Source: Rhizobium sp. NFR03
Lineage (GTDB): Bacteria > Pseudomonadota > Alphaproteobacteria > Rhizobiales > Rhizobiaceae
Direction of reading: 5' to 3'
Assembly (NCBI RefSeq): GCF_900111275.1
Contig: NZ_FOGR01000002.1
Span: 248,001 to 312,000, forward strand
Length of the DNA stretch: 64,000 nt
Below the pieces are notes generated by a model. The model was not told where the DNA came from. It did no database searches and worked only from the letters and a program-made list of their open reading frames with translations. The stretch's first letter is position 1. Every line of letters begins with the position of its first letter. Positions 1-64,000 of the stretch are shown in pieces. The position numbers were made by a program, and so were the translations under genes.

Positions 1-469
1 CGGAAAATATGTCGCCGACGGCGGTACGGTGAAGCTTGCGGCGTCCTCGGAATTCGTGAACTCCGCCGCCGCTCTGCCGGCCTTTCAGACCACCTATGGC
101 TTCACCCTGAAGCCGGATCAGTTGATCACGCTTTCGGGCGGCGACACCGCGGCGACCATCGCGGCGGCCGCCAACCAGACGAACGGCGCTAATGCTGCCA
201 TGGTCTACGGCACGGATGGCGGCATCGCACCGTCTGGCCTCGTGGTGCTGGAAGACGACAAGGGCGTACAGCCCGTCTACCAGCCCGCTCCGATCATCCG
301 CGAAGCCGTGCTGAAGGAGAATCCGCAGATCGAAACACTTCTGAAGCCCGTCTTCGAGAAGCTCGACCTCGTGACCTTGCAGGATCTGAATGGTCGTGTG
401 CAGGTGGGCGGCGAGCCGGCCAAGGCCGTGGCGGAGGACTTCCTGAAGAAGAACGGCTTTCTGAAGTAA
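1..469 (+). CDS. osmoprotectant ABC transporter substrate-binding protein (3' part)
   Basis: This is the C-terminal part of a periplasmic binding protein of the OpuBC/OsmF (YehZ) family, which captures glycine betaine, choline or related solutes. The frame is open through the left edge, so the true start lies outside the window; about 155 residues are visible. The visible part ends in the family-typical helical tail (EDFLKKNGFLK). Two permeases and an ATPase follow on the same strand, which supports an uptake system for compatible solutes. The exact ligand cannot be read from the sequence. Confidence 0.85.
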   Translation, partial: GKYVADGGTVKLAASSEFVNSAAALPAFQTTYGFTLKPDQLITLSGGDTAATIAAAANQTNGANAAMVYGTDGGIAPSGLVVLEDDKGVQPVYQPAPIIREAVLKENPQIETLLKPVFEKLDLVTLQDLNGRVQVGGEPAKAVAEDFLKKNGFLK

Positions 470-567
470 GCGCACCGCCGGGCGCCTGTGGCTCCCGGCG
501 TCTCCGCCTTCTACCGGCGCCCGATCACATCCGCGGCGCCGGATATCTTCCAAACGTCAGGAGAGGC

Positions 568-1734
568 ATGCGCAATCGCTTCGACAAGCTCGGCGTCATG
601 ATCGCCATCCTCCTTGGCATCGGCATGGCCTGGGCGCCGTTCGCGACCTTTCGTGCCAATCGCATCGTGCCCGGCAGCCCGCGCTCCATTCTCGAAGCTT
701 TGCCGCCCGCCTGGGGCGCAGCCCTGCTGGTCGCGCTCGGCCTGGCGGCCATCTTCACCATCCTGAGGACGCCAGCGGCCGCAAGGCTGGCCGGAGCCGC
801 CATCTGTCTCATCGCGTTGATGCTGCTGATCGGCATGGCGGGACGTTTCCTCACCCCCGAGGGGAATACCTATGCGCGGGTCTCCCCGGCATCCGGCTTC
901 TGGACGCTTCTCTTCGCCTTCCTGCTGCTTGCCGCCGATGCCATCACGCGCATGAAGCCGAAGCCCGCGGTGAGGGTGCTTCTGCTGGTCGTAACGCTGA
1001 GTGGCCTTGTCGCCATCCTTGCCTCCGGCCGATGGGACTCCCTGTCGCTTCTCAAGGAATATTCCGGGCGGGCGGATGTCTTCTGGAGCGAGGCGGGAAA
1101 GCACGTGACGCTTGCGATCGGCTCGCTTCTCGCATCCGTCATCGTCGGCTTGCCCCTCGGCATCCTCTGTCACAGGGTGCGCCCGTTGCGGGCAGGTGTT
1201 CTGAACGTTCTCAATCTCATCCAGACGATACCCTCGATCGCCCTCTTCGGCCTTCTCATCGCGCCGCTTGGCTGGATCGCGGTCAATGTCCCCGGCGCTT
1301 ACGCGATCGGCGTGCGCGGCATCGGTGCTGCACCCGCCTTCGTCGCGCTGTTCCTGTACTCGCTGCTTCCCGTCGTCGCCAACACCGTGGTCGGTCTGGC
1401 GGGCGTGCCCCGCGAGGCGAACGAGGCGGCACGGGGCATAGGTATGACGGGTGCGCAACGCCTGCTGCGGGTGGAGTTTCCGCTGGCCCTGCCGGTCATT
1501 CTCACCGGCATCCGCATCGTTCTCGTCCAGAATATCGGTCTTGCGACCATCGCGGCGCTGATCGGCGGCGGCGGCTTCGGCGTCTTCGTCTTCCAGGGTA
1601 TCGGCCAGACCGCCATGGATCTGGTGCTGCTCGGCGCCGTTCCGACCGTGCTCCTGGCCTTTTCCGCAGCCATCATCCTCGATGCCCTCATCGACATCAA
1701 CGCGCCGCTCAACCGCGCAGGCAGGACGACATGA
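568..1734 (+). CDS. osmoprotectant ABC transporter permease (YehY-like, long form)
   Basis: Inner-membrane permease of 388 residues. About five hydrophobic segments in the first 150 residues precede a standard BPD_transp_1 domain (about 175-385) with an EAA loop around residues 283-315 (EANEAARGIGM). The long N-terminal extension and total length match the YehY subunit of the OsmF/YehZYXW system rather than the short OpuBB type. A GGAGAGG ribosome-binding site lies just before the ATG. The stop overlaps the ATG of the ATPase gene (ATGA), indicating translational coupling. Confidence 0.88.
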   Translation: MRNRFDKLGVMIAILLGIGMAWAPFATFRANRIVPGSPRSILEALPPAWGAALLVALGLAAIFTILRTPAAARLAGAAICLIALMLLIGMAGRFLTPEGNTYARVSPASGFWTLLFAFLLLAADAITRMKPKPAVRVLLLVVTLSGLVAILASGRWDSLSLLKEYSGRADVFWSEAGKHVTLAIGSLLASVIVGLPLGILCHRVRPLRAGVLNVLNLIQTIPSIALFGLLIAPLGWIAVNVPGAYAIGVRGIGAAPAFVALFLYSLLPVVANTVVGLAGVPREANEAARGIGMTGAQRLLRVEFPLALPVILTGIRIVLVQNIGLATIAALIGGGGFGVFVFQGIGQTAMDLVLLGAVPTVLLAFSAAIILDALIDINAPLNRAGRTT

Positions 1735-2669
1735 TCGAGATCGACGGCATCACCAAGCGCTATGGCGACAATACCGTCGTCAACAATGTCACGATGACCA
1801 TCAATCCGCGAACCGTAACGGTGATCGTCGGCACGTCCGGCTCCGGCAAGACGACGCTGCTGCGCATGATCAATCGCCTCGTCGAGCCGACCTCGGGCAC
1901 CATCCGCCTCGATGGCGAGGACAACCGTTCGGTTCCCGGTTTCGAGCTGCGCCGCCGCATCGGCTACGCTATTCAGGGGCATGGCCTGTTTCCGCATCGT
2001 ACGGTCGCCGAAAACATTGCGACGGTGCCGGTGCTGCTTGGCTGGGATAGGGGGCGCATCAAGGCAAAGGTGGCGGAGTTGCTGGCGTTGTTCCAGCTCG
2101 ATCCCGATACCTTCGCCGACCGCTTTCCGCATGAACTCTCCGGCGGACAGCAACAGCGTGTCGGCGTTGCGCGGGCGCTTGCCGCAGAGCCGAACGTGCT
2201 CCTCATGGACGAGCCCTTCGGCGCGCTCGATCCCATCATCCGCGCCAAGGCGCAAGAGGACCTGCTGGCGATACAGCGGCTGCTCGGCACGACCATCATT
2301 CTCGTGACGCACGACATGGAGGAGGCATTCCACCTCGCAGACCGCATCGCCGTGATGGACAAGGGCGAGCTGGTGCAGTACGGGCCGCCAGCCGAACTGG
2401 TCGAGCGCCCGGCGACGGATTTCGTCGAGACCCTGATCGGCGCGACCGAGCGCCCGTTCCGGATGCTGTCGATCGAAACAGCGGGCGCCGCTGCGGAACC
2501 TGGCGAGGCGCAGGGCAGAGCCATCGCCGCCGCGACGACGCAGCGGGATGCGCTTGCAGAACTTCTGTGGAGCGGCCGCGACGCGGCACCGGTTGCGGGC
2601 GCCGACGGTCAGCCCATCGGCCGGATCACGCTCGACGGGCTGGTGCGGCGCGCAGCGAGGCGCCGATGA
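1731..2669 (+). CDS. osmoprotectant ABC transporter ATP-binding protein (YehX/OpuBA-like)
   Basis: ATPase of 312 residues that powers the flanking permeases. Visible motifs are Walker A GTSGSGKTT (about residues 34-42), the Q-loop region, the signature SGGQQQRVGVARAL, Walker B LLMDEPFGALD and the switch His in VTHDMEEA. About 70 residues follow the ABC domain, as in OpuBA-type subunits. The ATG at 1731 is chosen because it overlaps the upstream stop as ATGA and begins exactly at the conserved MIEIDGITKRYG start. A longer frame exists upstream but lies inside the permease gene. Confidence 0.92.
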   Translation: MIEIDGITKRYGDNTVVNNVTMTINPRTVTVIVGTSGSGKTTLLRMINRLVEPTSGTIRLDGEDNRSVPGFELRRRIGYAIQGHGLFPHRTVAENIATVPVLLGWDRGRIKAKVAELLALFQLDPDTFADRFPHELSGGQQQRVGVARALAAEPNVLLMDEPFGALDPIIRAKAQEDLLAIQRLLGTTIILVTHDMEEAFHLADRIAVMDKGELVQYGPPAELVERPATDFVETLIGATERPFRMLSIETAGAAAEPGEAQGRAIAAATTQRDALAELLWSGRDAAPVAGADGQPIGRITLDGLVRRAARRR

Positions 2670-3469
2670 CGATCTCCCGATCGACGCTTCATCACGCCGC
2701 AGCGGATCGATCTGCAGCAGGTTCGCGGGCAAGGTCCTGGGTTCCGCTCGCCCTGCGGGCGCTGCTGCTCGTCGCGCTTCTCACCTTCCTCATCGCCCCC
2801 TCGATTTTCGAGCCGATCCTGAAGCCGCTCGTGCAGGACAACGCACCGGCCATCTACAATCAGGGGAGCCTCTTCACGCTGACGCTTCTGCACCTGCGCA
2901 TCGTTGCCATCGCGACGACGGCCGCCATTCTGGTGGCGGTTACGCTGGCCATTCTCGTGACGCGGCCGTTCGGGGCGGAGTTTCTTCCCCTGTCGCGCAG
3001 TCTTGTGAATGTCGGGCAGACCTTTCCGCCGGTCGCGGTCCTCGCACTGTCGGTGCCGGCCCTTGGCTTCGGGGAAAAGCCGACGCTGGTGGCGCTCTTT
3101 CTCTACGGCTTGCTACCGATCTTCGAGAACACACTGACGGCACTGACGACCCTGCCGCCGGCCGTGATGGAAGCGGCGAGGGGCGCCGGCATGACGAACC
3201 GCCAGCGCCTGTTTCGCGTGGAGCTTCCGCTTGCGGCGCCCGTCATTCTGGCGGGGATCCGGCTGTCCATCACCGTCAGCCTTGCCACCGCGACCATCGG
3301 TTCCACGGTTGCGGCGCGAACGCTGGGCGAGGTCATCATCGCCGGCCTCCAGTCCAACAATCTCGCCTTCGTCCTTCAGGGCGGCCTCATCGTCGGGGCA
3401 CTTGCGGTTCTGATCTATGACGGTCTCTCGGCCCTTGAAGCCCGCCTTCGCCGCCGCGCCGGCCTCTGA
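2666..3469 (+). CDS. osmoprotectant ABC transporter permease (YehW/OpuBB-like, short form)
   Basis: Second permease, 267 residues, with one N-terminal hydrophobic segment (about 25-45) followed by a BPD_transp_1 domain. The EAA loop (EAARGAGMTNRQRLFRVELPL) is clear. The ATG at 2666 overlaps the ATPase stop as ATGA, so this start is preferred over an upstream in-frame ATG that lies within the ATPase gene. It completes the four-gene transporter. The transporter probably imports betaine-like solutes; no regulator of the system is visible nearby. Confidence 0.88.
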   Translation: MTISRSTLHHAAADRSAAGSRARSWVPLALRALLLVALLTFLIAPSIFEPILKPLVQDNAPAIYNQGSLFTLTLLHLRIVAIATTAAILVAVTLAILVTRPFGAEFLPLSRSLVNVGQTFPPVAVLALSVPALGFGEKPTLVALFLYGLLPIFENTLTALTTLPPAVMEAARGAGMTNRQRLFRVELPLAAPVILAGIRLSITVSLATATIGSTVAARTLGEVIIAGLQSNNLAFVLQGGLIVGALAVLIYDGLSALEARLRRRAGL

Positions 3470-3593
3470 TCGACAACGGGCTCCGCTCTGCAAAGCACGT
3501 TCGGACGTCCTGACACGAAAGCCCCGGCAAGGGCCGAGGCAATCATAGCCCGTTCGTGTGCATCTCCGGTCGAAGCGGCAGGGCTACGGTTGG

Positions 3594-3836
3594 TCAGTGA
3601 GCGCGCTGCCTCTGCAGGCCGGGCTCCGGGAAGGAAAGACCATCATAGGTACTGTCGCCTTCCTGCAGAACCGAGCGCAGGGCAAGATCGAGGCAATGCA
3701 CGGCATTTTCCATATTGAGGTCGATCGCATTCTGCCGGGCGAACACGATCAGTCGGGCAAGCGCCCGTACTTCCTCAGGGTCTCGCTCTGCGTGAGCGAC
3801 GTCGATCTGTTCCGCATGCGGGTTGCTGAGTGTCAT
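3594..3836 (-). CDS. small conserved-looking hypothetical protein
   Basis: An 80-residue soluble, acidic protein with no recognised domain. The ATG at 3836 is preferred; a TTG 48 bases upstream would add 16 residues of unlikely composition. It sits alone, convergent with the ABC transporter and just downstream of the TfuA/YcaO locus on the same strand, separated from tfuA by about 110 bases. The sequence looks protein-like (amphipathic, evenly mixed residues), but no function can be assigned. It could be read with the tfuA operon. Confidence 0.45.
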   Translation of the reverse strand: MTLSNPHAEQIDVAHAERDPEEVRALARLIVFARQNAIDLNMENAVHCLDLALRSVLQEGDSTYDGLSFPEPGLQRQRAH

Positions 3837-3948
3837 GTTCCAAGCCGTTCCGTTGTCCCGGAATGACTGTAGAGGCTGACGCAAGGAATCGCGCGTGACA
3901 CAGCCGTGACATGGAAAGCGTGACCTGACATCAGCCCCTGAAGGCTAT

Positions 3949-4680
3949 TCAAAACATAAGTGTTTTTGCATTTTCACGGTCCAGCAGCTCGCGCCAGAGC
4001 GTTGTTTCCTGAAAGATCCAGTGGGGCTTCTCCCTTGACCGATCGTCCGGATGCGCGGTCATCGCGGCGACCAGAAGCAGGGCATCCTCGCGCTTGCGGT
4101 TGCATGCGCGAGATTTCAGTTCCCGCTCCAGCCTGATGCGAAGTTCCTCGTCCGGTATGGAAACATGATCGAGGATGGCGCGCCATGTCCGGTCCTTGAA
4201 ATGCAGGTGCCTGGCAGCCGCCTCGATCCGGCTTCGCAGGTCCGGCGTGAGGCTGGCTGGCAGATCGCTTCGCTGCAATGTGGCGATGATGTTGACCAGA
4301 GGCTCGGTCAGGCTCGCCCATCCCAGTTCGGCCGGCGCGTGGAGCTGCGCTACATCGGCGTCGTCCACAAGCATGCCATCGGCATAGGCTTGCGCAATGG
4401 CGCCAATGGCAATCATACCGAAGGTACGGCACTCCGCTGCCCGCAACGCACCCATGCTGGCCGCACCGAAAACCGTGACGCCTTCCGACAGCGCGTAGAG
4501 GATTTCCTTGTGCCAGACCGGCGCCGTGTATTCGAAGCCGCCATCGACCAGCCCGATGATGCCGGCTCCGTCGCGCACGGCGCGATAGAGATCTCCCTGA
4601 ATGGCCGGCGGACGGATGTTAAGGCCGGGCGCGATCCGTTCTGCGTCCGGCAATGTCGGGCCGATGAACAGAACCTTCAT
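3949..4680 (-). CDS. TfuA-like protein
   Basis: A 243-residue protein of the TfuA family, named after the trifolitoxin locus of Rhizobium. The N-terminus MKVLFIGPTLPDAE, the PPAIQGDLYRA segment, and the central GAASMGALRAAECRTFGM and AYADGMLVDDADVA stretches are typical of the family. TfuA proteins partner YcaO enzymes and are thought to deliver sulfur for backbone thioamide formation. Here the gene begins 10 bases after the YcaO stop, so the two are almost certainly co-translated. The substrate is unknown. Confidence 0.85.
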   Translation of the reverse strand: MKVLFIGPTLPDAERIAPGLNIRPPAIQGDLYRAVRDGAGIIGLVDGGFEYTAPVWHKEILYALSEGVTVFGAASMGALRAAECRTFGMIAIGAIAQAYADGMLVDDADVAQLHAPAELGWASLTEPLVNIIATLQRSDLPASLTPDLRSRIEAAARHLHFKDRTWRAILDHVSIPDEELRIRLERELKSRACNRKREDALLLVAAMTAHPDDRSREKPHWIFQETTLWRELLDRENAKTLMF

Positions 4681-4690
4681 GCATGTCCCT

Positions 4691-5860
4691 TCATAGCGTC
4701 AGAGCCTGTCGAAGTGCACGCGTCCCGTATCGCTGCCGGCGGTTCCCCTCGGGGTTTTCGAGCGCGGGTGCAAGGACCTTGACGACGGAAAAGGGAAGGT
4801 CCGGACGAGAAAGCCGCACCGCGATCATCGGCCCTGCACGCCGCGCGTGGAGGTGGTCGATCAGGGTCCCGGGCGTGCAGGCCGGGCCGTCGGCAAGGCT
4901 TCGCGCGGCGGGCTTCGCCATCATGAACTGTCGCGTGCTTTCCGCCAGCGGCCTGTCGTAGTCGGCCGGAAACACGTCATCCCGCGCGCCGCTGATATAG
5001 GTCAGGCGCGACTGCGCGCTTTCCGTGATGGCCCGAAGCGCTGCCTGCCGGGGAAGGGGATGCGCGCCGGCTCCGAAGGTCACATCCACATGCCGCAATC
5101 GCCCCGAGAGATGCGTTCCACCCGGGCCCAGAAACGCGGAGAAACAGGGAATGCCAAGATCGCTTGTCGCATCGAACAGACGCAGTGTCAGTCCCGCCGC
5201 CGCGATCTGTCGTTCCAGATCATGCAGGATCGGGCAGTCGAAGCCGGAGGGATCGACGCAGGTGCCCTGTCGCGCCGCCTGCGGGCGCAATTGCCAGAGC
5301 GCATGCGCGTCCCGTTCCACCCGCTCCATCAGCCCGTGAAAGATCGCCTCCTCCAGCGTATTACCGGAGGCAAGTCCGTCGGAAGATTGCCAGTACCGGC
5401 TCTCCTGGATCGTCCGGTCGAGGACGACGGCGTGCCGGGGCACGAAGACGGTCTCCCCGCTCGCGATATCCTGTCCCTCGACCCACGCCGCGTGCTCGTC
5501 TGCCAAAAGGAGATCGTGGCCCGATGCGACCAGCGCCGGGAGCGCATGAAAGGCCAGTCCGCGACGCGTCAGGTCCGCAATGCTCGCCTTGAGGACAGGG
5601 ATATCGGGATCGCAGGCGACCGCCCGCTCCAATGCTTCCATGACGGCGGATGTCCGCGCATCGGCGTCCGTCGCACCTTTGCCCTGCGCCACGACGATGG
5701 ATCGCGCATTGGGCGTGTAGGCGCACCAGACGGGAATGCCGATCCGGTCGAGCGACGTGTGCCGCGCGACCCGCGTGATGCCGAATTCGGCGAGAAAAGG
5801 TGCACCGCGGTCGAAGGTCTCGGCCGCGGTGCACTGTCTGTCGAAACCGGTAAGGCACAA
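4691..5860 (-). CDS. YcaO-family cyclodehydratase/thioamidase
   Basis: A 389-residue YcaO-domain protein. YcaO enzymes use ATP to activate peptide backbone amides, giving azolines or, with TfuA, thioamides. Visible family features are the Mg-ATP helix TSAVMEALER (E76, E79) and the second acidic helix HGLMERVERDAHALW (about 175-189). The C-terminus lacks a proline-rich PxPxP tail. No ATG is available: the first usable start is TTG at 5860, five bases after the stop of the small upstream gene, which suggests coupling. The frame stays open further upstream without a start codon, so the exact start is uncertain. Confidence 0.83.
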   Translation of the reverse strand: MCLTGFDRQCTAAETFDRGAPFLAEFGITRVARHTSLDRIGIPVWCAYTPNARSIVVAQGKGATDADARTSAVMEALERAVACDPDIPVLKASIADLTRRGLAFHALPALVASGHDLLLADEHAAWVEGQDIASGETVFVPRHAVVLDRTIQESRYWQSSDGLASGNTLEEAIFHGLMERVERDAHALWQLRPQAARQGTCVDPSGFDCPILHDLERQIAAAGLTLRLFDATSDLGIPCFSAFLGPGGTHLSGRLRHVDVTFGAGAHPLPRQAALRAITESAQSRLTYISGARDDVFPADYDRPLAESTRQFMMAKPAARSLADGPACTPGTLIDHLHARRAGPMIAVRLSRPDLPFSVVKVLAPALENPEGNRRQRYGTRALRQALTL

Positions 5861-5865
5861 TGGCG

Positions 5866-6069
5866 TCAGTCGAAGAGGCCGGAGAAGGCTTTGTCGGCCG
5901 GATCGAGTGCTACGGCGAAGTCCACGCCGCGGATGAATGGCGCACTGGACGAGCGCAGTTCGCCAGCGCGGCCGTCGGTATCCTCAAGCGGCTTCACCGT
6001 GCCCGCCTCGACATCGGCGACATAGAGCTGGCTATCCCCGGGAAAGCCGAAAACGACAGTTTTGGACAT
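5866..6069 (-). CDS. 67-residue protein upstream of YcaO; candidate modification substrate
   Basis: A small protein starting MSKTVVFGFPGDSQLY and ending DKAFSGLFD, with a clear GAAGGAAAT ribosome-binding site before the ATG at 6069. An upstream in-frame ATG at 6102 is less likely. It has no Cys, no signal peptide and no membrane segment. Its stop lies five bases before the YcaO start. A short gene translated immediately before a YcaO/TfuA pair is where a RiPP precursor would be expected, so it may be the peptide substrate. A binding or chaperone role is an alternative. The assignment is positional only. Confidence 0.6.
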   Translation of the reverse strand: MSKTVVFGFPGDSQLYVADVEAGTVKPLEDTDGRAGELRSSSAPFIRGVDFAVALDPADKAFSGLFD

Positions 6070-6169
6070 GCGATTTCCTTCATGGCGAGAATGAAAAGAC
6101 AACCGTTTGCGGCTTCAGGTTGAAGACCGAGAACGCTGTCATGGTAGGGCCGAAAAACGATTTCGTCCG

Positions 6170-8059
6170 TTAATATCCTGCCCGTGAAAGGCCTTCGCGG
6201 TAAAGCTCTTTCTGCCAGTTCTCGCGTATGGGTAGAACGGACAGCCATCGATCAAGGTCGAAATGCGGATTTGCCTCGCGGTCCTTGCGCCGGTAGCGTC
6301 GCGCCATCGCGGTATCTCCGAGCATGGCGAAGGCCGCCGCTCTCAGGCGGTCGGCCGAGGACTGATGGGCCATCCTGCCGATGTAATCGATGGCGTCCTG
6401 ATAATGGCCGACGAAGTAGCTTGCCCCCGCCGCGCTCCAGAAATAGTCGTCCGGGCTCAGCGGATTGAGCTCGATCGCCCGCTGGATTTTGCGCAGTCCT
6501 TCGTCGGGCCGCGAGGCATGAACGAGCGAATCGGCATAGCTGTAGATCGCATCCGCATAATGCGGGCTGAGGGCTTCCGCTCGTGCCAGGGCTTCGAGGC
6601 TTTCGTCGAGATCGCCGAGATAGAGCTTGGCAACGCCGAGTTCCTTGTAGCCGGCCGCGCTCGAAGGGTCCTGCTGAATGGCGAGCCGGGCATGGTCCTC
6701 GGCCTTGTGGAGAAGGCTCTTGTCGCCGCGCGCCGTCAGCACCCATTCCAGCGAATAGGTGCGCGCGAGCCCGATGAAGCTTGGCGCGAAATTCCGCCGA
6801 TACTGAAGCGCCTCGCGAAAACCGCGCCGCGCACCGCGGATCGACGGCAGCGAGAGGTCCTTGGTCTGGCGGGCGCCGGAGAGATAGGCGCGATAGGCAT
6901 CCGGATGATGTTCGTACTCGACCAGCGGATCCTGGTTGCGCTGCAACTCCGCCGCGATGCTATCGGCAATGATCCTGGCAATCACCTTGCGGTGCGAGGA
7001 AAACGGAATGTCGAGCGCGAAGCGCTCCGCCCAGATGACCCTGTCGAGCGGGACGAAGATGACCTGCACCATCAGACCTTCCGCGCAGAGCGTCGTATCC
7101 ACGAGATAGGAGACGGCATGCGTTTCCAGCATGGCGATCTTGTCGTTGCTCTCCTGGATCCGCTTGGCGGTGTGCGGCGCGACGATCGAGATATTGCGCA
7201 GGGTGCAGAGGCTGATGGCGATATCATCGATCAGTGCTTCGACCGTTCCGGTGAGTGTTCTCGATGCGCCGGCCCGAAGGACCGGTGGCAGCAGCGCCAG
7301 TCTCGGCAGAGCCGCTGTCACGGTGAGGACGCGTTGCACGCGCGGCACGGCCTGGGCATAGGCAGCCAGGCGCGTGCCGGGTAGTGCTGTGTTGACGGGC
7401 GCGGCTTCCCGGTTTCCGGTCGGCAGCGAGTCTAGCCGGTCGGTATTCGAGGCCGTTCCATAGTGTGACGATGGAGCGTTAGCCTCGAGAAGCGCCCGCA
7501 CCGGCTCGTCATGCACATTGCGTTCGAGGAGCAGGAATGCAGCCTCCCGCAGCGATACGGTCTCCGGGCGGGCCGAGGCCCCGTCCGGCAAGGTCAGAAT
7601 CCGCTCGCGCAGGCAATGATAATGCATGTCGATCTGCAGATCGACCCAGCGACGCAAGGGTCCGTCTGGCAGCTTGCCGCCGAGAAAGCGTTCCCGGAGC
7701 AATGAAAGCATCGTTTCAACGGATGTGTCGTCTCGCCGGAAGCAGGCAGCGTCTACGATCAGCCGCTGCCCGTCATCGCCCAGCGTGATCGATGTTTCAT
7801 CGATGTCGAGGATCATGCTGTGACAGGCGAATTGCGCCTTGCGAATTCGCGATACCATCTTGCGCAGATTGATGTGCTGCGCCTCCCGGTCGGCCTCCGG
7901 CCAGAGAAGGGCGGAGGCTTCGTCGCGTCGCAGAACGGGACGTTCTCCCAGACGCAGCATGCAGACGAGCAACAGCGCCTTTTGCGGAAAAGCGAGGTCT
8001 TCACCGCTTCGGGTTGTCAGGGCCAGGTTGCCGAAGGTCTGCAGCCGCAACGGGCACAT
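6170..8059 (-). CDS. SARP/BTAD-like transcriptional regulator with TPR repeats
   Basis: A 629-residue regulator. Residues 1-75 read as an OmpR/SARP-type winged helix (LRLQTFGNLAL, then LLWPEADREAQHINLRKMVSRIRK), followed by a degenerate BTAD-like helical region to about 200. A linker and a domain at about 260-375 resemble the TolB/cyclase-associated part of similar proteobacterial regulators, and TPR-like repeats occupy about 420-600 (LGVAKLYLGDLDESLEALARAEALSP is one unit). No receiver domain or kinase motif is seen. The ATG overlaps the stop of the XRE gene as TGATG. It probably controls the YcaO/TfuA genes 100 bases downstream. Confidence 0.7.
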   Translation of the reverse strand: MCPLRLQTFGNLALTTRSGEDLAFPQKALLLVCMLRLGERPVLRRDEASALLWPEADREAQHINLRKMVSRIRKAQFACHSMILDIDETSITLGDDGQRLIVDAACFRRDDTSVETMLSLLRERFLGGKLPDGPLRRWVDLQIDMHYHCLRERILTLPDGASARPETVSLREAAFLLLERNVHDEPVRALLEANAPSSHYGTASNTDRLDSLPTGNREAAPVNTALPGTRLAAYAQAVPRVQRVLTVTAALPRLALLPPVLRAGASRTLTGTVEALIDDIAISLCTLRNISIVAPHTAKRIQESNDKIAMLETHAVSYLVDTTLCAEGLMVQVIFVPLDRVIWAERFALDIPFSSHRKVIARIIADSIAAELQRNQDPLVEYEHHPDAYRAYLSGARQTKDLSLPSIRGARRGFREALQYRRNFAPSFIGLARTYSLEWVLTARGDKSLLHKAEDHARLAIQQDPSSAAGYKELGVAKLYLGDLDESLEALARAEALSPHYADAIYSYADSLVHASRPDEGLRKIQRAIELNPLSPDDYFWSAAGASYFVGHYQDAIDYIGRMAHQSSADRLRAAAFAMLGDTAMARRYRRKDREANPHFDLDRWLSVLPIRENWQKELYREGLSRAGY

Positions 8060-8508
8060 CAGGAGGCGTTGGCGGACGCCTGCGCGGCGGACGCATCCAC
8101 CGGCTGCCGGGCAGCGGCCTCTTCGCCCTGCGCCAGCGAGGTCACCAGGGCCACGACCGTTTTGCGGATGTCAGGGCTCTTGATGGAGGAAAACGCCTTG
8201 TTCAGCGACAGGCCTTCGCGCGTCGACAGGAACGCGTTGACCGCGTCGAAATCGGCAGCCTCGGGACGGGTCTGGTCGCTCGGATTGTCCTGGAAGAAGT
8301 AGCTGATCGGCACGCTCAGAATGTCCGCGGCGGCCTGCAGCCGGCTCGCGCCCATCCGGTTCACACCCTTTTCGTACTTCTGGATCTGCTGGAAGGTGAT
8401 GCCGAGCCGGTCGCCCAGCGCCGTCTGGCTCATGCCCAGAATAAGCCGGCGCGCACGAACACGACCTCCGACGTAAATATCGATCGCATGGGGGGCCTTC
8501 GCGTTCAT
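8059..8508 (-). CDS. XRE-family HTH transcriptional regulator
   Basis: A 149-residue regulator. The Cro/C1-type HTH spans about residues 15-70 (RARRLILGMSQTALGDRLGITFQQIQKYEKGVNRMGASRL), followed by LSVPISYFF, a layout common to rhizobial PraR-like regulators. The C-terminal half is Ala-rich and helical. The ATG at 8508 has an AGGAG site seven bases upstream; a longer frame upstream is rejected because it begins in non-coding-looking DNA. Its stop overlaps the start of the SARP-like gene, so both regulators should be made together. It may be autoregulatory, but no operator was identified. Confidence 0.85.
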   Translation of the reverse strand: MNAKAPHAIDIYVGGRVRARRLILGMSQTALGDRLGITFQQIQKYEKGVNRMGASRLQAAADILSVPISYFFQDNPSDQTRPEAADFDAVNAFLSTREGLSLNKAFSSIKSPDIRKTVVALVTSLAQGEEAAARQPVDASAAQASANAS

Positions 8509-8919
8509 AGTCGCTCCTGCAGAATACCGGCAAATTTCTCGTTTGCGCGAGAATGTATGATTTTTCAAAAAGCGCAATGAATTTCACGCGGGGTTTCAGC
8601 CGCTGGCATCGCACTTCTGTTTAGCAAGCGATAACGTTTTCTGCACCGCTCCGCTACCCTTTTTGCCGAACAAGCAGATCGTTATGTTCAAGGATTGACA
8701 GTGACTTCGGCTGTAAACGTACGAAACCGTGCGAACATGGCGGCGCAGACCGATGATGTTGCTTTGCACTCTGGCTCTATATGGGCCAGGAGCGGACGCC
8801 ACCTGCAAAGATGAAGATTTGGTCAATTTTTCCGGATCAATTCGACCGTTATGCTCCAGCTGCATAGCTGCACTGCAATATACCGACTTTCGGATCATTC
8901 GTTTTCGCGTATGATCATT
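8509..8919. other. gene-free region between XRE regulator and small RNA
   Basis: About 410 bases of lower GC without a convincing gene on either strand; the short frames here lack ribosome-binding sites and family-like sequence. It must hold the promoter of the XRE/SARP/YcaO genes (leftward) and of the small RNA (rightward). A TTGACA hexamer is present at 8695-8700 but no good -10 follows. An inverted repeat GATCAT (8893-8898) / ATGATC (8911-8916) overlaps a possible -10 (TATGAT, 8910-8915) just before the RNA. Confidence 0.4.
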
Positions 8920-9073
8920 CTCATCGAAGCACGCACCTCCTCCCGCGTCCTTCGAGTTTCAGGGCTCCGATCCTCCTCCCCGGACCCCTGTAGGAATAGC
9001 GGCACTCCTCCTCCCAGCCGCTGTTCGGTTCTTTTGGAAAGCCTGCCGCACCTCCTCCCGCGGCAGGCTTTTC
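8920..9073 (+). ncRNA. small RNA with four anti-Shine-Dalgarno hairpins (alpha-r14-like)
   Basis: Four consecutive hairpins each expose CCTCCTCCC in the loop, at 8936-8944, 8972-8980, 9007-9015 and 9051-9059. The stems are CGAAG..ACGC/GCGT..CTTCG (8925-8954), CAGGG..CCG/CGG..CCCTG (8960-8990), AGCGGC/GCCGCT (8998-9022) and GCCTGCCGC/GCGGCAGGC (9041-9068). The last is followed by TTTT and acts as an intrinsic terminator. Loops complementary to ribosome-binding sites are the hallmark of the rhizobial alpha-r14 family (for example NfeR1), which repress many mRNAs by covering the SD. The 5' end is estimated; a TATGAT at 8910-8915 is a possible -10. Confidence 0.85.
8936..9059 (+). repeat. four copies of CCTCCTCCC in hairpin loops
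   Basis: The nine-base motif occurs four times within 124 bases with start-to-start spacings of 36, 35 and 44, each copy enclosed by different, self-complementary stem sequences. The stems vary while the loop is identical, which is a pattern of selection on the single-stranded loop rather than on the DNA sequence as a whole. Confidence 0.85.
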
Positions 9074-9325
9074 AGTTTCTGGAGGAGTTGATCCGAACCG
9101 CCTCTTCGATATCCGGTTTCCCTTACGCCGTTGTCCGCCTGGCAACCAATGGAGGCACGTCGGGCATCGCGCCATGAAGAATGACGAGCCCCGGCAGATG
9201 CGATCCTGACCGCGACGCTCTCACGCCGCTGGATCAAAAACACTCCCACGCAGTTGGATGGCCTTTTCCGGTCTCGTGCCGCCACGCGCTGGTGGTCCCG
9301 TGGACCCGCAGAAGGAGAGAGCATC

Positions 9326-10120
9326 ATGGAAACCTCGAAACGTCCGCTTGCGATCGTCACGGGCGCCTCATCCGGCATCGGTCTGGAGCTTGCCAAGCTT
9401 GCAGCCAGCCGAAACCACGATCTCATCATTGCTGCCGATGACGACGACATCGATGTCGCAGCCGATATCCTTCGTTCGATCGGCGTCGATGTAGACGCCA
9501 TGCAGGTCGATCTCTCCGGCAGGCAGGGGGCGGATGCATTTTGCGACTTCATTGCGGAGCGCGGGCGTCCGGTCGACCTTCTGATGGCCAATGCCGGGCG
9601 CGGCCTCGGCAAGGCATTCCTCGACCAGGATCTCGACCGGGCACTGGATGTGGTGGAAACCAACGTCACCGGCACGCTGGCGCTGATCCACCGGATCGGC
9701 AACGAGATGCGAACGCGCAGGGCGGGGCGCATGCTCATCACCGGGTCCATCGCCGGCTTTATTCCCGGCAGCTACCAGGCCGTCTACAACGGCACCAAGT
9801 CCTTTCTTAACAGCTTCTCCTTCGCTTTGCGGGAAGAGCTGAAAGACAGTGGCGTCACCGTGACCTGCCTCATGCCGGGGCCCACGGAAACGCGGTTCTT
9901 CGAGCGGGCGGACATGCTGGATACGGAGGTCGGGCGAGCTGAAAAGGACGATGCGGCGGATGTCGCGAAAGTCGGCTTCGAGGCGATGTTGAAAGGCGAG
10001 GGCGATGTCGTCGCCGGCTGGAAGAACAAGCTGCAGACGGTTCTGGCCAATGTCACGCCGGCGCCGCTTCTGGCGAAACAGCACGCGAAGATGGCCGAGC
10101 CGACCGGTGCGAAATCCTGA
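9326..10120 (+). CDS. short-chain dehydrogenase/reductase (SDR)
   Basis: A 264-residue classical SDR. The NAD(P)-binding TGASSGIG is at residues 12-19, NAG at 89-91, and the catalytic Ser141, Tyr154 and Lys158 (SIAGF, YNGTK) are all present. The ATG at 9326 has GAAGGAGAG eight bases upstream; the longer upstream frame has no such site. The substrate is unknown, but the YxxTK and PGPTETRFF features resemble uncharacterised ketone reductases of the DltE/YdfG kind. It stands alone downstream of the small RNA. Confidence 0.85.
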   Translation: METSKRPLAIVTGASSGIGLELAKLAASRNHDLIIAADDDDIDVAADILRSIGVDVDAMQVDLSGRQGADAFCDFIAERGRPVDLLMANAGRGLGKAFLDQDLDRALDVVETNVTGTLALIHRIGNEMRTRRAGRMLITGSIAGFIPGSYQAVYNGTKSFLNSFSFALREELKDSGVTVTCLMPGPTETRFFERADMLDTEVGRAEKDDAADVAKVGFEAMLKGEGDVVAGWKNKLQTVLANVTPAPLLAKQHAKMAEPTGAKS

Positions 10121-10180
10121 GACGCATCCTTTTGTCGTATGTTGCGTTGTCTTCGGATCAAACGCCGGAAGGAAAAGACC

Positions 10181-10360
10181 ATGTCTAAACGGGAACTGAT
10201 CGATACGGGAACGGACAAGCGCTATGTCCGCCGGGACGAAGACGGTCGCTTCAAGGAAAGTGTCGATGTCAGCCGCTCCCTGTCGGCCGACGCGCGGCAT
10301 GACGCGAAGACGACGGCAAAGCCGGGAGAAGGTGACAAGGGCGATCGGCGCGGCCACTAA
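10181..10360 (+). CDS. 59-residue hydrophilic conserved protein
   Basis: A short, strongly charged protein (MSKRELIDTGTDKRYVRRDEDGRF...) with a GGAAGGAAAAG ribosome-binding site eight bases before the ATG at 10181. The sequence resembles small alphaproteobacterial proteins of unknown function that carry a DKRYVRRDxxGRFKES motif. It has no membrane segment or metal motif. It lies between the SDR and exonuclease III genes on the same strand. I recognise the motif as recurring but cannot assign a role. Confidence 0.7.
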   Translation: MSKRELIDTGTDKRYVRRDEDGRFKESVDVSRSLSADARHDAKTTAKPGEGDKGDRRGH

Positions 10361-10394
10361 GTCAGGGCGCACTGGCCCCTGAGCCGGGAAGCAC

Positions 10395-11168
10395 ATGCGG
10401 ATTGCGACGTACAACGTCAACGGTATCAACGGTCGGCTCGACATCCTCCTGCGCTGGCTGAAGGAGAGCCGTCCGGATATCGTCTGTCTCCAGGAACTGA
10501 AAGCGCCGCAGGCGGCCTTTCCCAGGCAAGCGCTGGAAAGAGCCGGATACGGTGCCGTATGGCATGGGCAGAAAGCGTGGAACGGCGTCGCCATCCTTGA
10601 GCGCGACGGTGTACCGATCCTCACGCGATGCGGCCTTCCCGGACGAAACGATGACGGCGAGAGCCGCTATATCGAAGGCATTGCTGGCGGCGTCATCGTC
10701 GGTTGTCTCTATGCGCCAAACGGCAATCCCTATCCCGGTCCGAAATTCTTGCGAAAGCTCGACTGGTTCAAAGCGTTAACGGCCTATGGCGAAACGCTTC
10801 TGGAGTTTGGCATGCCGGCCGCTCTTATCGGCGACTTCAACGTCATGCCGAGAGATCTTGACGTCTACAATCCCGCCCGATGGCAGGATGATGCGCTCTT
10901 CCGCCCCGAGATCCGCAAGGCCTATCGCGACCTCATCGCCACCGGCTGGACGGACGCCGTCCGCTCTCTGCATCCGGACGAGCAGATCTTCACCTTCTGG
11001 AAGTATCTCCGCAACGCATATGCCCGTGATGCCGGCCTGCGCATCGACCACTGCCTGCTCAGCCCCGAGCTTGCACCGCACCTAACCGCCTGCGGCGTCG
11101 ATCGGCACGTCAGGGGATGGCCGAAGACCAGCGATCACGCGCCAGTCTGGATCGATCTATCGCTGTAA
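10395..11168 (+). CDS. xthA: exodeoxyribonuclease III family AP endonuclease
   Basis: A 257-residue DNA repair nuclease of the exonuclease III / endonuclease-exonuclease-phosphatase fold, acting at abasic sites and 3' blocked ends. Key residues are visible: N7/N9 (TYNVNGINGR), the metal ligand E34 (LQELKAP), the GDFNVMP active-site loop and the terminal SDHAPVWIDL. Length matches the family. A GGGAAG precedes the ATG. It is followed by the convergent tRNA-Ala gene. Many alphaproteobacteria carry more than one xth paralogue, so the copy meant by the symbol is uncertain. Confidence 0.9.
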   Translation: MRIATYNVNGINGRLDILLRWLKESRPDIVCLQELKAPQAAFPRQALERAGYGAVWHGQKAWNGVAILERDGVPILTRCGLPGRNDDGESRYIEGIAGGVIVGCLYAPNGNPYPGPKFLRKLDWFKALTAYGETLLEFGMPAALIGDFNVMPRDLDVYNPARWQDDALFRPEIRKAYRDLIATGWTDAVRSLHPDEQIFTFWKYLRNAYARDAGLRIDHCLLSPELAPHLTACGVDRHVRGWPKTSDHAPVWIDLSL

Positions 11169-11225
11169 CAGAGCGGAGGGATCTCAACGCGCTATATTCA
11201 AAGTGTCATTGAATCAGAGAGGATT

Positions 11226-11301
<76 letters not shown>

Positions 11302-11496
11302 ATAAAGGGTCCGGCAGGGCCGGTTCCGGGTACCGCCGGCGCTTCGTGCCGGGCAGGTGCGGCTTATTACGTCCGGTTCCCGGAGATGGCAAGCCATAAA
11401 ATCGGTGCCATCCACATTTTGTTGAAATCCCGACACAAGAGTTCTGTCGAGGCCTCATGTGTTGGTCTTTTGCGCGCAAGGCACGCTTGAAAAGAA

Positions 11497-11529
11497 AAGG
11501 CCTGCCTCTCGCAGGGAGGGGCAGGCCTT
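11497..11529 (-). terminator. intrinsic terminator of the acidic FYDLN protein gene
   Basis: AAGGCCTGCC pairs with GGCAGGCCTT, and read on the minus strand the stem is followed by TTTTCTTTTC. It lies 24 bases after the stop of the gene ending at 11553. Confidence 0.85.
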
Positions 11530-11552
11530 CAAATGTCCGATGAAGGAAAGGA

Positions 11553-11945
11553 TCAAACTTCGTCGTCGTCGTCGTTGACGCCGATCAGGTCGGACAGGCC
11601 GTCATTGTCGTCGTCTTCGTCTTCCTCGAGGAAGGTATCGTCGTCGTCATTGTCGATCTCGACTTCGTCATCGCCCAGATCCGGGATGTCGTCGCCGTTC
11701 GCGCCCTCGTCGGCCTCTTCCAGGGAGACGAGTTCGACTTCCGGGTTCTCGGTGTCGACTTCTGCGACATCCTCTTCCTCGGCTGCAGCCTTTTCCATGA
11801 CCTTGGCGACGGATGTCTCCTCGAAGAAGGAGAGCGGGTAGGACTTGCCGGTGTACGGAGACACGATCGGGTCCTTGTTCAGGTCATAGAACTTGCGTCC
11901 CGTTTCCGGGTCGATGCGCTTGGTTCCGAGTTCCGCTTTTGCCAC
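11553..11945 (-). CDS. TIGR02300-type acidic protein (FYDLN domain)
   Basis: A 130-residue alphaproteobacterial protein. The N-terminal third carries the conserved KRIDPETGRKFYDLN and DPIVSPYTGKSYP blocks; the rest is an extremely acidic tail rich in Asp and Glu, ending in a run of Asp. The start codon is GTG at 11945 with AGAGG upstream. In rhizobia this gene is normally divergent from aroA-cmk-rpsA; here it is divergent from cmk directly. The function is unknown. The GTC/TCG repeats in this stretch are simply the Asp codons of the tail. Confidence 0.88.
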   Translation of the reverse strand: MAKAELGTKRIDPETGRKFYDLNKDPIVSPYTGKSYPLSFFEETSVAKVMEKAAAEEEDVAEVDTENPEVELVSLEEADEGANGDDIPDLGDDEVEIDNDDDDTFLEEDEDDDNDGLSDLIGVNDDDDEV

Positions 11946-12233
11946 TGTCGATGCCTCTTGAACGGCCGGACGAACCGGCGTCAGCCGGAATGCCGGCGGT
12001 AAACCTAAAATGAATTAGCCGGTCCCCTTAATCGTAAGGGCGGACACTGTCAAAGCCAAAACGTGCATGGGTACGGTTTCATCATGCAGGGAGAGATTGT
12101 AAGGGTTGTGAGGGTGAGGCCGGGAAACGACCCCGTAGACGTCTCATTCGAAGGCATCTGTCGAAGAGAGAGACGTGCGGATGCGATCGCGGGGTGGTAC
12201 GTCACGACGACCATATTCATTTTCAGGTGAAAC

Positions 12234-12866
12234 ATGACATTCATTATTGCCATCGACGGGCCGGCTGCGGCGGGCAAGGGCACGCTTTCGCGCCGGATCG
12301 CCGAAACCTACGGGTTTCACCATCTGGATACCGGGCTGACCTACCGTGCGACCGCCAAGGCGCTGCTCGATGCCGCTCTGCCGCTGGATGACGAAGCTGT
12401 CGCCGAGGCCATGGCGTTCGAGGTCGATCTTGCCGGGCTCGACCGCTCCGTGCTTGCAGCGCACGAGATCGGCGAAGCCGCGTCGAAGATCGCGGTCATG
12501 CCGGCGGTCCGGCGCGCTCTGGTGGAGGCGCAGAAGGCGTTTGCCGGCCGCACCCCCGGCACAGTGCTCGACGGGCGCGACATCGGCACGGTCGTTTGCC
12601 CGCAGGCGCAGGTCAAGCTGTTCGTCACCGCCTCGCCCGAAGTGCGCGCACGCCGCCGTTTCGACGAAATGACGGGGCACGGCGTGCCGGCCGATTATCT
12701 CGCCGTTCTCGCCGACATCATCAAGCGCGACGAGCGCGACATGGGCCGCGCCGACAGCCCCTTGCGCCCCGCAGAAGACGCGCACTTGATCGATACCTCG
12801 GAAATGGGTATAGAGGCGGCGTTTTCAGCGGCGAAGTCAGTGATCGACGCCGCGTTAGCGCACTAG
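12234..12866 (+). CDS. cmk: cytidylate kinase
   Basis: A 210-residue nucleoside monophosphate kinase phosphorylating CMP and dCMP. The P-loop [10 protein letters not shown] is at residues 8-17, LDTGLTYRA follows, and the central [10 protein letters not shown] and the lid RRRFDE motifs are clear. A TTTCAGGTG lies just upstream of the ATG. It precedes rpsA, as in most proteobacteria. The aroA gene that usually sits directly upstream in rhizobia is missing from this position. Confidence 0.95.
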
Positions 12867-13003
12867 CAGTCCGAACCGACCGTCCCCGCGCCGGAATTGT
12901 TCCCGATACGATGCCCTATGGGGCAATCGGGAGCGGAGGGTCATCGGATATGATCAACGCAAACCCCCGGCGCCCGTGCCAACTGGCACGACCAGGAGTA
13001 TTC

Positions 13004-14710
13004 ATGTCTGAAGCACAACCCACCCGCGACGATTTCGCAGCGTTGCTGCAGGAATCCTTCGCCCAGCAGGATCTGGCCGAAGGCTACGTCACAAAGGGTG
13101 TGATCACGGCCATCGAGAAGGACGTCGCCATCGTCGACGTCGGTCTCAAGGTCGAAGGCCGCGTCGCACTGAAGGAATTCGGCGCTAAGGCCAAGGACGG
13201 CACGCTGAAGGTCGGCGATGAAGTCGAAGTCTATGTCGAGCGCATCGAAAACGCTCTGGGCGAAGCCGTTCTGTCGCGCGAGAAGGCTCGCCGCGAAGAA
13301 AGCTGGATGCGTCTGGAAGTGAAGTTCGAAGCCGGCGAACGCGTCGAAGGCGTCATCTTCAACCAGGTCAAGGGCGGTTTCACCGTCGATCTGGACGGTG
13401 CCGTTGCCTTCCTGCCGCGCAGCCAAGTCGATATCCGCCCGATCCGCGACGTTACCCCGCTGATGCACAACCCGCAGCCCTTCGAAATCCTCAAGATGGA
13501 CAAGCGCCGCGGCAACATCGTGGTTTCGCGTCGTACGGTTCTGGAAGAGTCCCGTGCCGAGCAGCGTTCTGAAATCGTTCAGAACCTCGAAGAAGGCCAA
13601 GTTGTTGACGGCGTCGTCAAGAACATCACCGATTACGGTGCGTTCGTTGACCTCGGCGGCATCGACGGTCTGCTGCACGTGACGGACATGGCATGGCGCC
13701 GCGTCAACCATCCGTCCGAGATCCTGAACATCGGCCAGCAGGTCAAGGTTCAGATCATCCGCATCAACCAGGAAACCCACCGTATCTCGCTCGGCATGAA
13801 GCAGCTCGAGAGCGATCCTTGGGATGGCATCGGTGCGAAGTACCCGGTCGGCAAGAAGATCTCCGGAACCGTCACCAACATCACCGACTACGGCGCATTC
13901 GTCGAGCTGGAGCCGGGCATCGAAGGCCTGATCCACATCTCGGAAATGTCCTGGACCAAGAAGAACGTACATCCCGGCAAGATCCTGTCCACGACGCAGG
14001 AAGTCGACGTTGTCGTTCTCGAAGTCGATCCGACCAAGCGCCGCATCTCGCTCGGCCTCAAGCAGACGCTCGAGAACCCTTGGCAGGCATTCGCGCACAG
14101 CCATCCGGCTGGCACGGAAGTTGAGGGCGAAGTCAAGAACAAGACCGAATTCGGCCTGTTCATCGGTCTCGACGGCGACGTCGACGGCATGGTGCACCTG
14201 TCGGATCTCGACTGGAACCGTCCGGGCGAGCAGGTCATCGAGGAATACAACAAGGGCGACATGGTCAAGGCCGTCGTTCTCGATGTGGACGTCGACAAGG
14301 AGCGCATCTCGCTCGGCATCAAGCAGCTCGGCAAGGACTCGGTCGGCGAAGCCGCCACGTCCGGCGAACTGCGCAAGAACGCCGTCGTTTCGTGCGAAGT
14401 CATTGCCGTCAACGACGGTGGCCTCGAAGTTCGTCTCGTCAACCACGAGGACATCACCTCGTTCATCCGTCGTGCCGACCTGTCGCGCGACCGTGACGAG
14501 CAGCGTCCCGAGCGTTTCTCGGTCGGCCAGACCGTAGACGCCCGCGTCACGAACTTCTCCAAGAAGGACCGCAAGGTCATGCTTTCGATCAAGGCGCTGG
14601 AAATCGCCGAAGAGAAGGAAGCCGTTGCTCAGTTCGGTTCGTCCGACTCGGGCGCGTCGCTCGGCGACATCCTGGGTGCAGCCCTCAAGAACCGTGGCGG
14701 CAACGAGTAA
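13004..14710 (+). CDS. rpsA: 30S ribosomal protein S1
   Basis: A 568-residue protein with six S1 RNA-binding domains, the third to fifth showing the near-identical ITDYGAFV and RISLGxKQ signatures. It bridges mRNA to the 30S subunit during initiation. The ATG at 13004 begins the typical MSEAQPTRDDFAALL and has CAGGAG upstream. The 137 bases between cmk and rpsA contain a separate leader. Length equals that of other rhizobial S1 proteins. A strong terminator follows. Confidence 0.97.
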   Translation: MSEAQPTRDDFAALLQESFAQQDLAEGYVTKGVITAIEKDVAIVDVGLKVEGRVALKEFGAKAKDGTLKVGDEVEVYVERIENALGEAVLSREKARREESWMRLEVKFEAGERVEGVIFNQVKGGFTVDLDGAVAFLPRSQVDIRPIRDVTPLMHNPQPFEILKMDKRRGNIVVSRRTVLEESRAEQRSEIVQNLEEGQVVDGVVKNITDYGAFVDLGGIDGLLHVTDMAWRRVNHPSEILNIGQQVKVQIIRINQETHRISLGMKQLESDPWDGIGAKYPVGKKISGTVTNITDYGAFVELEPGIEGLIHISEMSWTKKNVHPGKILSTTQEVDVVVLEVDPTKRRISLGLKQTLENPWQAFAHSHPAGTEVEGEVKNKTEFGLFIGLDGDVDGMVHLSDLDWNRPGEQVIEEYNKGDMVKAVVLDVDVDKERISLGIKQLGKDSVGEAATSGELRKNAVVSCEVIAVNDGGLEVRLVNHEDITSFIRRADLSRDRDEQRPERFSVGQTVDARVTNFSKKDRKVMLSIKALEIAEEKEAVAQFGSSDSGASLGDILGAALKNRGGNE

Positions 14711-14753
14711 TCATTGCCCGTTCGACAGTCTGTCGAACATGGTTTGAAACAGA

Positions 14754-14787
14754 AAGGCCCGCGGCGAGATATCGCCGCGGGCCTTTT
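14754..14787 (+). terminator. intrinsic terminator of rpsA
   Basis: GGCCCGCGGCGA (14756-14767) pairs perfectly with TCGCCGCGGGCC (14772-14783), followed by TTTT. A smaller palindrome TTCGACAG/CTGTCGAA lies at 14721-14737 between the stop and this hairpin. Confidence 0.93.
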
Positions 14788-14828
14788 GCATGTGATTGTC
14801 ACGGGCGCGGACCTCTTATCCCTCAAGG

Positions 14829-17147
14829 TCAGGCAAGGTCCGAAAGGCGCTGGTAGAGATCGTAGGCGTCATGACGTTCGCCATCCGCGTCGCCATCCTC
14901 GTCGCCACCCTCGTCGATAGCCGGTTCGGCACGAGACGCCTCGTCATGTTCCGAGGACGAGCCGGAACCCCGTCGCCCGCTTTCGTCCTCGCCTCCGGAA
15001 AGTTCGGCCTCGTTCTCGCGGCGCTGGCGACGAGGCTCTTCCTCCTCGACGTCAACGCTGCCGGAATCCGCGACGGCGAGATAGGGCACGAACGGATAGC
15101 CGATCGCTTCGCGGGCGATGACGGCCTCCATTCCCCGTGGCAGAAGCGATGCAGGGATCGCATCCTCCACCGGCGCGTGGGGAACGGGCGCCTGCGCGGC
15201 GCGATCCTCGTCGATCACCGTCAGAAGGTCCGATTCGACGCTGCTGGTTCCAGGCGGGCGCGGATCGGCGGCATCCTGCTGATTGTCCGGAAAGCTCTGG
15301 GCGTCCTGTGGCGTGGTCGCCTCGGCGGTTTCCCCGAGACTGCCGGACAGCATGTAGAACAGTGTCTCCCATTCATCGAGTTGGCCGATCGTATTTGCAA
15401 CCTCGCGTACGCCCGTCGTTATCAGGGCGATTTCCACCTTGGGCGCGAGATGATCGAGACCGCTGACAATAGAGTCGGTCGAGCTCTGCGGGCTCCGATC
15501 CGCATCGCGGGATTCAGTGGGACGCCGCAGCCGTTGGCCGTCGCTGTCTGCGGCCGGTCGTGAGGTTACAGGTAACGTGCCTTCCTGCTGAACGCGTCCA
15601 GCCGACAGGTCGGACGCGATTTGGCGAGCCCGGAAAGCGATCGTCTCCTCGATTCCGCGACGTCCTGGCAAAAGGGTCTCGCCGTCCGCCTCTTGCGACG
15701 CAAGGAGGCTTGCGGCGGTGGCGGAAGCGGGCACCTTGGTTCCGGCAGATTCACCGTTCCGCATCGGTGGTGGCTCAGCTGGCGCAGTCTGGGTCGTGTG
15801 TAACGGCGTCGCGCCGCCTGCGATGTGTTGTGCTGCCGCAGGTACCTGAATTGAGGTTGCTGGTAAGGTTGAAGCCGCTATCGATTGTCTGATCGCGACA
15901 TCGGCTCGGGATATCTGGCGTTGAGCGGCCGTGTCCTGGCCAGTGATGACGTCATCCCGTTGGTGGAGAGCACTGACAGCGTCAGCGGGTGTCGGCATCC
16001 GAGAGCCGGCGCCTTTAGCCGTGATGCCCGACTTCGCAAGAGCGGGCACCTCACGTTCGGATGTCACGTCGCCTGTTGGGGACGTGGGGGGCAGTGAGGC
16101 ATTGGGTCCTGCCGGATGGGGCTGGTCGCTCGTCGCTTGCTGCAGGCCTGCTGCGGTTGCGAGAACAGGAATGGGCGCGCGACGCTGTGGCGCAAGATGA
16201 GCCGGCAGCTCAGGCGTCTCCCCCGGCATTTTGAGGCCTCCCGGAGGCGCGTCGGTTGCCTGGTCCTCGAGGATATCCGGCGATCCGGGTTCTCCCGTCT
16301 CGATCCCCGATGTCGGCACATCTGTGGCGGTCCCGTGCTCTTCGACCGGAGGATGATCCGTGACGAGGTCATGTCCCCGGGCGATGGCCACGGCCTGCGC
16401 GAGCGCGTGTGCGTCCGAGGCCAGGAAGGCTGCCGCCTCCCGCAACGCGGGCACGGGTTCGTCAGCTGTTTGCAGAAGATTGCCGACCGGATCTGGCGCA
16501 TCCGCTATGGGGTTTGCAGGAGGGGCAGGGGCGTCGGGCAGCGTCCTCTCGGGAGAGAAGGCCTGCCCCAGCGCCTGCTGCAGATGCGGCGCACCGGGCG
16601 CGACGCCGGGAGCCTGCGAGAAGGCCATGCGCGTCGGAAGCGGTGCCTGAATGGTCGGCTGGCGAAAGACCGGCTGCTCATCCTCGTCCGGAAAGAGGGC
16701 GGAGACGGGATCGGGATGCCAGAGGCCGTCGCGCGTCAGCGGCAGATCAATCCGCAGATCGAGCACCAGCGCCGGCCGCAGCGTGTCCACCAGCATCTTC
16801 AGGGCAGCCAGAAGCGGCTGCTGGTTGAGCTGCTTTTCGATCAGCGCGCGGGCGGCAGGCGGCAGCACGTCCATATGGGCGGCCAGCCGGCGGGTGAAGT
16901 CGCGCAGGCTCTCTTGTGGCTGCGGCGGAAGATCGACGATCCGGGCCAGAGCTTCGGTCAGACGCGAAAGTGCCACCCGGGTTGCCGGATCGGCATTCGG
17001 CATGTCGCGCAGGACGATCTCGATGACATGAAGGATAGCGTCGAACCGTTTTGTCGCCGCCGCCGGCAGCACATGCCGGTCCTTCGCCGTGCCGCCATCC
17101 GTCAATGCTGTGGCGGCACTCCGGGAGATGGCGGCCGATGTCTGCAT
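14829..17147 (-). CDS. long Ala/Pro-rich hypothetical protein
   Basis: A 772-residue frame with a good ribosome-binding site (CGGAGACTGCC before the ATG). Residues about 25-155 look folded and helical (FDAILHVIEIVLRD, ALIEKQLNQQPLLAALKML). About 160-560 is low-complexity Ala/Pro/Thr-rich sequence, and the last 80 residues are very acidic and Arg/Gly-rich (VDVEEEEPRRQRREN). There is no signal peptide or membrane segment. The layout resembles flagellar hook-length or other ruler-type proteins, but no flagellar genes are nearby, so no function is given. The stop is close to the rpsA terminator. Confidence 0.65.
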   Translation of the reverse strand: MQTSAAISRSAATALTDGGTAKDRHVLPAAATKRFDAILHVIEIVLRDMPNADPATRVALSRLTEALARIVDLPPQPQESLRDFTRRLAAHMDVLPPAARALIEKQLNQQPLLAALKMLVDTLRPALVLDLRIDLPLTRDGLWHPDPVSALFPDEDEQPVFRQPTIQAPLPTRMAFSQAPGVAPGAPHLQQALGQAFSPERTLPDAPAPPANPIADAPDPVGNLLQTADEPVPALREAAAFLASDAHALAQAVAIARGHDLVTDHPPVEEHGTATDVPTSGIETGEPGSPDILEDQATDAPPGGLKMPGETPELPAHLAPQRRAPIPVLATAAGLQQATSDQPHPAGPNASLPPTSPTGDVTSEREVPALAKSGITAKGAGSRMPTPADAVSALHQRDDVITGQDTAAQRQISRADVAIRQSIAASTLPATSIQVPAAAQHIAGGATPLHTTQTAPAEPPPMRNGESAGTKVPASATAASLLASQEADGETLLPGRRGIEETIAFRARQIASDLSAGRVQQEGTLPVTSRPAADSDGQRLRRPTESRDADRSPQSSTDSIVSGLDHLAPKVEIALITTGVREVANTIGQLDEWETLFYMLSGSLGETAEATTPQDAQSFPDNQQDAADPRPPGTSSVESDLLTVIDEDRAAQAPVPHAPVEDAIPASLLPRGMEAVIAREAIGYPFVPYLAVADSGSVDVEEEEPRRQRRENEAELSGGEDESGRRGSGSSSEHDEASRAEPAIDEGGDEDGDADGERHDAYDLYQRLSDLA

Positions 17148-17373
17148 GGCAGTCTCCGTCCATGATCCGGCCTCGACCGGGTGCGGTTGCTCAAGAGCGC
17201 TGCAGGGAACGGGGTGCCCTGCCGGCCGGCGGGTTCAGGCGCGGCGGAAATGCCGGCGTGGTCATGTCGAAGGGCGCGTCATGCGCATGCCCGTCAGGAT
17301 ACACCTGGAGGCAGCAATTGCCGGGAGAAGAGCCGGTCTGGCATGAATGTCTCCAGATTAGCGCAATATGGTT

Positions 17374-17383
17374 ACGATATCGT
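17374..17383. promoter_or_regulatory. palindrome upstream of nadV
   Basis: ACGATATCGT is a perfect 10-base palindrome framed by GTT on the left and TAC on the right, about 50 bases before the nadV start. It could be an operator, but its binding protein is unknown and no regulator gene is adjacent. Confidence 0.3.
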
Positions 17384-17432
17384 TACCGCAATGCGGATCA
17401 CATGCCGCGCGATGGACGGAAGGCCGAACGAC

Positions 17433-18815
17433 ATGAACTGGGCGAATCTCATCCTCAACACCGACAGCTACAAGCTGAGCCATTTCCTGCAATATCCGCC
17501 GGAAACAGCCGCGATCTCTTCCTATATCGAGACGCGCGGCGGGAGCGATCTGATCGACGTCGTGTTCTTCGGTCTCCAGATCTTCCTGAAAGATGTGCTG
17601 AGCCGTCCCGTGACCATGAGCGATGTTGCGGAGGCCGAGGAGGTCGCGCAGGCTCATGGCCTGCCGTTTGATCGTGCTGGCTGGATGCACATCGTAAATG
17701 CGCATGGCGGCTACCTGCCGCTCCGGATCGAGGCGCTGCCGGAGGGCACGCTGACGCGGCGGGGCGTGCCGCTGGTGCAGGTCGTCAATACGGACCCTGC
17801 CTGCTGGTGGCTGACATCGCATATCGAGACGGCGCTGCTGCGCGCCGTCTGGTATCCCTCCTCCGTGGCCAGCAATGTCCGGAAGGTCAAGCTCGCCCTG
17901 CGCGACGCGCTGGAGCGCACGGCCGACGAGCCCGAGCTTCTGTTGCCTTCGCGCCTGCTGGATTACGGCGCTCGTGGTGTCGGCGCGTTCGAGCAGGCCG
18001 GCATCGGCGGCGCGGCGCACCTCGTTCACTTCACGGGAACCGACACGCTGTCCGGTGTTCTCACGGCCCGCCGCTGCTATGGTGCCGCGATGGCGGGGCG
18101 TTCCATGCCAGCCTCCGAGCATTCGACCATGACCGCCTGGGGCGGCGACCGCGAAGCGGATGCCTACGCCAATATGGTCTCCCGCTTCGCGTCCTCCGGC
18201 GCCTTCGCCGTCGTCTCCGACAGCTATGACATCAACACGGCCGTGTCCTTCATCTGGGGCAAGCAGCTGCGCGACACGGTCAAGGCTAGCGGCGCCACCG
18301 TCTATATCCGCCCCGATAGCGGCGATCCGATCGAAACGCCGGTGCAGGTGGTGCAGCAGCTCGACTATCGCTTCGGCGCGACACAGAATCGCAAGGGTTT
18401 CAAGGTGCTTGACCGTTGCGTCCGGGTGATCCAGGGCGACGGCATCACGCTCGCCGACATGAACCAGATCCTGAACCGGCTGGAGGCCTTTGGCTACTCT
18501 GCGGAGAACATGACCTTCGCCATGGGCGGCGGTATTCTCCAGAAGGTCAACCGCGATACCTATGCCTTTGCCATGAAGGCCAATGCGCGGCAGGATACGA
18601 GCGGGCATTGGCACGATGTCTGGAAGCGTCCGGCCACCATGAACGTCAAGGCTTCCAAAGCCGGGCGCCAGGCGGTCATATCCGGCATGGCGGGTCTCGA
18701 GGCGGTACGGCTCGATGCTCTGGCCGGGCGCGAAAACCACCTGCGGCCCGTCTGGCAGGATGGCCGTCTTCTGAAAGATTGGTCGTTCGAGGAGGTTCGC
18801 GCACTGGCGCGGTGA
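17433..18815 (+). CDS. nadV: nicotinamide phosphoribosyltransferase
   Basis: A 460-residue NAMPT/NadV-type enzyme making nicotinamide mononucleotide from nicotinamide and PRPP, a one-step NAD salvage route. Typical blocks are LNTDSYKLSH at the start, SSYIETRGG, LLDYGARGV, HFTGTDT, VSDSYDI, IRPDSGDP and FAMGGGILQKVNRDT. The ATG at 17433 has GGAAGG upstream and begins exactly at the family start; an ATG 42 bases earlier is possible. The gene stands alone here, without the NMN adenylyltransferase or PRPP synthase that sometimes accompany it. Confidence 0.92.
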   Translation: MNWANLILNTDSYKLSHFLQYPPETAAISSYIETRGGSDLIDVVFFGLQIFLKDVLSRPVTMSDVAEAEEVAQAHGLPFDRAGWMHIVNAHGGYLPLRIEALPEGTLTRRGVPLVQVVNTDPACWWLTSHIETALLRAVWYPSSVASNVRKVKLALRDALERTADEPELLLPSRLLDYGARGVGAFEQAGIGGAAHLVHFTGTDTLSGVLTARRCYGAAMAGRSMPASEHSTMTAWGGDREADAYANMVSRFASSGAFAVVSDSYDINTAVSFIWGKQLRDTVKASGATVYIRPDSGDPIETPVQVVQQLDYRFGATQNRKGFKVLDRCVRVIQGDGITLADMNQILNRLEAFGYSAENMTFAMGGGILQKVNRDTYAFAMKANARQDTSGHWHDVWKRPATMNVKASKAGRQAVISGMAGLEAVRLDALAGRENHLRPVWQDGRLLKDWSFEEVRALAR

Positions 18816-18940
18816 CTCAAACGGACCTCTTGCCGGCCGCAGGCGCGATCCCCAAATCCGGAATGTCCGCCTGGTTATCTACGAAGCGGGAGCACGATGG
18901 CCGCTTTGCCTTAAAGCTGTCGATAAACAGGAGGTCCGGA

Positions 18941-19282
18941 ATGACGGTCAGGCCGCCACAATCTTTCAGCAATCCGGGTGGTTCGCGCCAGAGCGGCCTC
19001 GATATCCTCGAATACGAACTGATGGCCGAACGTGCCGATGCGCTGGGTCGTCACGGGCTCAAGGTGGAAAAGGCCATCGAGGCGCTGATGGAGCTCGATC
19101 ACCCGGAGACGACGCCGGAGCGCCGTGAAGCGCTGCTGAATGCGGCGGCCGACGTCGTCTGGTCCTTCTTCATCCAGCGCGAGATCTGCGGCCTGCGTTC
19201 CAACCGCGATGCCATCGAGCGTTACAGGATACCGAAGGAGGTCGTCGCCCGCCTCGGCGTGGTACGCAAGCCACGGACGTGA
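18941..19282 (+). CDS. conserved hypothetical protein (possibly DUF6665)
   Basis: A 113-residue soluble helical protein with an AGGAGG ribosome-binding site before the ATG at 18941. The central part (LDILEYELMAERADALGRHGLKVEKAIEAL, then DVVWSFFIQREICGLR) is well structured and resembles a small rhizobial family of unknown function that I associate, with low certainty, with DUF6665. It is convergent with the RNase D gene (8 bases between stops). No catalytic motif is seen. Confidence 0.75.
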   Translation: MTVRPPQSFSNPGGSRQSGLDILEYELMAERADALGRHGLKVEKAIEALMELDHPETTPERREALLNAAADVVWSFFIQREICGLRSNRDAIERYRIPKEVVARLGVVRKPRT

Positions 19283-19290
19283 CGATCCGC

Positions 19291-19917
19291 TCAGCTGTGC
19301 GCGAAAATATCGGTCTCGTTCCAGCCGAGCAGATCGAGCTTTGCGCGGGTGGGAAGAAACGCGAAACACGCTTCCGCATGATCGATCCGCCCATCGCGCA
19401 TCAGGCGCTGGTTCAGCTTGTCGCGCAGGGCATGCAGGTGCAGGACGTCCGAGGCTGCATAGTCGAGCTGCGCCGGCGTCAGGATCGGCGCGGCCCAGTC
19501 GGACGATTGTTGCTGCTTGGAAATGTCGATCTCGAGCATTTCCTTCAGATTGTCCTTCAGGCCATGACGGTCCGTATAGGTGCGCGAGAGGCGTGAGGCG
19601 ATCTTGGTGCAGAACACCGGTGTCGTGGTCACGCCGAAGGTATGGAAGAGCACGGCGATATCGAAGCGGCCATAATGGAAGATCTTCTGCCGCGCGGGAT
19701 CGGCCAGCATGGCCACGAGGTTGGGCGCCGATGTCTGACCCGCTGCGATCTGCACGATATCGGCCGTTCCATCACCGGGCGAAAGTTGCACGAGGCAGAG
19801 ACGATCCCGGCGCGGCACGAGACCGAGCGTTTCGGTATCGACGGCAATCGCGCCGTTGTAACGGGCGGCGTCTTCGGCGGCGATGTCACCTTCGTGAAAC
19901 CGTATTGTATTCGGCAT
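19291..19917 (-). CDS. ribonuclease D-type 3'-5' exonuclease (short form)
   Basis: A 208-residue DEDDy exonuclease. The residues D27 and E29 (VDTETLG), D86 (HYGRFDI), and Y153 and D157 (DYAASDV) give the full active site. It lacks the C-terminal HRDC domains of E. coli RNase D (375 residues), as do many alphaproteobacterial versions, and probably trims structured RNA 3' ends. The ATG at 19917 has GGGGAG upstream; an earlier GTG is less likely. Confidence 0.88.
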   Translation of the reverse strand: MPNTIRFHEGDIAAEDAARYNGAIAVDTETLGLVPRRDRLCLVQLSPGDGTADIVQIAAGQTSAPNLVAMLADPARQKIFHYGRFDIAVLFHTFGVTTTPVFCTKIASRLSRTYTDRHGLKDNLKEMLEIDISKQQQSSDWAAPILTPAQLDYAASDVLHLHALRDKLNQRLMRDGRIDHAEACFAFLPTRAKLDLLGWNETDIFAHS

Positions 19918-20056
19918 GAAACTCCCCACATCATCGGCATGTCAGCGGTCAAGGGTATACGATAGTATGCTCGAACGGGTGAAGTGCGCAGGCGGTATAA
20001 CCCGGAACCGGCTGCTATGCGATAGCATCTGTGACCGGCAATAGAGGGCGTGAGAC

Positions 20057-20389
20057 ATGAGGCGAACGAGTATGCGAACCGGGTCGATCGTCCTCCTCGG
20101 CATCATCGCGGCACTGGGCTCGATGACGATGTCCGCCGCCGCCGAACCGCGTCGGCCGCTTGTGGCCTTCGAGAGCCTCCCGGGCGTCGAGCCACTCGAT
20201 CCGATTGGCACGACCAGCAATCTCCAGTGCGAGCAGGTCCTCATCGACCGTGCGCGCGGTAATATCCTGCCAAAGCGCGGGCCACGCTATCACACGGTCA
20301 ATGTGTGCAGCCGCGACGGTGGCCCGGAGTTCGTCTCTCCACGCCTGCCGCCGTCGAACTATCGACAGCTTCGCGGTTTCAATTATTGA
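20057..20389 (+). CDS. small secreted hypothetical protein
   Basis: A 110-residue protein with a signal peptide: a basic N-terminus, a hydrophobic core IVLLGIIAALGSM and an AAAEP cleavage region near residue 30. The mature part has two cysteines (LQCEQV and VNVCSRDG) that could form a disulfide. GAGGGCGTGAG lies before the ATG. No family was recognised. It is likely periplasmic. Confidence 0.6.
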   Translation: MRRTSMRTGSIVLLGIIAALGSMTMSAAAEPRRPLVAFESLPGVEPLDPIGTTSNLQCEQVLIDRARGNILPKRGPRYHTVNVCSRDGGPEFVSPRLPPSNYRQLRGFNY

Positions 20390-20517
20390 CGTAACCGCCC
20401 GATTCCCCATGTTCGTTCCCTCTGGTACTGAAGATCGTCTTCAGTTCCGAGAGGTTGGAGACGAGAGCCATATCGCTTCTGTGGCGAGGTGGCCGGGATG
20501 ATGCGGGAGGAATGAAC

Positions 20518-21549
20518 ATGTCCGAGAACGAGAAGCCGCTGGTGATCAGCGCGCCCGAGCCGCGAACGCTCGATCTGATTTTCACGACGGAAGCACTCGG
20601 CGTTCTCAACGACCGATATCGGGTGGTCGAGGTGGAGGCGGACACCGTTGCAAGCCTCGATGGGGATCTTCTGGGTGCTGCGCGCTATGTGCTCGGCCAG
20701 CCGCCACTCGATGCGGCAACGCTTGCGCGCATGCCGAAGCTGCGCTCCATCCTGAATGTGGAAAGCAATCTGATCAACAACATGCCCTATGACGTCCTGT
20801 TCGAACGCGGCATCCATGTCGTTACGACCGGTCAGGTCTTCGCCGAGCCCGTTGCAGAGATGGGCCTTGCCATGGCACTCGGGATCGCGCGGGGTCTTGT
20901 CGATGCCGATCTCGACTTCCGCCAGGGCCGCGAACTCTGGGGTGGCGACGGCAACCGCACAGCACGGCTCCTGAGCGGCGCGAACGTCGGCATCATCGGC
21001 TTCGGTGACCTGGGCAAGGCGCTGAACCGCGTTCTCACCGGCTTCCGGACGGTCACGCGCGTCTTCGATCCCTGGCTGCCCGCCTCGATCCTGAAGGACA
21101 GCGGCGTCATTCCGGCGGATCTCGATACCGTGCTGATCGAGAGCGATTTCATCTTCGTCGTGGCCGCCGTCACCAGCGAGAACCAGGGTTTTCTCGACGC
21201 GCAAGCCTTTGCGAAGATGAAGAAGGGGGCAGCCTTCATTCTCCTCAGCCGTGCGAATGTGGTGGATTTCGACGATCTCATGGCAGCCGTGGAGATAGGC
21301 CATATCGTCGCTGCGAGCGATGTCTTCCCGGAAGAGCCGCTGCCGCTCGACCACAAGGTCCGCAGCCTGCATGGCTTCCTGCGCTCCGCGCACAGGGCAG
21401 GGGCCCTCGACAGCGCCTTCAAGAAGATGGGCGACATGGTGCTGGAGGATATGGACCTGATGGATCGCGGATTGCCGCCCATGCGCTGCAAGCGCGCGGA
21501 ACGCGAGACCGTGTCGCGCATGCGCTCGAAGCCCGTCACCAACAACTAG
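20518..21549 (+). CDS. D-isomer-specific 2-hydroxyacid dehydrogenase family protein
   Basis: A 343-residue NAD-dependent dehydrogenase. The Rossmann motif GFGDLG is at 161-166 and the catalytic Arg245, Glu272/273 and His292 are in place (SRANVVDFDDL, FPEEPLP, SAHRAGA). ATG codons occur at 20455, 20512 and 20518; the last is chosen because GGAGG lies seven bases before it. The His-box reads SAHRAGA rather than the usual TPHxAG, suggesting a divergent substrate. It stands alone; the substrate is unknown. Confidence 0.85.
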   Translation: MSENEKPLVISAPEPRTLDLIFTTEALGVLNDRYRVVEVEADTVASLDGDLLGAARYVLGQPPLDAATLARMPKLRSILNVESNLINNMPYDVLFERGIHVVTTGQVFAEPVAEMGLAMALGIARGLVDADLDFRQGRELWGGDGNRTARLLSGANVGIIGFGDLGKALNRVLTGFRTVTRVFDPWLPASILKDSGVIPADLDTVLIESDFIFVVAAVTSENQGFLDAQAFAKMKKGAAFILLSRANVVDFDDLMAAVEIGHIVAASDVFPEEPLPLDHKVRSLHGFLRSAHRAGALDSAFKKMGDMVLEDMDLMDRGLPPMRCKRAERETVSRMRSKPVTNN

Positions 21550-21579
21550 AAGAATGATGTCCGATCATATGCCGCCGCA

Positions 21580-21792
21580 TCACGATCCCTCGGGATTGAT
21601 CCTGCGCATCGCCGCCAGGAGTGCAGCTTCGCTCGTATGGCCCGTCTTGTAGAGGCCCAGCAAAACGGTCGCGACATCGCGGCCGTCCGCACTGTCGATA
21701 TCGGCGCCGATCTCCTCGCACCAGAGCTCGATCGCCCGATAGACGACCTCGATCTCCGTTTGCTCGAGCGCCATATCCGATAAAAACGACAT
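21580..21792 (-). CDS. small conserved hypothetical protein
   Basis: A 70-residue acidic, helical protein (MSFLSDMALEQTEIEV...) with GGGAG seven bases before the ATG at 21792. It resembles short rhizobial proteins with an AxxLxxMRRINPEG ending. The gene is convergent with the dehydrogenase and followed upstream by another small gene on the same strand. Its role is unknown. Confidence 0.6.
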   Translation of the reverse strand: MSFLSDMALEQTEIEVVYRAIELWCEEIGADIDSADGRDVATVLLGLYKTGHTSEAALLAAMRRINPEGS

Positions 21793-21856
21793 GAAGGCTC
21801 CCTTCTTATGGAGGAGGAGGGCGAACTGTACCTGCCTCATGCCGGTCTCGACATCG

Positions 21857-22066
21857 CTAGATCTGGGAGGTTGCCTCGCCGCGACGGGAGGCGGCGGACG
21901 CCTCCATCAGCGATGCGGCGATCGCCATCGCCAGAAGCTTGCCCTTCGCGCGAACCGCCCCGGTATTTGCATCGCGCACCGAAACGGCAAGGTCCATGCC
22001 TTCCCGCATCAGGATCTGCTGCGCCCGCAGCACCGCCCAGTTTTCAATGCTATCGCTTTTCCCCAT
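21857..22066 (-). CDS. small conserved hypothetical protein
   Basis: A 69-residue protein (MGKSDSIENWAVLRAQQILMREGMDLAV...) with AAGGGGAT placed seven bases before the ATG at 22066. It is soluble, with a predicted helix-strand-helix pattern. It lies 64 bases upstream of the 70-residue gene on the same strand, so the two may form an operon. No motif of known function is visible. Confidence 0.55.
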   Translation of the reverse strand: MGKSDSIENWAVLRAQQILMREGMDLAVSVRDANTGAVRAKGKLLAMAIAASLMEASAASRRGEATSQI

Positions 22067-22346
22067 CACGATATCCCCTTCGCTTGATCATGAAGCTCAA
22101 CGCGCTTCCTCCGAAGTGCAAAACTGCCGCGCCGCGAATCATGGAAACATGTTCGAGAAGATGCGAAATCTCGCTTGCTGGAAAGCGTGACTTTTGCAGG
22201 ATGAAAAGTGAGGGTTCTGTAACGCCGCATCCGGGAGAAGGTTTTGGAGGACGTCTTGAAGGCCGACGTCTCCGGTCATCGCTGCGTGAGGACCGGCAGT
22301 CGATAACTCAAGGCCGAGAAGGTCGCAAAATTCAAACCCTGAAATG
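22067..22346. other. gene-free region before the tRNA-Leu terminator
   Basis: About 280 bases with no convincing gene. Short frames here lack ribosome-binding sites. It should contain the leftward promoter for the two small genes ending at 21857 and 21580. No repeat or RNA structure was recognised. Confidence 0.4.
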
Positions 22347-22376
22347 CATAAAGCCCTGCGCGAGCAGGGCTTTATG
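22347..22376 (-). terminator. intrinsic terminator of tRNA-Leu
   Basis: CATAAAGCCCTGC pairs with GCAGGGCTTTATG around a CGCGA-type loop. It lies 18 bases beyond the 3' end of the tRNA-Leu gene on the minus strand. Confidence 0.75.
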
Positions 22377-22393
22377 GGTAGTCTTTGGGAATT

Positions 22394-22480
22394 TGGTGCC
22401 CAGAAGAGGACTCGAACCTCCACACCCTTTCGGGTACCAGCACCTGAAGCTGGCGCGTCTACCAATTCCGCCATCTGGGC
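22394..22480 (-). tRNA. tRNA-Leu (anticodon CAG)
   Basis: An 87-base class II tRNA with encoded CCA. On the minus strand: the acceptor stem GCCCAGA pairs with TCTGGGC, and the D-arm contains GGAATTGGTAGACGC. The anticodon stem CCAGC/GCTGG encloses TTCAGGT (anticodon CAG). A long variable arm ACCCGAAAGGGT and the T-arm GAGGTTCGAGTCCTC complete it. It decodes CUG, the main leucine codon in GC-rich genomes. Confidence 0.96.
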
Positions 22481-22601
22481 GACGAGCGGGGATGTAAAAG
22501 GCCGGGCGTCCGGTGTCAACAGCGTTTTTGAAGATTTCACGACACCTTATGCAAGGCCTTGATTTTAATGGCGTTTCATTCTGTCACTTTGCCTGTGTCT
22601 A

Positions 22602-24044
22602 TCACAGGTCGGTGCTGTTCGCTTCGGCCCACGAACGAATTCGGGCAAGGCCGGCTGCCAGTAGAGCAAGAGCCTTTGCCTCCGTTTCGGCTTCAACGTA
22701 GCAGCGCATTTCCGGTGCATTGCCGGAGGGGCGGAGGTGGACGATGCTATCGTCTTCCAGCGTCACCCTCAGGCCGTCGATGTCGCTGACGGATTCCGGT
22801 ACGCCGAGCGGCTCCAGAAAGGCCGCAAGCGCTGCAGGGCTGCTCCGGAGATGCGCCATCAAGGCTTGGCTCGTTTCCACCGGAAACCGCTCCAGGCGGT
22901 CGCTGAGGGCAATCGGAAGATTGTAACTGCTGACGACAGCGGAAAGTGGCTGGCGACGTTCAGCGGCCTGATGAAGGATGGCCAGCACTGGCAGAAAGCA
23001 GTCGCGTGTCGGAAGCGGTGCGAGTGTCGCGCCGTTCACCGTCACCGCGCTCCCGGTGAGCGTTCCGCCGTTCGCCTCGAAGCCGACCACGCGCTCATGT
23101 CCGGCCGCTGCCGCCTCCAGCATGCCGGCAATGACGAAGGGAGAGCCGACGCGGGTCCGCAGGATGTCCGCCGTGCCACGCCGCTCCAGCCCGGAATTCG
23201 ATGTCACCGGCGTCACGGCGATGGTCGCGCCCAGGAATTCGGCGGCGATCAGGCCGAGAAGATCCCCGCGGACCGGTTCGCCGTTTTCATTGCTGACGAG
23301 CGGCCGGTCGCCATCGCCATCCGCAGAGACGATCGCGTCGAGGTGGTATTCGCTGGCCCAGCCGCGCAAAGCGGTGATGGTTTCAGGGGAGACGGCTTCG
23401 GTATCGACCGGAATGAAGGTTTCCGAGCGCCCGAGGGGCACGACGTCCGCCCCGTAATGCATGAGAACGTCAGCAAAGAGATCGCGTGCGACCGTCGAAT
23501 GCTGGTAGACGCCGATCCTCAGGCCGGAGAGCGCGCGGTCCGGCAGAAGGCTTACATTGCGGGTAATGAAGAGATCGCGCACCGTCTCCTCGATCGTCGG
23601 CACCTCGGCCGGCGTCGCGTCGATCGCGGCCTGCCCGGCACGAAGCGCATCCGCCGCCTCGGTTATCGCCTGTTCGTCAGCCTTGCCGATCTCGCCATCC
23701 GGTCGGTAGAATTTGATGCCGTTGCGGTCGGCCGGAATGTGCGAACCGGTGACCATAAGGGCTGCGGAGCGGGTGGCCAGCGCGTGCAGTGCAAGAGCAG
23801 GCGTCGGAACGGTGCCGCAATCGAGAACCTTCAAGCCGGCGCGGAGAAGCGCACCTGCGGCGATTGCGGAGATAGCCGGGCTGGACGCCCGAAAATCACG
23901 GGCGATGAGAACGGTATCATCGGGCTTTGCCTGACCGGTGGCGAGCAGATAGTGCGCAAAGGCTGTGGCATAGAGCGCGGCCGCCGGACCTTCCAGATCG
24001 ACGGCAAGGCCACGAAGCCCGCTTGTTCCAAATTTCAGGCTCAT
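22602..24044 (-). CDS. phosphomannomutase/phosphoglucomutase family protein
   Basis: A 480-residue alpha-D-phosphohexomutase. The active-site serine is S101 in TGSHIPADRNG, the metal loop is ADGDGDRP (about 236-243), and the sugar loop FEANGG and C-terminal phosphate loop RPSGNAPEMR are present. The start MSLKFGTSGLRG is typical. It interconverts hexose 1- and 6-phosphates for surface polysaccharide. Family members called NoeK or ManB are similar, but mannose versus glucose preference cannot be told from sequence. Confidence 0.88.
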   Translation of the reverse strand: MSLKFGTSGLRGLAVDLEGPAAALYATAFAHYLLATGQAKPDDTVLIARDFRASSPAISAIAAGALLRAGLKVLDCGTVPTPALALHALATRSAALMVTGSHIPADRNGIKFYRPDGEIGKADEQAITEAADALRAGQAAIDATPAEVPTIEETVRDLFITRNVSLLPDRALSGLRIGVYQHSTVARDLFADVLMHYGADVVPLGRSETFIPVDTEAVSPETITALRGWASEYHLDAIVSADGDGDRPLVSNENGEPVRGDLLGLIAAEFLGATIAVTPVTSNSGLERRGTADILRTRVGSPFVIAGMLEAAAAGHERVVGFEANGGTLTGSAVTVNGATLAPLPTRDCFLPVLAILHQAAERRQPLSAVVSSYNLPIALSDRLERFPVETSQALMAHLRSSPAALAAFLEPLGVPESVSDIDGLRVTLEDDSIVHLRPSGNAPEMRCYVEAETEAKALALLAAGLARIRSWAEANSTDL

Positions 24045-24174
24045 CTCACGGCTCTCCTGCGTTTTTCATGTCTTCCAATGTTCTCAAGGCAGGAATATCG
24101 CAAACCTGTGACGCGTTATAGATGCGGAGGCGTCGCGCGGTCGGCAAAGCGGAAATGCGGTTACCGGGGCTGCC

Positions 24175-24600
24175 TCACCCGAAAACCCAGACCAGCACGG
24201 TATATCGCGCAGCCTTTCCGATCGTTACGAAGACCAGAAACGGCAGCCATGGCATGCGCAACAGGCCAGCCGCCAGTGTTAGAGGGTCGCCGATGACGGG
24301 CACCCAGGAGAGAAGCAGGACGGGTTGCCCGTACTTTTGGAAGATCGCCTCTGCCCGCGCGCGACCTTTCTGCGAGACGGGGAACCAGCGGCGCCCTTCA
24401 AACCGGAGGAAAAAGCGCCCGAGGACGAAGTTGACGACGGCGCCGAGCACATTACCGATTGTTGCGACCAGAAAGACGAAGCCGCGCGGCAGGTTCGGAT
24501 CCTGAAGGGCTGCGATGACGGCCGCTTCGGACAGGCCGAAGAGAAGCGTGGCAGACAGGAAGGCGGCAGCAAAGACGCCGGCGAGGGCTGCAAGGCTCAA
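24175..24600 (-). CDS. YqaA/DedA-family membrane protein
   Basis: A 141-residue inner-membrane protein with three to four hydrophobic segments and the SNARE-associated/DedA core (SEAAVIAALQDPNLPRGFVFLVATIGNVLGAVVNFVLGRF, then the conserved SWVPVIGDPLTLAAGLLRMPWLPF). YqaA homologues are small DedA relatives implicated in membrane lipid or ion homeostasis. Its ATG overlaps the stop of the SelT/SelW-like gene (ATGA), so the two are coupled. Confidence 0.85.
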   Translation of the reverse strand: MSLAALAGVFAAAFLSATLLFGLSEAAVIAALQDPNLPRGFVFLVATIGNVLGAVVNFVLGRFFLRFEGRRWFPVSQKGRARAEAIFQKYGQPVLLLSWVPVIGDPLTLAAGLLRMPWLPFLVFVTIGKAARYTVLVWVFG

Positions 24601-24887
24601 GAGGCAGACCGATCGGTATGTCCGAGATCACGCTCTGGCGCGATGATGTCGCGCACGCGCTGCTTGAGCTCTTTGGGCCCAGGAAAGCCGCCATCGCGCT
24701 TGCGCTCCCAGATCAGCGTATCATCGACGCGGATCTCGAAGTTGCCGCCTGTTGCAGGGACAAGCGCGACTTCGCCGAGAGCGTCTGAAAAGGTCTGCAG
24801 CAATTCCTGCGCCATCCAGCCGGAGCGCAGAAGCCAGTTGCACTGCGTGCAATAGAGAATGGTGACACGGGGTTTGCCCTGACTCAT
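24597..24887 (-). CDS. SelT/SelW/SelH (Rdx) family redox protein
   Basis: A 96-residue thioredoxin-like protein with C13-x-x-C16 (YCTQCNWLLR) at the end of the first strand, the position where eukaryotic homologues carry selenocysteine. The GGNFEIRVDD and FPGPKELKQRVRD segments are family-typical. The gene overlaps yqaA by four bases. The partner substrate is unknown. There is a Cys in place of Sec and no in-frame TGA, so no selenocysteine is needed. Confidence 0.88.
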   Translation of the reverse strand: MSQGKPRVTILYCTQCNWLLRSGWMAQELLQTFSDALGEVALVPATGGNFEIRVDDTLIWERKRDGGFPGPKELKQRVRDIIAPERDLGHTDRSAS

Positions 24888-25104
24888 GACCCTGCTCCTT
24901 CGACATGACGGTTGCAGACGACGCTTACTGCATTCCTGACGGCGCCGAAATGGCTTCCGGGCAGCCCTCTACATTTCCCGTATGATCTTTCACGTAAATG
25001 TTAACTCGTGAGCTCAGGTTTCTCGAGGAGCCGTCTTGCCGTGATGGGAAAGTGCGGGAAGAGGGAGATGGCATTCATCCCCCACGAACCCAGGAGCCAT
25101 TCCC

Positions 25105-25554
25105 ATGACTGATATCGTTACCGGCCGCCCGCGCGCGGCCTTCCCTGCTCTTCAGCGCCTCTACCGTCCATTCGATACGAGCGCGGAAACGCTCCTGCGC
25201 GTCGCCGCCGGCGCTCTTCTCGTCACCCACGGCTTCGGCAAGATCACGAACCCCTTCGGCGCTGTCGGGATGGTCGAGAGCCTCGGTTTCTATCCCGGCA
25301 TCTTCTGGTCGCCGCTGCTCGCCGCCACGGAGTTCTTCGGCGGCATTCTCGTTGCCATCGGCCTGTTCACGCGACCAGCAGCCTTTGCCTCAATGATCGT
25401 TCTGCTGGTCACCGTCTATTTCCACGGCATCGTGAAGGCCGAGGGTCTGGCCGGCGCCGAGAAGTCGATCCTGTGGTCGGCAATCTTCCTTTACTTCGCC
25501 GTCCGCGGCTCGAATAGCCAATCGGTCGATGCCAAGCTCGGCCGCCAGATTTGA
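25105..25554 (+). CDS. DoxX-family membrane protein
   Basis: A 149-residue protein with four hydrophobic segments and the DoxX signature (LRVAAGALLVTHGFGKI, then FFGGILVAIGLFTRPAA). AGGAGCC precedes the ATG. DoxX proteins are inner-membrane components linked to redox and thiol stress in some bacteria; the precise role here is unknown. The gene is convergent with infB and ends at a shared bidirectional terminator. Confidence 0.88.
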   Translation: MTDIVTGRPRAAFPALQRLYRPFDTSAETLLRVAAGALLVTHGFGKITNPFGAVGMVESLGFYPGIFWSPLLAATEFFGGILVAIGLFTRPAAFASMIVLLVTVYFHGIVKAEGLAGAEKSILWSAIFLYFAVRGSNSQSVDAKLGRQI

Positions 25555-25567
25555 GGCGACCAGACAT

Positions 25568-25595
25568 GAAAATGGCGGCCGAAGCCGCCATTTTC
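25568..25595. terminator. bidirectional terminator between doxX and infB
   Basis: GAAAATGGCGGC pairs perfectly with GCCGCCATTTTC around CGAA. T-rich sequence follows on both strands, serving both convergent genes. Confidence 0.85.
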
Positions 25596-25617
25596 AGATT
25601 TTCAATCCTGCTTCGCC

Positions 25618-28278
25618 TTACAGCGTGCGGGTAATGTGTTCCACGCGGAAGCACTCGATCGTGTCGCCAGCGCGGATATCTTCGTAGTTCTCGAAGGCCA
25701 TACCGCATTCCTGACCGACCGGCACTTCGGACACTTCGTCCTTGAAGCGCTTGAGTGTCTTGAGCTTGCCCTCGTGGATGACGACGTTGTCGCGCACCAG
25801 GCGGACGCCTGCGCCACGCTCGACCTTGCCCTCGACCACGCGGCAACCCGCGACCTTGCCGGTCTTGGTAATGTTGAACACTTCCAGAATTTCGGCATTG
25901 CCGAGGAAGGTTTCGCGACGTTCCGGCGAGAGCAGGCCCGACATTGCTGCCTTCACGTCATCTACCAGATCGTAGATGATGTTGTAGTAGCGGATCTCGA
26001 TGCCCGAACGCTCGGACGCCTGACGTGCCTGGGTATTGGCACGCACGTTGAAGCCGATGATCGCCGCATCCGAGGATTCCGCAAGCGCGATGTCGGACTC
26101 GGTGATGGCACCGGCGCCCGAGTGAACGATGCGGGCACGGACTTCGTCGGTGCCCAGACGATCGAGCGCGCCGATGATGGCTTCCACCGAACCCTGCACG
26201 TCGCCCTTGATGACCAGCGGAAACTCCTTGAACCCGGTGTTCTGCAGCTTGCTCATCATCTGTTCGAGCGAACCGCGCTGGCCGGACTGGCGGGCAACCG
26301 CCTTGTCGCGCGTCAGGCGCTGGCGATATTCGGAAATCTCGCGAGCGCGGCCTTCGTTTTCGACCACGGCGAAGCGATCGCCGGCAGCCGGTGTTCCCGA
26401 CAGGCCGAGCACTTCGACCGGCGTGGCCGGACCGGCTTCCTTGACATGATCGCCCTTGTCGGTGACGAGCGCGCGCACGCGGCCCCACTGGTCGCCGGCA
26501 ACGATGATCTGGCCGGGCTTCAGCGTGCCCTTCTGGACGAGGACGGTCGCAACCGAACCGCGACCGCGGTCGAGCTGGGCTTCGATGACGATACCTTCGG
26601 CCGTCCGGCTCGGATCGGCCTTGAGGTCGAGGATTTCGGCCTGCAGCAGGATTGCCTCGAGCAGCTTGTCGAGGTTGACCTTGTTCTTTGCCGACACTTC
26701 GACGTCGAGAACTTCACCGCCGAGCGATTCCACGAACACCTCGTGCTGCAGCAGCTGCTGGCGCACCTTGTCCGGGTTGGCTTCGTGCTTGTCGATCTTG
26801 TTGATCGCCACGATGATCGGAACATTGGCAGCCTTTGCATGGCTGATCGATTCGATCGTCTGCGGCATGACGCTGTCATCGGCCGCAACCACGAGGATCG
26901 CGATGTCGGTCGCCTGCGCACCACGGGCACGCATGGCCGTGAAGGCGGCGTGGCCGGGGGTGTCGATGAAGGTAATCTTCTGGCCGTTCTGCTCGACCTG
27001 ATAGGCGCCGATATGCTGCGTGATGCCGCCGGCTTCGCCCGAAACGACGCTCGTCTGGCGGATGGCGTCGAGCAGCGAGGTCTTGCCGTGGTCGACATGG
27101 CCCATGATGGTCACAACCGGGGGACGCGACACCATTTCGCCGGCGTCGTCCGCCTGGTTGAAGATGCCTTCTTCAACGTCGGATTCCGATACGCGCTTAA
27201 CGGTGTGACCAAATTCGGCAGCGATGATTTCGGCCAGATCGGCGTCGATGACGTCGCCGGGCTTCATCATCTGGCCGTCCTTCATCAGGTACTTGATGAC
27301 GTCGACGGCACGTTCGGACATGCGCTGCGACAGTTCCTGAATGGTGATGGTTTCCGGCAGGATGACTTCGCGCATGACCTTTTCACGCGTTTCCTGCATC
27401 TGGCTGCGGCGGAACTTCTCCTGGCGACGGCGCATCGCGGCGAGCGAGCGGCCACGGGCATTGCCGTCATCGTCGAGGGCTGCCGTCAGCGTCAGCTTGC
27501 CCTTGCGGCGCTCTTCTTCTGTCTTCGGACGAGCCGGAGCCTTGGCAGGCTCGGGACGAACCGGCTTGCCGCGAACCGGAACCGCGCCCGGACGGGCAGG
27601 GCGCGTTTCCTCGGCCTCGTTGGTGCGGCGCGTGCGCACGCCATTGGCATCCGTTACGATCACCGGAGCAGGACGCTCGGGTGCCGGCGGAGCAGCAGCG
27701 GCTGCGGCGGCCGCAGCCTTTTCGGCTTCCGCGGCAGCGGCGAGCGCCACCTTCTCGGCTTCGCGTTCGGCAGCGGGACGAGCAGCTTCTTCCGCTTCGC
27801 GGCGTGCGGCTTCCTCGGCTTCGCGCTTCAGGCGCTCGGCTTCCTCGATCTTCCGCTTCTCTTCGGCAGCAGCGCGCGCCTTGGCTTCCTCGGCATCGCG
27901 GATCTGCGCTTCGGCGAGTGCGCGGCGGCGCGCATCGATTTCACCGGCAGACAGCTGATTCAGAACGACGCCGGTGCGCGGACGTGCCGGATCGGGCCTC
28001 GGAGCCTGTGGCTGCGGGCGAACCGTGGTCTGCTGCATGGGGCGGGTTTCCGGCGGGCGCGGCTGCGGCGCACGGACGGGAGCCGAGGCGATCGGTGCGA
28101 CCGGCTTCTCGTCTTCTGGCCGTGTGGGGCGGCGCTTGCGGGTTTCGACCACGACAGCCTTCGTGCGGCCGCGGCCCATGTCCTGGCGGACTGTGCCCTG
28201 GCTCACGCCGGAGGGGCGCAGCGTCAGAGTCTTCTTGCCGGCTCCGCTCAGGGTCTTGTCGTCGTTGTTATCGGTCAT
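25618..28278 (-). CDS. infB: translation initiation factor IF-2
   Basis: An 886-residue GTPase that brings initiator tRNA to the ribosome. Residues 1-260 are a long, charged, low-complexity N-terminus with repeated [10 protein letters not shown]-type helices, as usual for alphaproteobacterial IF-2. The IF2N-like region is about 300-360. G1 [10 protein letters not shown] is at 392-401, DTPGHAAF follows, and NKIDK is near 500. Domains II to IV complete the C-terminus. It is the last gene of the rimP-nusA-ylxR-infB operon. The long open frame on the opposite strand is a codon-bias artefact. Confidence 0.97.
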
Positions 28279-28384
28279 TCCGTTCCGTTCCTAAGATCGA
28301 AGCCGGATGCGTATCACCAGACCCCGTCGTTCGATTGTCGTCTTACCGTATTGCGGTCGTCACGGCCGTGGCCGGTGTCCCGCG

Positions 28385-29116
28385 TCATAATGTCGGCTGG
28401 GAAGCGTCGCCGAAGGCACGGGGGGACATTTCGCCCCGGTATCTTTCCAGCATGTTTGCGCGCTTCACTACACCCTCACCCGCCTGCCCTGCAAGCGCTG
28501 CGGCATGGATAAAAGAATTACTTCCAAGCAACGTATCCAATTCCTCTCCGGTGAAGAAGCGGAAGGTGGGTATCTGCTCGCCGTCGTCGGCGACAAAGCT
28601 CATGGCCTTGCGCGCCTGATCAATTTTCCGCACACCGTCGGGTGCGGCCGTCGAAGCGTGGAACGTGGCGATGGCCGCCATTCCGCGAACCGCCTGTTCC
28701 ACCTTCGAAGCCCCGGTGATGAACTGCGCGGCCTTGCGCGCCATGTTCATCATGCCGATCAGCTGGTGGACGAGAAGCCTGTCGACCTCGTCCAGAAGCT
28801 CGGGGCCGGGCTTGGCCTCCGCCGTCTTCAGCGCCCGCGCAAAAAGCTTGCGCTTGATCGCCGTTTCCAGAACCGCCCGTTCGGCGGTGACCCAGCAGCC
28901 GCGTCCCGGCAACTGGCGTTTCAGGTCCGCAACCACCCGGCCGTCCGGCCCCGCAACGAAGCGGATCAGGCCGTCATCGGCGGGACCGCTCTTTCGGGTG
29001 ACGATGCACATGCGCCCGTTGAGCGGCAAGCCGTCATCCTCGCTGTCGGAGACGTCCAGATCGGGGACGTTCGCATCGTCCGGTGCCATGTCCGGCTGGT
29101 CGGTTACGGAATTCAT
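28385..29116 (-). CDS. RNA-binding protein (YlxR domain plus L7Ae-like domain)
   Basis: A 243-residue protein. Residues about 34-95 match YlxR/DUF448 (GRMCIVTRKSGPADDGLIRFV, then RQLPGRGCWVTAERAVLETA), and residues about 108-195 resemble an L7Ae/L30e fold (LVHQLIGMMNMARKAAQFITGASKVEQAV). It begins five bases after the nusA stop and precedes infB, the normal place for this gene in alphaproteobacteria. Family members bind RNA and are linked to the transcription/translation machinery. Confidence 0.9.
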   Translation of the reverse strand: MNSVTDQPDMAPDDANVPDLDVSDSEDDGLPLNGRMCIVTRKSGPADDGLIRFVAGPDGRVVADLKRQLPGRGCWVTAERAVLETAIKRKLFARALKTAEAKPGPELLDEVDRLLVHQLIGMMNMARKAAQFITGASKVEQAVRGMAAIATFHASTAAPDGVRKIDQARKAMSFVADDGEQIPTFRFFTGEELDTLLGSNSFIHAAALAGQAGEGVVKRANMLERYRGEMSPRAFGDASQPTL

Positions 29117-29121
29117 GAGGA

Positions 29122-30744
29122 TCAGGACGCGGCTTCCGCCTCGTCTTCCTCACTACCTTCCGTTATTTGGAGTGCCTCGGTCTCGCGTGCAAGGTCTTCT
29201 TCCGTAATCCAGCCCGCAGCAAGGCGTGCTTGAAGGATCATGGTTTCCGCTTCCGTGCGCGACACTTCCAGCTTAGAGAACAGGCCCTCGAAACGCTTGG
29301 TCTCGCCGTCCTTGCGCTCCGACCAACCGACGAGGTCGTCGGCGGCGCAGCCTGCGAAGTCTTCGATGGTCTTGATGCCGTCCTGGCCGAGCGCAACCAG
29401 CATCTGCCCGGTCATGCCATTGATCGTGCGCAACTCGTCGGCAACGCCGAGCGCCTTGCGCTTCTCGTCCATCTCGGCTTCGAGCTTGTCGAGATATTCA
29501 CGGGCGCGGGTCTGGATCTCGCTTGCGGTCTCCTCGTCGAAGCCCTCGATGGAAGCGATTTCGTCAAGCTCTGCATAGGCGAGCTCCTCGACCTGCGCGA
29601 AGCCTTCGGATGCCAGAACCTGGCCGACCATCTCGTCCACGTCGAGCGATTCCATGAAGAGGTTCGTGCGCTCGTTGAATTCCTTCTGACGGCGCTCGGA
29701 CTCCTCGGCTTCGGTCATGATGTCGATGTCCCAGCCGGTCAGCTGCGATGCGAGACGCACGTTCTGGCCGCGACGGCCGATGGCGAGCGACAGCTGCTCG
29801 TCGGGCACCACGACTTCGATGCGTTCTGCATCCTCGTCGAGAACGACCTTCGCGACTTCGGCCGGCTGAAGAGCGTTGACGATGAAGGAGGCCGGATCCT
29901 GGCTCCACGGAATGATGTCGATCTTCTCGCCCTGAAGCTCGCCGACGACGGCCTGGACACGGCTGCCGCGCATGCCGACGCAGGCGCCGACCGGATCGAT
30001 CGAGCTGTCATTGGAGATGACGGCGATCTTCGCGCGCGAACCGGGATCGCGGGCAACCGAGCGGATCTGGATGATGCCGTCGTAGATTTCCGGCACTTCC
30101 ATGGTGAAGAGCTTGACCATGAATTGCGGATGCGTGCGCGACAGGAAGATCTGCGGGCCGCGCTGTTCGCGGCGCACGTCGTAGACATAGGAGCGGACGC
30201 GGTCGCCGTAGCGCATGTTTTCACGCGGGATCATCTCGTCGCGACGGATGATGCCTTCGCCGCGGCCGAGGTCCACGATGACGTTGCCGTATTCGACGCG
30301 CTTGACCGTGCCGTTGACGATCTCGCCGATGCGGTCCTTGTATTCGTCGAACTGGCGGTCACGCTCGGCTTCCCGCACCTTCTGGACGATGACCTGCTTG
30401 GCGGACTGGGCGGCGATACGGCCGAAGTCCATCGGGGGCAGGGGATCGGCGATGAAGTCGCCGAGCTTTGCGTCCGGGTTACGGTCGCGCGCCAGTTCCA
30501 GCGGGATCTGCGTGCCGTAGTCCTCGGCGACCTCGACCACTTCCAGCAGGCGCTGAAGGCGGATTTCGCCGGTCTTGGAGTTGATGTCGGCGCGGATGTT
30601 GCTTTCCGAGCCGTAGCGCGAGCGCGCCGCCTTCTGGATCGCATCGGCCATGGCGGCCAGCACGATTTCGCGGTCGATCACCTTTTCACGCGCGACGGCA
30701 TCCGCGATCTGCAGAAGTTCGAGCCGGTTAGCACTGACTGCCAT
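29122..30744 (-). CDS. nusA: transcription termination/antitermination factor NusA
   Basis: A 540-residue RNA polymerase-associated factor controlling pausing, termination and antitermination. The order is an N-terminal polymerase-binding domain (1-130), S1 (about 135-205, [25 protein letters not shown]), and KH domains (about 230-350, with [15 protein letters not shown] and [13 protein letters not shown]). Helix-hairpin-helix/acidic repeats follow (about 370-525). The acidic tail EEDEAEAAS ends the protein. Start and operon position are standard. Confidence 0.97.
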
Positions 30745-30826
30745 GGGGTAGGTCTCCGTAGGTCGAATAGTCCGGGTGGTGCCTCTCAGGCCACGCTTCC
30801 AAGGAGAAGCGCCGGCCGGGCGCGTG

Positions 30827-31462
30827 TCATTCCTGCGAAGGGGTCTCGTCGTCGCCGTCGAGCTCTTCGAAATTCTCGTTTGCCGCCTCGCGTGCAGCCT
30901 TGGCCTTCTTGTCGGCCGTCAGCGCATCGCGGATCAGCTCGTCCGTCAGGATCAGTTTGGCCTCTGCCAGCGCCGAAAAGGGCACGACCACGATCGGGGT
31001 CTCGTCCGGGCCCGGCTGGTCGCGCTCGATGGTGAAGCCGTCTGCATCCGCACCAAGGATGACGCCGCGAAAGCGCTTGCGGCTTTCCACCAGCACCGAT
31101 GTCTCGCACTTGACGACATGGCCGGTCCAGCGGACGAAATCGCCCTTGCGCACCATCGGCCGGTCGATACCCGGCGAAGACACCTCGAGATGATACGCCT
31201 TGCCGATCGGATCGTCCACGTCGAGCACAGGCGAGATCGCTGTGGAGACGGCTTCGCAGTCCTCCACCGTCATCGTGCCGTCGGTCCGCTCGGCCATGAT
31301 CTGAAGCGTCGCGCCGTTCTGGGCCGAAAGCCGCACGCGCACCAGCTGGTAGCCCATCGGGATCAGCACGGGCTCGATGATATCGGCAACGCGGCGATCG
31401 ATCCCGGTTTCGGTGATCAGGCGCGGTTCCTGCTGCATTTCTGCCGTGTCGATGTCGGACAA
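30827..31462 (-). CDS. rimP: ribosome maturation factor RimP
   Basis: A 211-residue factor needed for 30S maturation. The core [40 protein letters not shown] and [12 protein letters not shown] blocks are highly conserved; the C-terminus is charged. Two starts compete: ATG at 31483 has no ribosome-binding site, whereas TTG at 31462 has GGGAG seven bases upstream and would begin MSDIDTAE, like other rhizobial RimP proteins. I therefore favour the TTG. It is the first gene of the rimP-nusA-ylxR-infB operon. Confidence 0.9.
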
Positions 31463-31501
31463 GCGATGTCTCCCGTCATGCATGTTCTGTCATGATGGTA
31501 A

Positions 31502-31534
31502 TAAAAAAGAGCGGGTCCTGACGGGCCCACTCTT
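31502..31534 (-). terminator. orphan intrinsic terminator upstream of rimP
   Basis: Read on the minus strand, AAGAGTGGGCCC pairs with GGACCCGCTCTT (one mismatch, one wobble) and is followed by TTTTTTAT. It points toward rimP and lies only about 40 bases before its start. No gene on this strand upstream of it is convincing. It may end an unannotated small RNA or act as a leader attenuator. Confidence 0.7.
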
Positions 31535-31770
31535 CATCAACCGATCAAGAATTTGAGCGTCATATACGCCCCATCGGCCGCAATTGCAAGCGCCGCGGCG
31601 GATGGGTGCTTCCGAGAGAATTTCGACCGCCGATGCGGGTTGCCGCGCGCAGCCATCGGGCTACATTGGTTTCGAGGACCCCGGATAGCCAGACGATGCC
31701 GCTCCACACGTGCGGTCGTGGTGCGCCAGATGTATCCGCGGAAAGACTGCGCGTGACGAAGGAGACTGCC

Positions 31771-33402
31771 TTGCCAGATCGAACATCGCCCTTGGCACCC
31801 TTCCGTCACGACACCTTCCGCATCATCTGGATCGCAAGCCTTGCCTCCAATTTCGGCGGCCTCATTCAGTCCGTGGGCGCGGCATGGATGATGACGTCGA
31901 TCTCGACCTCGGTGAATATGGTGGCACTCGTGCAGGCCTCCGTGACGTTGCCCATCATGTTGTTTTCGCTGATCTCGGGCGCGCTTGCCGACAGTTTCGA
32001 CAGGCGCCGTATCATGCTGGTGGCGCAGTTTTTCATGCTGGCCGTGTCCGCCCTGCTGACGGCGTTTGCGTGGTTCGGGCTCATCACGCCCTGGCTGCTC
32101 CTGATGTTCACCTTTCTCATCGGTTGCGGGACAGCTCTGAACAACCCGGCCTGGCAGGCCTCCGTCGGCGATATGGTCCCGCGCGAGGATCTGCCGGGGG
32201 CGGTGTCACTGAACAGCATGGGCTTCAATATGACGCGCAGCGTCGGCCCTGCCATAGGCGGTGTCATCGTGGCGGCGGCGGGTGCGGCGGCAGCCTTCGC
32301 CGTCAACACGCTGACCTATTTCGCACTGATTTATGCTTTGTTGCGCTGGAAGCGGACGCCGGCGCTGAATGCTCTGCCGCGCGAGCCGCTGGGGCGTGCC
32401 GTCGGCGCTGGCCTGCGCTACGTCGCAATGTCGCCGAATATTCTCAAGGTCATGCTGCGGGGCTTTCTCTTCGGGCTTTCGGCCAGCGCCATTCTCGCTC
32501 TTCTGCCGCTGGTTGCCCGCGATCTTGTCGCTGGCGGCCCCCTGACCTACGGCGTCCTGCTCGGTGCCTTCGGCATCGGGGCGATCGGCGGCGCGCTTCT
32601 GAGCGCGCGCCTGCGCGAGCGTCTGGCCGGCGAAGCTGTGGTGCGGATCGCCTTCATCGGTTTTGCCCTGTCGGCCGTCATGGCTGCCGTCAGCCGTTCG
32701 GAGATCCTGACCGGTCTTGCCATGCTGATGTCGGGTGCCGGCTGGGTGCTCGCCTTGTCGCTGTTCAACACGACGGTGCAGCTGTCAACGCCGCGCTGGG
32801 TGGTTGCCCGCGCTCTCTCGCTCTATCAGACGACCACGTTCGGCGGCATGGCGCTCGGCAGCTGGGTCTGGGGTGTAGCCGCGGAGGAATATGGCCCCTC
32901 GACGGCCCTCGTCGCCTCGGCGGTCGTGATGGTGTTCGGAGCAGCCGTCGGCCTGCGCTTCGCCCTGCCGGAGTTCAAGGCGCTCAACCTCGATCCCCTC
33001 GGCAGCTTCACAGAGCCGATGCTGAAGCTCGACCTGAAGCCGAGAAGCGGGCCGATCGTCGTGATGATCGACTACGAGATCGACCCGGGGGATGTCGAGG
33101 CGTTCCTGTCGATCATGACCGAGCGCCGCCGCGTTCGTATCCGCGATGGTGCCGGTCAGTGGACGCTGATGCGCGATCTGGAGCGGCCGGAGATCTGGAC
33201 GGAGACCTATCATGTGCCGACATGGGTCGAATATGTCCGGCACAACCAGCGCCGTACCAAGGATGATGCGGCAATCCACGAACAGCTTCGCGCGCTCCAC
33301 CGTGGCGAGAACGCTCCCTATGTCCACCGGATGATCGAGCGCCAGACGATTCTGCCGCATGAATACGAACAGTTCAAACGGCAGGTCGATATCGGTCACT
33401 GA
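31771..33402 (+). CDS. MFS exporter with C-terminal soluble domain
   Basis: A 543-residue major facilitator. Twelve hydrophobic segments span about residues 15-405 with the SGALADSFDRRRIML loop-2 motif; the type matches the MFS_3/EntS-like exporters. Residues about 415-540 form a soluble alpha/beta domain (IVVMIDYEIDPGDVEAFLSIM, WTLMRDLERPEIWTETYHVPTWVEY) resembling an antibiotic-monooxygenase-like ferredoxin fold. TTG at 31771 is preferred because AAGGAG lies about seven bases upstream; GTG at 31753 is the alternative. The substrate is unknown. Confidence 0.85.
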   Translation: MPDRTSPLAPFRHDTFRIIWIASLASNFGGLIQSVGAAWMMTSISTSVNMVALVQASVTLPIMLFSLISGALADSFDRRRIMLVAQFFMLAVSALLTAFAWFGLITPWLLLMFTFLIGCGTALNNPAWQASVGDMVPREDLPGAVSLNSMGFNMTRSVGPAIGGVIVAAAGAAAAFAVNTLTYFALIYALLRWKRTPALNALPREPLGRAVGAGLRYVAMSPNILKVMLRGFLFGLSASAILALLPLVARDLVAGGPLTYGVLLGAFGIGAIGGALLSARLRERLAGEAVVRIAFIGFALSAVMAAVSRSEILTGLAMLMSGAGWVLALSLFNTTVQLSTPRWVVARALSLYQTTTFGGMALGSWVWGVAAEEYGPSTALVASAVVMVFGAAVGLRFALPEFKALNLDPLGSFTEPMLKLDLKPRSGPIVVMIDYEIDPGDVEAFLSIMTERRRVRIRDGAGQWTLMRDLERPEIWTETYHVPTWVEYVRHNQRRTKDDAAIHEQLRALHRGENAPYVHRMIERQTILPHEYEQFKRQVDIGH

Positions 33403-33412
33403 GCGCCGGTAT

Positions 33413-34666
33413 TTACCGGAGCTTCGCTTTCAGCCCCGCATCGGGAAAGCACGTTGCGGCAAGGCCGTTCTTCTCCTGCCACTGCCCGAGGGACCGCCGG
33501 GTCTTGTAGCCGGCGAGGCCGTCCGCTTTGCCGATGTCGTAGCCCTGCGCTTCCATCCGCTTCTGCATGGCAAGCACGTCGGAGCGCAGCATCTTGCCGA
33601 CATCGCCCCAGCTGCCTTCGAATGCACCCCCATTCTGGCCGATCCTGTCGGCAAGATTGCCGATGAAGAGGGCGTAGAGGTCGGAGTTGTTGTATTCCTT
33701 GATCACGTAGAAATTCGGCGTCACCAGGAATTCCGGGCCGTGTCGCCCGGCCGGCACCAGCATCATGCCGCTGGCCTTCGCCTCGTTGCGGGGAAACGCT
33801 TTTCCCGAGATGCGGGTAATACCGGTCGCGGCCCATTGACCGAGTGGCTTTGCAAGGTCCGGCCCTTCCTGCGCGCAGGATACGTTCTGAGGGATCGTCA
33901 CCTCGAAGCCCCAGTCGCGTCCGCGCTGCCAGCCCTTTTCCGACAGATAATGCGCGATCGAGCCGAGCACGTCCGGAACCGAGTTCCAGATGTCGCGTCG
34001 TCCGTCGCCGTCGAAGTCCACCGCATAGGAGAGGAAGCTGGAGGGCAGGAACTGCGGCTGGCCCATGGCGCCCGCCCAGGAGCCGCGCATGTCGGCCTCC
34101 CGGACGTCGCCGCTCTCGAGAATATGCAGGGCGGAGATCAGCTCGCGGGTGAAGAGTTCGCCGCGGGTCGACATGAAAGCCTTCGTCGCGAGCACATCGA
34201 GAACGGGATGCGGGATCTTCGCCCGGCCAAAACCCGACTCGCGGCCCCAGATCGCCAGAACAATCGGGCCGGGCACGCCGTAGGTCTTCTCGATCCGGCG
34301 CAGCGTTCCGGCATGGGCCGATGCAAGGCTCCGGCCGGTCGCGGCGAGACCTTGCAGGCGTTTCTCGGAGAAGTAGGCGCCGGGGGATGCAAATTCCGCC
34401 TGGCTCTGCTTCTGCTCACCTTGTGGCCTGGAGCCGGGCGGCACCAGATCCGGCAGGTCCCAGTCGAGCTTCACGTCTGCAAAAGCCTTGTCGAAAGCCC
34501 CCTTGGAAATGCCGCCCTTCTGCGCCTGCGGCCAGAGATCGGTCTGGAGCCAGCGGCGGAACTGCGCTTCGGTGTCGGCCTTCGATGCGGCGAACGCGGG
34601 AATAGCGGCGGACGTGCAGAGGAGGGCGGCAAGGCCCAGGCGGCGGAGATGTTTCAGGAATGTCAT
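33413..34666 (-). CDS. lytic murein transglycosylase (MltB-type) with peptidoglycan-binding domain
   Basis: A 417-residue secreted enzyme that cleaves the glycan strands of peptidoglycan. The signal peptide (AALLCTSAAIPAFA) is cut near residue 26. The catalytic Glu lies in IWGRESGFGRAKIPHPVLDV (about 145), and MGQPQFLPSSFL follows. A C-terminal PG_binding_1-like segment (about 358-410, LAMQKRMEAQGYDIGKADGLAGYKTRRSL) binds the wall. It starts one base after the recR stop, so the two are co-transcribed. Confidence 0.93.
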   Translation of the reverse strand: MTFLKHLRRLGLAALLCTSAAIPAFAASKADTEAQFRRWLQTDLWPQAQKGGISKGAFDKAFADVKLDWDLPDLVPPGSRPQGEQKQSQAEFASPGAYFSEKRLQGLAATGRSLASAHAGTLRRIEKTYGVPGPIVLAIWGRESGFGRAKIPHPVLDVLATKAFMSTRGELFTRELISALHILESGDVREADMRGSWAGAMGQPQFLPSSFLSYAVDFDGDGRRDIWNSVPDVLGSIAHYLSEKGWQRGRDWGFEVTIPQNVSCAQEGPDLAKPLGQWAATGITRISGKAFPRNEAKASGMMLVPAGRHGPEFLVTPNFYVIKEYNNSDLYALFIGNLADRIGQNGGAFEGSWGDVGKMLRSDVLAMQKRMEAQGYDIGKADGLAGYKTRRSLGQWQEKNGLAATCFPDAGLKAKLR

Positions 34667-34667
34667 G

Positions 34668-35273
34668 TCAGATTGCCGTTCTCGCCCGCAAGGCTGCGGT
34701 CAGTGTGCCGTCGTCGAGATAGTCGAGCTCGCCCCCAACGGGAACGCCGTGGGCAAGCCGGGTGATGCGCACGTCCAGCCCGTCGAGCTGGTCGGTGATG
34801 TAATGCGCCGTCGTCTGGCCCTCGACGGTGGCGTTGACGGCGATGATCAGCTCGCGCACCTCGCCCTTGACGACGCGATCGACCAATCCGCGAATGTTCA
34901 GATCGTCGGGGCCGACGCCATCGAGTGGCGACAGCGTGCCGCCCAGCACATGGTAGGCCGTGTTCATGGCGCCGGTACGTTCCAGCGCCCAGAGGTCGGC
35001 CACGTCTTCCACGACGATGATGCAGCTATGATCGCGCCGCTCGTCGGTGCAGACACTGCACGGATCGCTCGTATCCACGTTGCCGCAGCAGGAGCAGATC
35101 CGGACCTTCCGGTGTGCCTCGACCATCGCATCGGCAAGAGGCCCGAGCAGCTGGTCCTTCTTCTTGACGAGGTGCAGCGCGGCCCTGCGGGCCGAGCGCG
35201 GCCCGAGGCCCGGCACCTTCGCCAGAAGCTGGATGAGTTTTTCGATTTCGGGGCCGGTGACTCGCTTTGCCAT
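34668..35273 (-). CDS. recR: recombination mediator RecR
   Basis: A 201-residue protein of the RecFOR pathway that loads RecA at gaps. The HhH region [18 protein letters not shown] (about 19-36), the zinc finger [16 protein letters not shown] (about 60-75), and the Toprim domain with [11 protein letters not shown] and the C-terminal [17 protein letters not shown] are all intact. In most bacteria it follows dnaX-ybaB; here two genes on the opposite strand separate it from ybaB. Confidence 0.96.
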
Positions 35274-35362
35274 GAGGCGCGTTGTATCCCATATGCCGTC
35301 GGAGTGAAAATGCTTTGCACCGCATATGTCGGATCCGACAGGGCGGATGAAAGGGGGAGGCC

Positions 35363-35980
35363 ATGAAGATCAACGCCGTCTGCATCGGTCACGCCACAGT
35401 CATCGGCGGCAAGAACGCAAAGACCGGCATCGTCAAGCATCCGCAGGGCGGCACAGTCATTGTCGATACCGCAGGACTTGCCGGCGATTCCATTTGCAAT
35501 CGGAAATATCATGGTGGACCGGATCAGGCCGTCTACGGCCTCGGCTCTCTGGATCTGGATGCATGGGCGGATGAACTCGGGCATGCCGTCGAGCCCGGCC
35601 TCTTCGGCGAAAACCTTGTGATTTCCGATGTCGATAGCCGGACAATCGCCGTGGGGGACCGGTTCGAGACGGACGGGGTGACGCTGGAAGTCACCTCGAC
35701 CCGCATCCCCTGCTCGACGCTTTCGCTGCGGTTGAACGATCCCGGTTTTGCCGGGAGGTTCCGCACGATGGCCCGGCCGGGCTTCTATTGCCGCGTGCTG
35801 CGACCGGGCATGCTCAGGGTTGGCGACCGGGTGGCCTGTCGGTCTTTCGAAGGCCCCCGCATCACGATGCCGGACATGCTGAGGTCTCTCAAAAGCCTGT
35901 CGGACGGGGAGCGGGCGCGCTACCGTGCGGCCCCGATCAGCGAGCGCGTTCGCGCCCAGCTCGATAGCTTTGTGCCTTAA
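35363..35980 (+). CDS. MOSC domain protein (YiiM-like)
   Basis: A 205-residue MOSC protein. The [30 protein letters not shown] and [24 protein letters not shown] segments are family-typical, including the conserved Cys (about residue 117) expected to contact sulfur or the molybdenum cofactor. YiiM-type proteins reduce N-hydroxylated substrates. GGGGGAGG lies before the ATG. It lies between recR and ybaB on the opposite strand to both. Confidence 0.88.
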
Positions 35981-36065
35981 CCATTCCTTAAGGAACTGCT
36001 TCGTTCGGCGGCCCCTCTCGGCTATGTCATCGGCACGCCGACGGGGCTGGTGACGGAGAGACGCG

Positions 36066-36614
36066 ATGGCTTGGGCAGCTAGGATCAGACAGCAGGCAGG
36101 GTGTCTCGCAATCCTCCTTCTCGTTGCAGTGCCCGCAAGCCATAGTCTCGCCAAGACCTGTGCGCCGTCCGGCACGGAGGCCTCCCGTCTCCAGCGCCAG
36201 ATCGCATCCAACATGGCAATGGCTCGCAGTCATGGTTGTACGATCGGGAGCGGCGGTTTCGCCTGCCGGGAGATTGCCGGTCGTATCGCGCAAGCGCGCG
36301 CCAAACTTGCCGCCTTGCCGTCCACGTGCAAGCCCGTCATCCGCACCGTGCGTGGAAACATCAAGTCGAAGCCGAAACGCGTTGTCCAGAAGCCGGTCAG
36401 GATCGCGGCCGAAGCGGTGGCCACGCTGCCGGCCATGACGGTCATGGACCCTGAGACGATACCGGCCATCGCGCCGACGGTTGTCGCGGTCCTCGACAAC
36501 GAGCCGACGACGGGGCTTTTCAAGAATGTCAGCCTGCGCGGCACGAAGACGGATATTCCAAGGTTTCCGCGCAAGGTGCGCATGGTCGGCCCGGCATTTC
36601 TGCCGGAACTCTGA
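36066..36614 (+). CDS. secreted hypothetical protein
   Basis: A 182-residue protein with a signal peptide (CLAILLLVAVPASHSLA, cleavage near residue 29). The mature N-terminal half is Cys-containing and helical (TCAPSGTEASRLQRQIASNMAMARSHGCT, CREIAGRIAQARAKLAALPSTC: four Cys), and the C-terminal half is basic then proline/valine-rich. This suggests a small disulfide-bonded periplasmic domain with a flexible tail. The family was not recognised. It is convergent with ybaB. Confidence 0.65.
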   Translation: MAWAARIRQQAGCLAILLLVAVPASHSLAKTCAPSGTEASRLQRQIASNMAMARSHGCTIGSGGFACREIAGRIAQARAKLAALPSTCKPVIRTVRGNIKSKPKRVVQKPVRIAAEAVATLPAMTVMDPETIPAIAPTVVAVLDNEPTTGLFKNVSLRGTKTDIPRFPRKVRMVGPAFLPEL

Positions 36615-36625
36615 CCGGAAGTGCT

Positions 36626-36949
36626 TTAAAACGGCAGCTTCATGCCGGGAGGAATCGGCAGGCCGGCGGTCAGTTCCCGCGTCTTTTCAGCGGTGATGGC
36701 CTCGGCCTTGTCTTTGCCGTCCTTGTGCGCGGCAACGATCAGGTCTTCGAGAATCTCGACATCGTCTTCCTTGAAGAGCGAGGGGTCGATCTTGATGCTC
36801 TTCAGAGCGCCCTTGCCATCCAGCCGGACCGTGACGAGCCCGCCGCCCGAGGTGCCATCCACTTCGAGAAGAGCGATCTCCTCCTGAAGCTTCTCCATCT
36901 TGGCCTGCATTTCCTTGACCTTGCCCATCATACCCATGATGTCGCGCAT
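36626..36949 (-). CDS. YbaB/EbfC family nucleoid-associated protein
   Basis: A 107-residue DNA-binding protein of the YbaB/EbfC family ([30 protein letters not shown] at the start, [14 protein letters not shown] near the end). It forms a small helical dimer that binds DNA. It begins 58 bases after dnaX, its usual neighbour. The recR gene that normally follows lies 1.3 kb further on, after two opposite-strand genes. Confidence 0.94.
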
Positions 36950-37007
36950 CGTCCGTCGTCTCCTCTTTCCGGATCCTGTTCGATCCGTGTTTCCCGATCC
37001 GAGTGGA

Positions 37008-38939
37008 TCAGTGTTCTATATCGTCGCCGGGAAGGATGTCGCCCTCTTCGGACTCGGCCACGGCAGCGACCTCGGGCGTCTCGTCCAGTTCGACTTCCGA
37101 CACCTTGATGCGGACATCGACCATTTTTGCGCCGGGAAAGCGGGCGAGGATCGCTGCGACATCGGGGTCCTGACGCGCATCGTTGAAGCGCTGCTCCTTG
37201 GCTGCGGCTTCCGTCTCGACCATCGTCGGCTGGCCCTGCTCACGGCTGACGGTCACCATCCAGCGGATGCCGGTCCATTCCTCCAGTTTCCGCTGCAAGT
37301 CCGTCACCAGCGTCTTCGGCGCGTCGTCCGCGGTGTTCATCTCCAGCCGGCCCGGCTCGATTCGCACGAGCCGCACGAAATTGCGCACAAGCGTCTTCAA
37401 GAGAATGTCGCGGTTCTTCTGGCAGAGATCGACGATATCGGCGACGGACCGCAACGGCACGACCGGCTCGGCCGGTGCCGTTTCCGGCCGGATATCGACC
37501 TGTCCGCGCTCCTCAGCGGGGGGAAGCTCGGCTTCGGGCACGGCGCGCAGCATGGCAGCACCATTGGCCGTCATGCGCGAGGGCATGACCGGTTCGCCGG
37601 CACGGGCCATAACGCCGCCGCTCTGGCCTTGCAGGTGTCCTCCCTGCGATGAAACGGCGGAGGCTGTGGATCCATTGCCGCCACCATTGCCAGGTGCAGC
37701 CCCGCGTGGCGCCGGGCGAGCGGCATCGCCGCCCGACATCTCCAGCAGCCGGCGTGCGGCATCTTCGGGCGAAGGGAGGTGGGCCGCATGCGTCAGCCGG
37801 ATCAGCACCATTTCGGCCGCACCTGCCGGCCGGGCGGCGTTCTCCGTCTCCGGTATGCCCTTCAACAGCATCTGCCAGATCCGCGACAGGGTGGAGACGG
37901 CGACGGCGGCGGAGAATTCCGCGCCGCGAACCCGCTCGACCTCGCTCAGCGACTGATCGTTGGCCGCTTCCGCCGAAAACTTCAGTTTGGTCACGAGATG
38001 CGTGAAATCGGCAAGATCGGTCAGAACCACCGCCGGGCTGGCGCCGGCCTCGTATTGCCAGGCGAACTCCTCGAGCGCCGCCTTTACGTCTCCGCGCACG
38101 ATATGCCCGAAGAGATCGACGATACGGGCGCGATCGGCAAGGCCGAGCATGCTGCGCACGGCGTCGGCTTCCACGATGCCGCCGCCATGGGCGATCGCCT
38201 GGTCGAGCAGTGACAGGCCATCGCGGGCCGAGCCTTCGGCGGCGCGCGCGATCATCGCCAGTGCTTCGGCTTGCGCCGTAATGCCTTCCTTGCCGAGAAT
38301 AGTGGAGAACAGCCCCACCAGATCGGTGGCCGCAATCCGCCGCAGGTCGAACCGCTGGCACCGAGACAGGACGGTGATCGGGACCTTGCGGATTTCGGTC
38401 GTCGCAAAGATGAACTTCACATGCTCCGGGGGCTCTTCGAGCGTCTTCAAGAGCCCGTTGAAGGCCTGCGTCGAGAGCATGTGCACTTCGTCGATGATAT
38501 AGACTTTGTAGCGGGCGGATACGGGCCGGTAACGCACCTGCTCGATGATCTCTCTGATATCGTCGATACCGGTATGAGACGCGGCGTCCATCTCGATCAC
38601 GTCGACATGCCGGCCTTCCATGATCGCCTGGCAATGCTCCCCGGGCGTTCGAAGGTCGATCGTCGGTGTGTCGATCTCGTCCGTCTTGTAGTTCAGCGCG
38701 CGCGCGAGAATGCGGGCGGTGGTCGTCTTTCCGACGCCGCGCACGCCGGTCAGCATATAGGCCTGGGCGATGCGGCCGGTCTCGAACGCATTGGTCAAGG
38801 TCCGCACCATCGGCTCCTGGCCCACCATCAGGTCGGAGAAGTCCTTCGGGCGGTACTTGCGGGCGAGCACGCGATAGGCCGCGGGCTTCTCGGCCGGGGC
38901 GGACGCTGTCTCAGAAGATGTGGTGGTGATGTCGTTCAT
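37008..38939 (-). CDS. dnaX: DNA polymerase III subunit gamma/tau
   Basis: A 643-residue clamp-loader subunit. Walker A GVRGVGKT is at 65-72, the DEVHML Walker B follows near 151, and [19 protein letters not shown] carries the sensor region. In the position of the E. coli zinc finger only one Cys remains ([11 protein letters not shown]), as I recall is usual in rhizobia. The C-terminal tau region (about 380-643) has a Gly/Ala linker followed by polymerase- and helicase-binding domains. The SRP RNA gene lies directly upstream on the same strand. Confidence 0.96.
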
Positions 38940-39058
38940 GCGCCCCGCCGCTGGTTCCGTCTGTCCGGACAGTCGGCAAGCTTTCGACGCGGCGGCGAGC
39001 TTGCGAACGGGCGGCCCTGGTCTGATGGTTCAGGATCCTTCACGAAGACCCTGAGGGT

Positions 39059-39154
39059 GGGAGGCTGGCACGATGACCCGTGCCGGGCTCGTTGGGGCTG
39101 CTTCCTTCCGGACCTGACCCGGTTGGCGAGTGGCTCGTCCACCACCAACCTCCC
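39059..39154 (-). ncRNA. ffs: bacterial small signal recognition particle RNA (4.5S)
   Basis: On the minus strand the conserved SRP core reads GGTCAGGTCCGGAAGGAAGC and continues AGCC. The ends GGGAGGTTGG (39145-39154) and CCAGCCTCCC (39059-39068) pair to close the hairpin, giving a length of 96 bases. The RNA binds Ffh for co-translational targeting of membrane proteins. Its place upstream of dnaX is usual in alphaproteobacteria. Confidence 0.95.
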
Positions 39155-39328
39155 GATCTCCATATCGGCAATATCGAAACGGAATGCAAGTCGGCGCTTG
39201 GAAGAATCTGGGATCCCTGTCAGAAGAGGAGCTCTCTTCCACCCCTTCCCAATCGTCAAAACGCGGATGCGGCAAGGGAGCTGAAAGAAGCGAGCCGGAA
39301 GAGGCGAGAAGCAGAAGAAGGAGGAACC

Positions 39329-39736
39329 GTGACCCCGTTCGACCTCGATCCGCGCCTTGCGCGCGACAGCGACCTCGTTATGCATCTCGATCTCTGCCAG
39401 CTTCGGCTGAGCCGCGACGCCCGGTGGCCGTGGCTGATCCTCATTCCCGAGCGGAACGTCGTCAGCGAGACGTTCGAGCTGTCGCCCGACGCGCAGGCAA
39501 CGCTTTCACATGAGACCAACCGCGTCGCCGCCGCCCTGAAACAGGTGACGGGAGCGACCAAGATCAACATCGGCGCGCTTGGCAATATCGTCCGCCAGCT
39601 CCATGTCCATATCGTCGCCCGCACCGAGGGAGATGCGAACTGGCCAGGCCCGATCTGGGGTTTCGGCACGGCGCAAGCCTGGGACGTGGGCAAGCGCGAC
39701 GATTTTCTCAACCGCCTGACGGAATCCCTGACATGA
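39329..39736 (+). CDS. HIT-family hydrolase
   Basis: A 135-residue histidine-triad-like protein. The signature region reads RQLHVHIVART, i.e. HxHxx with the last His replaced (no third His-x-His), so it is a degenerate HIT motif. The GTG at 39329 has a perfect AAGGAGG eight bases upstream. It overlaps nudC by four bases (ATGA), suggesting joint handling of nucleotides. The longer upstream frame runs through the SRP RNA and is rejected. Confidence 0.88.
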   Translation: MTPFDLDPRLARDSDLVMHLDLCQLRLSRDARWPWLILIPERNVVSETFELSPDAQATLSHETNRVAAALKQVTGATKINIGALGNIVRQLHVHIVARTEGDANWPGPIWGFGTAQAWDVGKRDDFLNRLTESLT

Positions 39737-40701
39737 CCCACTCGATTTTCGACCTCAAGGGGCCCCATCCCGAACCGAGCTCGCTCGTTGCCTTTGCGGA
39801 GAACCACCTCGTACGCGATAGCGAGCACCGAAGCGACGATTGCCTGGAAGAGGCGCTGAAGACCGAGGGCGCGCATCTCTTCGCCTTCGCGGATGGCAAG
39901 CTGGTCGTGAAGCATGACGAGAATGTCATCGACCCGCTGTTTGCACCTTATGAGATCGCCGCTCTTCAGCCCGATCTCGATGCCGCCATCCTTCTCGGAC
40001 GGCTGCCCTCGGGAGAGCCGCGGATCGCGGTACCGGTCAACCGGACGGAGGCGACGCTGGAGGAACCCTTCAAGCTTGCCGACGGCCGCAGCCTCTACCG
40101 CCAGGCGATGCTGCCCGACGAACTCCTCGGGCAATTCGCGCAGGCCGCGAGCCTGATCGCCTGGAACGCCGCAAACCGCTTCTGCGGCAAGTGCGGCAGC
40201 CCCATGGAGGCCAAGGGCGGCGGGTACAGGCGGGTATGCACGGCCTGCGGCCACCTTGCATTCCCGCGCACCGACCCCGTCGTCATCATGCTGACCATCG
40301 ACGTGCAGCGCGATCTCTGCCTGCTCGGGCGCAGCCCGCATTTTCCGGAGGGCATGTATTCCTGCCTTGCCGGCTTTCTGGAGCCGGGAGAAACGATCGA
40401 GAATGCCGTGCGCCGCGAGACGCTGGAAGAATCCGGCATCCGCACGGGCCGCGTGCGCTACCATGCCTCGCAGCCCTGGCCCATGCCGCACAGCCTGATG
40501 ATCGGCTGCTATGCGGAAGCGCAGTCGAGCGATATCCGGATGGACGATCTGGAACTGGAAGACTGCCGCTGGTTCACCCGCGAGGAGACGCGCGCCATGC
40601 TCGCCCGCAACACGGGTCAGGATGCAAACCACCATTCCACCCCGCCCAAGGGCGCGATCGCCCACCAGCTGATGCGCGACTGGCTGGACTGGCCGGCCTG
40701 A
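39733..40701 (+). CDS. nudC: NADH pyrophosphatase / NAD-capped RNA decapping hydrolase
   Basis: A 322-residue Nudix enzyme splitting NADH to NMNH and AMP and removing NAD caps from RNA. The zinc ribbon has CGKCG and CTACG (about 150-175), and the Nudix box is GFLEPGETIENAVRRETLEESGI (about 215-237). The SQPWPMPHSLM motif after it is the NADH-specificity signature. Its ATG overlaps the HIT gene stop. The length is somewhat greater than in E. coli (257), as in other alphaproteobacteria. Confidence 0.95.
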   Translation: MTHSIFDLKGPHPEPSSLVAFAENHLVRDSEHRSDDCLEEALKTEGAHLFAFADGKLVVKHDENVIDPLFAPYEIAALQPDLDAAILLGRLPSGEPRIAVPVNRTEATLEEPFKLADGRSLYRQAMLPDELLGQFAQAASLIAWNAANRFCGKCGSPMEAKGGGYRRVCTACGHLAFPRTDPVVIMLTIDVQRDLCLLGRSPHFPEGMYSCLAGFLEPGETIENAVRRETLEESGIRTGRVRYHASQPWPMPHSLMIGCYAEAQSSDIRMDDLELEDCRWFTREETRAMLARNTGQDANHHSTPPKGAIAHQLMRDWLDWPA

Positions 40702-40726
40702 CAGAAACGCCAGAGCTGGAAACGAA

Positions 40727-40751
40727 AGAACCGGCGCGGGCGCCGGTTCTT
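40727..40751. terminator. bidirectional terminator between nudC and porin gene
   Basis: AAGAACCGGCG pairs perfectly with CGCCGGTTCTT around a GGG-type loop, and it lies between two convergent genes. Confidence 0.8.
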
Positions 40752-40785
40752 GGTACGTGTCGATATCGCTTGAAGAGAGGCGTGA

Positions 40786-41847
40786 TCAGAAGTCGCGCTG
40801 AAAGCGGATCGTGCCGCCGAACGCATCGCCATCGCCACGCGTGCCGTCGAACTTGGTGTAGTTGAATTCCGGCTGAACCTTGAAGTTCTCGACGATCATG
40901 TACTCCATGTTGAGAGCCGTCGCGAGGGTGCCGTCTTCTTCATAGGCGACCTGACCATTGATGGACGTCTTCTCGTTGACCGTTGCGGTAAAGCCGCCCC
41001 ACGCTGCCCAGTCGCCATTCCACGGGCCGTAATAGTTACGCTTGCGTGTGTCGCCCGGGCCCTTGTCATTGTCCCAGTCGGACTGGTAGCCGGCCATGAT
41101 GAAGACTTTGAACACGTCGTTGAAGACAACGTCGGCGCGGACCTTGCCGCCGAAGGCGTCGGCTTCCGTATCGTAACCGCCGATGACGAACAGGCCGCCC
41201 CAGTCTTCCTGGATCCGCGCGCCGGCCAGCGGATGCGCGCCATCGTAATCTTCGCTCGGCCGCCCGGCGAAGCCGGTGTCGTAGGTGCCGCCGCCTTCTT
41301 CCACACCGATGAACGCCGCAAAGCCCTTGTCGCCGCCCCACTGGTAGCTGACCTGGTTGGTGCGGCTGCCGGTATAGTCGATGACGTCGTCGTTGATGAT
41401 GTTGCCGGCCGAGTTGAGAAACAGGTCGTAGCGTGAATCGTTGAAGCCGGCCATGAAGCCGCCGAGCGTGATGAAGGCGGAATTGATGTAGGTCGTCTTG
41501 TCGCCGTCGCTGACTTCCCCACGCAGCTCGATGAAGGAGCGCAGCTGGCCGAACTCCGTATCGTTGCGGGCGTCGAGCGTCAGCGTGGCACGCGTAAACG
41601 CCGACCAGCCGAGATCTTCGCCGTCATAGGGGCTATCGCCGAGATTGTTGTCGAAGCGGACGTAGCCGCCGATTTTCAGGCAGGTTTCCGTGCCGGGAAT
41701 GTAGAAGAAGCCTTCGCCGAAGGCGTCGCAGACACGAACATAGTCCATGGCTTCCGGTTCGGAGGCAACGATCGCATCGGCCGCCTGCGCGCCGGCGGTC
41801 ATGGAAAGCGTTGCCGTCGAGGCAAGGAGAAGAGTTCTGATGATCAC
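40786..41847 (-). CDS. outer-membrane porin (rhizobial Omp2/RopA family)
   Basis: A 353-residue porin. The signal peptide LLLASTATLSMTAGAQA is cut near 22. The conserved start of the mature protein (VRVCDAFGEGFFYIPGTETCLKIGGYVRF, two Cys) is the hallmark of the alphaproteobacterial Porin_2 family, followed by alternating amphipathic strands and a terminal Phe (FGGTIRFQRDF) for BAM recognition. It should form a trimeric diffusion pore. The 176 bases upstream separate it from pheA. Confidence 0.95.
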   Translation of the reverse strand: MIIRTLLLASTATLSMTAGAQAADAIVASEPEAMDYVRVCDAFGEGFFYIPGTETCLKIGGYVRFDNNLGDSPYDGEDLGWSAFTRATLTLDARNDTEFGQLRSFIELRGEVSDGDKTTYINSAFITLGGFMAGFNDSRYDLFLNSAGNIINDDVIDYTGSRTNQVSYQWGGDKGFAAFIGVEEGGGTYDTGFAGRPSEDYDGAHPLAGARIQEDWGGLFVIGGYDTEADAFGGKVRADVVFNDVFKVFIMAGYQSDWDNDKGPGDTRKRNYYGPWNGDWAAWGGFTATVNEKTSINGQVAYEEDGTLATALNMEYMIVENFKVQPEFNYTKFDGTRGDGDAFGGTIRFQRDF

Positions 41848-42023
41848 GGTCGGCGTCCTCCGGATGCCGCCTCTTCCGGCGGCTGTCGAAACAAGAGGCG
41901 CGTGCGTCGTTGCCGCAAATCAGTCGCCTCTTCGCCGTACGCAATCACTTTTGCGTCGTGAACACTACCCCGGAAATCAGGTCCGCCCGTCCGTGCGCGC
42001 GGGATTTCAAAGTGGCGCGACTT

Positions 42024-42878
42024 TTATAACACGCGTCGCATCGGATGCGCCGGGTACGAGCCGAGGATCCGGACCTTCTCGGAGAAGAACCGCAGTTCCT
42101 CCAGCGCCCGCTTGACGTTCGCGTCATCAGGATGCCCGTCGATATCGGCATAGAACTGGGTTGCGATGAACTTTCCGCCGATCTGATAGCTCTCCAGCTT
42201 CGTCATGTTGATGCCGTTCGTGGCAAAACCGCCGAGCGCCTTGTAGAGCGCTGCCGGGATGTTGCGGACATTGAAGACGAAGGTCGTGACGATGAGATCG
42301 CCCTCGGCTTCGCGCCGGATGGGCTTTTCATCGCGTGACAGCACGACGAAGCGCGTCACGTTGTTCTCCGTGTCCTCGACGTTTTCGGCAACGATGTCGA
42401 GCTTGTAAAGGTCTGCCGCGAGCCGCGGCGCGAGGGCGGCCATCGAGCGGTCGCCTGTTTCGGCCACGAGTTTCGCGGCACCGGCGGTATCCCCGGCCAC
42501 GACCGGCTTCCAGCCGTTGGCCCGCACGATCTTGCGGCACTGGCCGAGCGCATGGATGTGGCTGTGCACCGTGCGGATCTCGCTGCGCGCCACGCCCGGC
42601 AGCACCATGAGCTGGAACCGGATCGGCATGAAATATTCGCCGATGATGTGCAGGCGCGATTCCGGCAGGAGGTGATGGATATCGGCGACGCGGCCGGCGA
42701 TCGTGTTCTCGATCGGGATCATCGCAAGGTCCGCCTCGCCGTTCTCGACGGCAAGAAACGCATCCTCAAACGTCTGGCAGGGCAGGGGATCCATCGTCGG
42801 GAACATGTCCCGCGAGGCCATGTCGGAATTGGCGCCGTACTCGCCCTGAAAGGAGATGCGGTTCGTCACGGGTATCAT
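42024..42878 (-). CDS. pheA: prephenate dehydratase
   Basis: A 284-residue monofunctional enzyme making phenylpyruvate, the last shared step before phenylalanine. The catalytic domain carries [22 protein letters not shown] and [12 protein letters not shown] (with the TRF motif). The C-terminal ACT domain (about 197-275) includes the ESYQIGG phenylalanine-sensing signature. There is no chorismate mutase domain. Its ATG overlaps the kdsB stop (ATGA). Confidence 0.95.
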
Positions 42879-43639
42879 GATGCGGCTCCGGTGCGGGTCG
42901 AGAGCAGGCGGCGTGCGGCCTCGAGATCGGCAGGCGTATCGACGCCGAGCGGGATGGAGCTGACGATTTCCACGTCGATGCGCATGCCCGCCTCGAGCGC
43001 CCGCAACTGTTCGAGCGATTCGCGCTTTTCGAGCGTCGAGGGCTGCAGGGCGACGAACCGTTCGAGAGCGGACCGGCGGTACGCGTAAAGGCCGATGTGA
43101 TGGTAGAGCGGCCCGGCCCCATGCGGCGCCGTGGCGCGTGTGAAGTAGAGCGCCCGCATACGGTTTTCGGAGAGCGGCGCGCCGACGACCTTCACGACGT
43201 TCGGATTGGTCTTTTCGGCCTCATGGACGATCTCGACGGTCAGCGTCGCGATATCCACGGCCGGATCTTCCAGCGGCCGCAAGGCTGCCCGGATGGTCTC
43301 CGGCTCGATGGTCGGCAGGTCGCCCTGCACGTTGATGATGGTCTCCATCTTGCCGTCGGGGTCGCACAGGGTCAGCGCCTCGTAGATGCGGTCGGAGCCG
43401 GACTGGTGATCGGTGCGCGTCATCACGGCCTCAAAACCGGCCGTCGTCACGGCGTCGAACGTATCCTGGTGGTCGACGGCAACGACGATACGTCCGACCT
43501 CGGCATCGCGCGCGCGCAGCGCTACCTGCACGATCATCGGGAGCCCGCAGATGTCGGCCAGCGGCTTGCCGGGAAGCCGGGTGGAGGCCATCCGCGCAGG
43601 GATCAGCACGAGTGTTCTGGCCAAATTGTCGCTTTTCAT
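42875..43639 (-). CDS. kdsB: 3-deoxy-manno-octulosonate cytidylyltransferase
   Basis: A 254-residue enzyme that activates KDO with CTP for lipopolysaccharide core synthesis. The signature [19 protein letters not shown], the [15 protein letters not shown] loop and INVQGDLP are clear. The ATG at 43639 begins the conserved region with an AAGGG upstream; an earlier in-frame start would add 54 unrelated residues. The gene is divergent from cycM and precedes pheA, a standard rhizobial order. Confidence 0.95.
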
Positions 43640-43815
43640 GCCGAGCCCTTCAAAACGCACGCGAAAAGTGCCAGAAGTGGTTCGTCCGGCCTGGATATCG
43701 CTGTTGCAACGCTTGGTCAAAAGACATAGCTTCCGCGCGATTTCAAGGTGTCGCGGCAGATTGTTCATATCGGCGGCACAGATGCTTGAAGCCGGACGCA
43801 AGGGGAGGTGTGTTG

Positions 43816-44484
43816 ATGAACTCGCATGTTAATATGGCCGTGGGAGCCTTTCTCGGAACGGTCTTCGTGCTGATGTCCGTATCGATCGCCTCCGAAGGCA
43901 TCTTCCATTCCGAAGCACCTGAAAAGCCGGGCTTTGCCATCATCGCCGAGGAGACGGCGGGCGAAGCGGGAGCGGGTGCAGCCGCCGAAGCCGAAGTTGA
44001 CATCAAGCCGCTGCTGGCCAGCGCCGATGCGAGTGCAGGCGAAGCCATTTTCAAGAAGTGTGGCGCCTGTCATACCATCGAGAAGGGCGGACCGAACAAG
44101 GTCGGCCCCAATCTCTGGGGTGTTGTGGAACGGCCGATCGCCTCGCATGAGGGCTTCGCCTATTCGGCCGGTATGAAAACCTTCGCCGAAGCCAACAAGA
44201 CCTGGACCTACGATCATCTGAGCTACTTCATCGAAGCACCGAAGAAGCACGTGCCGGGCACCGCCATGGGATTTGCCGGCGTGAAGAAGCCGGATGAGCG
44301 CGCAAACCTCATTGCATGGCTGCGTGGCCAGGCCGATGCACCGGTTGCGCTTCCCGCAGCTTCGGCCGCCGCCGCGCCGGCCGAAGGAGCAGCCCCGGCA
44401 GCTCCCGCTGCCCCGGCTGAAGGCGGCGCAGCTCCGGTTGCACCCGCTCCTGCTGCGCCCACTCCGGCTGCGCCAGCGAACTGA
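43816..44484 (+). CDS. cycM: membrane-anchored class I cytochrome c (CycM type)
   Basis: A 222-residue c-type cytochrome. One N-terminal membrane anchor (about 8-26) is followed by a linker and a haem domain with CGACH at 82-86 and the axial Met in PGTAMGF. It should carry electrons from the bc1 complex to cytochrome oxidase. The tail beyond residue 180 is a long Ala/Pro-rich repeat ([19 protein letters not shown]) not needed for haem binding. GGGGAGG lies before the ATG. Confidence 0.93.
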
Positions 44485-44513
44485 TCTGGGCATCTCAAGC
44501 GTCAATCCCCGCT

Positions 44514-44538
44514 AAGCCCGGCTCACGCCGGGCTTTTT
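44514..44538 (+). terminator. intrinsic terminator of cycM
   Basis: AAGCCCGGC pairs with GCCGGGCTT around TCAC, and the stem is followed by TTTC. It lies 30 bases after the stop. Confidence 0.88.
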
Positions 44539-44623
44539 CTTGTCGCGATGGCCGCCATTAGCGAGAGCATTTCCAGCCGAAGCGTCATCGCTTCGGCGTC
44601 GGATAATGCGGAAAAACAAAAGA

Positions 44624-45568
44624 CTAGAGCAGCACATATGCCCAGGCGGAGACGGTGACGAAGCCGAGCGCCGTGGTCAGTGTGATGGTCGATGATGCAA
44701 GGCCGTGGCCGACGTTGAAGTGGTTGGCGATCAGCCAGGCATTGACGCCGGTGGGCACGGCGGAGGTCAGCACCAGCGCCGCCGTCCAGTCACGGTCGAG
44801 GCCGAGCAGATGGCTGGCACCGAAGACGCAGGCGGGCAGCACGACAAGCTTCAGCGCGCTGGTGAAGGCTGCAAGGCCGAGATTGCCGGAAAGGCCGTAC
44901 TTGTCGAGCGCCATGCCGATCGAGATCAGCGCGGCGGGACCGGCGATGGCCGCGATCTGATCGACGGCGATCTTGAGCGGTCCCGACAGCGGCAGGTTCG
45001 CCGCATGCATCAGCGCGCCGCAGACCAGCCCGATCACGAGAGGGTTCCGCACGAGGTTGCGAAGGATGCCGCGGGCGAGCGCAAGCGGGCTCTGCGCCAC
45101 GCCGCCATTGGTTTTGCGCTCCGCACGCTCCATGAGGATCGTGCCGGCGATCATCATGACCGGAAGATGGACCGAAATGAGGAGCGACAGCGCAACGACG
45201 CCGGCATCTCCGACATTGCGCGAGACGAGCGGCAGCCCGATGAAGATCGTGTTGGCGAAAGCCGAGGATACGCCGGCAAGGACACCGATGCGCGGGTCCC
45301 GACCGAAGCCAAGTGTTGCAACAAGATGGCCAAGTGTCCAGACGACCGCAACGCCGGAGAAATAGGCGACCCAGAGCGGCCACGGCGAGCCCTCCGTGAA
45401 ATCCGCCGTTGCAATGGTGCGAAACAGCAGGATCGGCACGGAAACCTTGAAGACGAAGTCGCCGAGCGCATCGCCCACCGCCGGCTTCAGATAGCCCGTG
45501 CGCACGATCAGCCAGCCGGCGAAGATGAGAACGAAGAGGGGAAGGACATTGATCAGGACGTCAGACAT
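44624..45568 (-). CDS. AEC-family transporter (auxin efflux carrier-like)
   Basis: A 314-residue inner-membrane protein with about ten hydrophobic segments arranged as two repeats, typical of the AEC/malate permease family (YfdV/MdcF-like). Characteristic stretches are FAGWLIVRTGYLKPAVGDALGDFVFKVSVPILLF and NPLVIGLVCGAL. The ATG at 45568 follows GAGCCTC and gives the usual short N-terminus; longer in-frame starts are rejected. The substrate is unknown, perhaps a dicarboxylate. Confidence 0.88.
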   Translation of the reverse strand: MSDVLINVLPLFVLIFAGWLIVRTGYLKPAVGDALGDFVFKVSVPILLFRTIATADFTEGSPWPLWVAYFSGVAVVWTLGHLVATLGFGRDPRIGVLAGVSSAFANTIFIGLPLVSRNVGDAGVVALSLLISVHLPVMMIAGTILMERAERKTNGGVAQSPLALARGILRNLVRNPLVIGLVCGALMHAANLPLSGPLKIAVDQIAAIAGPAALISIGMALDKYGLSGNLGLAAFTSALKLVVLPACVFGASHLLGLDRDWTAALVLTSAVPTGVNAWLIANHFNVGHGLASSTITLTTALGFVTVSAWAYVLL

Positions 45569-45699
45569 GAGGCTCTCCGTGCCTCTATCGCATAGACTTT
45601 TTCGGACAGGCTCCGCAACCTTCCCGTTGCCAACGCAATGCCAGCGTAAGTTTCGGCTGTCATAACACCCGCTGGTCACCCGCAATGAAGGGATTGGAC

Positions 45700-45972
45700 A
45701 TGGCGGTCAGCGAAAAATGGTGGCAGCAACCTGTTCTGCTCGAACTGGACGGCATCGGAGACTATCGCGCCGTCCGCAACACGCGGGAAGCGGCGGAGGT
45801 CCTGCTCGACAGATGGCCGACCCATGAGGGTGCTGCCTACAAGGCAGCGATCCGAATGTGCCGCTATGTCCTGAACGGCGAGCAACCTGCCGACTACGCC
45901 CGGGAAGATTTCATTGCTGCGGCGGTTGAGGCGTTCATCCATGTCGATGAGAGCCGTCCCTCGGCCTCCTGA
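45700..45972 (+). CDS. DUF982 domain protein
   Basis: A 90-residue protein of the rhizobial DUF982 family (KWWQQPVLLEL, then VRNTREAAEVLLDRWPTHEG, KAAIRMCRYVLNGE). AAGGGA lies six bases before the ATG at 45700; an ATG 15 bases earlier lacks a site. DUF982 genes are numerous in rhizobia and of unknown function. It lies divergent from the AEC transporter. Confidence 0.88.
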   Translation: MAVSEKWWQQPVLLELDGIGDYRAVRNTREAAEVLLDRWPTHEGAAYKAAIRMCRYVLNGEQPADYAREDFIAAAVEAFIHVDESRPSAS

Positions 45973-46132
45973 CGTGTGTTTTCCAGCACATGACGGCCGT
46001 CTGGCCAGCCGAAGGCAAATGGAACATTGAGACGATACCCTGCGTTTGCACATCACCTGAAACGCTGATCGGCAACAGGCCCGTACGGGTCGGGAGCGGG
46101 AGGCGGCCAGCGAAGCAACAGGGGATGCGGGC

Positions 46133-46396
46133 ATGCCGATGGACAAGCAGATGTACTGCCGACGCGACGACGAACCGCATCTGCGGGACGACGATCTCGC
46201 GGGCAAGGTTTCCCGCTACATCCAGTATGTCGCACTGGTGGACACCACCAACCTGAATGTCATCGCTATCGGACGAACCATCATTCTCTCGGGTTTCGTA
46301 TCGAACGAAGCGGAGGTGGGCTGCGTGGAGCAGGCGGCGGCATCCGTCATTGGCGTCCATCTCGTCGAGAACAACGTCAGTGTCCGCCATCATTGA
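46133..46396 (+). CDS. small BON-domain-like protein
   Basis: An 87-residue protein with one BON-like repeat (KVSRYIQYVALVDTTNLNVIAIGRTIILSGFVSNEAEVGCVEQAAASVIGVHLVENNV). It has no signal peptide, which is unusual for BON proteins (normally periplasmic). The start may be ATG at 46133 or 46139; GGGGATGCGGGC precedes both. It lies between the DUF982 gene and the convergent yraN gene, with a 160-base gap on its left. Confidence 0.7.
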   Translation: MPMDKQMYCRRDDEPHLRDDDLAGKVSRYIQYVALVDTTNLNVIAIGRTIILSGFVSNEAEVGCVEQAAASVIGVHLVENNVSVRHH

Positions 46397-46420
46397 AAGT
46401 GATCGACAGCATGGTCGTTG

Positions 46421-46786
46421 CTAGAAAGCATCCCTGATGTGAACCGGCCACCGCCACGGCCTGACAGAGATGATGTCGTAGCGAACGGAAAGCCGGTGCG
46501 CATCGGACTGCCTCTGTAGCCACAGGTCGCTCGCCTTGCGAATGCGCGCCTTCGATTGGTCGCTGACAGCGAAGATCGCCGCATCGACCGAGTTTCGCGC
46601 CTTCACCTCGACGCAGGCGACAAGATCGCCACGGCGGGCGATGATGTCGATCTCGCCGAGCTTCGTGCGATGGCGAAAGGCAACGATCCGGTAGCCATTC
46701 AATAGAAGCGCCAAGGCGGCGAGATACTCCGCAAGTGCGCCCTTTCGAACCGCCTGCAGTCGACGCGGATCGGCCGCTCCCGTCAC
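46421..46786 (-). CDS. YraN/UPF0102 family endonuclease-like protein
   Basis: A 121-residue PD-(D/E)XK-fold protein. The conserved [41 protein letters not shown] motif (E-D-ExK) and [10 protein letters not shown] are intact. YraN is related to Holliday-junction nucleases, but its role is unproven. It overlaps rsmI by four bases and is presumably co-transcribed with it, as in most proteobacteria. Confidence 0.92.
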
Positions 46787-47715
46787 GGCTGCTCCTTCAG
46801 CGTCAAAAGCCGGTCGTAAAGCGTCCGCCGGTTCAGGCCTGTCACCTTTGCGGCTTCGGTTGCCGCCTTGCCGGCGGGCATCTCCGCCGACAGCCGGGTG
46901 AGCAATGCGTCCACATCCCGCTCGTCCGGCGCCGCCTCTTCCGGTGGCGGGCCGATGACCAGCACGATCTCGCCCTTCACGACGACATCGCCGCCATAGT
47001 GGTCGGCAAGGTCGCCGAGCGTTCCCCGCCGGAATTCCTCGAAGGTTTTGGTCAGCTCCCGGCAGACAACGGCGGCGCGCTCGCGACCCAGTGTTTCTGC
47101 CGCGCCGACCAGCGTCGCGCCGATCCTGTGCGGCGACTCGAAGAAGATGAGCGTAGCCGGCACGCGCGAGAGTTCGCCAAGCCTGTCGCGTCGCGCCTTG
47201 TCCTTCGATGGCAGGAAACCTGCAAACAGGAAGGCCTCGTTGGAAAGGCCGGAGCCGACGAGGGCTGCCAGCGGCGCGGAGGGGCCGGGAAGCGGCACCA
47301 CCCGATGGCCCGCCTCGATGGCCGTCTGGGCAAGGCGGTAGCCGGGGTCGGAGACCAGCGGCGTGCCCGCATCCGAAACGAGCGCGACGGAGCGGCCTGC
47401 ATCGAGCGCAGCAATCAGTCGCGGGCCGGCCTCGTTGGCATTGTGCTCGTGATAGGCATAGGGACGGTTGGCGATGCCGTAGCGGTCGAGCAGCACGCGG
47501 GTGACGCGCGTGTCCTCGCAGGCCAGCACATCCGCCCCGGCCAGCGTTTCCAGCGCCCGCAACGTGATGTCTCCCAGGTTGCCAATGGGCGTGGCCACCA
47601 GATAGAGCGCCGGCTCGATCGGCCGCGCCTCGACGATCGTGTCGTGGACGCGGTAGCTGCGCTGCCGTGTGCCGGCATCCGGTGCCGCATCCCGTTCTGT
47701 TGTCTTGTCCTTCAT
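46783..47715 (-). CDS. rsmI: 16S rRNA 2'-O-ribose C1402 methyltransferase RsmI
   Basis: A 310-residue tetrapyrrole-methylase-fold enzyme that methylates the ribose of C1402 in the 16S decoding centre. The [52 protein letters not shown] and [13 protein letters not shown] motifs are all present. The ATG at 47715 is chosen; a GTG 45 bases upstream has no ribosome-binding site either. It is divergent from dnaN and overlaps yraN. Confidence 0.94.
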
Positions 47716-47946
47716 GCGGTCTTTATGGGCGAGCCGGCTCTTGCCCGCAAGCCGGTGCACTGAACGATAATGGTGGGTAGTTCGGCATCAGGTCGGGCTT
47801 GGCCCTTGCACTTCGCCACAGTGTAGTGCCATTTTGCGCGTCCATATCCACGCCGCCCTTCGGCCGCCCGCGGCCCGGTGGCCGAGGCGTTCAAGAGTTC
47901 ATGCCGGGAGGCGTCTTCCGGTCCTGATGGAAAGCGACAGCATCAC

Positions 47947-49065
47947 ATGCGCATTACGATCGAGCGGTCCAATCTTCTCAAATCGCTGAACCATGTCCAC
48001 CGGGTCGTCGAGCGCCGGAACACCATTCCGATCCTGTCGAACGTGCTTCTGCGGGCGGATGGCGAAAGCCTCGACATGAAGGCGACCGACCTCGATCTCG
48101 AGATCACCGAGGCGACGCCCGCCCAGGTCGAGCAGCCCGGCGCCACCACCGTGCCCGCCCACCTGCTCTACGACATCGTGCGCAAGCTGTCGGACGGTTC
48201 GGAAGTGCGGCTTTCGACCAATGCCGAGGGCACGGCGATGACCGTCGCCTCCGGCCGTTCGAAGTTCTCGCTCCAGTGCCTGCCGCAGTCGGATTTCCCG
48301 GATTTGAACGCGGGCACCTTCACGCACAAGTTCACGATGAAGGCGACCGACCTCAAGATGTTGATCGATCGCACGCAGTTCGCGATTTCGACCGAGGAAA
48401 CGCGCTATTATCTGAACGGCATCTACATCCACACGATCGAGAGCAAGGGCGACCTGAAGCTGCGCGCTGTGGCCACCGACGGTCACCGCCTCGCACGTGC
48501 CGATCTGGAGGCGCCGTCCGGCTCCGAAGGCATGCCTGGCATCATCATTCCGCGCAAGACGGTCGGCGAACTGCAAAAGCTGGTGGACCAGCCGGATGCG
48601 ACCGTGACGCTGGAACTCTCCGACGCCAAGATCCGCATGAGCATCGGCTCCATCGTCATGACATCGAAGCTGATCGACGGCACCTTTCCGGATTACCAGC
48701 GCGTCATTCCGGCGAACAACGAGAAGGAACTGCGGATCGACTGCCAGTCCTTCGCGCAGGCCGTGGATCGCGTCTCCACCATCTCTTCCGAGCGTGGCCG
48801 CGCCGTAAAGCTCGCGCTGGCCGACGGGCAGCTGACGTTGACCGTGAACAATCCCGACAGCGGCAGCGCGACCGAAGAACTGCCGGTCGGCTACGACAAC
48901 GACCCGCTGGAGATTGGCTTCAACGCCAAGTACCTCCTCGATATCACGGCCCAGCTCTCCGGCACCGAAGCCGTCTTCATGCTCGCGGATGCGGGTTCGC
49001 CCACTCTCGTGCGCGACCTTGCCGGCGAGGATGCGCTGTATGTGCTGATGCCGATGCGGGTTTAG
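47947..49065 (+). CDS. dnaN: DNA polymerase III beta sliding clamp
   Basis: A 372-residue ring clamp of three similar domains, ending in the conserved YVLMPMRV peptide-binding groove. The start MRITIERSNLLKSLNHVHRVVERRNTIPILSN and the LRAVATDGHRLA motif are diagnostic. As usual in rhizobia it lies away from dnaA. The longer upstream frame is rejected because the ATG at 47947 begins at the family start. Confidence 0.96.
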   Translation: MRITIERSNLLKSLNHVHRVVERRNTIPILSNVLLRADGESLDMKATDLDLEITEATPAQVEQPGATTVPAHLLYDIVRKLSDGSEVRLSTNAEGTAMTVASGRSKFSLQCLPQSDFPDLNAGTFTHKFTMKATDLKMLIDRTQFAISTEETRYYLNGIYIHTIESKGDLKLRAVATDGHRLARADLEAPSGSEGMPGIIIPRKTVGELQKLVDQPDATVTLELSDAKIRMSIGSIVMTSKLIDGTFPDYQRVIPANNEKELRIDCQSFAQAVDRVSTISSERGRAVKLALADGQLTLTVNNPDSGSATEELPVGYDNDPLEIGFNAKYLLDITAQLSGTEAVFMLADAGSPTLVRDLAGEDALYVLMPMRV

Positions 49066-49114
49066 TCCCTAGCTCCTGCGGCAAGCCGATGTCCGCAATC
49101 GGAAGCCGGGGCGA

Positions 49115-50023
49115 TCACCGTTGCCGGATGATCGTGCCGATGGCGTTGGCCACAAGGCGCGATGCCGTCAGCGCCGAGAGGCCTGCAACGTCGGCCGGTG
49201 GAAAGAGTTCGACCAGATCGAACCCGACGATCCTGCCACGCGTGCCCACCCCGGCAATGATGTCGATCACCTGCGGGTAGGTCAGCCCGCCCGGCGATGG
49301 CGCGGCCACGCCCGGCATGATGCCCGGGTCGAGCCCGTCGCAATCCACCGTCATGACCACCCTCGCTCCTTCCGGAATATGCCGGAGGGCTGCCGCGGCC
49401 CCTTCGGAATGAACTTGCCGCGCGGTAACGAGCCGGCTGCCGAAGCGAAGTGCATCCTCTACCTCGACACGGCGCGCGCTACCAATACCGCGCATGCCCA
49501 CCTGAACCATGCCAGCGACATGCGCCATCTCGCTTGCTCGCCGCATCGGGCTCGAATAGCCGTATCGCTCGCCGTGCAGGGTGTCTCGCCAGTCGATATG
49601 CGCATCGATCTGAACGATCCATATCGGTTCACGGTTGGAAAATCCCGAAAGGAACGGGATCACCACGGAGTCGTCGCCACCGAGAAGTATCGGAACGGCG
49701 CCCGTTGCAAGAACCTCCCGCGTCGTCGCTTCGATGGACGCCCTGTTGCCGGCATTGTCTCCCATCTGCGTCGACACGTTGCCGAGGTCGATGCAGCAAT
49801 GCGCACCTTCATCGAACAGCGGTCCGCCAAGATCGAAATCCCAGTGGTCGATCAAACCAGCGTCCTCCCGGCTCGCGGCCCGAACGGAATCGGCGGCAAG
49901 CGCATAGCCGCTGCTATCCTTGCCCGGATAAGTGCTTCCATATGCGGCACCGAAAACAGCGGCGACAGGCTTGATGTGCGGAAGAGTATCCGGAAATCCG
50001 AGGAAGGACGAGATAGTGTTCAT
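49115..50023 (-). CDS. ureohydrolase (agmatinase/arginase-like) with altered metal motif
   Basis: A 302-residue ureohydrolase-fold enzyme. The second and third metal motifs are intact: DAHID (D140, H142, D144) and DCDGLDP (D227, D229). The first motif reads GGDDS (115-119) where most agmatinases have GGDHS, so the first metal His is replaced by Asp118. The enzyme probably hydrolyses a guanidino compound; agmatine is the default guess, but the substitution may signal another substrate or metal. It lies convergent with dnaN. Confidence 0.8.
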   Translation of the reverse strand: MNTISSFLGFPDTLPHIKPVAAVFGAAYGSTYPGKDSSGYALAADSVRAASREDAGLIDHWDFDLGGPLFDEGAHCCIDLGNVSTQMGDNAGNRASIEATTREVLATGAVPILLGGDDSVVIPFLSGFSNREPIWIVQIDAHIDWRDTLHGERYGYSSPMRRASEMAHVAGMVQVGMRGIGSARRVEVEDALRFGSRLVTARQVHSEGAAAALRHIPEGARVVMTVDCDGLDPGIMPGVAAPSPGGLTYPQVIDIIAGVGTRGRIVGFDLVELFPPADVAGLSALTASRLVANAIGTIIRQR

Positions 50024-50215
50024 TCTGGAGCCTCAATTGATCTGAATGACAGTCTAAACGATGACGCGGTTCTCCTTCCAGCCGTGTCATCCGGCAAGCC
50101 GGCATGTGTAGCGCCAGCAATCAAATGACGCAAAGAGGACGGTTTTTGTCGCGTTGGGTTTTAGGATGCGGTATGACAGCAAGCGCTCAAGCAGCGAGTC
50201 GGAGTGGAGACGAGT

Positions 50216-50812
50216 ATGAATTTGCGTTTGAAAGAGCGGTTCGGCAAGAAATTCGATGAGGAAATCCGGTTCTTCAAGGGCTGGCGCAGCAATATGCGCG
50301 CCGTGGGCGCGATTACGCCGACCTCGTCCATTGCTGCGCGGCGGATGGCAAGCGTCATCGACAATGGCTCAGGGCTCCCGGTTCTCGAGCTCGGCCCGGG
50401 TACGGGCGTGATCACAAAGGCGATCCTTGATCGTGGCGTGGCGCCCGAGCAGCTGGTCTCGGTGGAGTATTCGACCGATTTCTACCATCAGCTCCTGAAG
50501 CGGTTTCCCACCGTCGAGTTCATCAATGGCGATGCGTTCAATCTCGATACGACGCTCGGCCGACGCGCCGGCGAGCAGTTCGATTGCGTCATCTCGGCCG
50601 TACCTCTCCTCAATATGCCCATGCAGAGCCGTGTCGCGCTGATCGAGGATCTGCTGACGCGGGTGCCCGTCGGCCGCCCCGTGGTGCAGATTTCCTACGG
50701 CCCGCGTTCGCCCGTCGCCAGCATGCCGGACCGGTTCCGCACCGAACAGCTCGACTTCATCATGCGCAATATCCCGCCGGCGCGGCTCTGGATTTATCGC
50801 AAAACCCACTGA
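50216..50812 (+). CDS. pmtA: phospholipid N-methyltransferase
   Basis: A 198-residue S-adenosylmethionine-dependent enzyme that converts phosphatidylethanolamine to phosphatidylcholine by successive methylations. The LRLKERFGKKFDEEIRFFKGW start, ITPTSSIAARRMA, the SAM motif LELGPGTGVITKAIL (about 55-69) and ISYGPRSPV match the Sinorhizobium PmtA type closely. GGAGA lies five bases before the ATG at 50216. Phosphatidylcholine is typical of rhizobial membranes. Confidence 0.92.
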   Translation: MNLRLKERFGKKFDEEIRFFKGWRSNMRAVGAITPTSSIAARRMASVIDNGSGLPVLELGPGTGVITKAILDRGVAPEQLVSVEYSTDFYHQLLKRFPTVEFINGDAFNLDTTLGRRAGEQFDCVISAVPLLNMPMQSRVALIEDLLTRVPVGRPVVQISYGPRSPVASMPDRFRTEQLDFIMRNIPPARLWIYRKTH

Positions 50813-50819
50813 GGTTGTC

Positions 50820-51416
50820 ATGTTCGGCCTCTACATCAGCCACCCGGAGGTTGCGATCGATCCGGACGTGCCGATTCCGCGCTGGGGCCTTTCCGAAAAG
50901 GGGCATCAGCGCGCTCGGGTCGCAGCCGCGTCAGGCTGGGCGCGGGGCCTTGGTCGTATCGTCTCTTCGGACGAGACGAAGGCGCTGGAGACGGCGGCTC
51001 TCCTTGCCGAAGCATCCGGAGTGCCTGTCGAGGTGTTGGCGGACAGCGGCGAGAATGACCGCTCGGCGACCGGCTTCCTGCCGCCAGCCGAGTTCGAAGC
51101 CGCAGCGGACAGCTTCTTTGCCGAACCGGCTGTGAGCTTTCGTGGTTGGGAAACGGCGGACCACGCCAGGGCCCGCATCGTGCGCGCCGTTACGTCCGTG
51201 CTTGACGCGCATGATCCGTCGATCCCGATCGCCTTCATCGGCCATGGCGGCGTCGGCACGCTGCTCTTCTGTCACCTCTCCGGCATTCCCGTTTCGCGGG
51301 CGCACGACCAGGGTCCGGGCGGCGGGGGCAATCTCTTCGCATTTTCCCTTGCCCGCAGGCGCCCGGTATGCAAGTGGACCCGCATCGAGGACTGGCAGGG
51401 GTGGACGGATGGCTGA
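50820..51416 (+). CDS. histidine phosphatase-superfamily protein
   Basis: A 198-residue phosphoglycerate-mutase-fold protein. The N-terminal motif reads YISHPEVAI where active members have RHG, so the usual Arg before the catalytic His is missing, while [13 protein letters not shown] supplies the second His. The fold is intact but activity is uncertain. Its end overlaps the pyrF start by eight bases, and pmtA is eight bases upstream, giving a compact pmtA-phosphatase-pyrF run. Confidence 0.82.
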
Positions 51417-52122
51417 GGCAGCACACGACAGGTTGATCATCGGCCTCGACGTTCCCACGATCGCGGAAGCTCAAAGCATCGTCGATGCCATCGGCGACGA
51501 CGGGCAGTTCTACAAGATCGGCTACCAGCTGGTCTTTGCCGGCGGTCTGGAATTTGCGCGAGACCTCGCCGCGTCCGGCAAGAAAATCTTCCTCGATATG
51601 AAGCTTCTCGACATCGACAACACGGTGGCCAAGGGCGTCGAGAACATCGCGCGCATGGGCATGACCATGCTGACGCTGCACGCCTATCCGAAAGCCATGA
51701 TTGCTGCTGTCGAAGCAGCAAAAGGCTCCAGCCTCTGTCTGCTCGGCGTGACCGTGCTGACCTCGATGGATGCGGACGATCTCGCAGCGGCCGGCTATGC
51801 CGACGATCCCCGTGCGCTGGTGCTGCGCCGGGCGGCGCAGGCGCGGGACGCGGGGATGGGCGGTGTCGTCTGTTCCGCCGAGGAAGCAGCGATCGTCCGC
51901 GAGGTCGTGGGTCCCGACCTCGCCGTGGTCACGCCCGGCATTCGCCCCGTGGGGGCCGACAAGGGCGACCAGAAGCGGGTCATGACCCCGTTCGACGCGA
52001 TTTCGGCCGGTGCGAGCCACCTCGTCGTCGGGCGACCGATCGTCAAGGCGGAAGATCCGCGCGCCGCAACGCGCGCTATTCTGGGCGACATGCGCCGCGC
52101 CGCCTGGCCCAGCAACGACTGA
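51409..52122 (+). CDS. pyrF: orotidine 5'-phosphate decarboxylase
   Basis: A 237-residue enzyme making UMP in pyrimidine synthesis. The active-site loop [17 protein letters not shown] (Asp-x-Lys-x-x-Asp) and the phosphate loop [20 protein letters not shown] are present, with VVGRPI near the end. The ATG at 51409 overlaps the preceding gene; the longer frame upstream is that gene read in another frame. Confidence 0.94.
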
Positions 52123-52159
52123 CACTTTCAAGATCGAACGCTTCAAGAAGGAGATCGCC

Positions 52160-52447
52160 ATGGCCAAGGGATACTGGATCGCGCGCGTCGATGTTCGCGA
52201 CGCCGAGCGTTACAAGGACTATGTATCGGCTGCAAAGCCCGCATTCGAGAGATATGGAGCAGTTTTCCTCGCGCGTGGCGGACCGGTGGAAAAGCTCGAA
52301 GGCAACATCCGGGCGCGCAACGTGATCATCGAATTCCCGTCGATGGAGGCCGCCGTCGCCTGTTACAATTCACCGGAATACCAGATCGCGGCAGCCATCC
52401 GCCAGGAGGTCGCGGATGCCGACATGCTGGTGGTCGAAGGCATCTGA
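52160..52447 (+). CDS. DUF1330 family protein
   Basis: A 95-residue dimeric alpha/beta barrel-like protein of the DUF1330 family (MAKGYWIARVDVRDAERYKDY, then IIEFPSMEAAVACYNSPEYQIA). AAGAAGGAG precedes the ATG by seven bases. It follows pyrF by 37 bases and may be co-transcribed. The function is unknown; related proteins sit next to many unrelated genes in rhizobia. Confidence 0.9.
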   Translation: MAKGYWIARVDVRDAERYKDYVSAAKPAFERYGAVFLARGGPVEKLEGNIRARNVIIEFPSMEAAVACYNSPEYQIAAAIRQEVADADMLVVEGI

Positions 52448-52558
52448 GCCGCGCTCTGCATCTGCGACATGTTGCGCCGCATGATACCTTCCCGTACGAG
52501 GCGAGGTAAGCTATATCGCATGATTGATCATGCCTGAAAAACACCGGAGCGCCGTTCC

Positions 52559-53539
52559 ATGACCCTGTCCAATCTTCCCCCGCTCGTCACCGTCTTCGGC
52601 GGATCGGGATTCGTCGGGAGGCACGTGGTGCGCGCGCTTGCTCGACGTGGTTTCCGCATCCGGGTCGCTGTGCGCCGCCCGGATCTGGCGGGCTTCCTCC
52701 AGCCGCTCGGCAATGTCGGCCAGATCTCCTTCGTTCAGGCAAACCTGCGCTACCGCCAGTCGGTCGATGCCGCCGTTCAAGGCAGCGATCACGTCGTCAA
52801 CTGTGTCGGTATTCTGTTCGAGGCAGGCCGTAATACGTTCGACGCCGTGCAGGATTTCGGCGCGCGCGCCGTCGCCGAGGCCGCGCGCAGCGTCGGCGCG
52901 TCGCTGACCCATGTCTCGGCCATCGGCGCCGATGCCGGCAGCGCGTCCATCTATGCCCAGTCGAAGGCGAAGGCGGAAAAGGCCGTGATGGAGATCAAGC
53001 CGGATGCGGTCATCCTGCGTCCCTCGATCGTCTTCGGTCCGGAAGACGGCTTCTTCAACAAGTTTGCCCAGATGTCGCGCTTCTCGCCGGCCCTGCCGCT
53101 GATCGGTGGCGGGAAGACGGCGTTCCAGCCCGTCTATGTCGCGGATGTCGCGGAAGCCGTCGCCAAGGCGGTCGAAGGCAAGGTCGAGAAGGGCCGGATC
53201 TACGAACTCGGCGGCCCCGAAGTGCTCACCTTCCGCCAGTGTCTTGAAATCATGCTGAAGGCGATCGACCGCAAGCGCGCCCTTGTCTCGCTGCCGTTCG
53301 GTGCCGCATCCCTGATCGGCAGCATCGCCTCCATGGTGCCGCTGATCGCGCCGCCGCTGACGACCGATCAGGTGACGCTGTTGAAAAGCGATAATGTCGT
53401 CTCGCCGGCAGCAGAAGCAGAGGGCCGCACCTTCAAGGCCTTCGTCATCGAGCCGACGCTCGTCGAGGCGATCATCCCGAGCTACCTCGTGCGCTACCGG
53501 CCGCAGGGCCAGTACACGCGCTCCGGCAAGGCTGCCTGA
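52559..53539 (+). CDS. NDUFA9-like NAD(P)-binding protein (complex I accessory type)
   Basis: A 326-residue atypical SDR with the Rossmann motif VFGGSGFVGRHVV (about residues 11-23), IYAQSKAKAE and LRPSIVFGPEDGFFNKFA. It matches the NmrA/NDUFA9 subfamily, an accessory subunit of respiratory complex I in alphaproteobacteria and mitochondria. No nuo genes are nearby. The active-site Tyr/Lys pair of classical SDRs is shifted, in keeping with a structural role. Confidence 0.88.
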   Translation: MTLSNLPPLVTVFGGSGFVGRHVVRALARRGFRIRVAVRRPDLAGFLQPLGNVGQISFVQANLRYRQSVDAAVQGSDHVVNCVGILFEAGRNTFDAVQDFGARAVAEAARSVGASLTHVSAIGADAGSASIYAQSKAKAEKAVMEIKPDAVILRPSIVFGPEDGFFNKFAQMSRFSPALPLIGGGKTAFQPVYVADVAEAVAKAVEGKVEKGRIYELGGPEVLTFRQCLEIMLKAIDRKRALVSLPFGAASLIGSIASMVPLIAPPLTTDQVTLLKSDNVVSPAAEAEGRTFKAFVIEPTLVEAIIPSYLVRYRPQGQYTRSGKAA

Positions 53540-53578
53540 GCGCCGTCCCAAGCCACTTTTCGAGCGGTGAAATGACGG

Positions 53579-53604
53579 AGCCGCCGGTGATGAGCCGGCG
53601 GCTT
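53579..53604 (+). terminator. intrinsic terminator after the NDUFA9-like gene
   Basis: AGCCGCCGG pairs with CCGGCGGCT around TGATGAG, followed by TTCGTT. It lies 40 bases after the stop. Confidence 0.75.
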
Positions 53605-53785
53605 TCGTTCGTCCGGAAAGTGCGGCGTTGCAGTTCTGCCGCACTGCACATTTGCCGTCGGCCTTTACCGGCGATTCAACATGTTGCGTTATTGCTTGTG
53701 CCGGTGCTGGAGCATAGACAGCAGCCGCGTGCTTTTGTCAGGATCACGGCACGCCATTCCGACATCTCGAAAGGCTAGAGAGTAA

Positions 53786-53950
53786 ATGGGTAAGTCGATC
53801 GCAATCTTCTTTGCGTGCGCGGCATTGGTCATCGTTGCAGGCTCGTTCGCCGCTCCGAAGACCGTGGCAGGCAGCCACGATAACTGTGCGCCGGCTTATG
53901 GCGTCGATCCTTGCACGACATCGTCGATCGGGCTCGTTTCCGGTCGCTGA
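53786..53950 (+). CDS. 54-residue secreted or anchored protein with two cysteines
   Basis: A short gene with ATG at 53786 and a TGA stop. The first 25 residues form a signal or membrane segment (MGKSIAIFFACAALVIVAG). The mature part contains DNCAPAYGVDPCTT, two Cys nine apart that may form a disulfide. AGAGAG lies upstream and a strong terminator lies 70 bases downstream. I recall similar short rhizobial proteins with an NCxPAYGVDPC core, but their function is unknown. Confidence 0.65.
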   Translation: MGKSIAIFFACAALVIVAGSFAAPKTVAGSHDNCAPAYGVDPCTTSSIGLVSGR

Positions 53951-54020
53951 CGTCGTCTTGCAGCCGTGAGGTTTCATCGGCTGGCGATATGAATTTCTGA
54001 GGGTATGGCGGGGGCCAGGA

Positions 54021-54060
54021 AACCGCATGCAGACCGTGATCCGGCTGCATGCGGTTTTTT
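54021..54060 (+). terminator. intrinsic terminator of the 54-residue protein gene
   Basis: AACCGCATGCAG (54021-54032) pairs perfectly with CTGCATGCGGTT (54044-54055), and a run of T's continues to 54060. Confidence 0.9.
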
Positions 54061-54068
54061 CTATGGGG

Positions 54069-54875
54069 TTAGCCGAAAACGGTGAGGCCGATAAGGCCTG
54101 CCGTGCCGACGATGATGCGCCAGATGGCGAACGGGGCAAAGCCTCGGCTGGACACGAAGGCGAGCAGCGAACGCACCACGACCAGCGCCGAGACGAAGGC
54201 GGCAATGAAGCCGACCGCAATCAGCGATGCGTCGTTGAAGTCCAGCACGTCGCGGTTCTTGTAGAGATCGAGAACCGTGGCTCCGAGCATGGTGGGGATG
54301 GCGAGGAAGAACGAGAATTCGGCCGCCGACCGCTTGTCTGTGCCCATCAGGAGCGAGCCGGCAATGGTCGCGCCGGAGCGGGACGTGCCGGGGATCATGG
54401 CGAGGCACTGGAACAGGCCGATCTTCAGAGCCAGCGCCGGCGTGTAGTCCATCATGTCGTGGTAGCGCGGCTTCATCGGCATGCGGTCGATGGCGTAGAG
54501 GATAATGCCGCCGACGATCAGCATGATGCAGATCAGTTTCGGCGTCTCGAACAGCACGTTCTTGATGAAGTCATGGGCGAGAAACCCGATGATCGCCGCC
54601 GGCAGGAAGGCGAGCAGGATGAGAAGCACGAAGCGTCGTGCCCGTGGATCGCTTGGCAGGGCGATCAGGATCGACCAGAGCCGCTGGAAATAGACGGTGA
54701 GGATGGCAAGGATCGCGCCGAGCTGGATGATGATCTCGAAGGTTTTTCCCTTCGACTCAAAGCCCAGAAAATGCCCTGCAAGCAGGATATGCGCCGTGGA
54801 GGACACGGGAATGAACTCGGTCAGGCCTTCGATGAGGCCCAGAATGAGCGCACTGAAGATCGAATGTTCGGGCAT
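54069..54875 (-). CDS. uppP: undecaprenyl-diphosphatase
   Basis: A 268-residue inner-membrane enzyme (BacA/UppP family) recycling the lipid carrier for cell-wall synthesis. The [18 protein letters not shown] motif near the start and [16 protein letters not shown] in the second half are the catalytic signatures, and about eight hydrophobic segments fit. It lies in reverse to the two flanking genes. Confidence 0.94.
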
Positions 54876-55070
54876 GAGGTAAAGTTTCCTTTAAGCAAAG
54901 GAGTTTAAGGGTTCACGAACCGGGGGAGGGCCGATTCGCTTGAGTTCGGGAAAGCTTGCTTCTATAGCTGCGACGAGCGCTGTCTTATAGCTGCCTTCTC
55001 TCTGCCATTGCCAGACGAAACCACGCCCCGCGATCCAACCTTGAAAACCTGTTCCGAGACAGACGCATCG

Positions 55071-55763
55071 ATGCCCACACTCTATCATCACCCCATGTCC
55101 ACAGCGTCCCGTTTCGTCCGGCTCATCCTGTCGGAATACGGCTACCAGACGGATCTGACGGAAGAGCAGCCCTGGGAGAAACGGCGCGATTTTCTGGCGC
55201 TCAATCCCGCGGGCACGCTGCCGGTCTATGTGGATGACAGCATGCGTGCGCTCTGCGGCGCGGCCGTCATCTCCGAATATCTCGACGAGACCAATGGTGT
55301 GCTGAAGCGTGAGCGCCGGCTTCTGGCGGAGGACCCGTTCCAGCGCGCGGAAATCCGCCGCCTGACGGAATGGTTTCTCCTGAAGATGGAAGCCGACGTG
55401 ACGCGTCCTCTGGTGCGCGAGCGGATCTTCAAGCTGCAGATGACGGCCGAGCAGGGCGGCGGCGCGCCGGACTCGAAGATGCTGCGCCTGTCGCGCGCCA
55501 ACATCCGCCAGCATATGAAATACCTGTCTTGGCTCGCCGGATCGCGCACCTATCTTGCGGGCGATCGCCTCTCCTATGCGGATCTTGCCGCGGCCGCCGC
55601 CCTCTCCGTGCTCGACTACATGGGAGAGATCGACTGGACGAAGGCGCCTGCCGCCAAGGACTGGTACCAGCGCCTGAAGTCGCGTCCCTCTTTCCGCCCG
55701 CTGCTGGCCGAGCGCGTGCGCGGCCTGACCCCGGTATCGCATTATGCGGACCTCGACTTCTGA
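55071..55763 (+). CDS. glutathione S-transferase family protein
   Basis: A 230-residue two-domain GST. The thioredoxin-like domain (1-80) has [20 protein letters not shown] and [13 protein letters not shown]. The helical domain contains [19 protein letters not shown], the conserved N-capping region. The ATG at 55071 is chosen because upstream starts add unlike sequence. Its end overlaps the queG start by 20 bases, so both are read together. Confidence 0.9.
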
Positions 55764-56919
55764 GCCGCAACGCCGCGCGGACGGCGCAACCCTGCGCCGC
55801 CGTGCGAGCCTCACGGCCTTCCTGAAGGCCGAAGCACGCGACAAGGGCTTCGACGTCTGCCGTGTCACGACGCCGGATACGATACCCGACGCGCCGGTTC
55901 GCCTCGCGGATTTCCTCGACCACGGCTATCACGGCACGATGGACTGGATGGCCGAGACCGCCGAGCGGCGCGCCGACCCGCGCACGCTCTGGAGCGAAGT
56001 CCGCTCCGTCGTCATGTTCGGCATGAACTACGGCCCAGATCACGACCCCCGCGCCGTGCTCGATCTGAAGGATCGTGGCGCCATTTCCGTCTACGCCCAG
56101 AACCGCGACTATCATGACGTCATCAAGGGCCGGCTGAAGGAGGTCGCAACGCGCTTTGCCGCGCGGGCGGGTGCTGACGTCAAGGTGTTCGTGGACACCG
56201 CGCCGGTGATGGAAAAGCCGCTGGCCGAGCAGGCAGGCCTCGGCTGGCAGGGCAAGCATACCAATCTCGTCAGCCGCAGCTTCGGCTCCTGGCTCTTCCT
56301 CGGCAGTCTGTTCACGACGGAGGATCTGGAGATCGATGCACCCGAGCGGGATCATTGCGGCTCGTGTCGCGCCTGCCTCGATGCCTGTCCGACGGATGCT
56401 TTTCCCGCACCCTACAAGATCGATGCGCGCCGGTGCATCTCCTACCTCACGATCGAGCACAAGGGCCCGATTGACCCCGCGCTGCGCCCGGCCATCGGCA
56501 ATCGCATCTATGGCTGCGATGACTGTCTCTCGGCATGCCCGTGGAACAAGTTTGCGACCGCCGCAAGCGAGATGAAGCTGAAGGCCCGCGCCGATCTTTC
56601 AGCGCCTTCGCTCGCTCTCCTTCTCGCGCTCGATGATGCGGGTTTTCGCGCGCTTTTCTCCGGCTCTCCTGTCAAGCGCATCGGGCGCGACCGCTTCGTG
56701 CGCAATTGCCTGATCGCCGCCGGGAATTCCGGCGACCCTGCGCTGGTGGCCCCATGCCGCGAGCGGCTGACGGATGCCGCACCCGCCGTGCGGGGCATGG
56801 CCATCTGGGCGTTGTCCCGGTTGATGTCGCCCGATGCTTTCAGGGAGCTTGCGGAGCGTCGACCGCTGGAGGATGACAGCGAGGTTTTGGAAGAATGGAC
56901 ACGAGCAGGAGCAGCATGA
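55744..56919 (+). CDS. queG: epoxyqueuosine reductase
   Basis: A 391-residue cobalamin- and [4Fe-4S]-dependent enzyme performing the last step of queuosine synthesis in tRNA. The two cluster motifs are [16 protein letters not shown] and [15 protein letters not shown], and [26 protein letters not shown] forms part of the active site. HEAT-like repeats form the C-terminus. The stop overlaps the next gene at TGATG. Confidence 0.95.
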
Positions 56920-57791
56920 TGAACGTTCTCATTCTGGGTGCCGGTTTTTCCGGAGCCGCCATTGCACGCCGTCTTCTGCCGGCGGCAGCCTCTGTGACCG
57001 GCACCACCCGGTCAGCAGAGCGACAGAAGGCGTTGGCCGATATAGGTCTCGAAGCGCTGATCTATGACGGCGAAACGATCTCCGCCGAGCTTCGCGCCGC
57101 GATGCAGCGAACCACGCATCTCGTGCAATCCATCGCGCCCGGCAAGGCCAGCGATCCGCTGATGCGCCCGGATAGGCCCGACGTCATCAGCCTCATGCCG
57201 AACCTGCGATGGGCGGCTTATCTATCGACCGTCGGCGTTTACGGCGACCATAAGGGAGCATGGGTGACCGAGGATGCGCCGCTCGATCCTGTTTCGGACC
57301 GATCGAAGGAGCGCGTGGAGGCGGAAGAGGCGTGGCTGGAGCTTGGGCAGGCCGCAGGCGTTCCGATTGCCGTTCTGCGTCTGTCGGGCATTTACGGGCC
57401 GGGCCGCAATGGCTTCTGCAATCTTGCCAATGGCACGGCGCGGCGACTGGTCAAGCCGGGGCAGGTTTTCAACCGCATCCGCGTCGAGGACATCGCAGGC
57501 TCCGTCGCGTTTCTGAGCGAAAGCGGCACGGGCGGCATCTTCAACGTCACCGATGACGAGCCCGCCCCGCCGCAGGATGTCGTGCTGGAAGCCGCGCGCC
57601 TGATGGGCGTGACGCCTCCGCCGGAAATCCCTTTCGAGACGGCCGAACTCTCGCCGATGGCGCGCACATTCTATGGCGAGAACAAGCGCGTCTCGAACGC
57701 GAAACTGCGCGCTGCTGGATATACCTTCCTTCATCCCGATTATCGCCAGTCTCTTCGTCAGATGTGGAACGAGGATTGCTGGAAATCCTGA
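56919..57791 (+). CDS. SDR-family NAD(P)-binding oxidoreductase (YeeZ-like)
   Basis: A 290-residue atypical short-chain reductase. The Rossmann motif is ILGAGFSGAAIARRL, and YLSTVGVYGDH carries the Tyr-x-x-x-Gly type active site. ATG codons occur at 56916 and 56919; the second is favoured because AGGAG is seven bases upstream. The gene overlaps queG. The substrate is unknown; the pairing with queG recurs in rhizobia as far as I recall. Confidence 0.82.
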   Translation: MNVLILGAGFSGAAIARRLLPAAASVTGTTRSAERQKALADIGLEALIYDGETISAELRAAMQRTTHLVQSIAPGKASDPLMRPDRPDVISLMPNLRWAAYLSTVGVYGDHKGAWVTEDAPLDPVSDRSKERVEAEEAWLELGQAAGVPIAVLRLSGIYGPGRNGFCNLANGTARRLVKPGQVFNRIRVEDIAGSVAFLSESGTGGIFNVTDDEPAPPQDVVLEAARLMGVTPPPEIPFETAELSPMARTFYGENKRVSNAKLRAAGYTFLHPDYRQSLRQMWNEDCWKS

Positions 57792-58136
57792 CGTAAGGGG
57801 CACATTTCCTTTCGCCGGCGATACAACTTTTTCGAGAATATTAATTTTTAAGATACCGCAGAGCGGCCTGCTTTTCGCGATTTCAAACTTTTAATCTCAT
57901 TTTATCTGGCCTGTGGAAAAATCATTCCACAAAAAGCCGTATTTCATGAATCGTTTTGATTCCACGCGCTTTTTTCGTGGCGACAATGATTTTTCAAATT
58001 TTTAAGAAAATTCAACAAGCCTCAGGGATAGTAAACCCTAACCGTTGCTTAACGGTTGAAGCACTTTTCCGCCATTTTTGCCCCGGACAAGCCGTCTCGT
58101 TCGCTGAAAAGCAAGACGATACGACGAAGGGGTACC
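57792..58136. other. AT-rich leader upstream of the RlpA-like gene
   Basis: About 345 bases much richer in A and T than their surroundings, with no gene on either strand. Three inverted repeats are visible: TGTGGAA/TTCCACA (about 57912-57931), CCACG/CGTGG flanking a run of T (about 57961-57984), and AACCGTT/AACGGTT (58040-58057). The first, close to the stop of the preceding gene and followed by AAAAAG, may be a weak terminator; the others lie in the leader of the RlpA-like gene. Confidence 0.5.
58040..58057. promoter_or_regulatory. perfect inverted repeat in the RlpA-like gene leader
   Basis: AACCGTT and AACGGTT separated by GCTT form a compact hairpin or operator about 80 bases before the RlpA-like start. 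Confidence 0.4.
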
Positions 58137-58511
58137 TTGTTGACGAGACTGAAACTTGCCAATGTCGCACTGGCGGCATGCGTTGCTTTGGGGGCAACTT
58201 TCACATCCATCACACCATCTCAAGCAGCGGGAGCCGGATGTGGCGGCGCTTCCTGGTATGCGCTCTCATCCCGGACGGCTTCCGGCGAGAGAATGAACGC
58301 ATCCTACCTGACCGCCGCTCATCGCAGCCTGAAGTTTGGCACGCGTGTCGAAGTCACCAACAAGCGCAACGGCAAGAGTGTCGTCGTTCGCATCAATGAC
58401 CGCGGTCCGTTCATTCGCGGTCGCGTTCTGGACCTTTCCAAGGCCGCCGCATCGCAGGTGGGCATGGTGAGTTCCGGTCACGCCAGCATCTGTTATCGCG
58501 TGGTCGGTTAA
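58137..58511 (+). CDS. RlpA-like secreted double-psi beta-barrel protein
   Basis: A 124-residue secreted protein. A signal peptide ([16 protein letters not shown], cut near residue 32) precedes an RlpA/DPBB domain: [67 protein letters not shown]. The DRGPF motif with the catalytic-type Asp is intact. It lacks a SPOR domain. No ATG exists; TTG at 58137 (or 58140) follows AAGGGG at the right distance. It should act on peptidoglycan. Confidence 0.82.
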
Positions 58512-58697
58512 AGCCCGGCGCTGAAAAAGGTTCCGGAAAAATTCGGGATCGATGATGAGACCTCCTCCACGACACGGGACTGTGGAGGCAGAGACAGAGG
58601 CCACAAAAGGCCTTCCCGCTTGCTCTTCGCCTTCATCGCCGGTACAGCGCCACGATAAACGATGGACTTTCTGCCACGGGCCGATGGAGTGTGACCG

Positions 58698-59987
58698 ATG
58701 CGACTGGGTGGACGACTTGCCGGTGCGATCGATGTCCTCTCCGATATCGAGACGCGAAAGCGCCCGGTTGCAGATGCGCTGAAGGACTGGGGCCTTGCCC
58801 ATCGGTTCGCCGGCTCCGGAGACCGCGCCGCGATCGGCAATATCGTGTACGACGCACTCCGCCGGAAACTCTCTAACGCCTATCTGATGGACGACGACAG
58901 CGCGACGGCGCTCGGCTACGCGGTCATGCTGCGCCAATGGGGCCAGACGCCGGAAACGCTGGCGGCAAGCCTTGAGGGCGACCGCTTCGCGCCGCCTCCG
59001 CTACCGGAGGAAGCATCGGCCGCCTTCCGCAGCCGCGACCTCGGACAAGCCCCGGCGCATGTCCAGGGCGATATTCCCGAATGGGTGGTGCCCTCTTTCC
59101 AGTCGGTCTTCGGCGACCGCTGGCTCGAGGAGGCCGCAGCGCTGGCCGAGCGTCCGGCGCTCGACCTGCGCGTCAACACGCTGAAGGCCGATCGCGCGAA
59201 GGTTCTGAAGGCGCTCGATGAGGCCGGTGTGCGGCCGACCGAAACCGCGCGACAGGGCCTGCGCGTCGCGCCCGGCGAGGGTCCATCAAGGCTCCCGAAC
59301 GTCACGGCCGAGTTGTCCTTCCAGAAGGGCTGGTTCGAGGTGCAGGACGAAGGTTCGCAGATTGTCGCCGATCTGGTCGGCGCCACGGGCGGCGAGCAGA
59401 TCCTCGATTACTGTGCCGGCGGCGGCGGCAAGACGCTGGCTCTGTCCGCGACCATGGACAACAAAGGCCAGGTCCACGCCTTCGACACCGATCGCAAGCG
59501 GCTTGCGCCGATCATCGAGCGGCTAAAGCGGGCAGGTACCCGCAACGTTCAGGTTCACGACCGGGCGCAGGCGCTCGCCAATCTCACGGATCGTTGTGAT
59601 GCCGTGCTGGTGGATGCGCCCTGCACGGGCACGGGAACATGGCGCCGTCGTCCGGATACGAAATGGCGCCTGAACGAGCGCAACATCGAGGAGCGGCAGG
59701 GCCAGCAGCGCGAGGCGCTGGCGGAAGCCGCGCGCTATGTCCGTCCCGGCGGGCGGCTCGTCTACGTCACCTGTTCCGTCCTGCCGGAAGAAAACGACCA
59801 GCAGGTCGATCGCTTCCTTGCCGAGAACCCAGCCTTTGCACCCATGGTAGCGCTCGATAGCTGGAATGCCCTGTTCGGCACGGCCGGTCGCCGGCCGGTC
59901 ACACGGGATGGCCACACGCTGACGCTGTCGCCGGCATCCACCGCGACCGATGGCTTCTTCTTCGCCATGCTGCAAAGGCAGGCGTGA
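58698..59987 (+). CDS. RsmB/NOP-family rRNA cytosine methyltransferase
   Basis: A 429-residue SAM-dependent m5C methyltransferase. The N-terminal NusB-like domain (about 1-120) is present. The SAM site is LDYCAGGGGKTLALSA, and the two catalytic cysteines lie in VDAPCTGTGTWRRRPDTKW and YVTCSVLPEEN. It matches the alphaproteobacterial RsmB-like enzyme. The gene lies 186 bases downstream of the RlpA-like gene. Confidence 0.92.
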   Translation: MRLGGRLAGAIDVLSDIETRKRPVADALKDWGLAHRFAGSGDRAAIGNIVYDALRRKLSNAYLMDDDSATALGYAVMLRQWGQTPETLAASLEGDRFAPPPLPEEASAAFRSRDLGQAPAHVQGDIPEWVVPSFQSVFGDRWLEEAAALAERPALDLRVNTLKADRAKVLKALDEAGVRPTETARQGLRVAPGEGPSRLPNVTAELSFQKGWFEVQDEGSQIVADLVGATGGEQILDYCAGGGGKTLALSATMDNKGQVHAFDTDRKRLAPIIERLKRAGTRNVQVHDRAQALANLTDRCDAVLVDAPCTGTGTWRRRPDTKWRLNERNIEERQGQQREALAEAARYVRPGGRLVYVTCSVLPEENDQQVDRFLAENPAFAPMVALDSWNALFGTAGRRPVTRDGHTLTLSPASTATDGFFFAMLQRQA

Positions 59988-59990
59988 CAG

Positions 59991-60007
59991 CTTCAAAGCG
60001 TTCTAAA
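59991..60007. promoter_or_regulatory. candidate Irr-box (iron control element) upstream of the imelysin operon
   Basis: The 17 bases read CTTCAAAGCG then TTCTAAA. The right half matches the TTCTAAA half of the rhizobial Irr/ICE motif exactly, and the left half is degenerate; about 12 of 17 positions agree with the symmetric consensus as I recall it. It lies 142 bases before the first gene. Two further inverted repeats overlap here (CAAAGCG/CGCTTTG at 59994-60019 and CTAAACT/AGTTTAG at 60003-60031), and a TTGACA at 60017-60022 is a possible -35. Confidence 0.45.
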
Positions 60008-60148
60008 CTATACGCTTTGACACAAGTTTAGTTTTGGTTCATGAGGTTCGAACGGGGGGGCGCGCTGGACGTGCGTTCGGTCCCGGATCCGTTTCACGCG
60101 TGCGGTACCCCTGCCCGGATCCCGGTCGGGCTCCGCCGAGGAGAGGTC

Positions 60149-61429
60149 ATGACCGTATCATTCCTTCGTACCGCCGCTCTGGCGCTGGCAACCGCCACCT
60201 CTGCGCTGGCCATCCAGCCGGCCGCAGCTGCGACCGATGCCGCCGCCGTGCTCAAGCATTACTCCGACGTAGCGCATGCCAAGTTCGAGGACGCGCTGAC
60301 GACCGCGCAGGCGCTCGACAAGGCCGTGGACGCGCTGATCGCGACGCCGAGCGAGGCGACGCTGAAGGCCGCGCGCGAAGCCTGGCTCGCCGCCCGCAAC
60401 CCCTATCAGGAAACGGAAGTCTATCGTTTCGGCAACCCGATCGTCGATGAATGGGAAGGCAAGGTCAACGCCTGGCCGCTCGACGAAGGCCTGATCGACT
60501 ATGTCGACGCAAGCTATGGCAGCGAGAGCGACGAGAACGCGCTCTTCACAGCCAACGTCATCGCCAACAAGACGATCTCTATCGATGGCAAGACGATCGA
60601 TGCGTCGAAAATCACGCCGGAATTTCTGTCGGGCACGCTGCAGGAAGCCGACGGCATTGAGGCGAACGTAGCGACCGGCTACCACGCCATCGAGTTTCTG
60701 CTCTGGGGGCAGGATCTGAACGGCACCGGTCCGGGCGCTGGCAACCGCCCCTATACCGACTACGACACCAAGGCCTGCACCAACGGCAATTGCGATCGCC
60801 GCGCCGCCTATCTCAAGGCCGCAACCGATCTGCTCGTTTCCGACCTGAAGGACATGGTTGCCAACTGGACGCCGGACGGCGCGGCCACCAAAAATGTCGA
60901 AGCCGATCCGAAGGCCGGGCTCACCGCCATTCTGACAGGCATGGGCTCGCTGTCCTACGGCGAGCTTGCCGGCGAGCGCATGAAGCTCGGCCTGCTTCTG
61001 CACGATCCGGAAGAGGAGCATGATTGCTTCTCGGACAACACCTACAACTCGCATCTTCATGACGCGATCGGCATCGAGCAGGCCTATCTCGGCACCTATA
61101 CCCGCACCGACGGCACGAAACTGACCGGGCCCTCCCTCTCGGAACTCGTCGCCGCCAAGGATCCGGCTGTCGATGCGGAGATGAAGGAAAAGCTTGCTGC
61201 AACGGTTTCGGCCATGCAGGCCATGGCGAAGCGCGGCCAGACGGTCGAGGCCTACGACCAGATGATCGCGGAAGGCAACACCGAAGGCAACGCCGTCGTT
61301 CAGAAGGCGATCGACGGGCTCATCGCCCAGTCGAAGACCGTCGAGCGTGTGCTGACCGCGCTCGATCTTGGCAAGATCGAACTCGAAGGATCCGACAGCC
61401 TCGACAACCCGAACGCTGTCTTCAAATGA
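60149..61429 (+). CDS. imelysin-family iron-regulated protein
   Basis: A 426-residue secreted imelysin (peptidase M75 superfamily, IrpA-like). The signal peptide (ALALATATSALAIQPAAA) is cut near 28. The GxHxxE motif is intact as GYHAIEFLLWGQ (H179, E182). Such proteins bind iron in the periplasm or outer membrane. GAGGAGAGG precedes the ATG at 60149. It is the first gene of an operon with a di-haem oxidoreductase and a second imelysin; this grouping is known from iron-uptake loci. Confidence 0.92.
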   Translation: MTVSFLRTAALALATATSALAIQPAAAATDAAAVLKHYSDVAHAKFEDALTTAQALDKAVDALIATPSEATLKAAREAWLAARNPYQETEVYRFGNPIVDEWEGKVNAWPLDEGLIDYVDASYGSESDENALFTANVIANKTISIDGKTIDASKITPEFLSGTLQEADGIEANVATGYHAIEFLLWGQDLNGTGPGAGNRPYTDYDTKACTNGNCDRRAAYLKAATDLLVSDLKDMVANWTPDGAATKNVEADPKAGLTAILTGMGSLSYGELAGERMKLGLLLHDPEEEHDCFSDNTYNSHLHDAIGIEQAYLGTYTRTDGTKLTGPSLSELVAAKDPAVDAEMKEKLAATVSAMQAMAKRGQTVEAYDQMIAEGNTEGNAVVQKAIDGLIAQSKTVERVLTALDLGKIELEGSDSLDNPNAVFK

Positions 61430-61464
61430 GACCCGCGTCCGGACGCAGCAAAGCCTGAACCGCA

Positions 61465-63057
61465 ATGACCGCCCGGACCACCTCCCGTTTCGTCATGCCC
61501 ATCGCCGCCGCGAGCCTCGCGGCGGCTTTTGCTGTGACATGGGCAGGTTGGCGTCTTTCCGTAGAGGATATCGCGGTTACCACGCCCCTGTCTGTGCTGG
61601 CCGTCCCGCAGAACGGCGAAGCGCCTGAGAGAACCGACCTGTCGGATAAGGACAGGCGCCGCGTTGCCGAGGTGACAAGGCCGACGCAGGATTTTTCCCG
61701 CCCCGAACCCTTCGAAGCCATGGCCGGTGGCGCCGGCACATCGAGCGCAAAGCCGGACCGGGCCGGTCTCACCTATCCCGCGGGCAATCTGGATGCAGGC
61801 GGCGAGCAGAGTTTTCGCCTCGGCAGCGCCCTCTTCGAAAAGCTCTGGGTGTCCTCGCCTTCCTCTACGCAGGCGTCCGACGGCCTCGGTCCGCTCTACA
61901 ATGCCCGCTCCTGCGAAACCTGCCATGTGAGGGACGGGCGAGGACGCCCGCCGGCCGGTGCCGCCGGTAGTCCCTCGCTGGTCATGAAGTTCTCCTTCCC
62001 CGATGCCGCGCGAGCTGGTGCGGGAGGCGATCCCGTCTATGGCCGGCAATTGCAGGATAGCGGCGTTCCCGGTCTGCCGGCCGAGGGGCATCTGGCGCTC
62101 CATGACGAAGAGATACCGGTAACGCTTGCGGGCGGCGAACGCGTCAGCCTGCGCCGTCCGGTCTACGACATTCAGGACCTCGCCTATGGCCCGCTCGATA
62201 GCGCCACCCGCCTGTCGCCGCGCCTTGCGCCACCGATGACCGGCCTCGGCCTGCTGGAGGCGATCGATGTTGCCGATATTCTCGCCCATGCAGACCCCGA
62301 TGATCGCGATGGCGACGGGATCAGCGGCCGGCCATCCTGGCTGACATCAGGGGCAGGTGGCGTGTCCGTTCTCGGCCGGTTCGGCTGGAAGGCGCAGGCC
62401 CCGACCGTTCGCGCTCAGGCAGCGGACGCCTTCGCGACCGATATCGGAATCTCCACGCCGGACGATATGAGAAGCCACGGCGATTGCACCGACCGGCAGC
62501 CGAAATGCCTTGCCATGGAAGACGGCGTGCAGCCAAGATTGGGGACGAGCGAGGCGCCCGATCCCGTGCTCGATCTCGTCGCCTTCTACGCCCGTCACCT
62601 CGCGGTGCCGGCGCGGCGGAACGTCGCGGCACCCGCCGTGCTCATGGGCAAGCGGCTCTTCTCCGAGGCCGGTTGCGCCTCCTGCCACGTTCCGAAATTT
62701 GTCACCCGCCGCGATCCAACCTCGCCATCCACGGCTTTCCAGCTCATCTGGCCCTATTCCGACCTCCTGCTGCACGACATGGGCGAGGGTCTATCCGATA
62801 CCGTCCCGGGGTCCGGCGGCGGAGATGCGGACGCGGCAAAGCCGCTGCCCGGGGAATGGCGCACGCCGCCGCTTTGGGGTATCGGTCTTGCACAAACCGT
62901 CGATGCGCGGACGGGCTTCCTGCATGACGGCCGGGCGCGGACGCTGACCGAAGCCGTTCTCTGGCACGGTGGTGAGGCGCAGGCCGCGCGCGATCGTTTC
63001 GTTTCCCTCGACGCCGCGGATCGCCGGGCGTTGCTCGCCTTTCTGGAGTCGCTCTGA
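61465..63057 (+). CDS. di-haem oxidoreductase family protein (DUF1111-like)
   Basis: A 530-residue secreted c-type cytochrome. The N-terminal hydrophobic segment (IAAASLAAAFAVTWAGW) is a signal or anchor. Two haem sites are CETCH (150-154) and CASCH (about 407-411); the spacing and the final FLHDGRARTLTEAVLWHGGEA belong to the DHOR/DUF1111 thiol-oxidoreductase-like family related to cytochrome c peroxidases. It is coupled to the second imelysin at TGATG. A role in redox steps of iron uptake is likely but inferred. Confidence 0.9.
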   Translation: MTARTTSRFVMPIAAASLAAAFAVTWAGWRLSVEDIAVTTPLSVLAVPQNGEAPERTDLSDKDRRRVAEVTRPTQDFSRPEPFEAMAGGAGTSSAKPDRAGLTYPAGNLDAGGEQSFRLGSALFEKLWVSSPSSTQASDGLGPLYNARSCETCHVRDGRGRPPAGAAGSPSLVMKFSFPDAARAGAGGDPVYGRQLQDSGVPGLPAEGHLALHDEEIPVTLAGGERVSLRRPVYDIQDLAYGPLDSATRLSPRLAPPMTGLGLLEAIDVADILAHADPDDRDGDGISGRPSWLTSGAGGVSVLGRFGWKAQAPTVRAQAADAFATDIGISTPDDMRSHGDCTDRQPKCLAMEDGVQPRLGTSEAPDPVLDLVAFYARHLAVPARRNVAAPAVLMGKRLFSEAGCASCHVPKFVTRRDPTSPSTAFQLIWPYSDLLLHDMGEGLSDTVPGSGGGDADAAKPLPGEWRTPPLWGIGLAQTVDARTGFLHDGRARTLTEAVLWHGGEAQAARDRFVSLDAADRRALLAFLESL

Positions 63058-64000
63058 TGCGTCTATGGACAGCCTTTCTGCTCACCGCTGCGCTTGCCTC
63101 AGCCACGCCCGCCTTCGCGCAGGAGACGGACGACGATGTCGGCGCTGCCCCGTCGAGCGGTCTGGTGGCAGAGGCCGTGCCCACGGCCATGGCGCGCGCC
63201 GTCGATGGCTTCATCCGCCCCGGTTATCGCGACCTTGTAGAGCGAACGGGCGCGCTGGCCGATCACCTTCGCCCGCTCTGCCATCGCCCATCGCCCCAGT
63301 CGCTCGGCCGCGCCAAGCGCGCGTTTTCAGAGGTGACCGCCTCCTGGTCGCGCATCGAGATCGTGCGCGTCGGACCGGTGCTCGACGATAACCGGTTCGA
63401 GCGTGTCCTCTTCTTCCCCGACCGCAAGAGCACGGGCCTGAAACAGGTTCAGCGCATTCTTGCCGAAAACGACGAGACCGCCACGATCGCGACTTCGCTT
63501 CGCGGCAAGAGCGTCGCGGTGCAGGGGCTCGGCGCGCTGGAATATGTGCTGTTCGGCACCGATGCCGACGAATTGCTCGACGCGCCCGATGGCTTCCGTT
63601 GCCGCTATGCGCGGGCCATCGCCGAAAACCTGACAAGCGTTGCCGCGGAACTGAGCGCGGCCTGGGAAAACCCGCGCGGCGTTCAGGTCGCGTGGAAGAC
63701 GCCGGGGCCGGACAATCCTTTGTACCGGACGGAGGGCGAGGCCGCGACCGAGCTTCTCGGCATCCTCGTCCACGGCGTGGAGAGTCTCCGCGACCAGCGC
63801 CTGCGCCCGATTTTTGCCGGAGCGATCACCCCGGTGCCCTCGCCAGGCCACCCGAAGCTCGCCGTCTACTGGCGCTCCGGCGAGACGATGGACGCGGTTG
63901 CCGGCAATGCCCGTGGCCTCAAGGCCCTGTTCGACACCGCCGGCATGCGCGCGCTTCTGCCACCCGACAAGCAGTCGATCGCCGACTCGATCGACATCGT
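63057..64000 (+). CDS. second imelysin-family protein (5' part)
   Basis: The gene runs off the right edge; 314 residues are visible. It has a signal peptide (MRLWTAFLLTAALASATPAFA). The motif equivalent to GxHxxE reads GLGALEYVLFG (157-167): the His is replaced by Gly159, so iron binding may differ from that of the first imelysin. The ATG overlaps the oxidoreductase stop (TGATG). In comparable clusters a DUF1513 protein follows; it would lie outside the window. Confidence 0.88.
   Translation, partial: MRLWTAFLLTAALASATPAFAQETDDDVGAAPSSGLVAEAVPTAMARAVDGFIRPGYRDLVERTGALADHLRPLCHRPSPQSLGRAKRAFSEVTASWSRIEIVRVGPVLDDNRFERVLFFPDRKSTGLKQVQRILAENDETATIATSLRGKSVAVQGLGALEYVLFGTDADELLDAPDGFRCRYARAIAENLTSVAAELSAAWENPRGVQVAWKTPGPDNPLYRTEGEAATELLGILVHGVESLRDQRLRPIFAGAITPVPSPGHPKLAVYWRSGETMDAVAGNARGLKALFDTAGMRALLPPDKQSIADSIDI

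Follow-up and report, generated by a model that had tools for sequence, protein, structure and literature searches.

A conserved, predicted small RNA gene of the four-hairpin alpha-r14 type in another rhizobial genus

We find that the window, the whole 64-kb stretch of DNA analysed here, holds a small RNA (sRNA) gene at about 8921–9076 on the plus strand that is, judged from sequence comparison, genuine and conserved. The sRNA is a further four-hairpin (SmelA099-type) member of the alpha-r14 family, in another genus. The four-hairpin form is already known, having been reported for a related bacterium in 2011. The window sRNA opens no new kind of system but adds a further genus to the range of a known type of rhizobial regulator. 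Very probably, it is a trans-acting RNA that would mask Shine-Dalgarno sites, to which its loops are complementary.

Results

The motif CCTCCTCCC occurs in four exact copies on the plus strand, at 8936, 8972, 9007 and 9051, and a search of both strands of the 64-kb window gave no further copy. Folded unconstrained, the segment 8922–9077 forms four separate hairpins at −70.1 kcal/mol, and every base of all four loop motifs has an unpaired probability of 0.99–1.0. The motif search and the fold together confirm the claim of a sequence-only reading that four different stems present an identical loop. The interval it gave, 8920–9073, is correct within a few bases.

All four hairpins lie on the plus strand. 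Hairpin 1 (8924–8955, loop motif 8936–8944) has 10 pairs plus one C-C mismatch and is placed 5′ of the Rfam match described below. Hairpin 2 (8960–8990, loop motif 8972–8980) and hairpin 3 (8994–9026, loop motif 9007–9015) are backed by the fold, the Rfam match and an arm-swap test, and hairpin 4 (9034–9075, loop motif 9051–9059), the presumed intrinsic terminator, by the fold and the Rfam match. The transcript is predicted at about 156 nt, its ends 8921 and 9076 being carried over by hand from SmelA099 via the distances to the first and last loops.

Compared with 200 shuffled versions of itself, the segment 8900–9090 has a folding energy 5.1 sd under their mean, and 0 of the 200 fold as well. 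In its best fold, loop 1 pairs with a downstream GGAGGAG and hairpin 1 is gone. The fold of 8922–9100 loses hairpin 2 instead, and extension of the 3′ flank to 9085 retains all four hairpins. The four-hairpin picture therefore needs an RNA end soon after hairpin 4, because the folds with more flank lose a hairpin.

Such an end could be provided by hairpin 4, in which a GC-rich stem is followed by T-rich sequence, so that it likely acts as a terminator. A simple scan found no terminator there; it allows loops of at most 8 bases, fewer than this hairpin has. The earlier proposal that the last hairpin doubles as a terminator accordingly stands as likely by its stem and tail, though not by the scan.

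The Rfam model RF02344 (ar14) matches 8954–9075 on the plus strand over its whole length (model 1–123 of 123) with 97.5 bits and E 1.1e-16, against a gathering cut-off of 58.8 bits. The assignment to the alpha-r14/NfeR1 kind made by the sequence-only reading is thereby upheld. The whole-length match spans hairpins 2–4 only, leaving hairpin 1 on its 5′ side. By the match and the fold, hairpins 2–4 carry CCUCCUCCC unpaired in their loops, as the three hairpins of the alpha-r14 family do. By the arm-swap test, their stems vary with the pairing kept, although hairpin 4 varies little. The family is indeed depicted with three hairpins in the family descriptions of PMC10746234 and PMC7143759, as the sequence-only reading had stated.

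The fourth hairpin, proposed as a novelty, has a precedent in print. In section 2.7 of PMC3927594, SmelA099 (also smrA6 or RFMSmelA099) is presented as a four-hairpin CCUCCUCCC sRNA on pSymA of S. meliloti, and PMC2873474 reports it from S. meliloti cDNA sequencing as a 160-nt sRNA on the minus strand of pSymA at 1328175–1328334. We checked the pSymA DNA and found four loops inside this interval on the minus strand with a spacing of 37, 36 and 46 (positions by hand). The window sRNA is alike in its four hairpins with CCUCCUCCC loops, by motif search, fold and comparison with the SmelA099 DNA, and its spacing is 36, 35 and 44.

The two RNAs have hairpin 1 (TCGAAG...CTTCGA) in common as well as a near-identical last hairpin, but stems 2 and 3 are of other sequence. 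Their neighbourhoods also differ, as no XRE, SARP, YcaO, TfuA, short-chain dehydrogenase (SDR) or exonuclease III (exoIII) homologue was found in the 12.5 kb surrounding SmelA099 (E 1e-6).

We compared the pairing of each hairpin's own arms with that of arms swapped between loci. This arm-swap test was used instead of base-pair counting on an alignment because changes in stem length break the columns. Folding of 39 four-loop loci and removal of eight duplicates left 31 distinct sequences; the four-loop runs L138/L157, L141 and L160 were left out, as were L152/L153, whose fourth loop is inexact.

On average, the own arms pair better than the swapped ones in all four hairpins, in figures uncorrected for relatedness among the loci. 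The own and swapped energies are −13.0 and −10.5 kcal/mol for hairpin 1 (24 distinct arm pairs), −14.0 and −6.9 for hairpin 2 (24 pairs), −15.0 and −9.4 for hairpin 3 (21 pairs) and −23.2 and −20.3 for hairpin 4 (11 pairs). Swaps equal or surpass the own arms in 130/552, 39/552, 46/420 and 46/110 cases, respectively. Paired changes in hairpin 1 are readable in L020, L151 and L159.

Hence, as far as sequence comparison tells, the stems differ among relatives while the pairing is kept, and this holds also for the additional hairpin on the 5′ side, which the Rfam match does not include. The stem conservation on which the sequence-only reading had staked its claim is borne out. The run of hairpins exceeds chance because the shuffles fold worse and the stems re-pair across the 31 distinct relatives. 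A chance run of C-rich sequence was rejected by the shuffle folds, the motif count in the window and the arm-swap test.

The ar14 model matches above the cut-off in all seven genus genomes searched, own included, with 38 matches listed and the sequence examined for 31 of them. At E 0.001 the model finds nothing in 14 control genomes; under a permissive E-value, 9 of 14 control genomes match, 0 of them above the cut-off. In the family, three or more motifs in a row occur in at least 145 of 199 genomes, own included, and in 43 of the 61 genomes of a smaller draw. Motif runs appear in 21 of 150 genomes of the order, five of these 21 being of the same family. Among the matches listed, the reversed-pattern control gave none in the family (199 and 61) and order (150) draws.

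Runs of at least four exact loops were counted in the 61-genome draw only, from overlapping matches. They occur in seven genomes including the own one (G000, G015, G020, G035, G038, G053 and G054), each from its own genus. This spread, and the four such copies in the own genome, also speak against a novel four-hairpin form. Similar DNA turned up in 485 records of a plasmid search, and in 96 of these the match extends over 80% or more of the query. Judged by their first names, 484 of the 485 belong to Rhizobium and related genera. Six records were examined, out of 40 listed among the 485.

Upstream of the sRNA, an LsrB-type (LysR family) box, TGCT-N6-GCAT, lies at 8852–8865 on the plus strand, 71 nt before the assumed start and with one mismatch to the published TGCA-N6-GCAT. 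Of 35 distinct upstream regions, 32 have a box with up to two mismatches at −73 to −70 relative to the assumed start, the three without it being L001, L012 and L148. In shuffled upstream regions, such matches arise anywhere in the sequence at a rate of 0.47 per 125 nt. A putative −10 hexamer, TATGAT at 8910–8915 on the plus strand, is kept in 6/6 genus orthologs, all of which also have the box. No good −35 element was seen upstream of the sRNA, and a consensus scan found no consensus sigma-70 promoter.

For the NfeR1 promoter of S. meliloti, PMC10746234 places the LsrB motif TGCA-N6-GCAT in the −72 to −60 stretch and reports that trimming or point changes of the motif prevent LsrB binding. By this account, the putative LTTR-type box of the window sRNA stands at the same distance as that of NfeR1.

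In the own 5.4-Mb genome, six ar14 copies score above the cut-off. Four of them have four perfect loops each, a fifth has three and the sixth two, which makes 21 perfect loops in total. Five weaker matches at 15–18 bits are excluded from this count. The sixth copy, L006 (G000:C31:19356-19482), departs from the motif by one base in each of the other two of its four loops and is possibly decaying.

Six of the seven genus genomes, own included, have the copy that adjoins the XRE gene (L003, L020, L021, L025, L027 and L030), with four perfect loops in each. Longer stretches confirm the gene order of this locus for L020, L025 and L027. The seventh genome (G005) has a four-loop copy, L012, and the 12 kb surrounding it showed no XRE or SARP homologue.

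With six copies in the own genome, the window sRNA could be a conserved but weakly expressed extra, the other copies doing nearly all the work and its dosage counting only under rare conditions. According to PMC7143759, only one of the six NfeR1 copies of S. meliloti was reliably detected by northern blot under the conditions tested. A silent copy, however, should decay, and L006 looks more like that. The window copy is kept at the same locus with its four perfect loops in six of seven genomes, its hairpin 1 arms are re-paired in L020, and its box and −10 are in all six orthologs. We therefore regard a mere spare copy as unlikely.

TfuA, YcaO, SARP/TPR-like and XRE genes stand in a row on the minus strand at 3949–8508 and are kept in near relatives. 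Pfam recognises TfuA, YcaO, HTH_3, short-chain dehydrogenase and Exo_endo_phos among the neighbours. The 'SARP' protein has TPR-type Pfam matches only, at or below most cut-offs, and its name is taken from annotated plasmid relatives. By its gene families, the row resembles a locus of the modified-peptide (RiPP or thioamide) type.

The exonuclease III-like neighbour has its best named match in Ferranicluibacter rubi CRRU44, with 91% identity, from which the genus name Ferranicluibacter is taken; a literature search gave no small RNA paper under this name. The sRNA and exonuclease genes are separated by a short-chain dehydrogenase gene (9326–10120). Its homologue is found between these two in none of seven relatives' stretches (L037–L040 and L187–L189), and the gene is either an insertion in the window genome or a loss elsewhere.

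The sequence-only reading had asked whether the XRE/SARP/YcaO locus is a target of the sRNA or shares its control. If the sRNA regulated the divergent XRE/SARP/YcaO/TfuA genes locally, this would suit the XRE side adjoining the sRNA in six of seven genus genomes and the whole order TfuA-YcaO-SARP-XRE, sRNA, exoIII in 4/4 named near relatives (L037–L040, which may be conspecific with some of the genus genomes). It would also suit a SARP-XRE pair about 1.1 kb from a four-loop copy in Rhizobium beringeri (L167). Away from this locus type, however, the own genome has five other ar14 loci (L171–L175), and the stretches examined around them show no SARP or XRE homologue. Among 18 further ar14 stretches, a SARP homologue is found at one, that of R. 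beringeri, and an XRE homologue alone at a stretch of R. etli (L170). These 18 (L165–L170, L176–L186 and L190) were chosen by hand, mostly with 4–6 kb per side, and five of them have fewer than four exact loops (L168–L170, L184 and L185).

Local pairing points the same way. The predicted pairing of the loops with the XRE start region, −6.8 kcal/mol, ranks 36th of 57 genes and is weaker than their mean of −8.1, the gene calls being crude (by codon-position GC) and the starts partly guessed. At guessed starts, SARP (7960) and YcaO (5641) are weaker still at −2.6 and −3.3, and TfuA is only slightly stronger than the mean at −8.7; the SDR gene has −9.4. Thus, the link raised by the earlier question is not supported, and local regulation appears most improbable. 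As judged by synteny, the XRE/SARP/YcaO neighbourhood follows the genus rather than the sRNA, and treating the sRNA as part of that locus finds support neither in synteny beyond the genus nor in local pairing.

The window sRNA might instead be the processed 3′ part of a longer mRNA, in the manner of the Rhodobacter CcsR RNAs and their DUF1127 precursor. A DUF1127 gene is just upstream in five of seven related hairpin runs examined, and two plasmid four-loop copies come about 0.2 kb after one. At the window sRNA, however, no same-strand DUF1127 gene was found upstream. Inspection by eye of the ORFs listed for the interval from the XRE gene to the sRNA showed no DUF1127-like frame, the upstream XRE gene points the other way, and the sRNA has a conserved box and −10 upstream. 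Six DUF1127 genes were found in the own genome, the nearest about 6.4 kb from any ar14 copy. A DUF1127 origin is thus unsupported here, and processing from such an mRNA is hardly to be expected.

Discussion

The window sRNA can be set beside two better known groups. NfeR1 (Smr14C2 or SmelC397), the founding alpha-r14 member from S. meliloti, is alike in its loop motif and variable stems but is described with three hairpins in 123 nt, versus four in about 156 nt. The alpha-r14 family is characterised by transcripts that are independent of Hfq and induced by stress, behind a sigma-70 promoter with the conserved LsrB motif. In the reported reporter assays, NfeR1 silenced ntrB, as judged by the wild type versus a triple loop mutant (PMC10746234 for part), and two ABC-transporter mRNAs, and its three loops were redundant.

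The 'cuckoo' RNAs CcsR1–4 and RS0680a of Rhodobacter sphaeroides are alike in their tandem stem loops with an anti-Shine-Dalgarno motif (PMC3927594). RS0680a has two stem loops according to the same source, versus four here. CcsR1–4 are described as being processed out of a DUF1127 (ccaF1) precursor whose promoter is of the RpoHI/RpoHII type, whereas no such gene was seen beside the window sRNA.

For the preferred trans-acting RNA, the following course may be envisaged. LsrB or a similar LysR regulator would activate the sRNA, perhaps, like NfeR1, in response to nitrogen or salt stress. The four loops being equivalent, any one of them on the RNA of about 156 nt would pair with GGAGG-like Shine-Dalgarno sites on many mRNAs and thereby block ribosome entry. 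Four loops would act in the same way as three, while offering more binding sites per molecule and still serving if processing removed one or two. The variable hairpin number offers a natural experiment for asking whether repression becomes stronger or broader with more loops.

Just past the terminator, GGAGGAG at 9081–9087 on the plus strand is complementary to the loops and is present in 6/6 genus orthologs. Of 35 four-loop loci, with related copies counted, 13 have GGAGG in the 50 nt that follow loop 4, versus 1.4 expected from the same 35 loci. Taken as the ribosome site of a short reading frame, GGAGGAG was rejected by eye, as no fitting start codon is common to the six orthologs. Speculatively, it might be an off switch, the read-through RNA closing a loop and melting a hairpin so that only the terminated RNA would have four free loops; the ar14 paralogues would then form a cell-wide Shine-Dalgarno buffer with its loop number tuned in evolution. 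We give this whole scheme little credence.

Some loop arrays are much longer. Four-loop runs at L157 and L160 follow DUF1127 genes, and so do three arrays with more loops than the descriptions of such RNAs in the cited literature give; no title on long anti-Shine-Dalgarno loop arrays was among the literature matches listed. L163 (G161:C1:3404800-3406600) has five exact three-loop units and L161 (G197:C54:17400-18700) has 11 anti-Shine-Dalgarno loops in a row. L162 (G181:C1:877900-879700) has 21 perfect ones in a row, in seven units of three.
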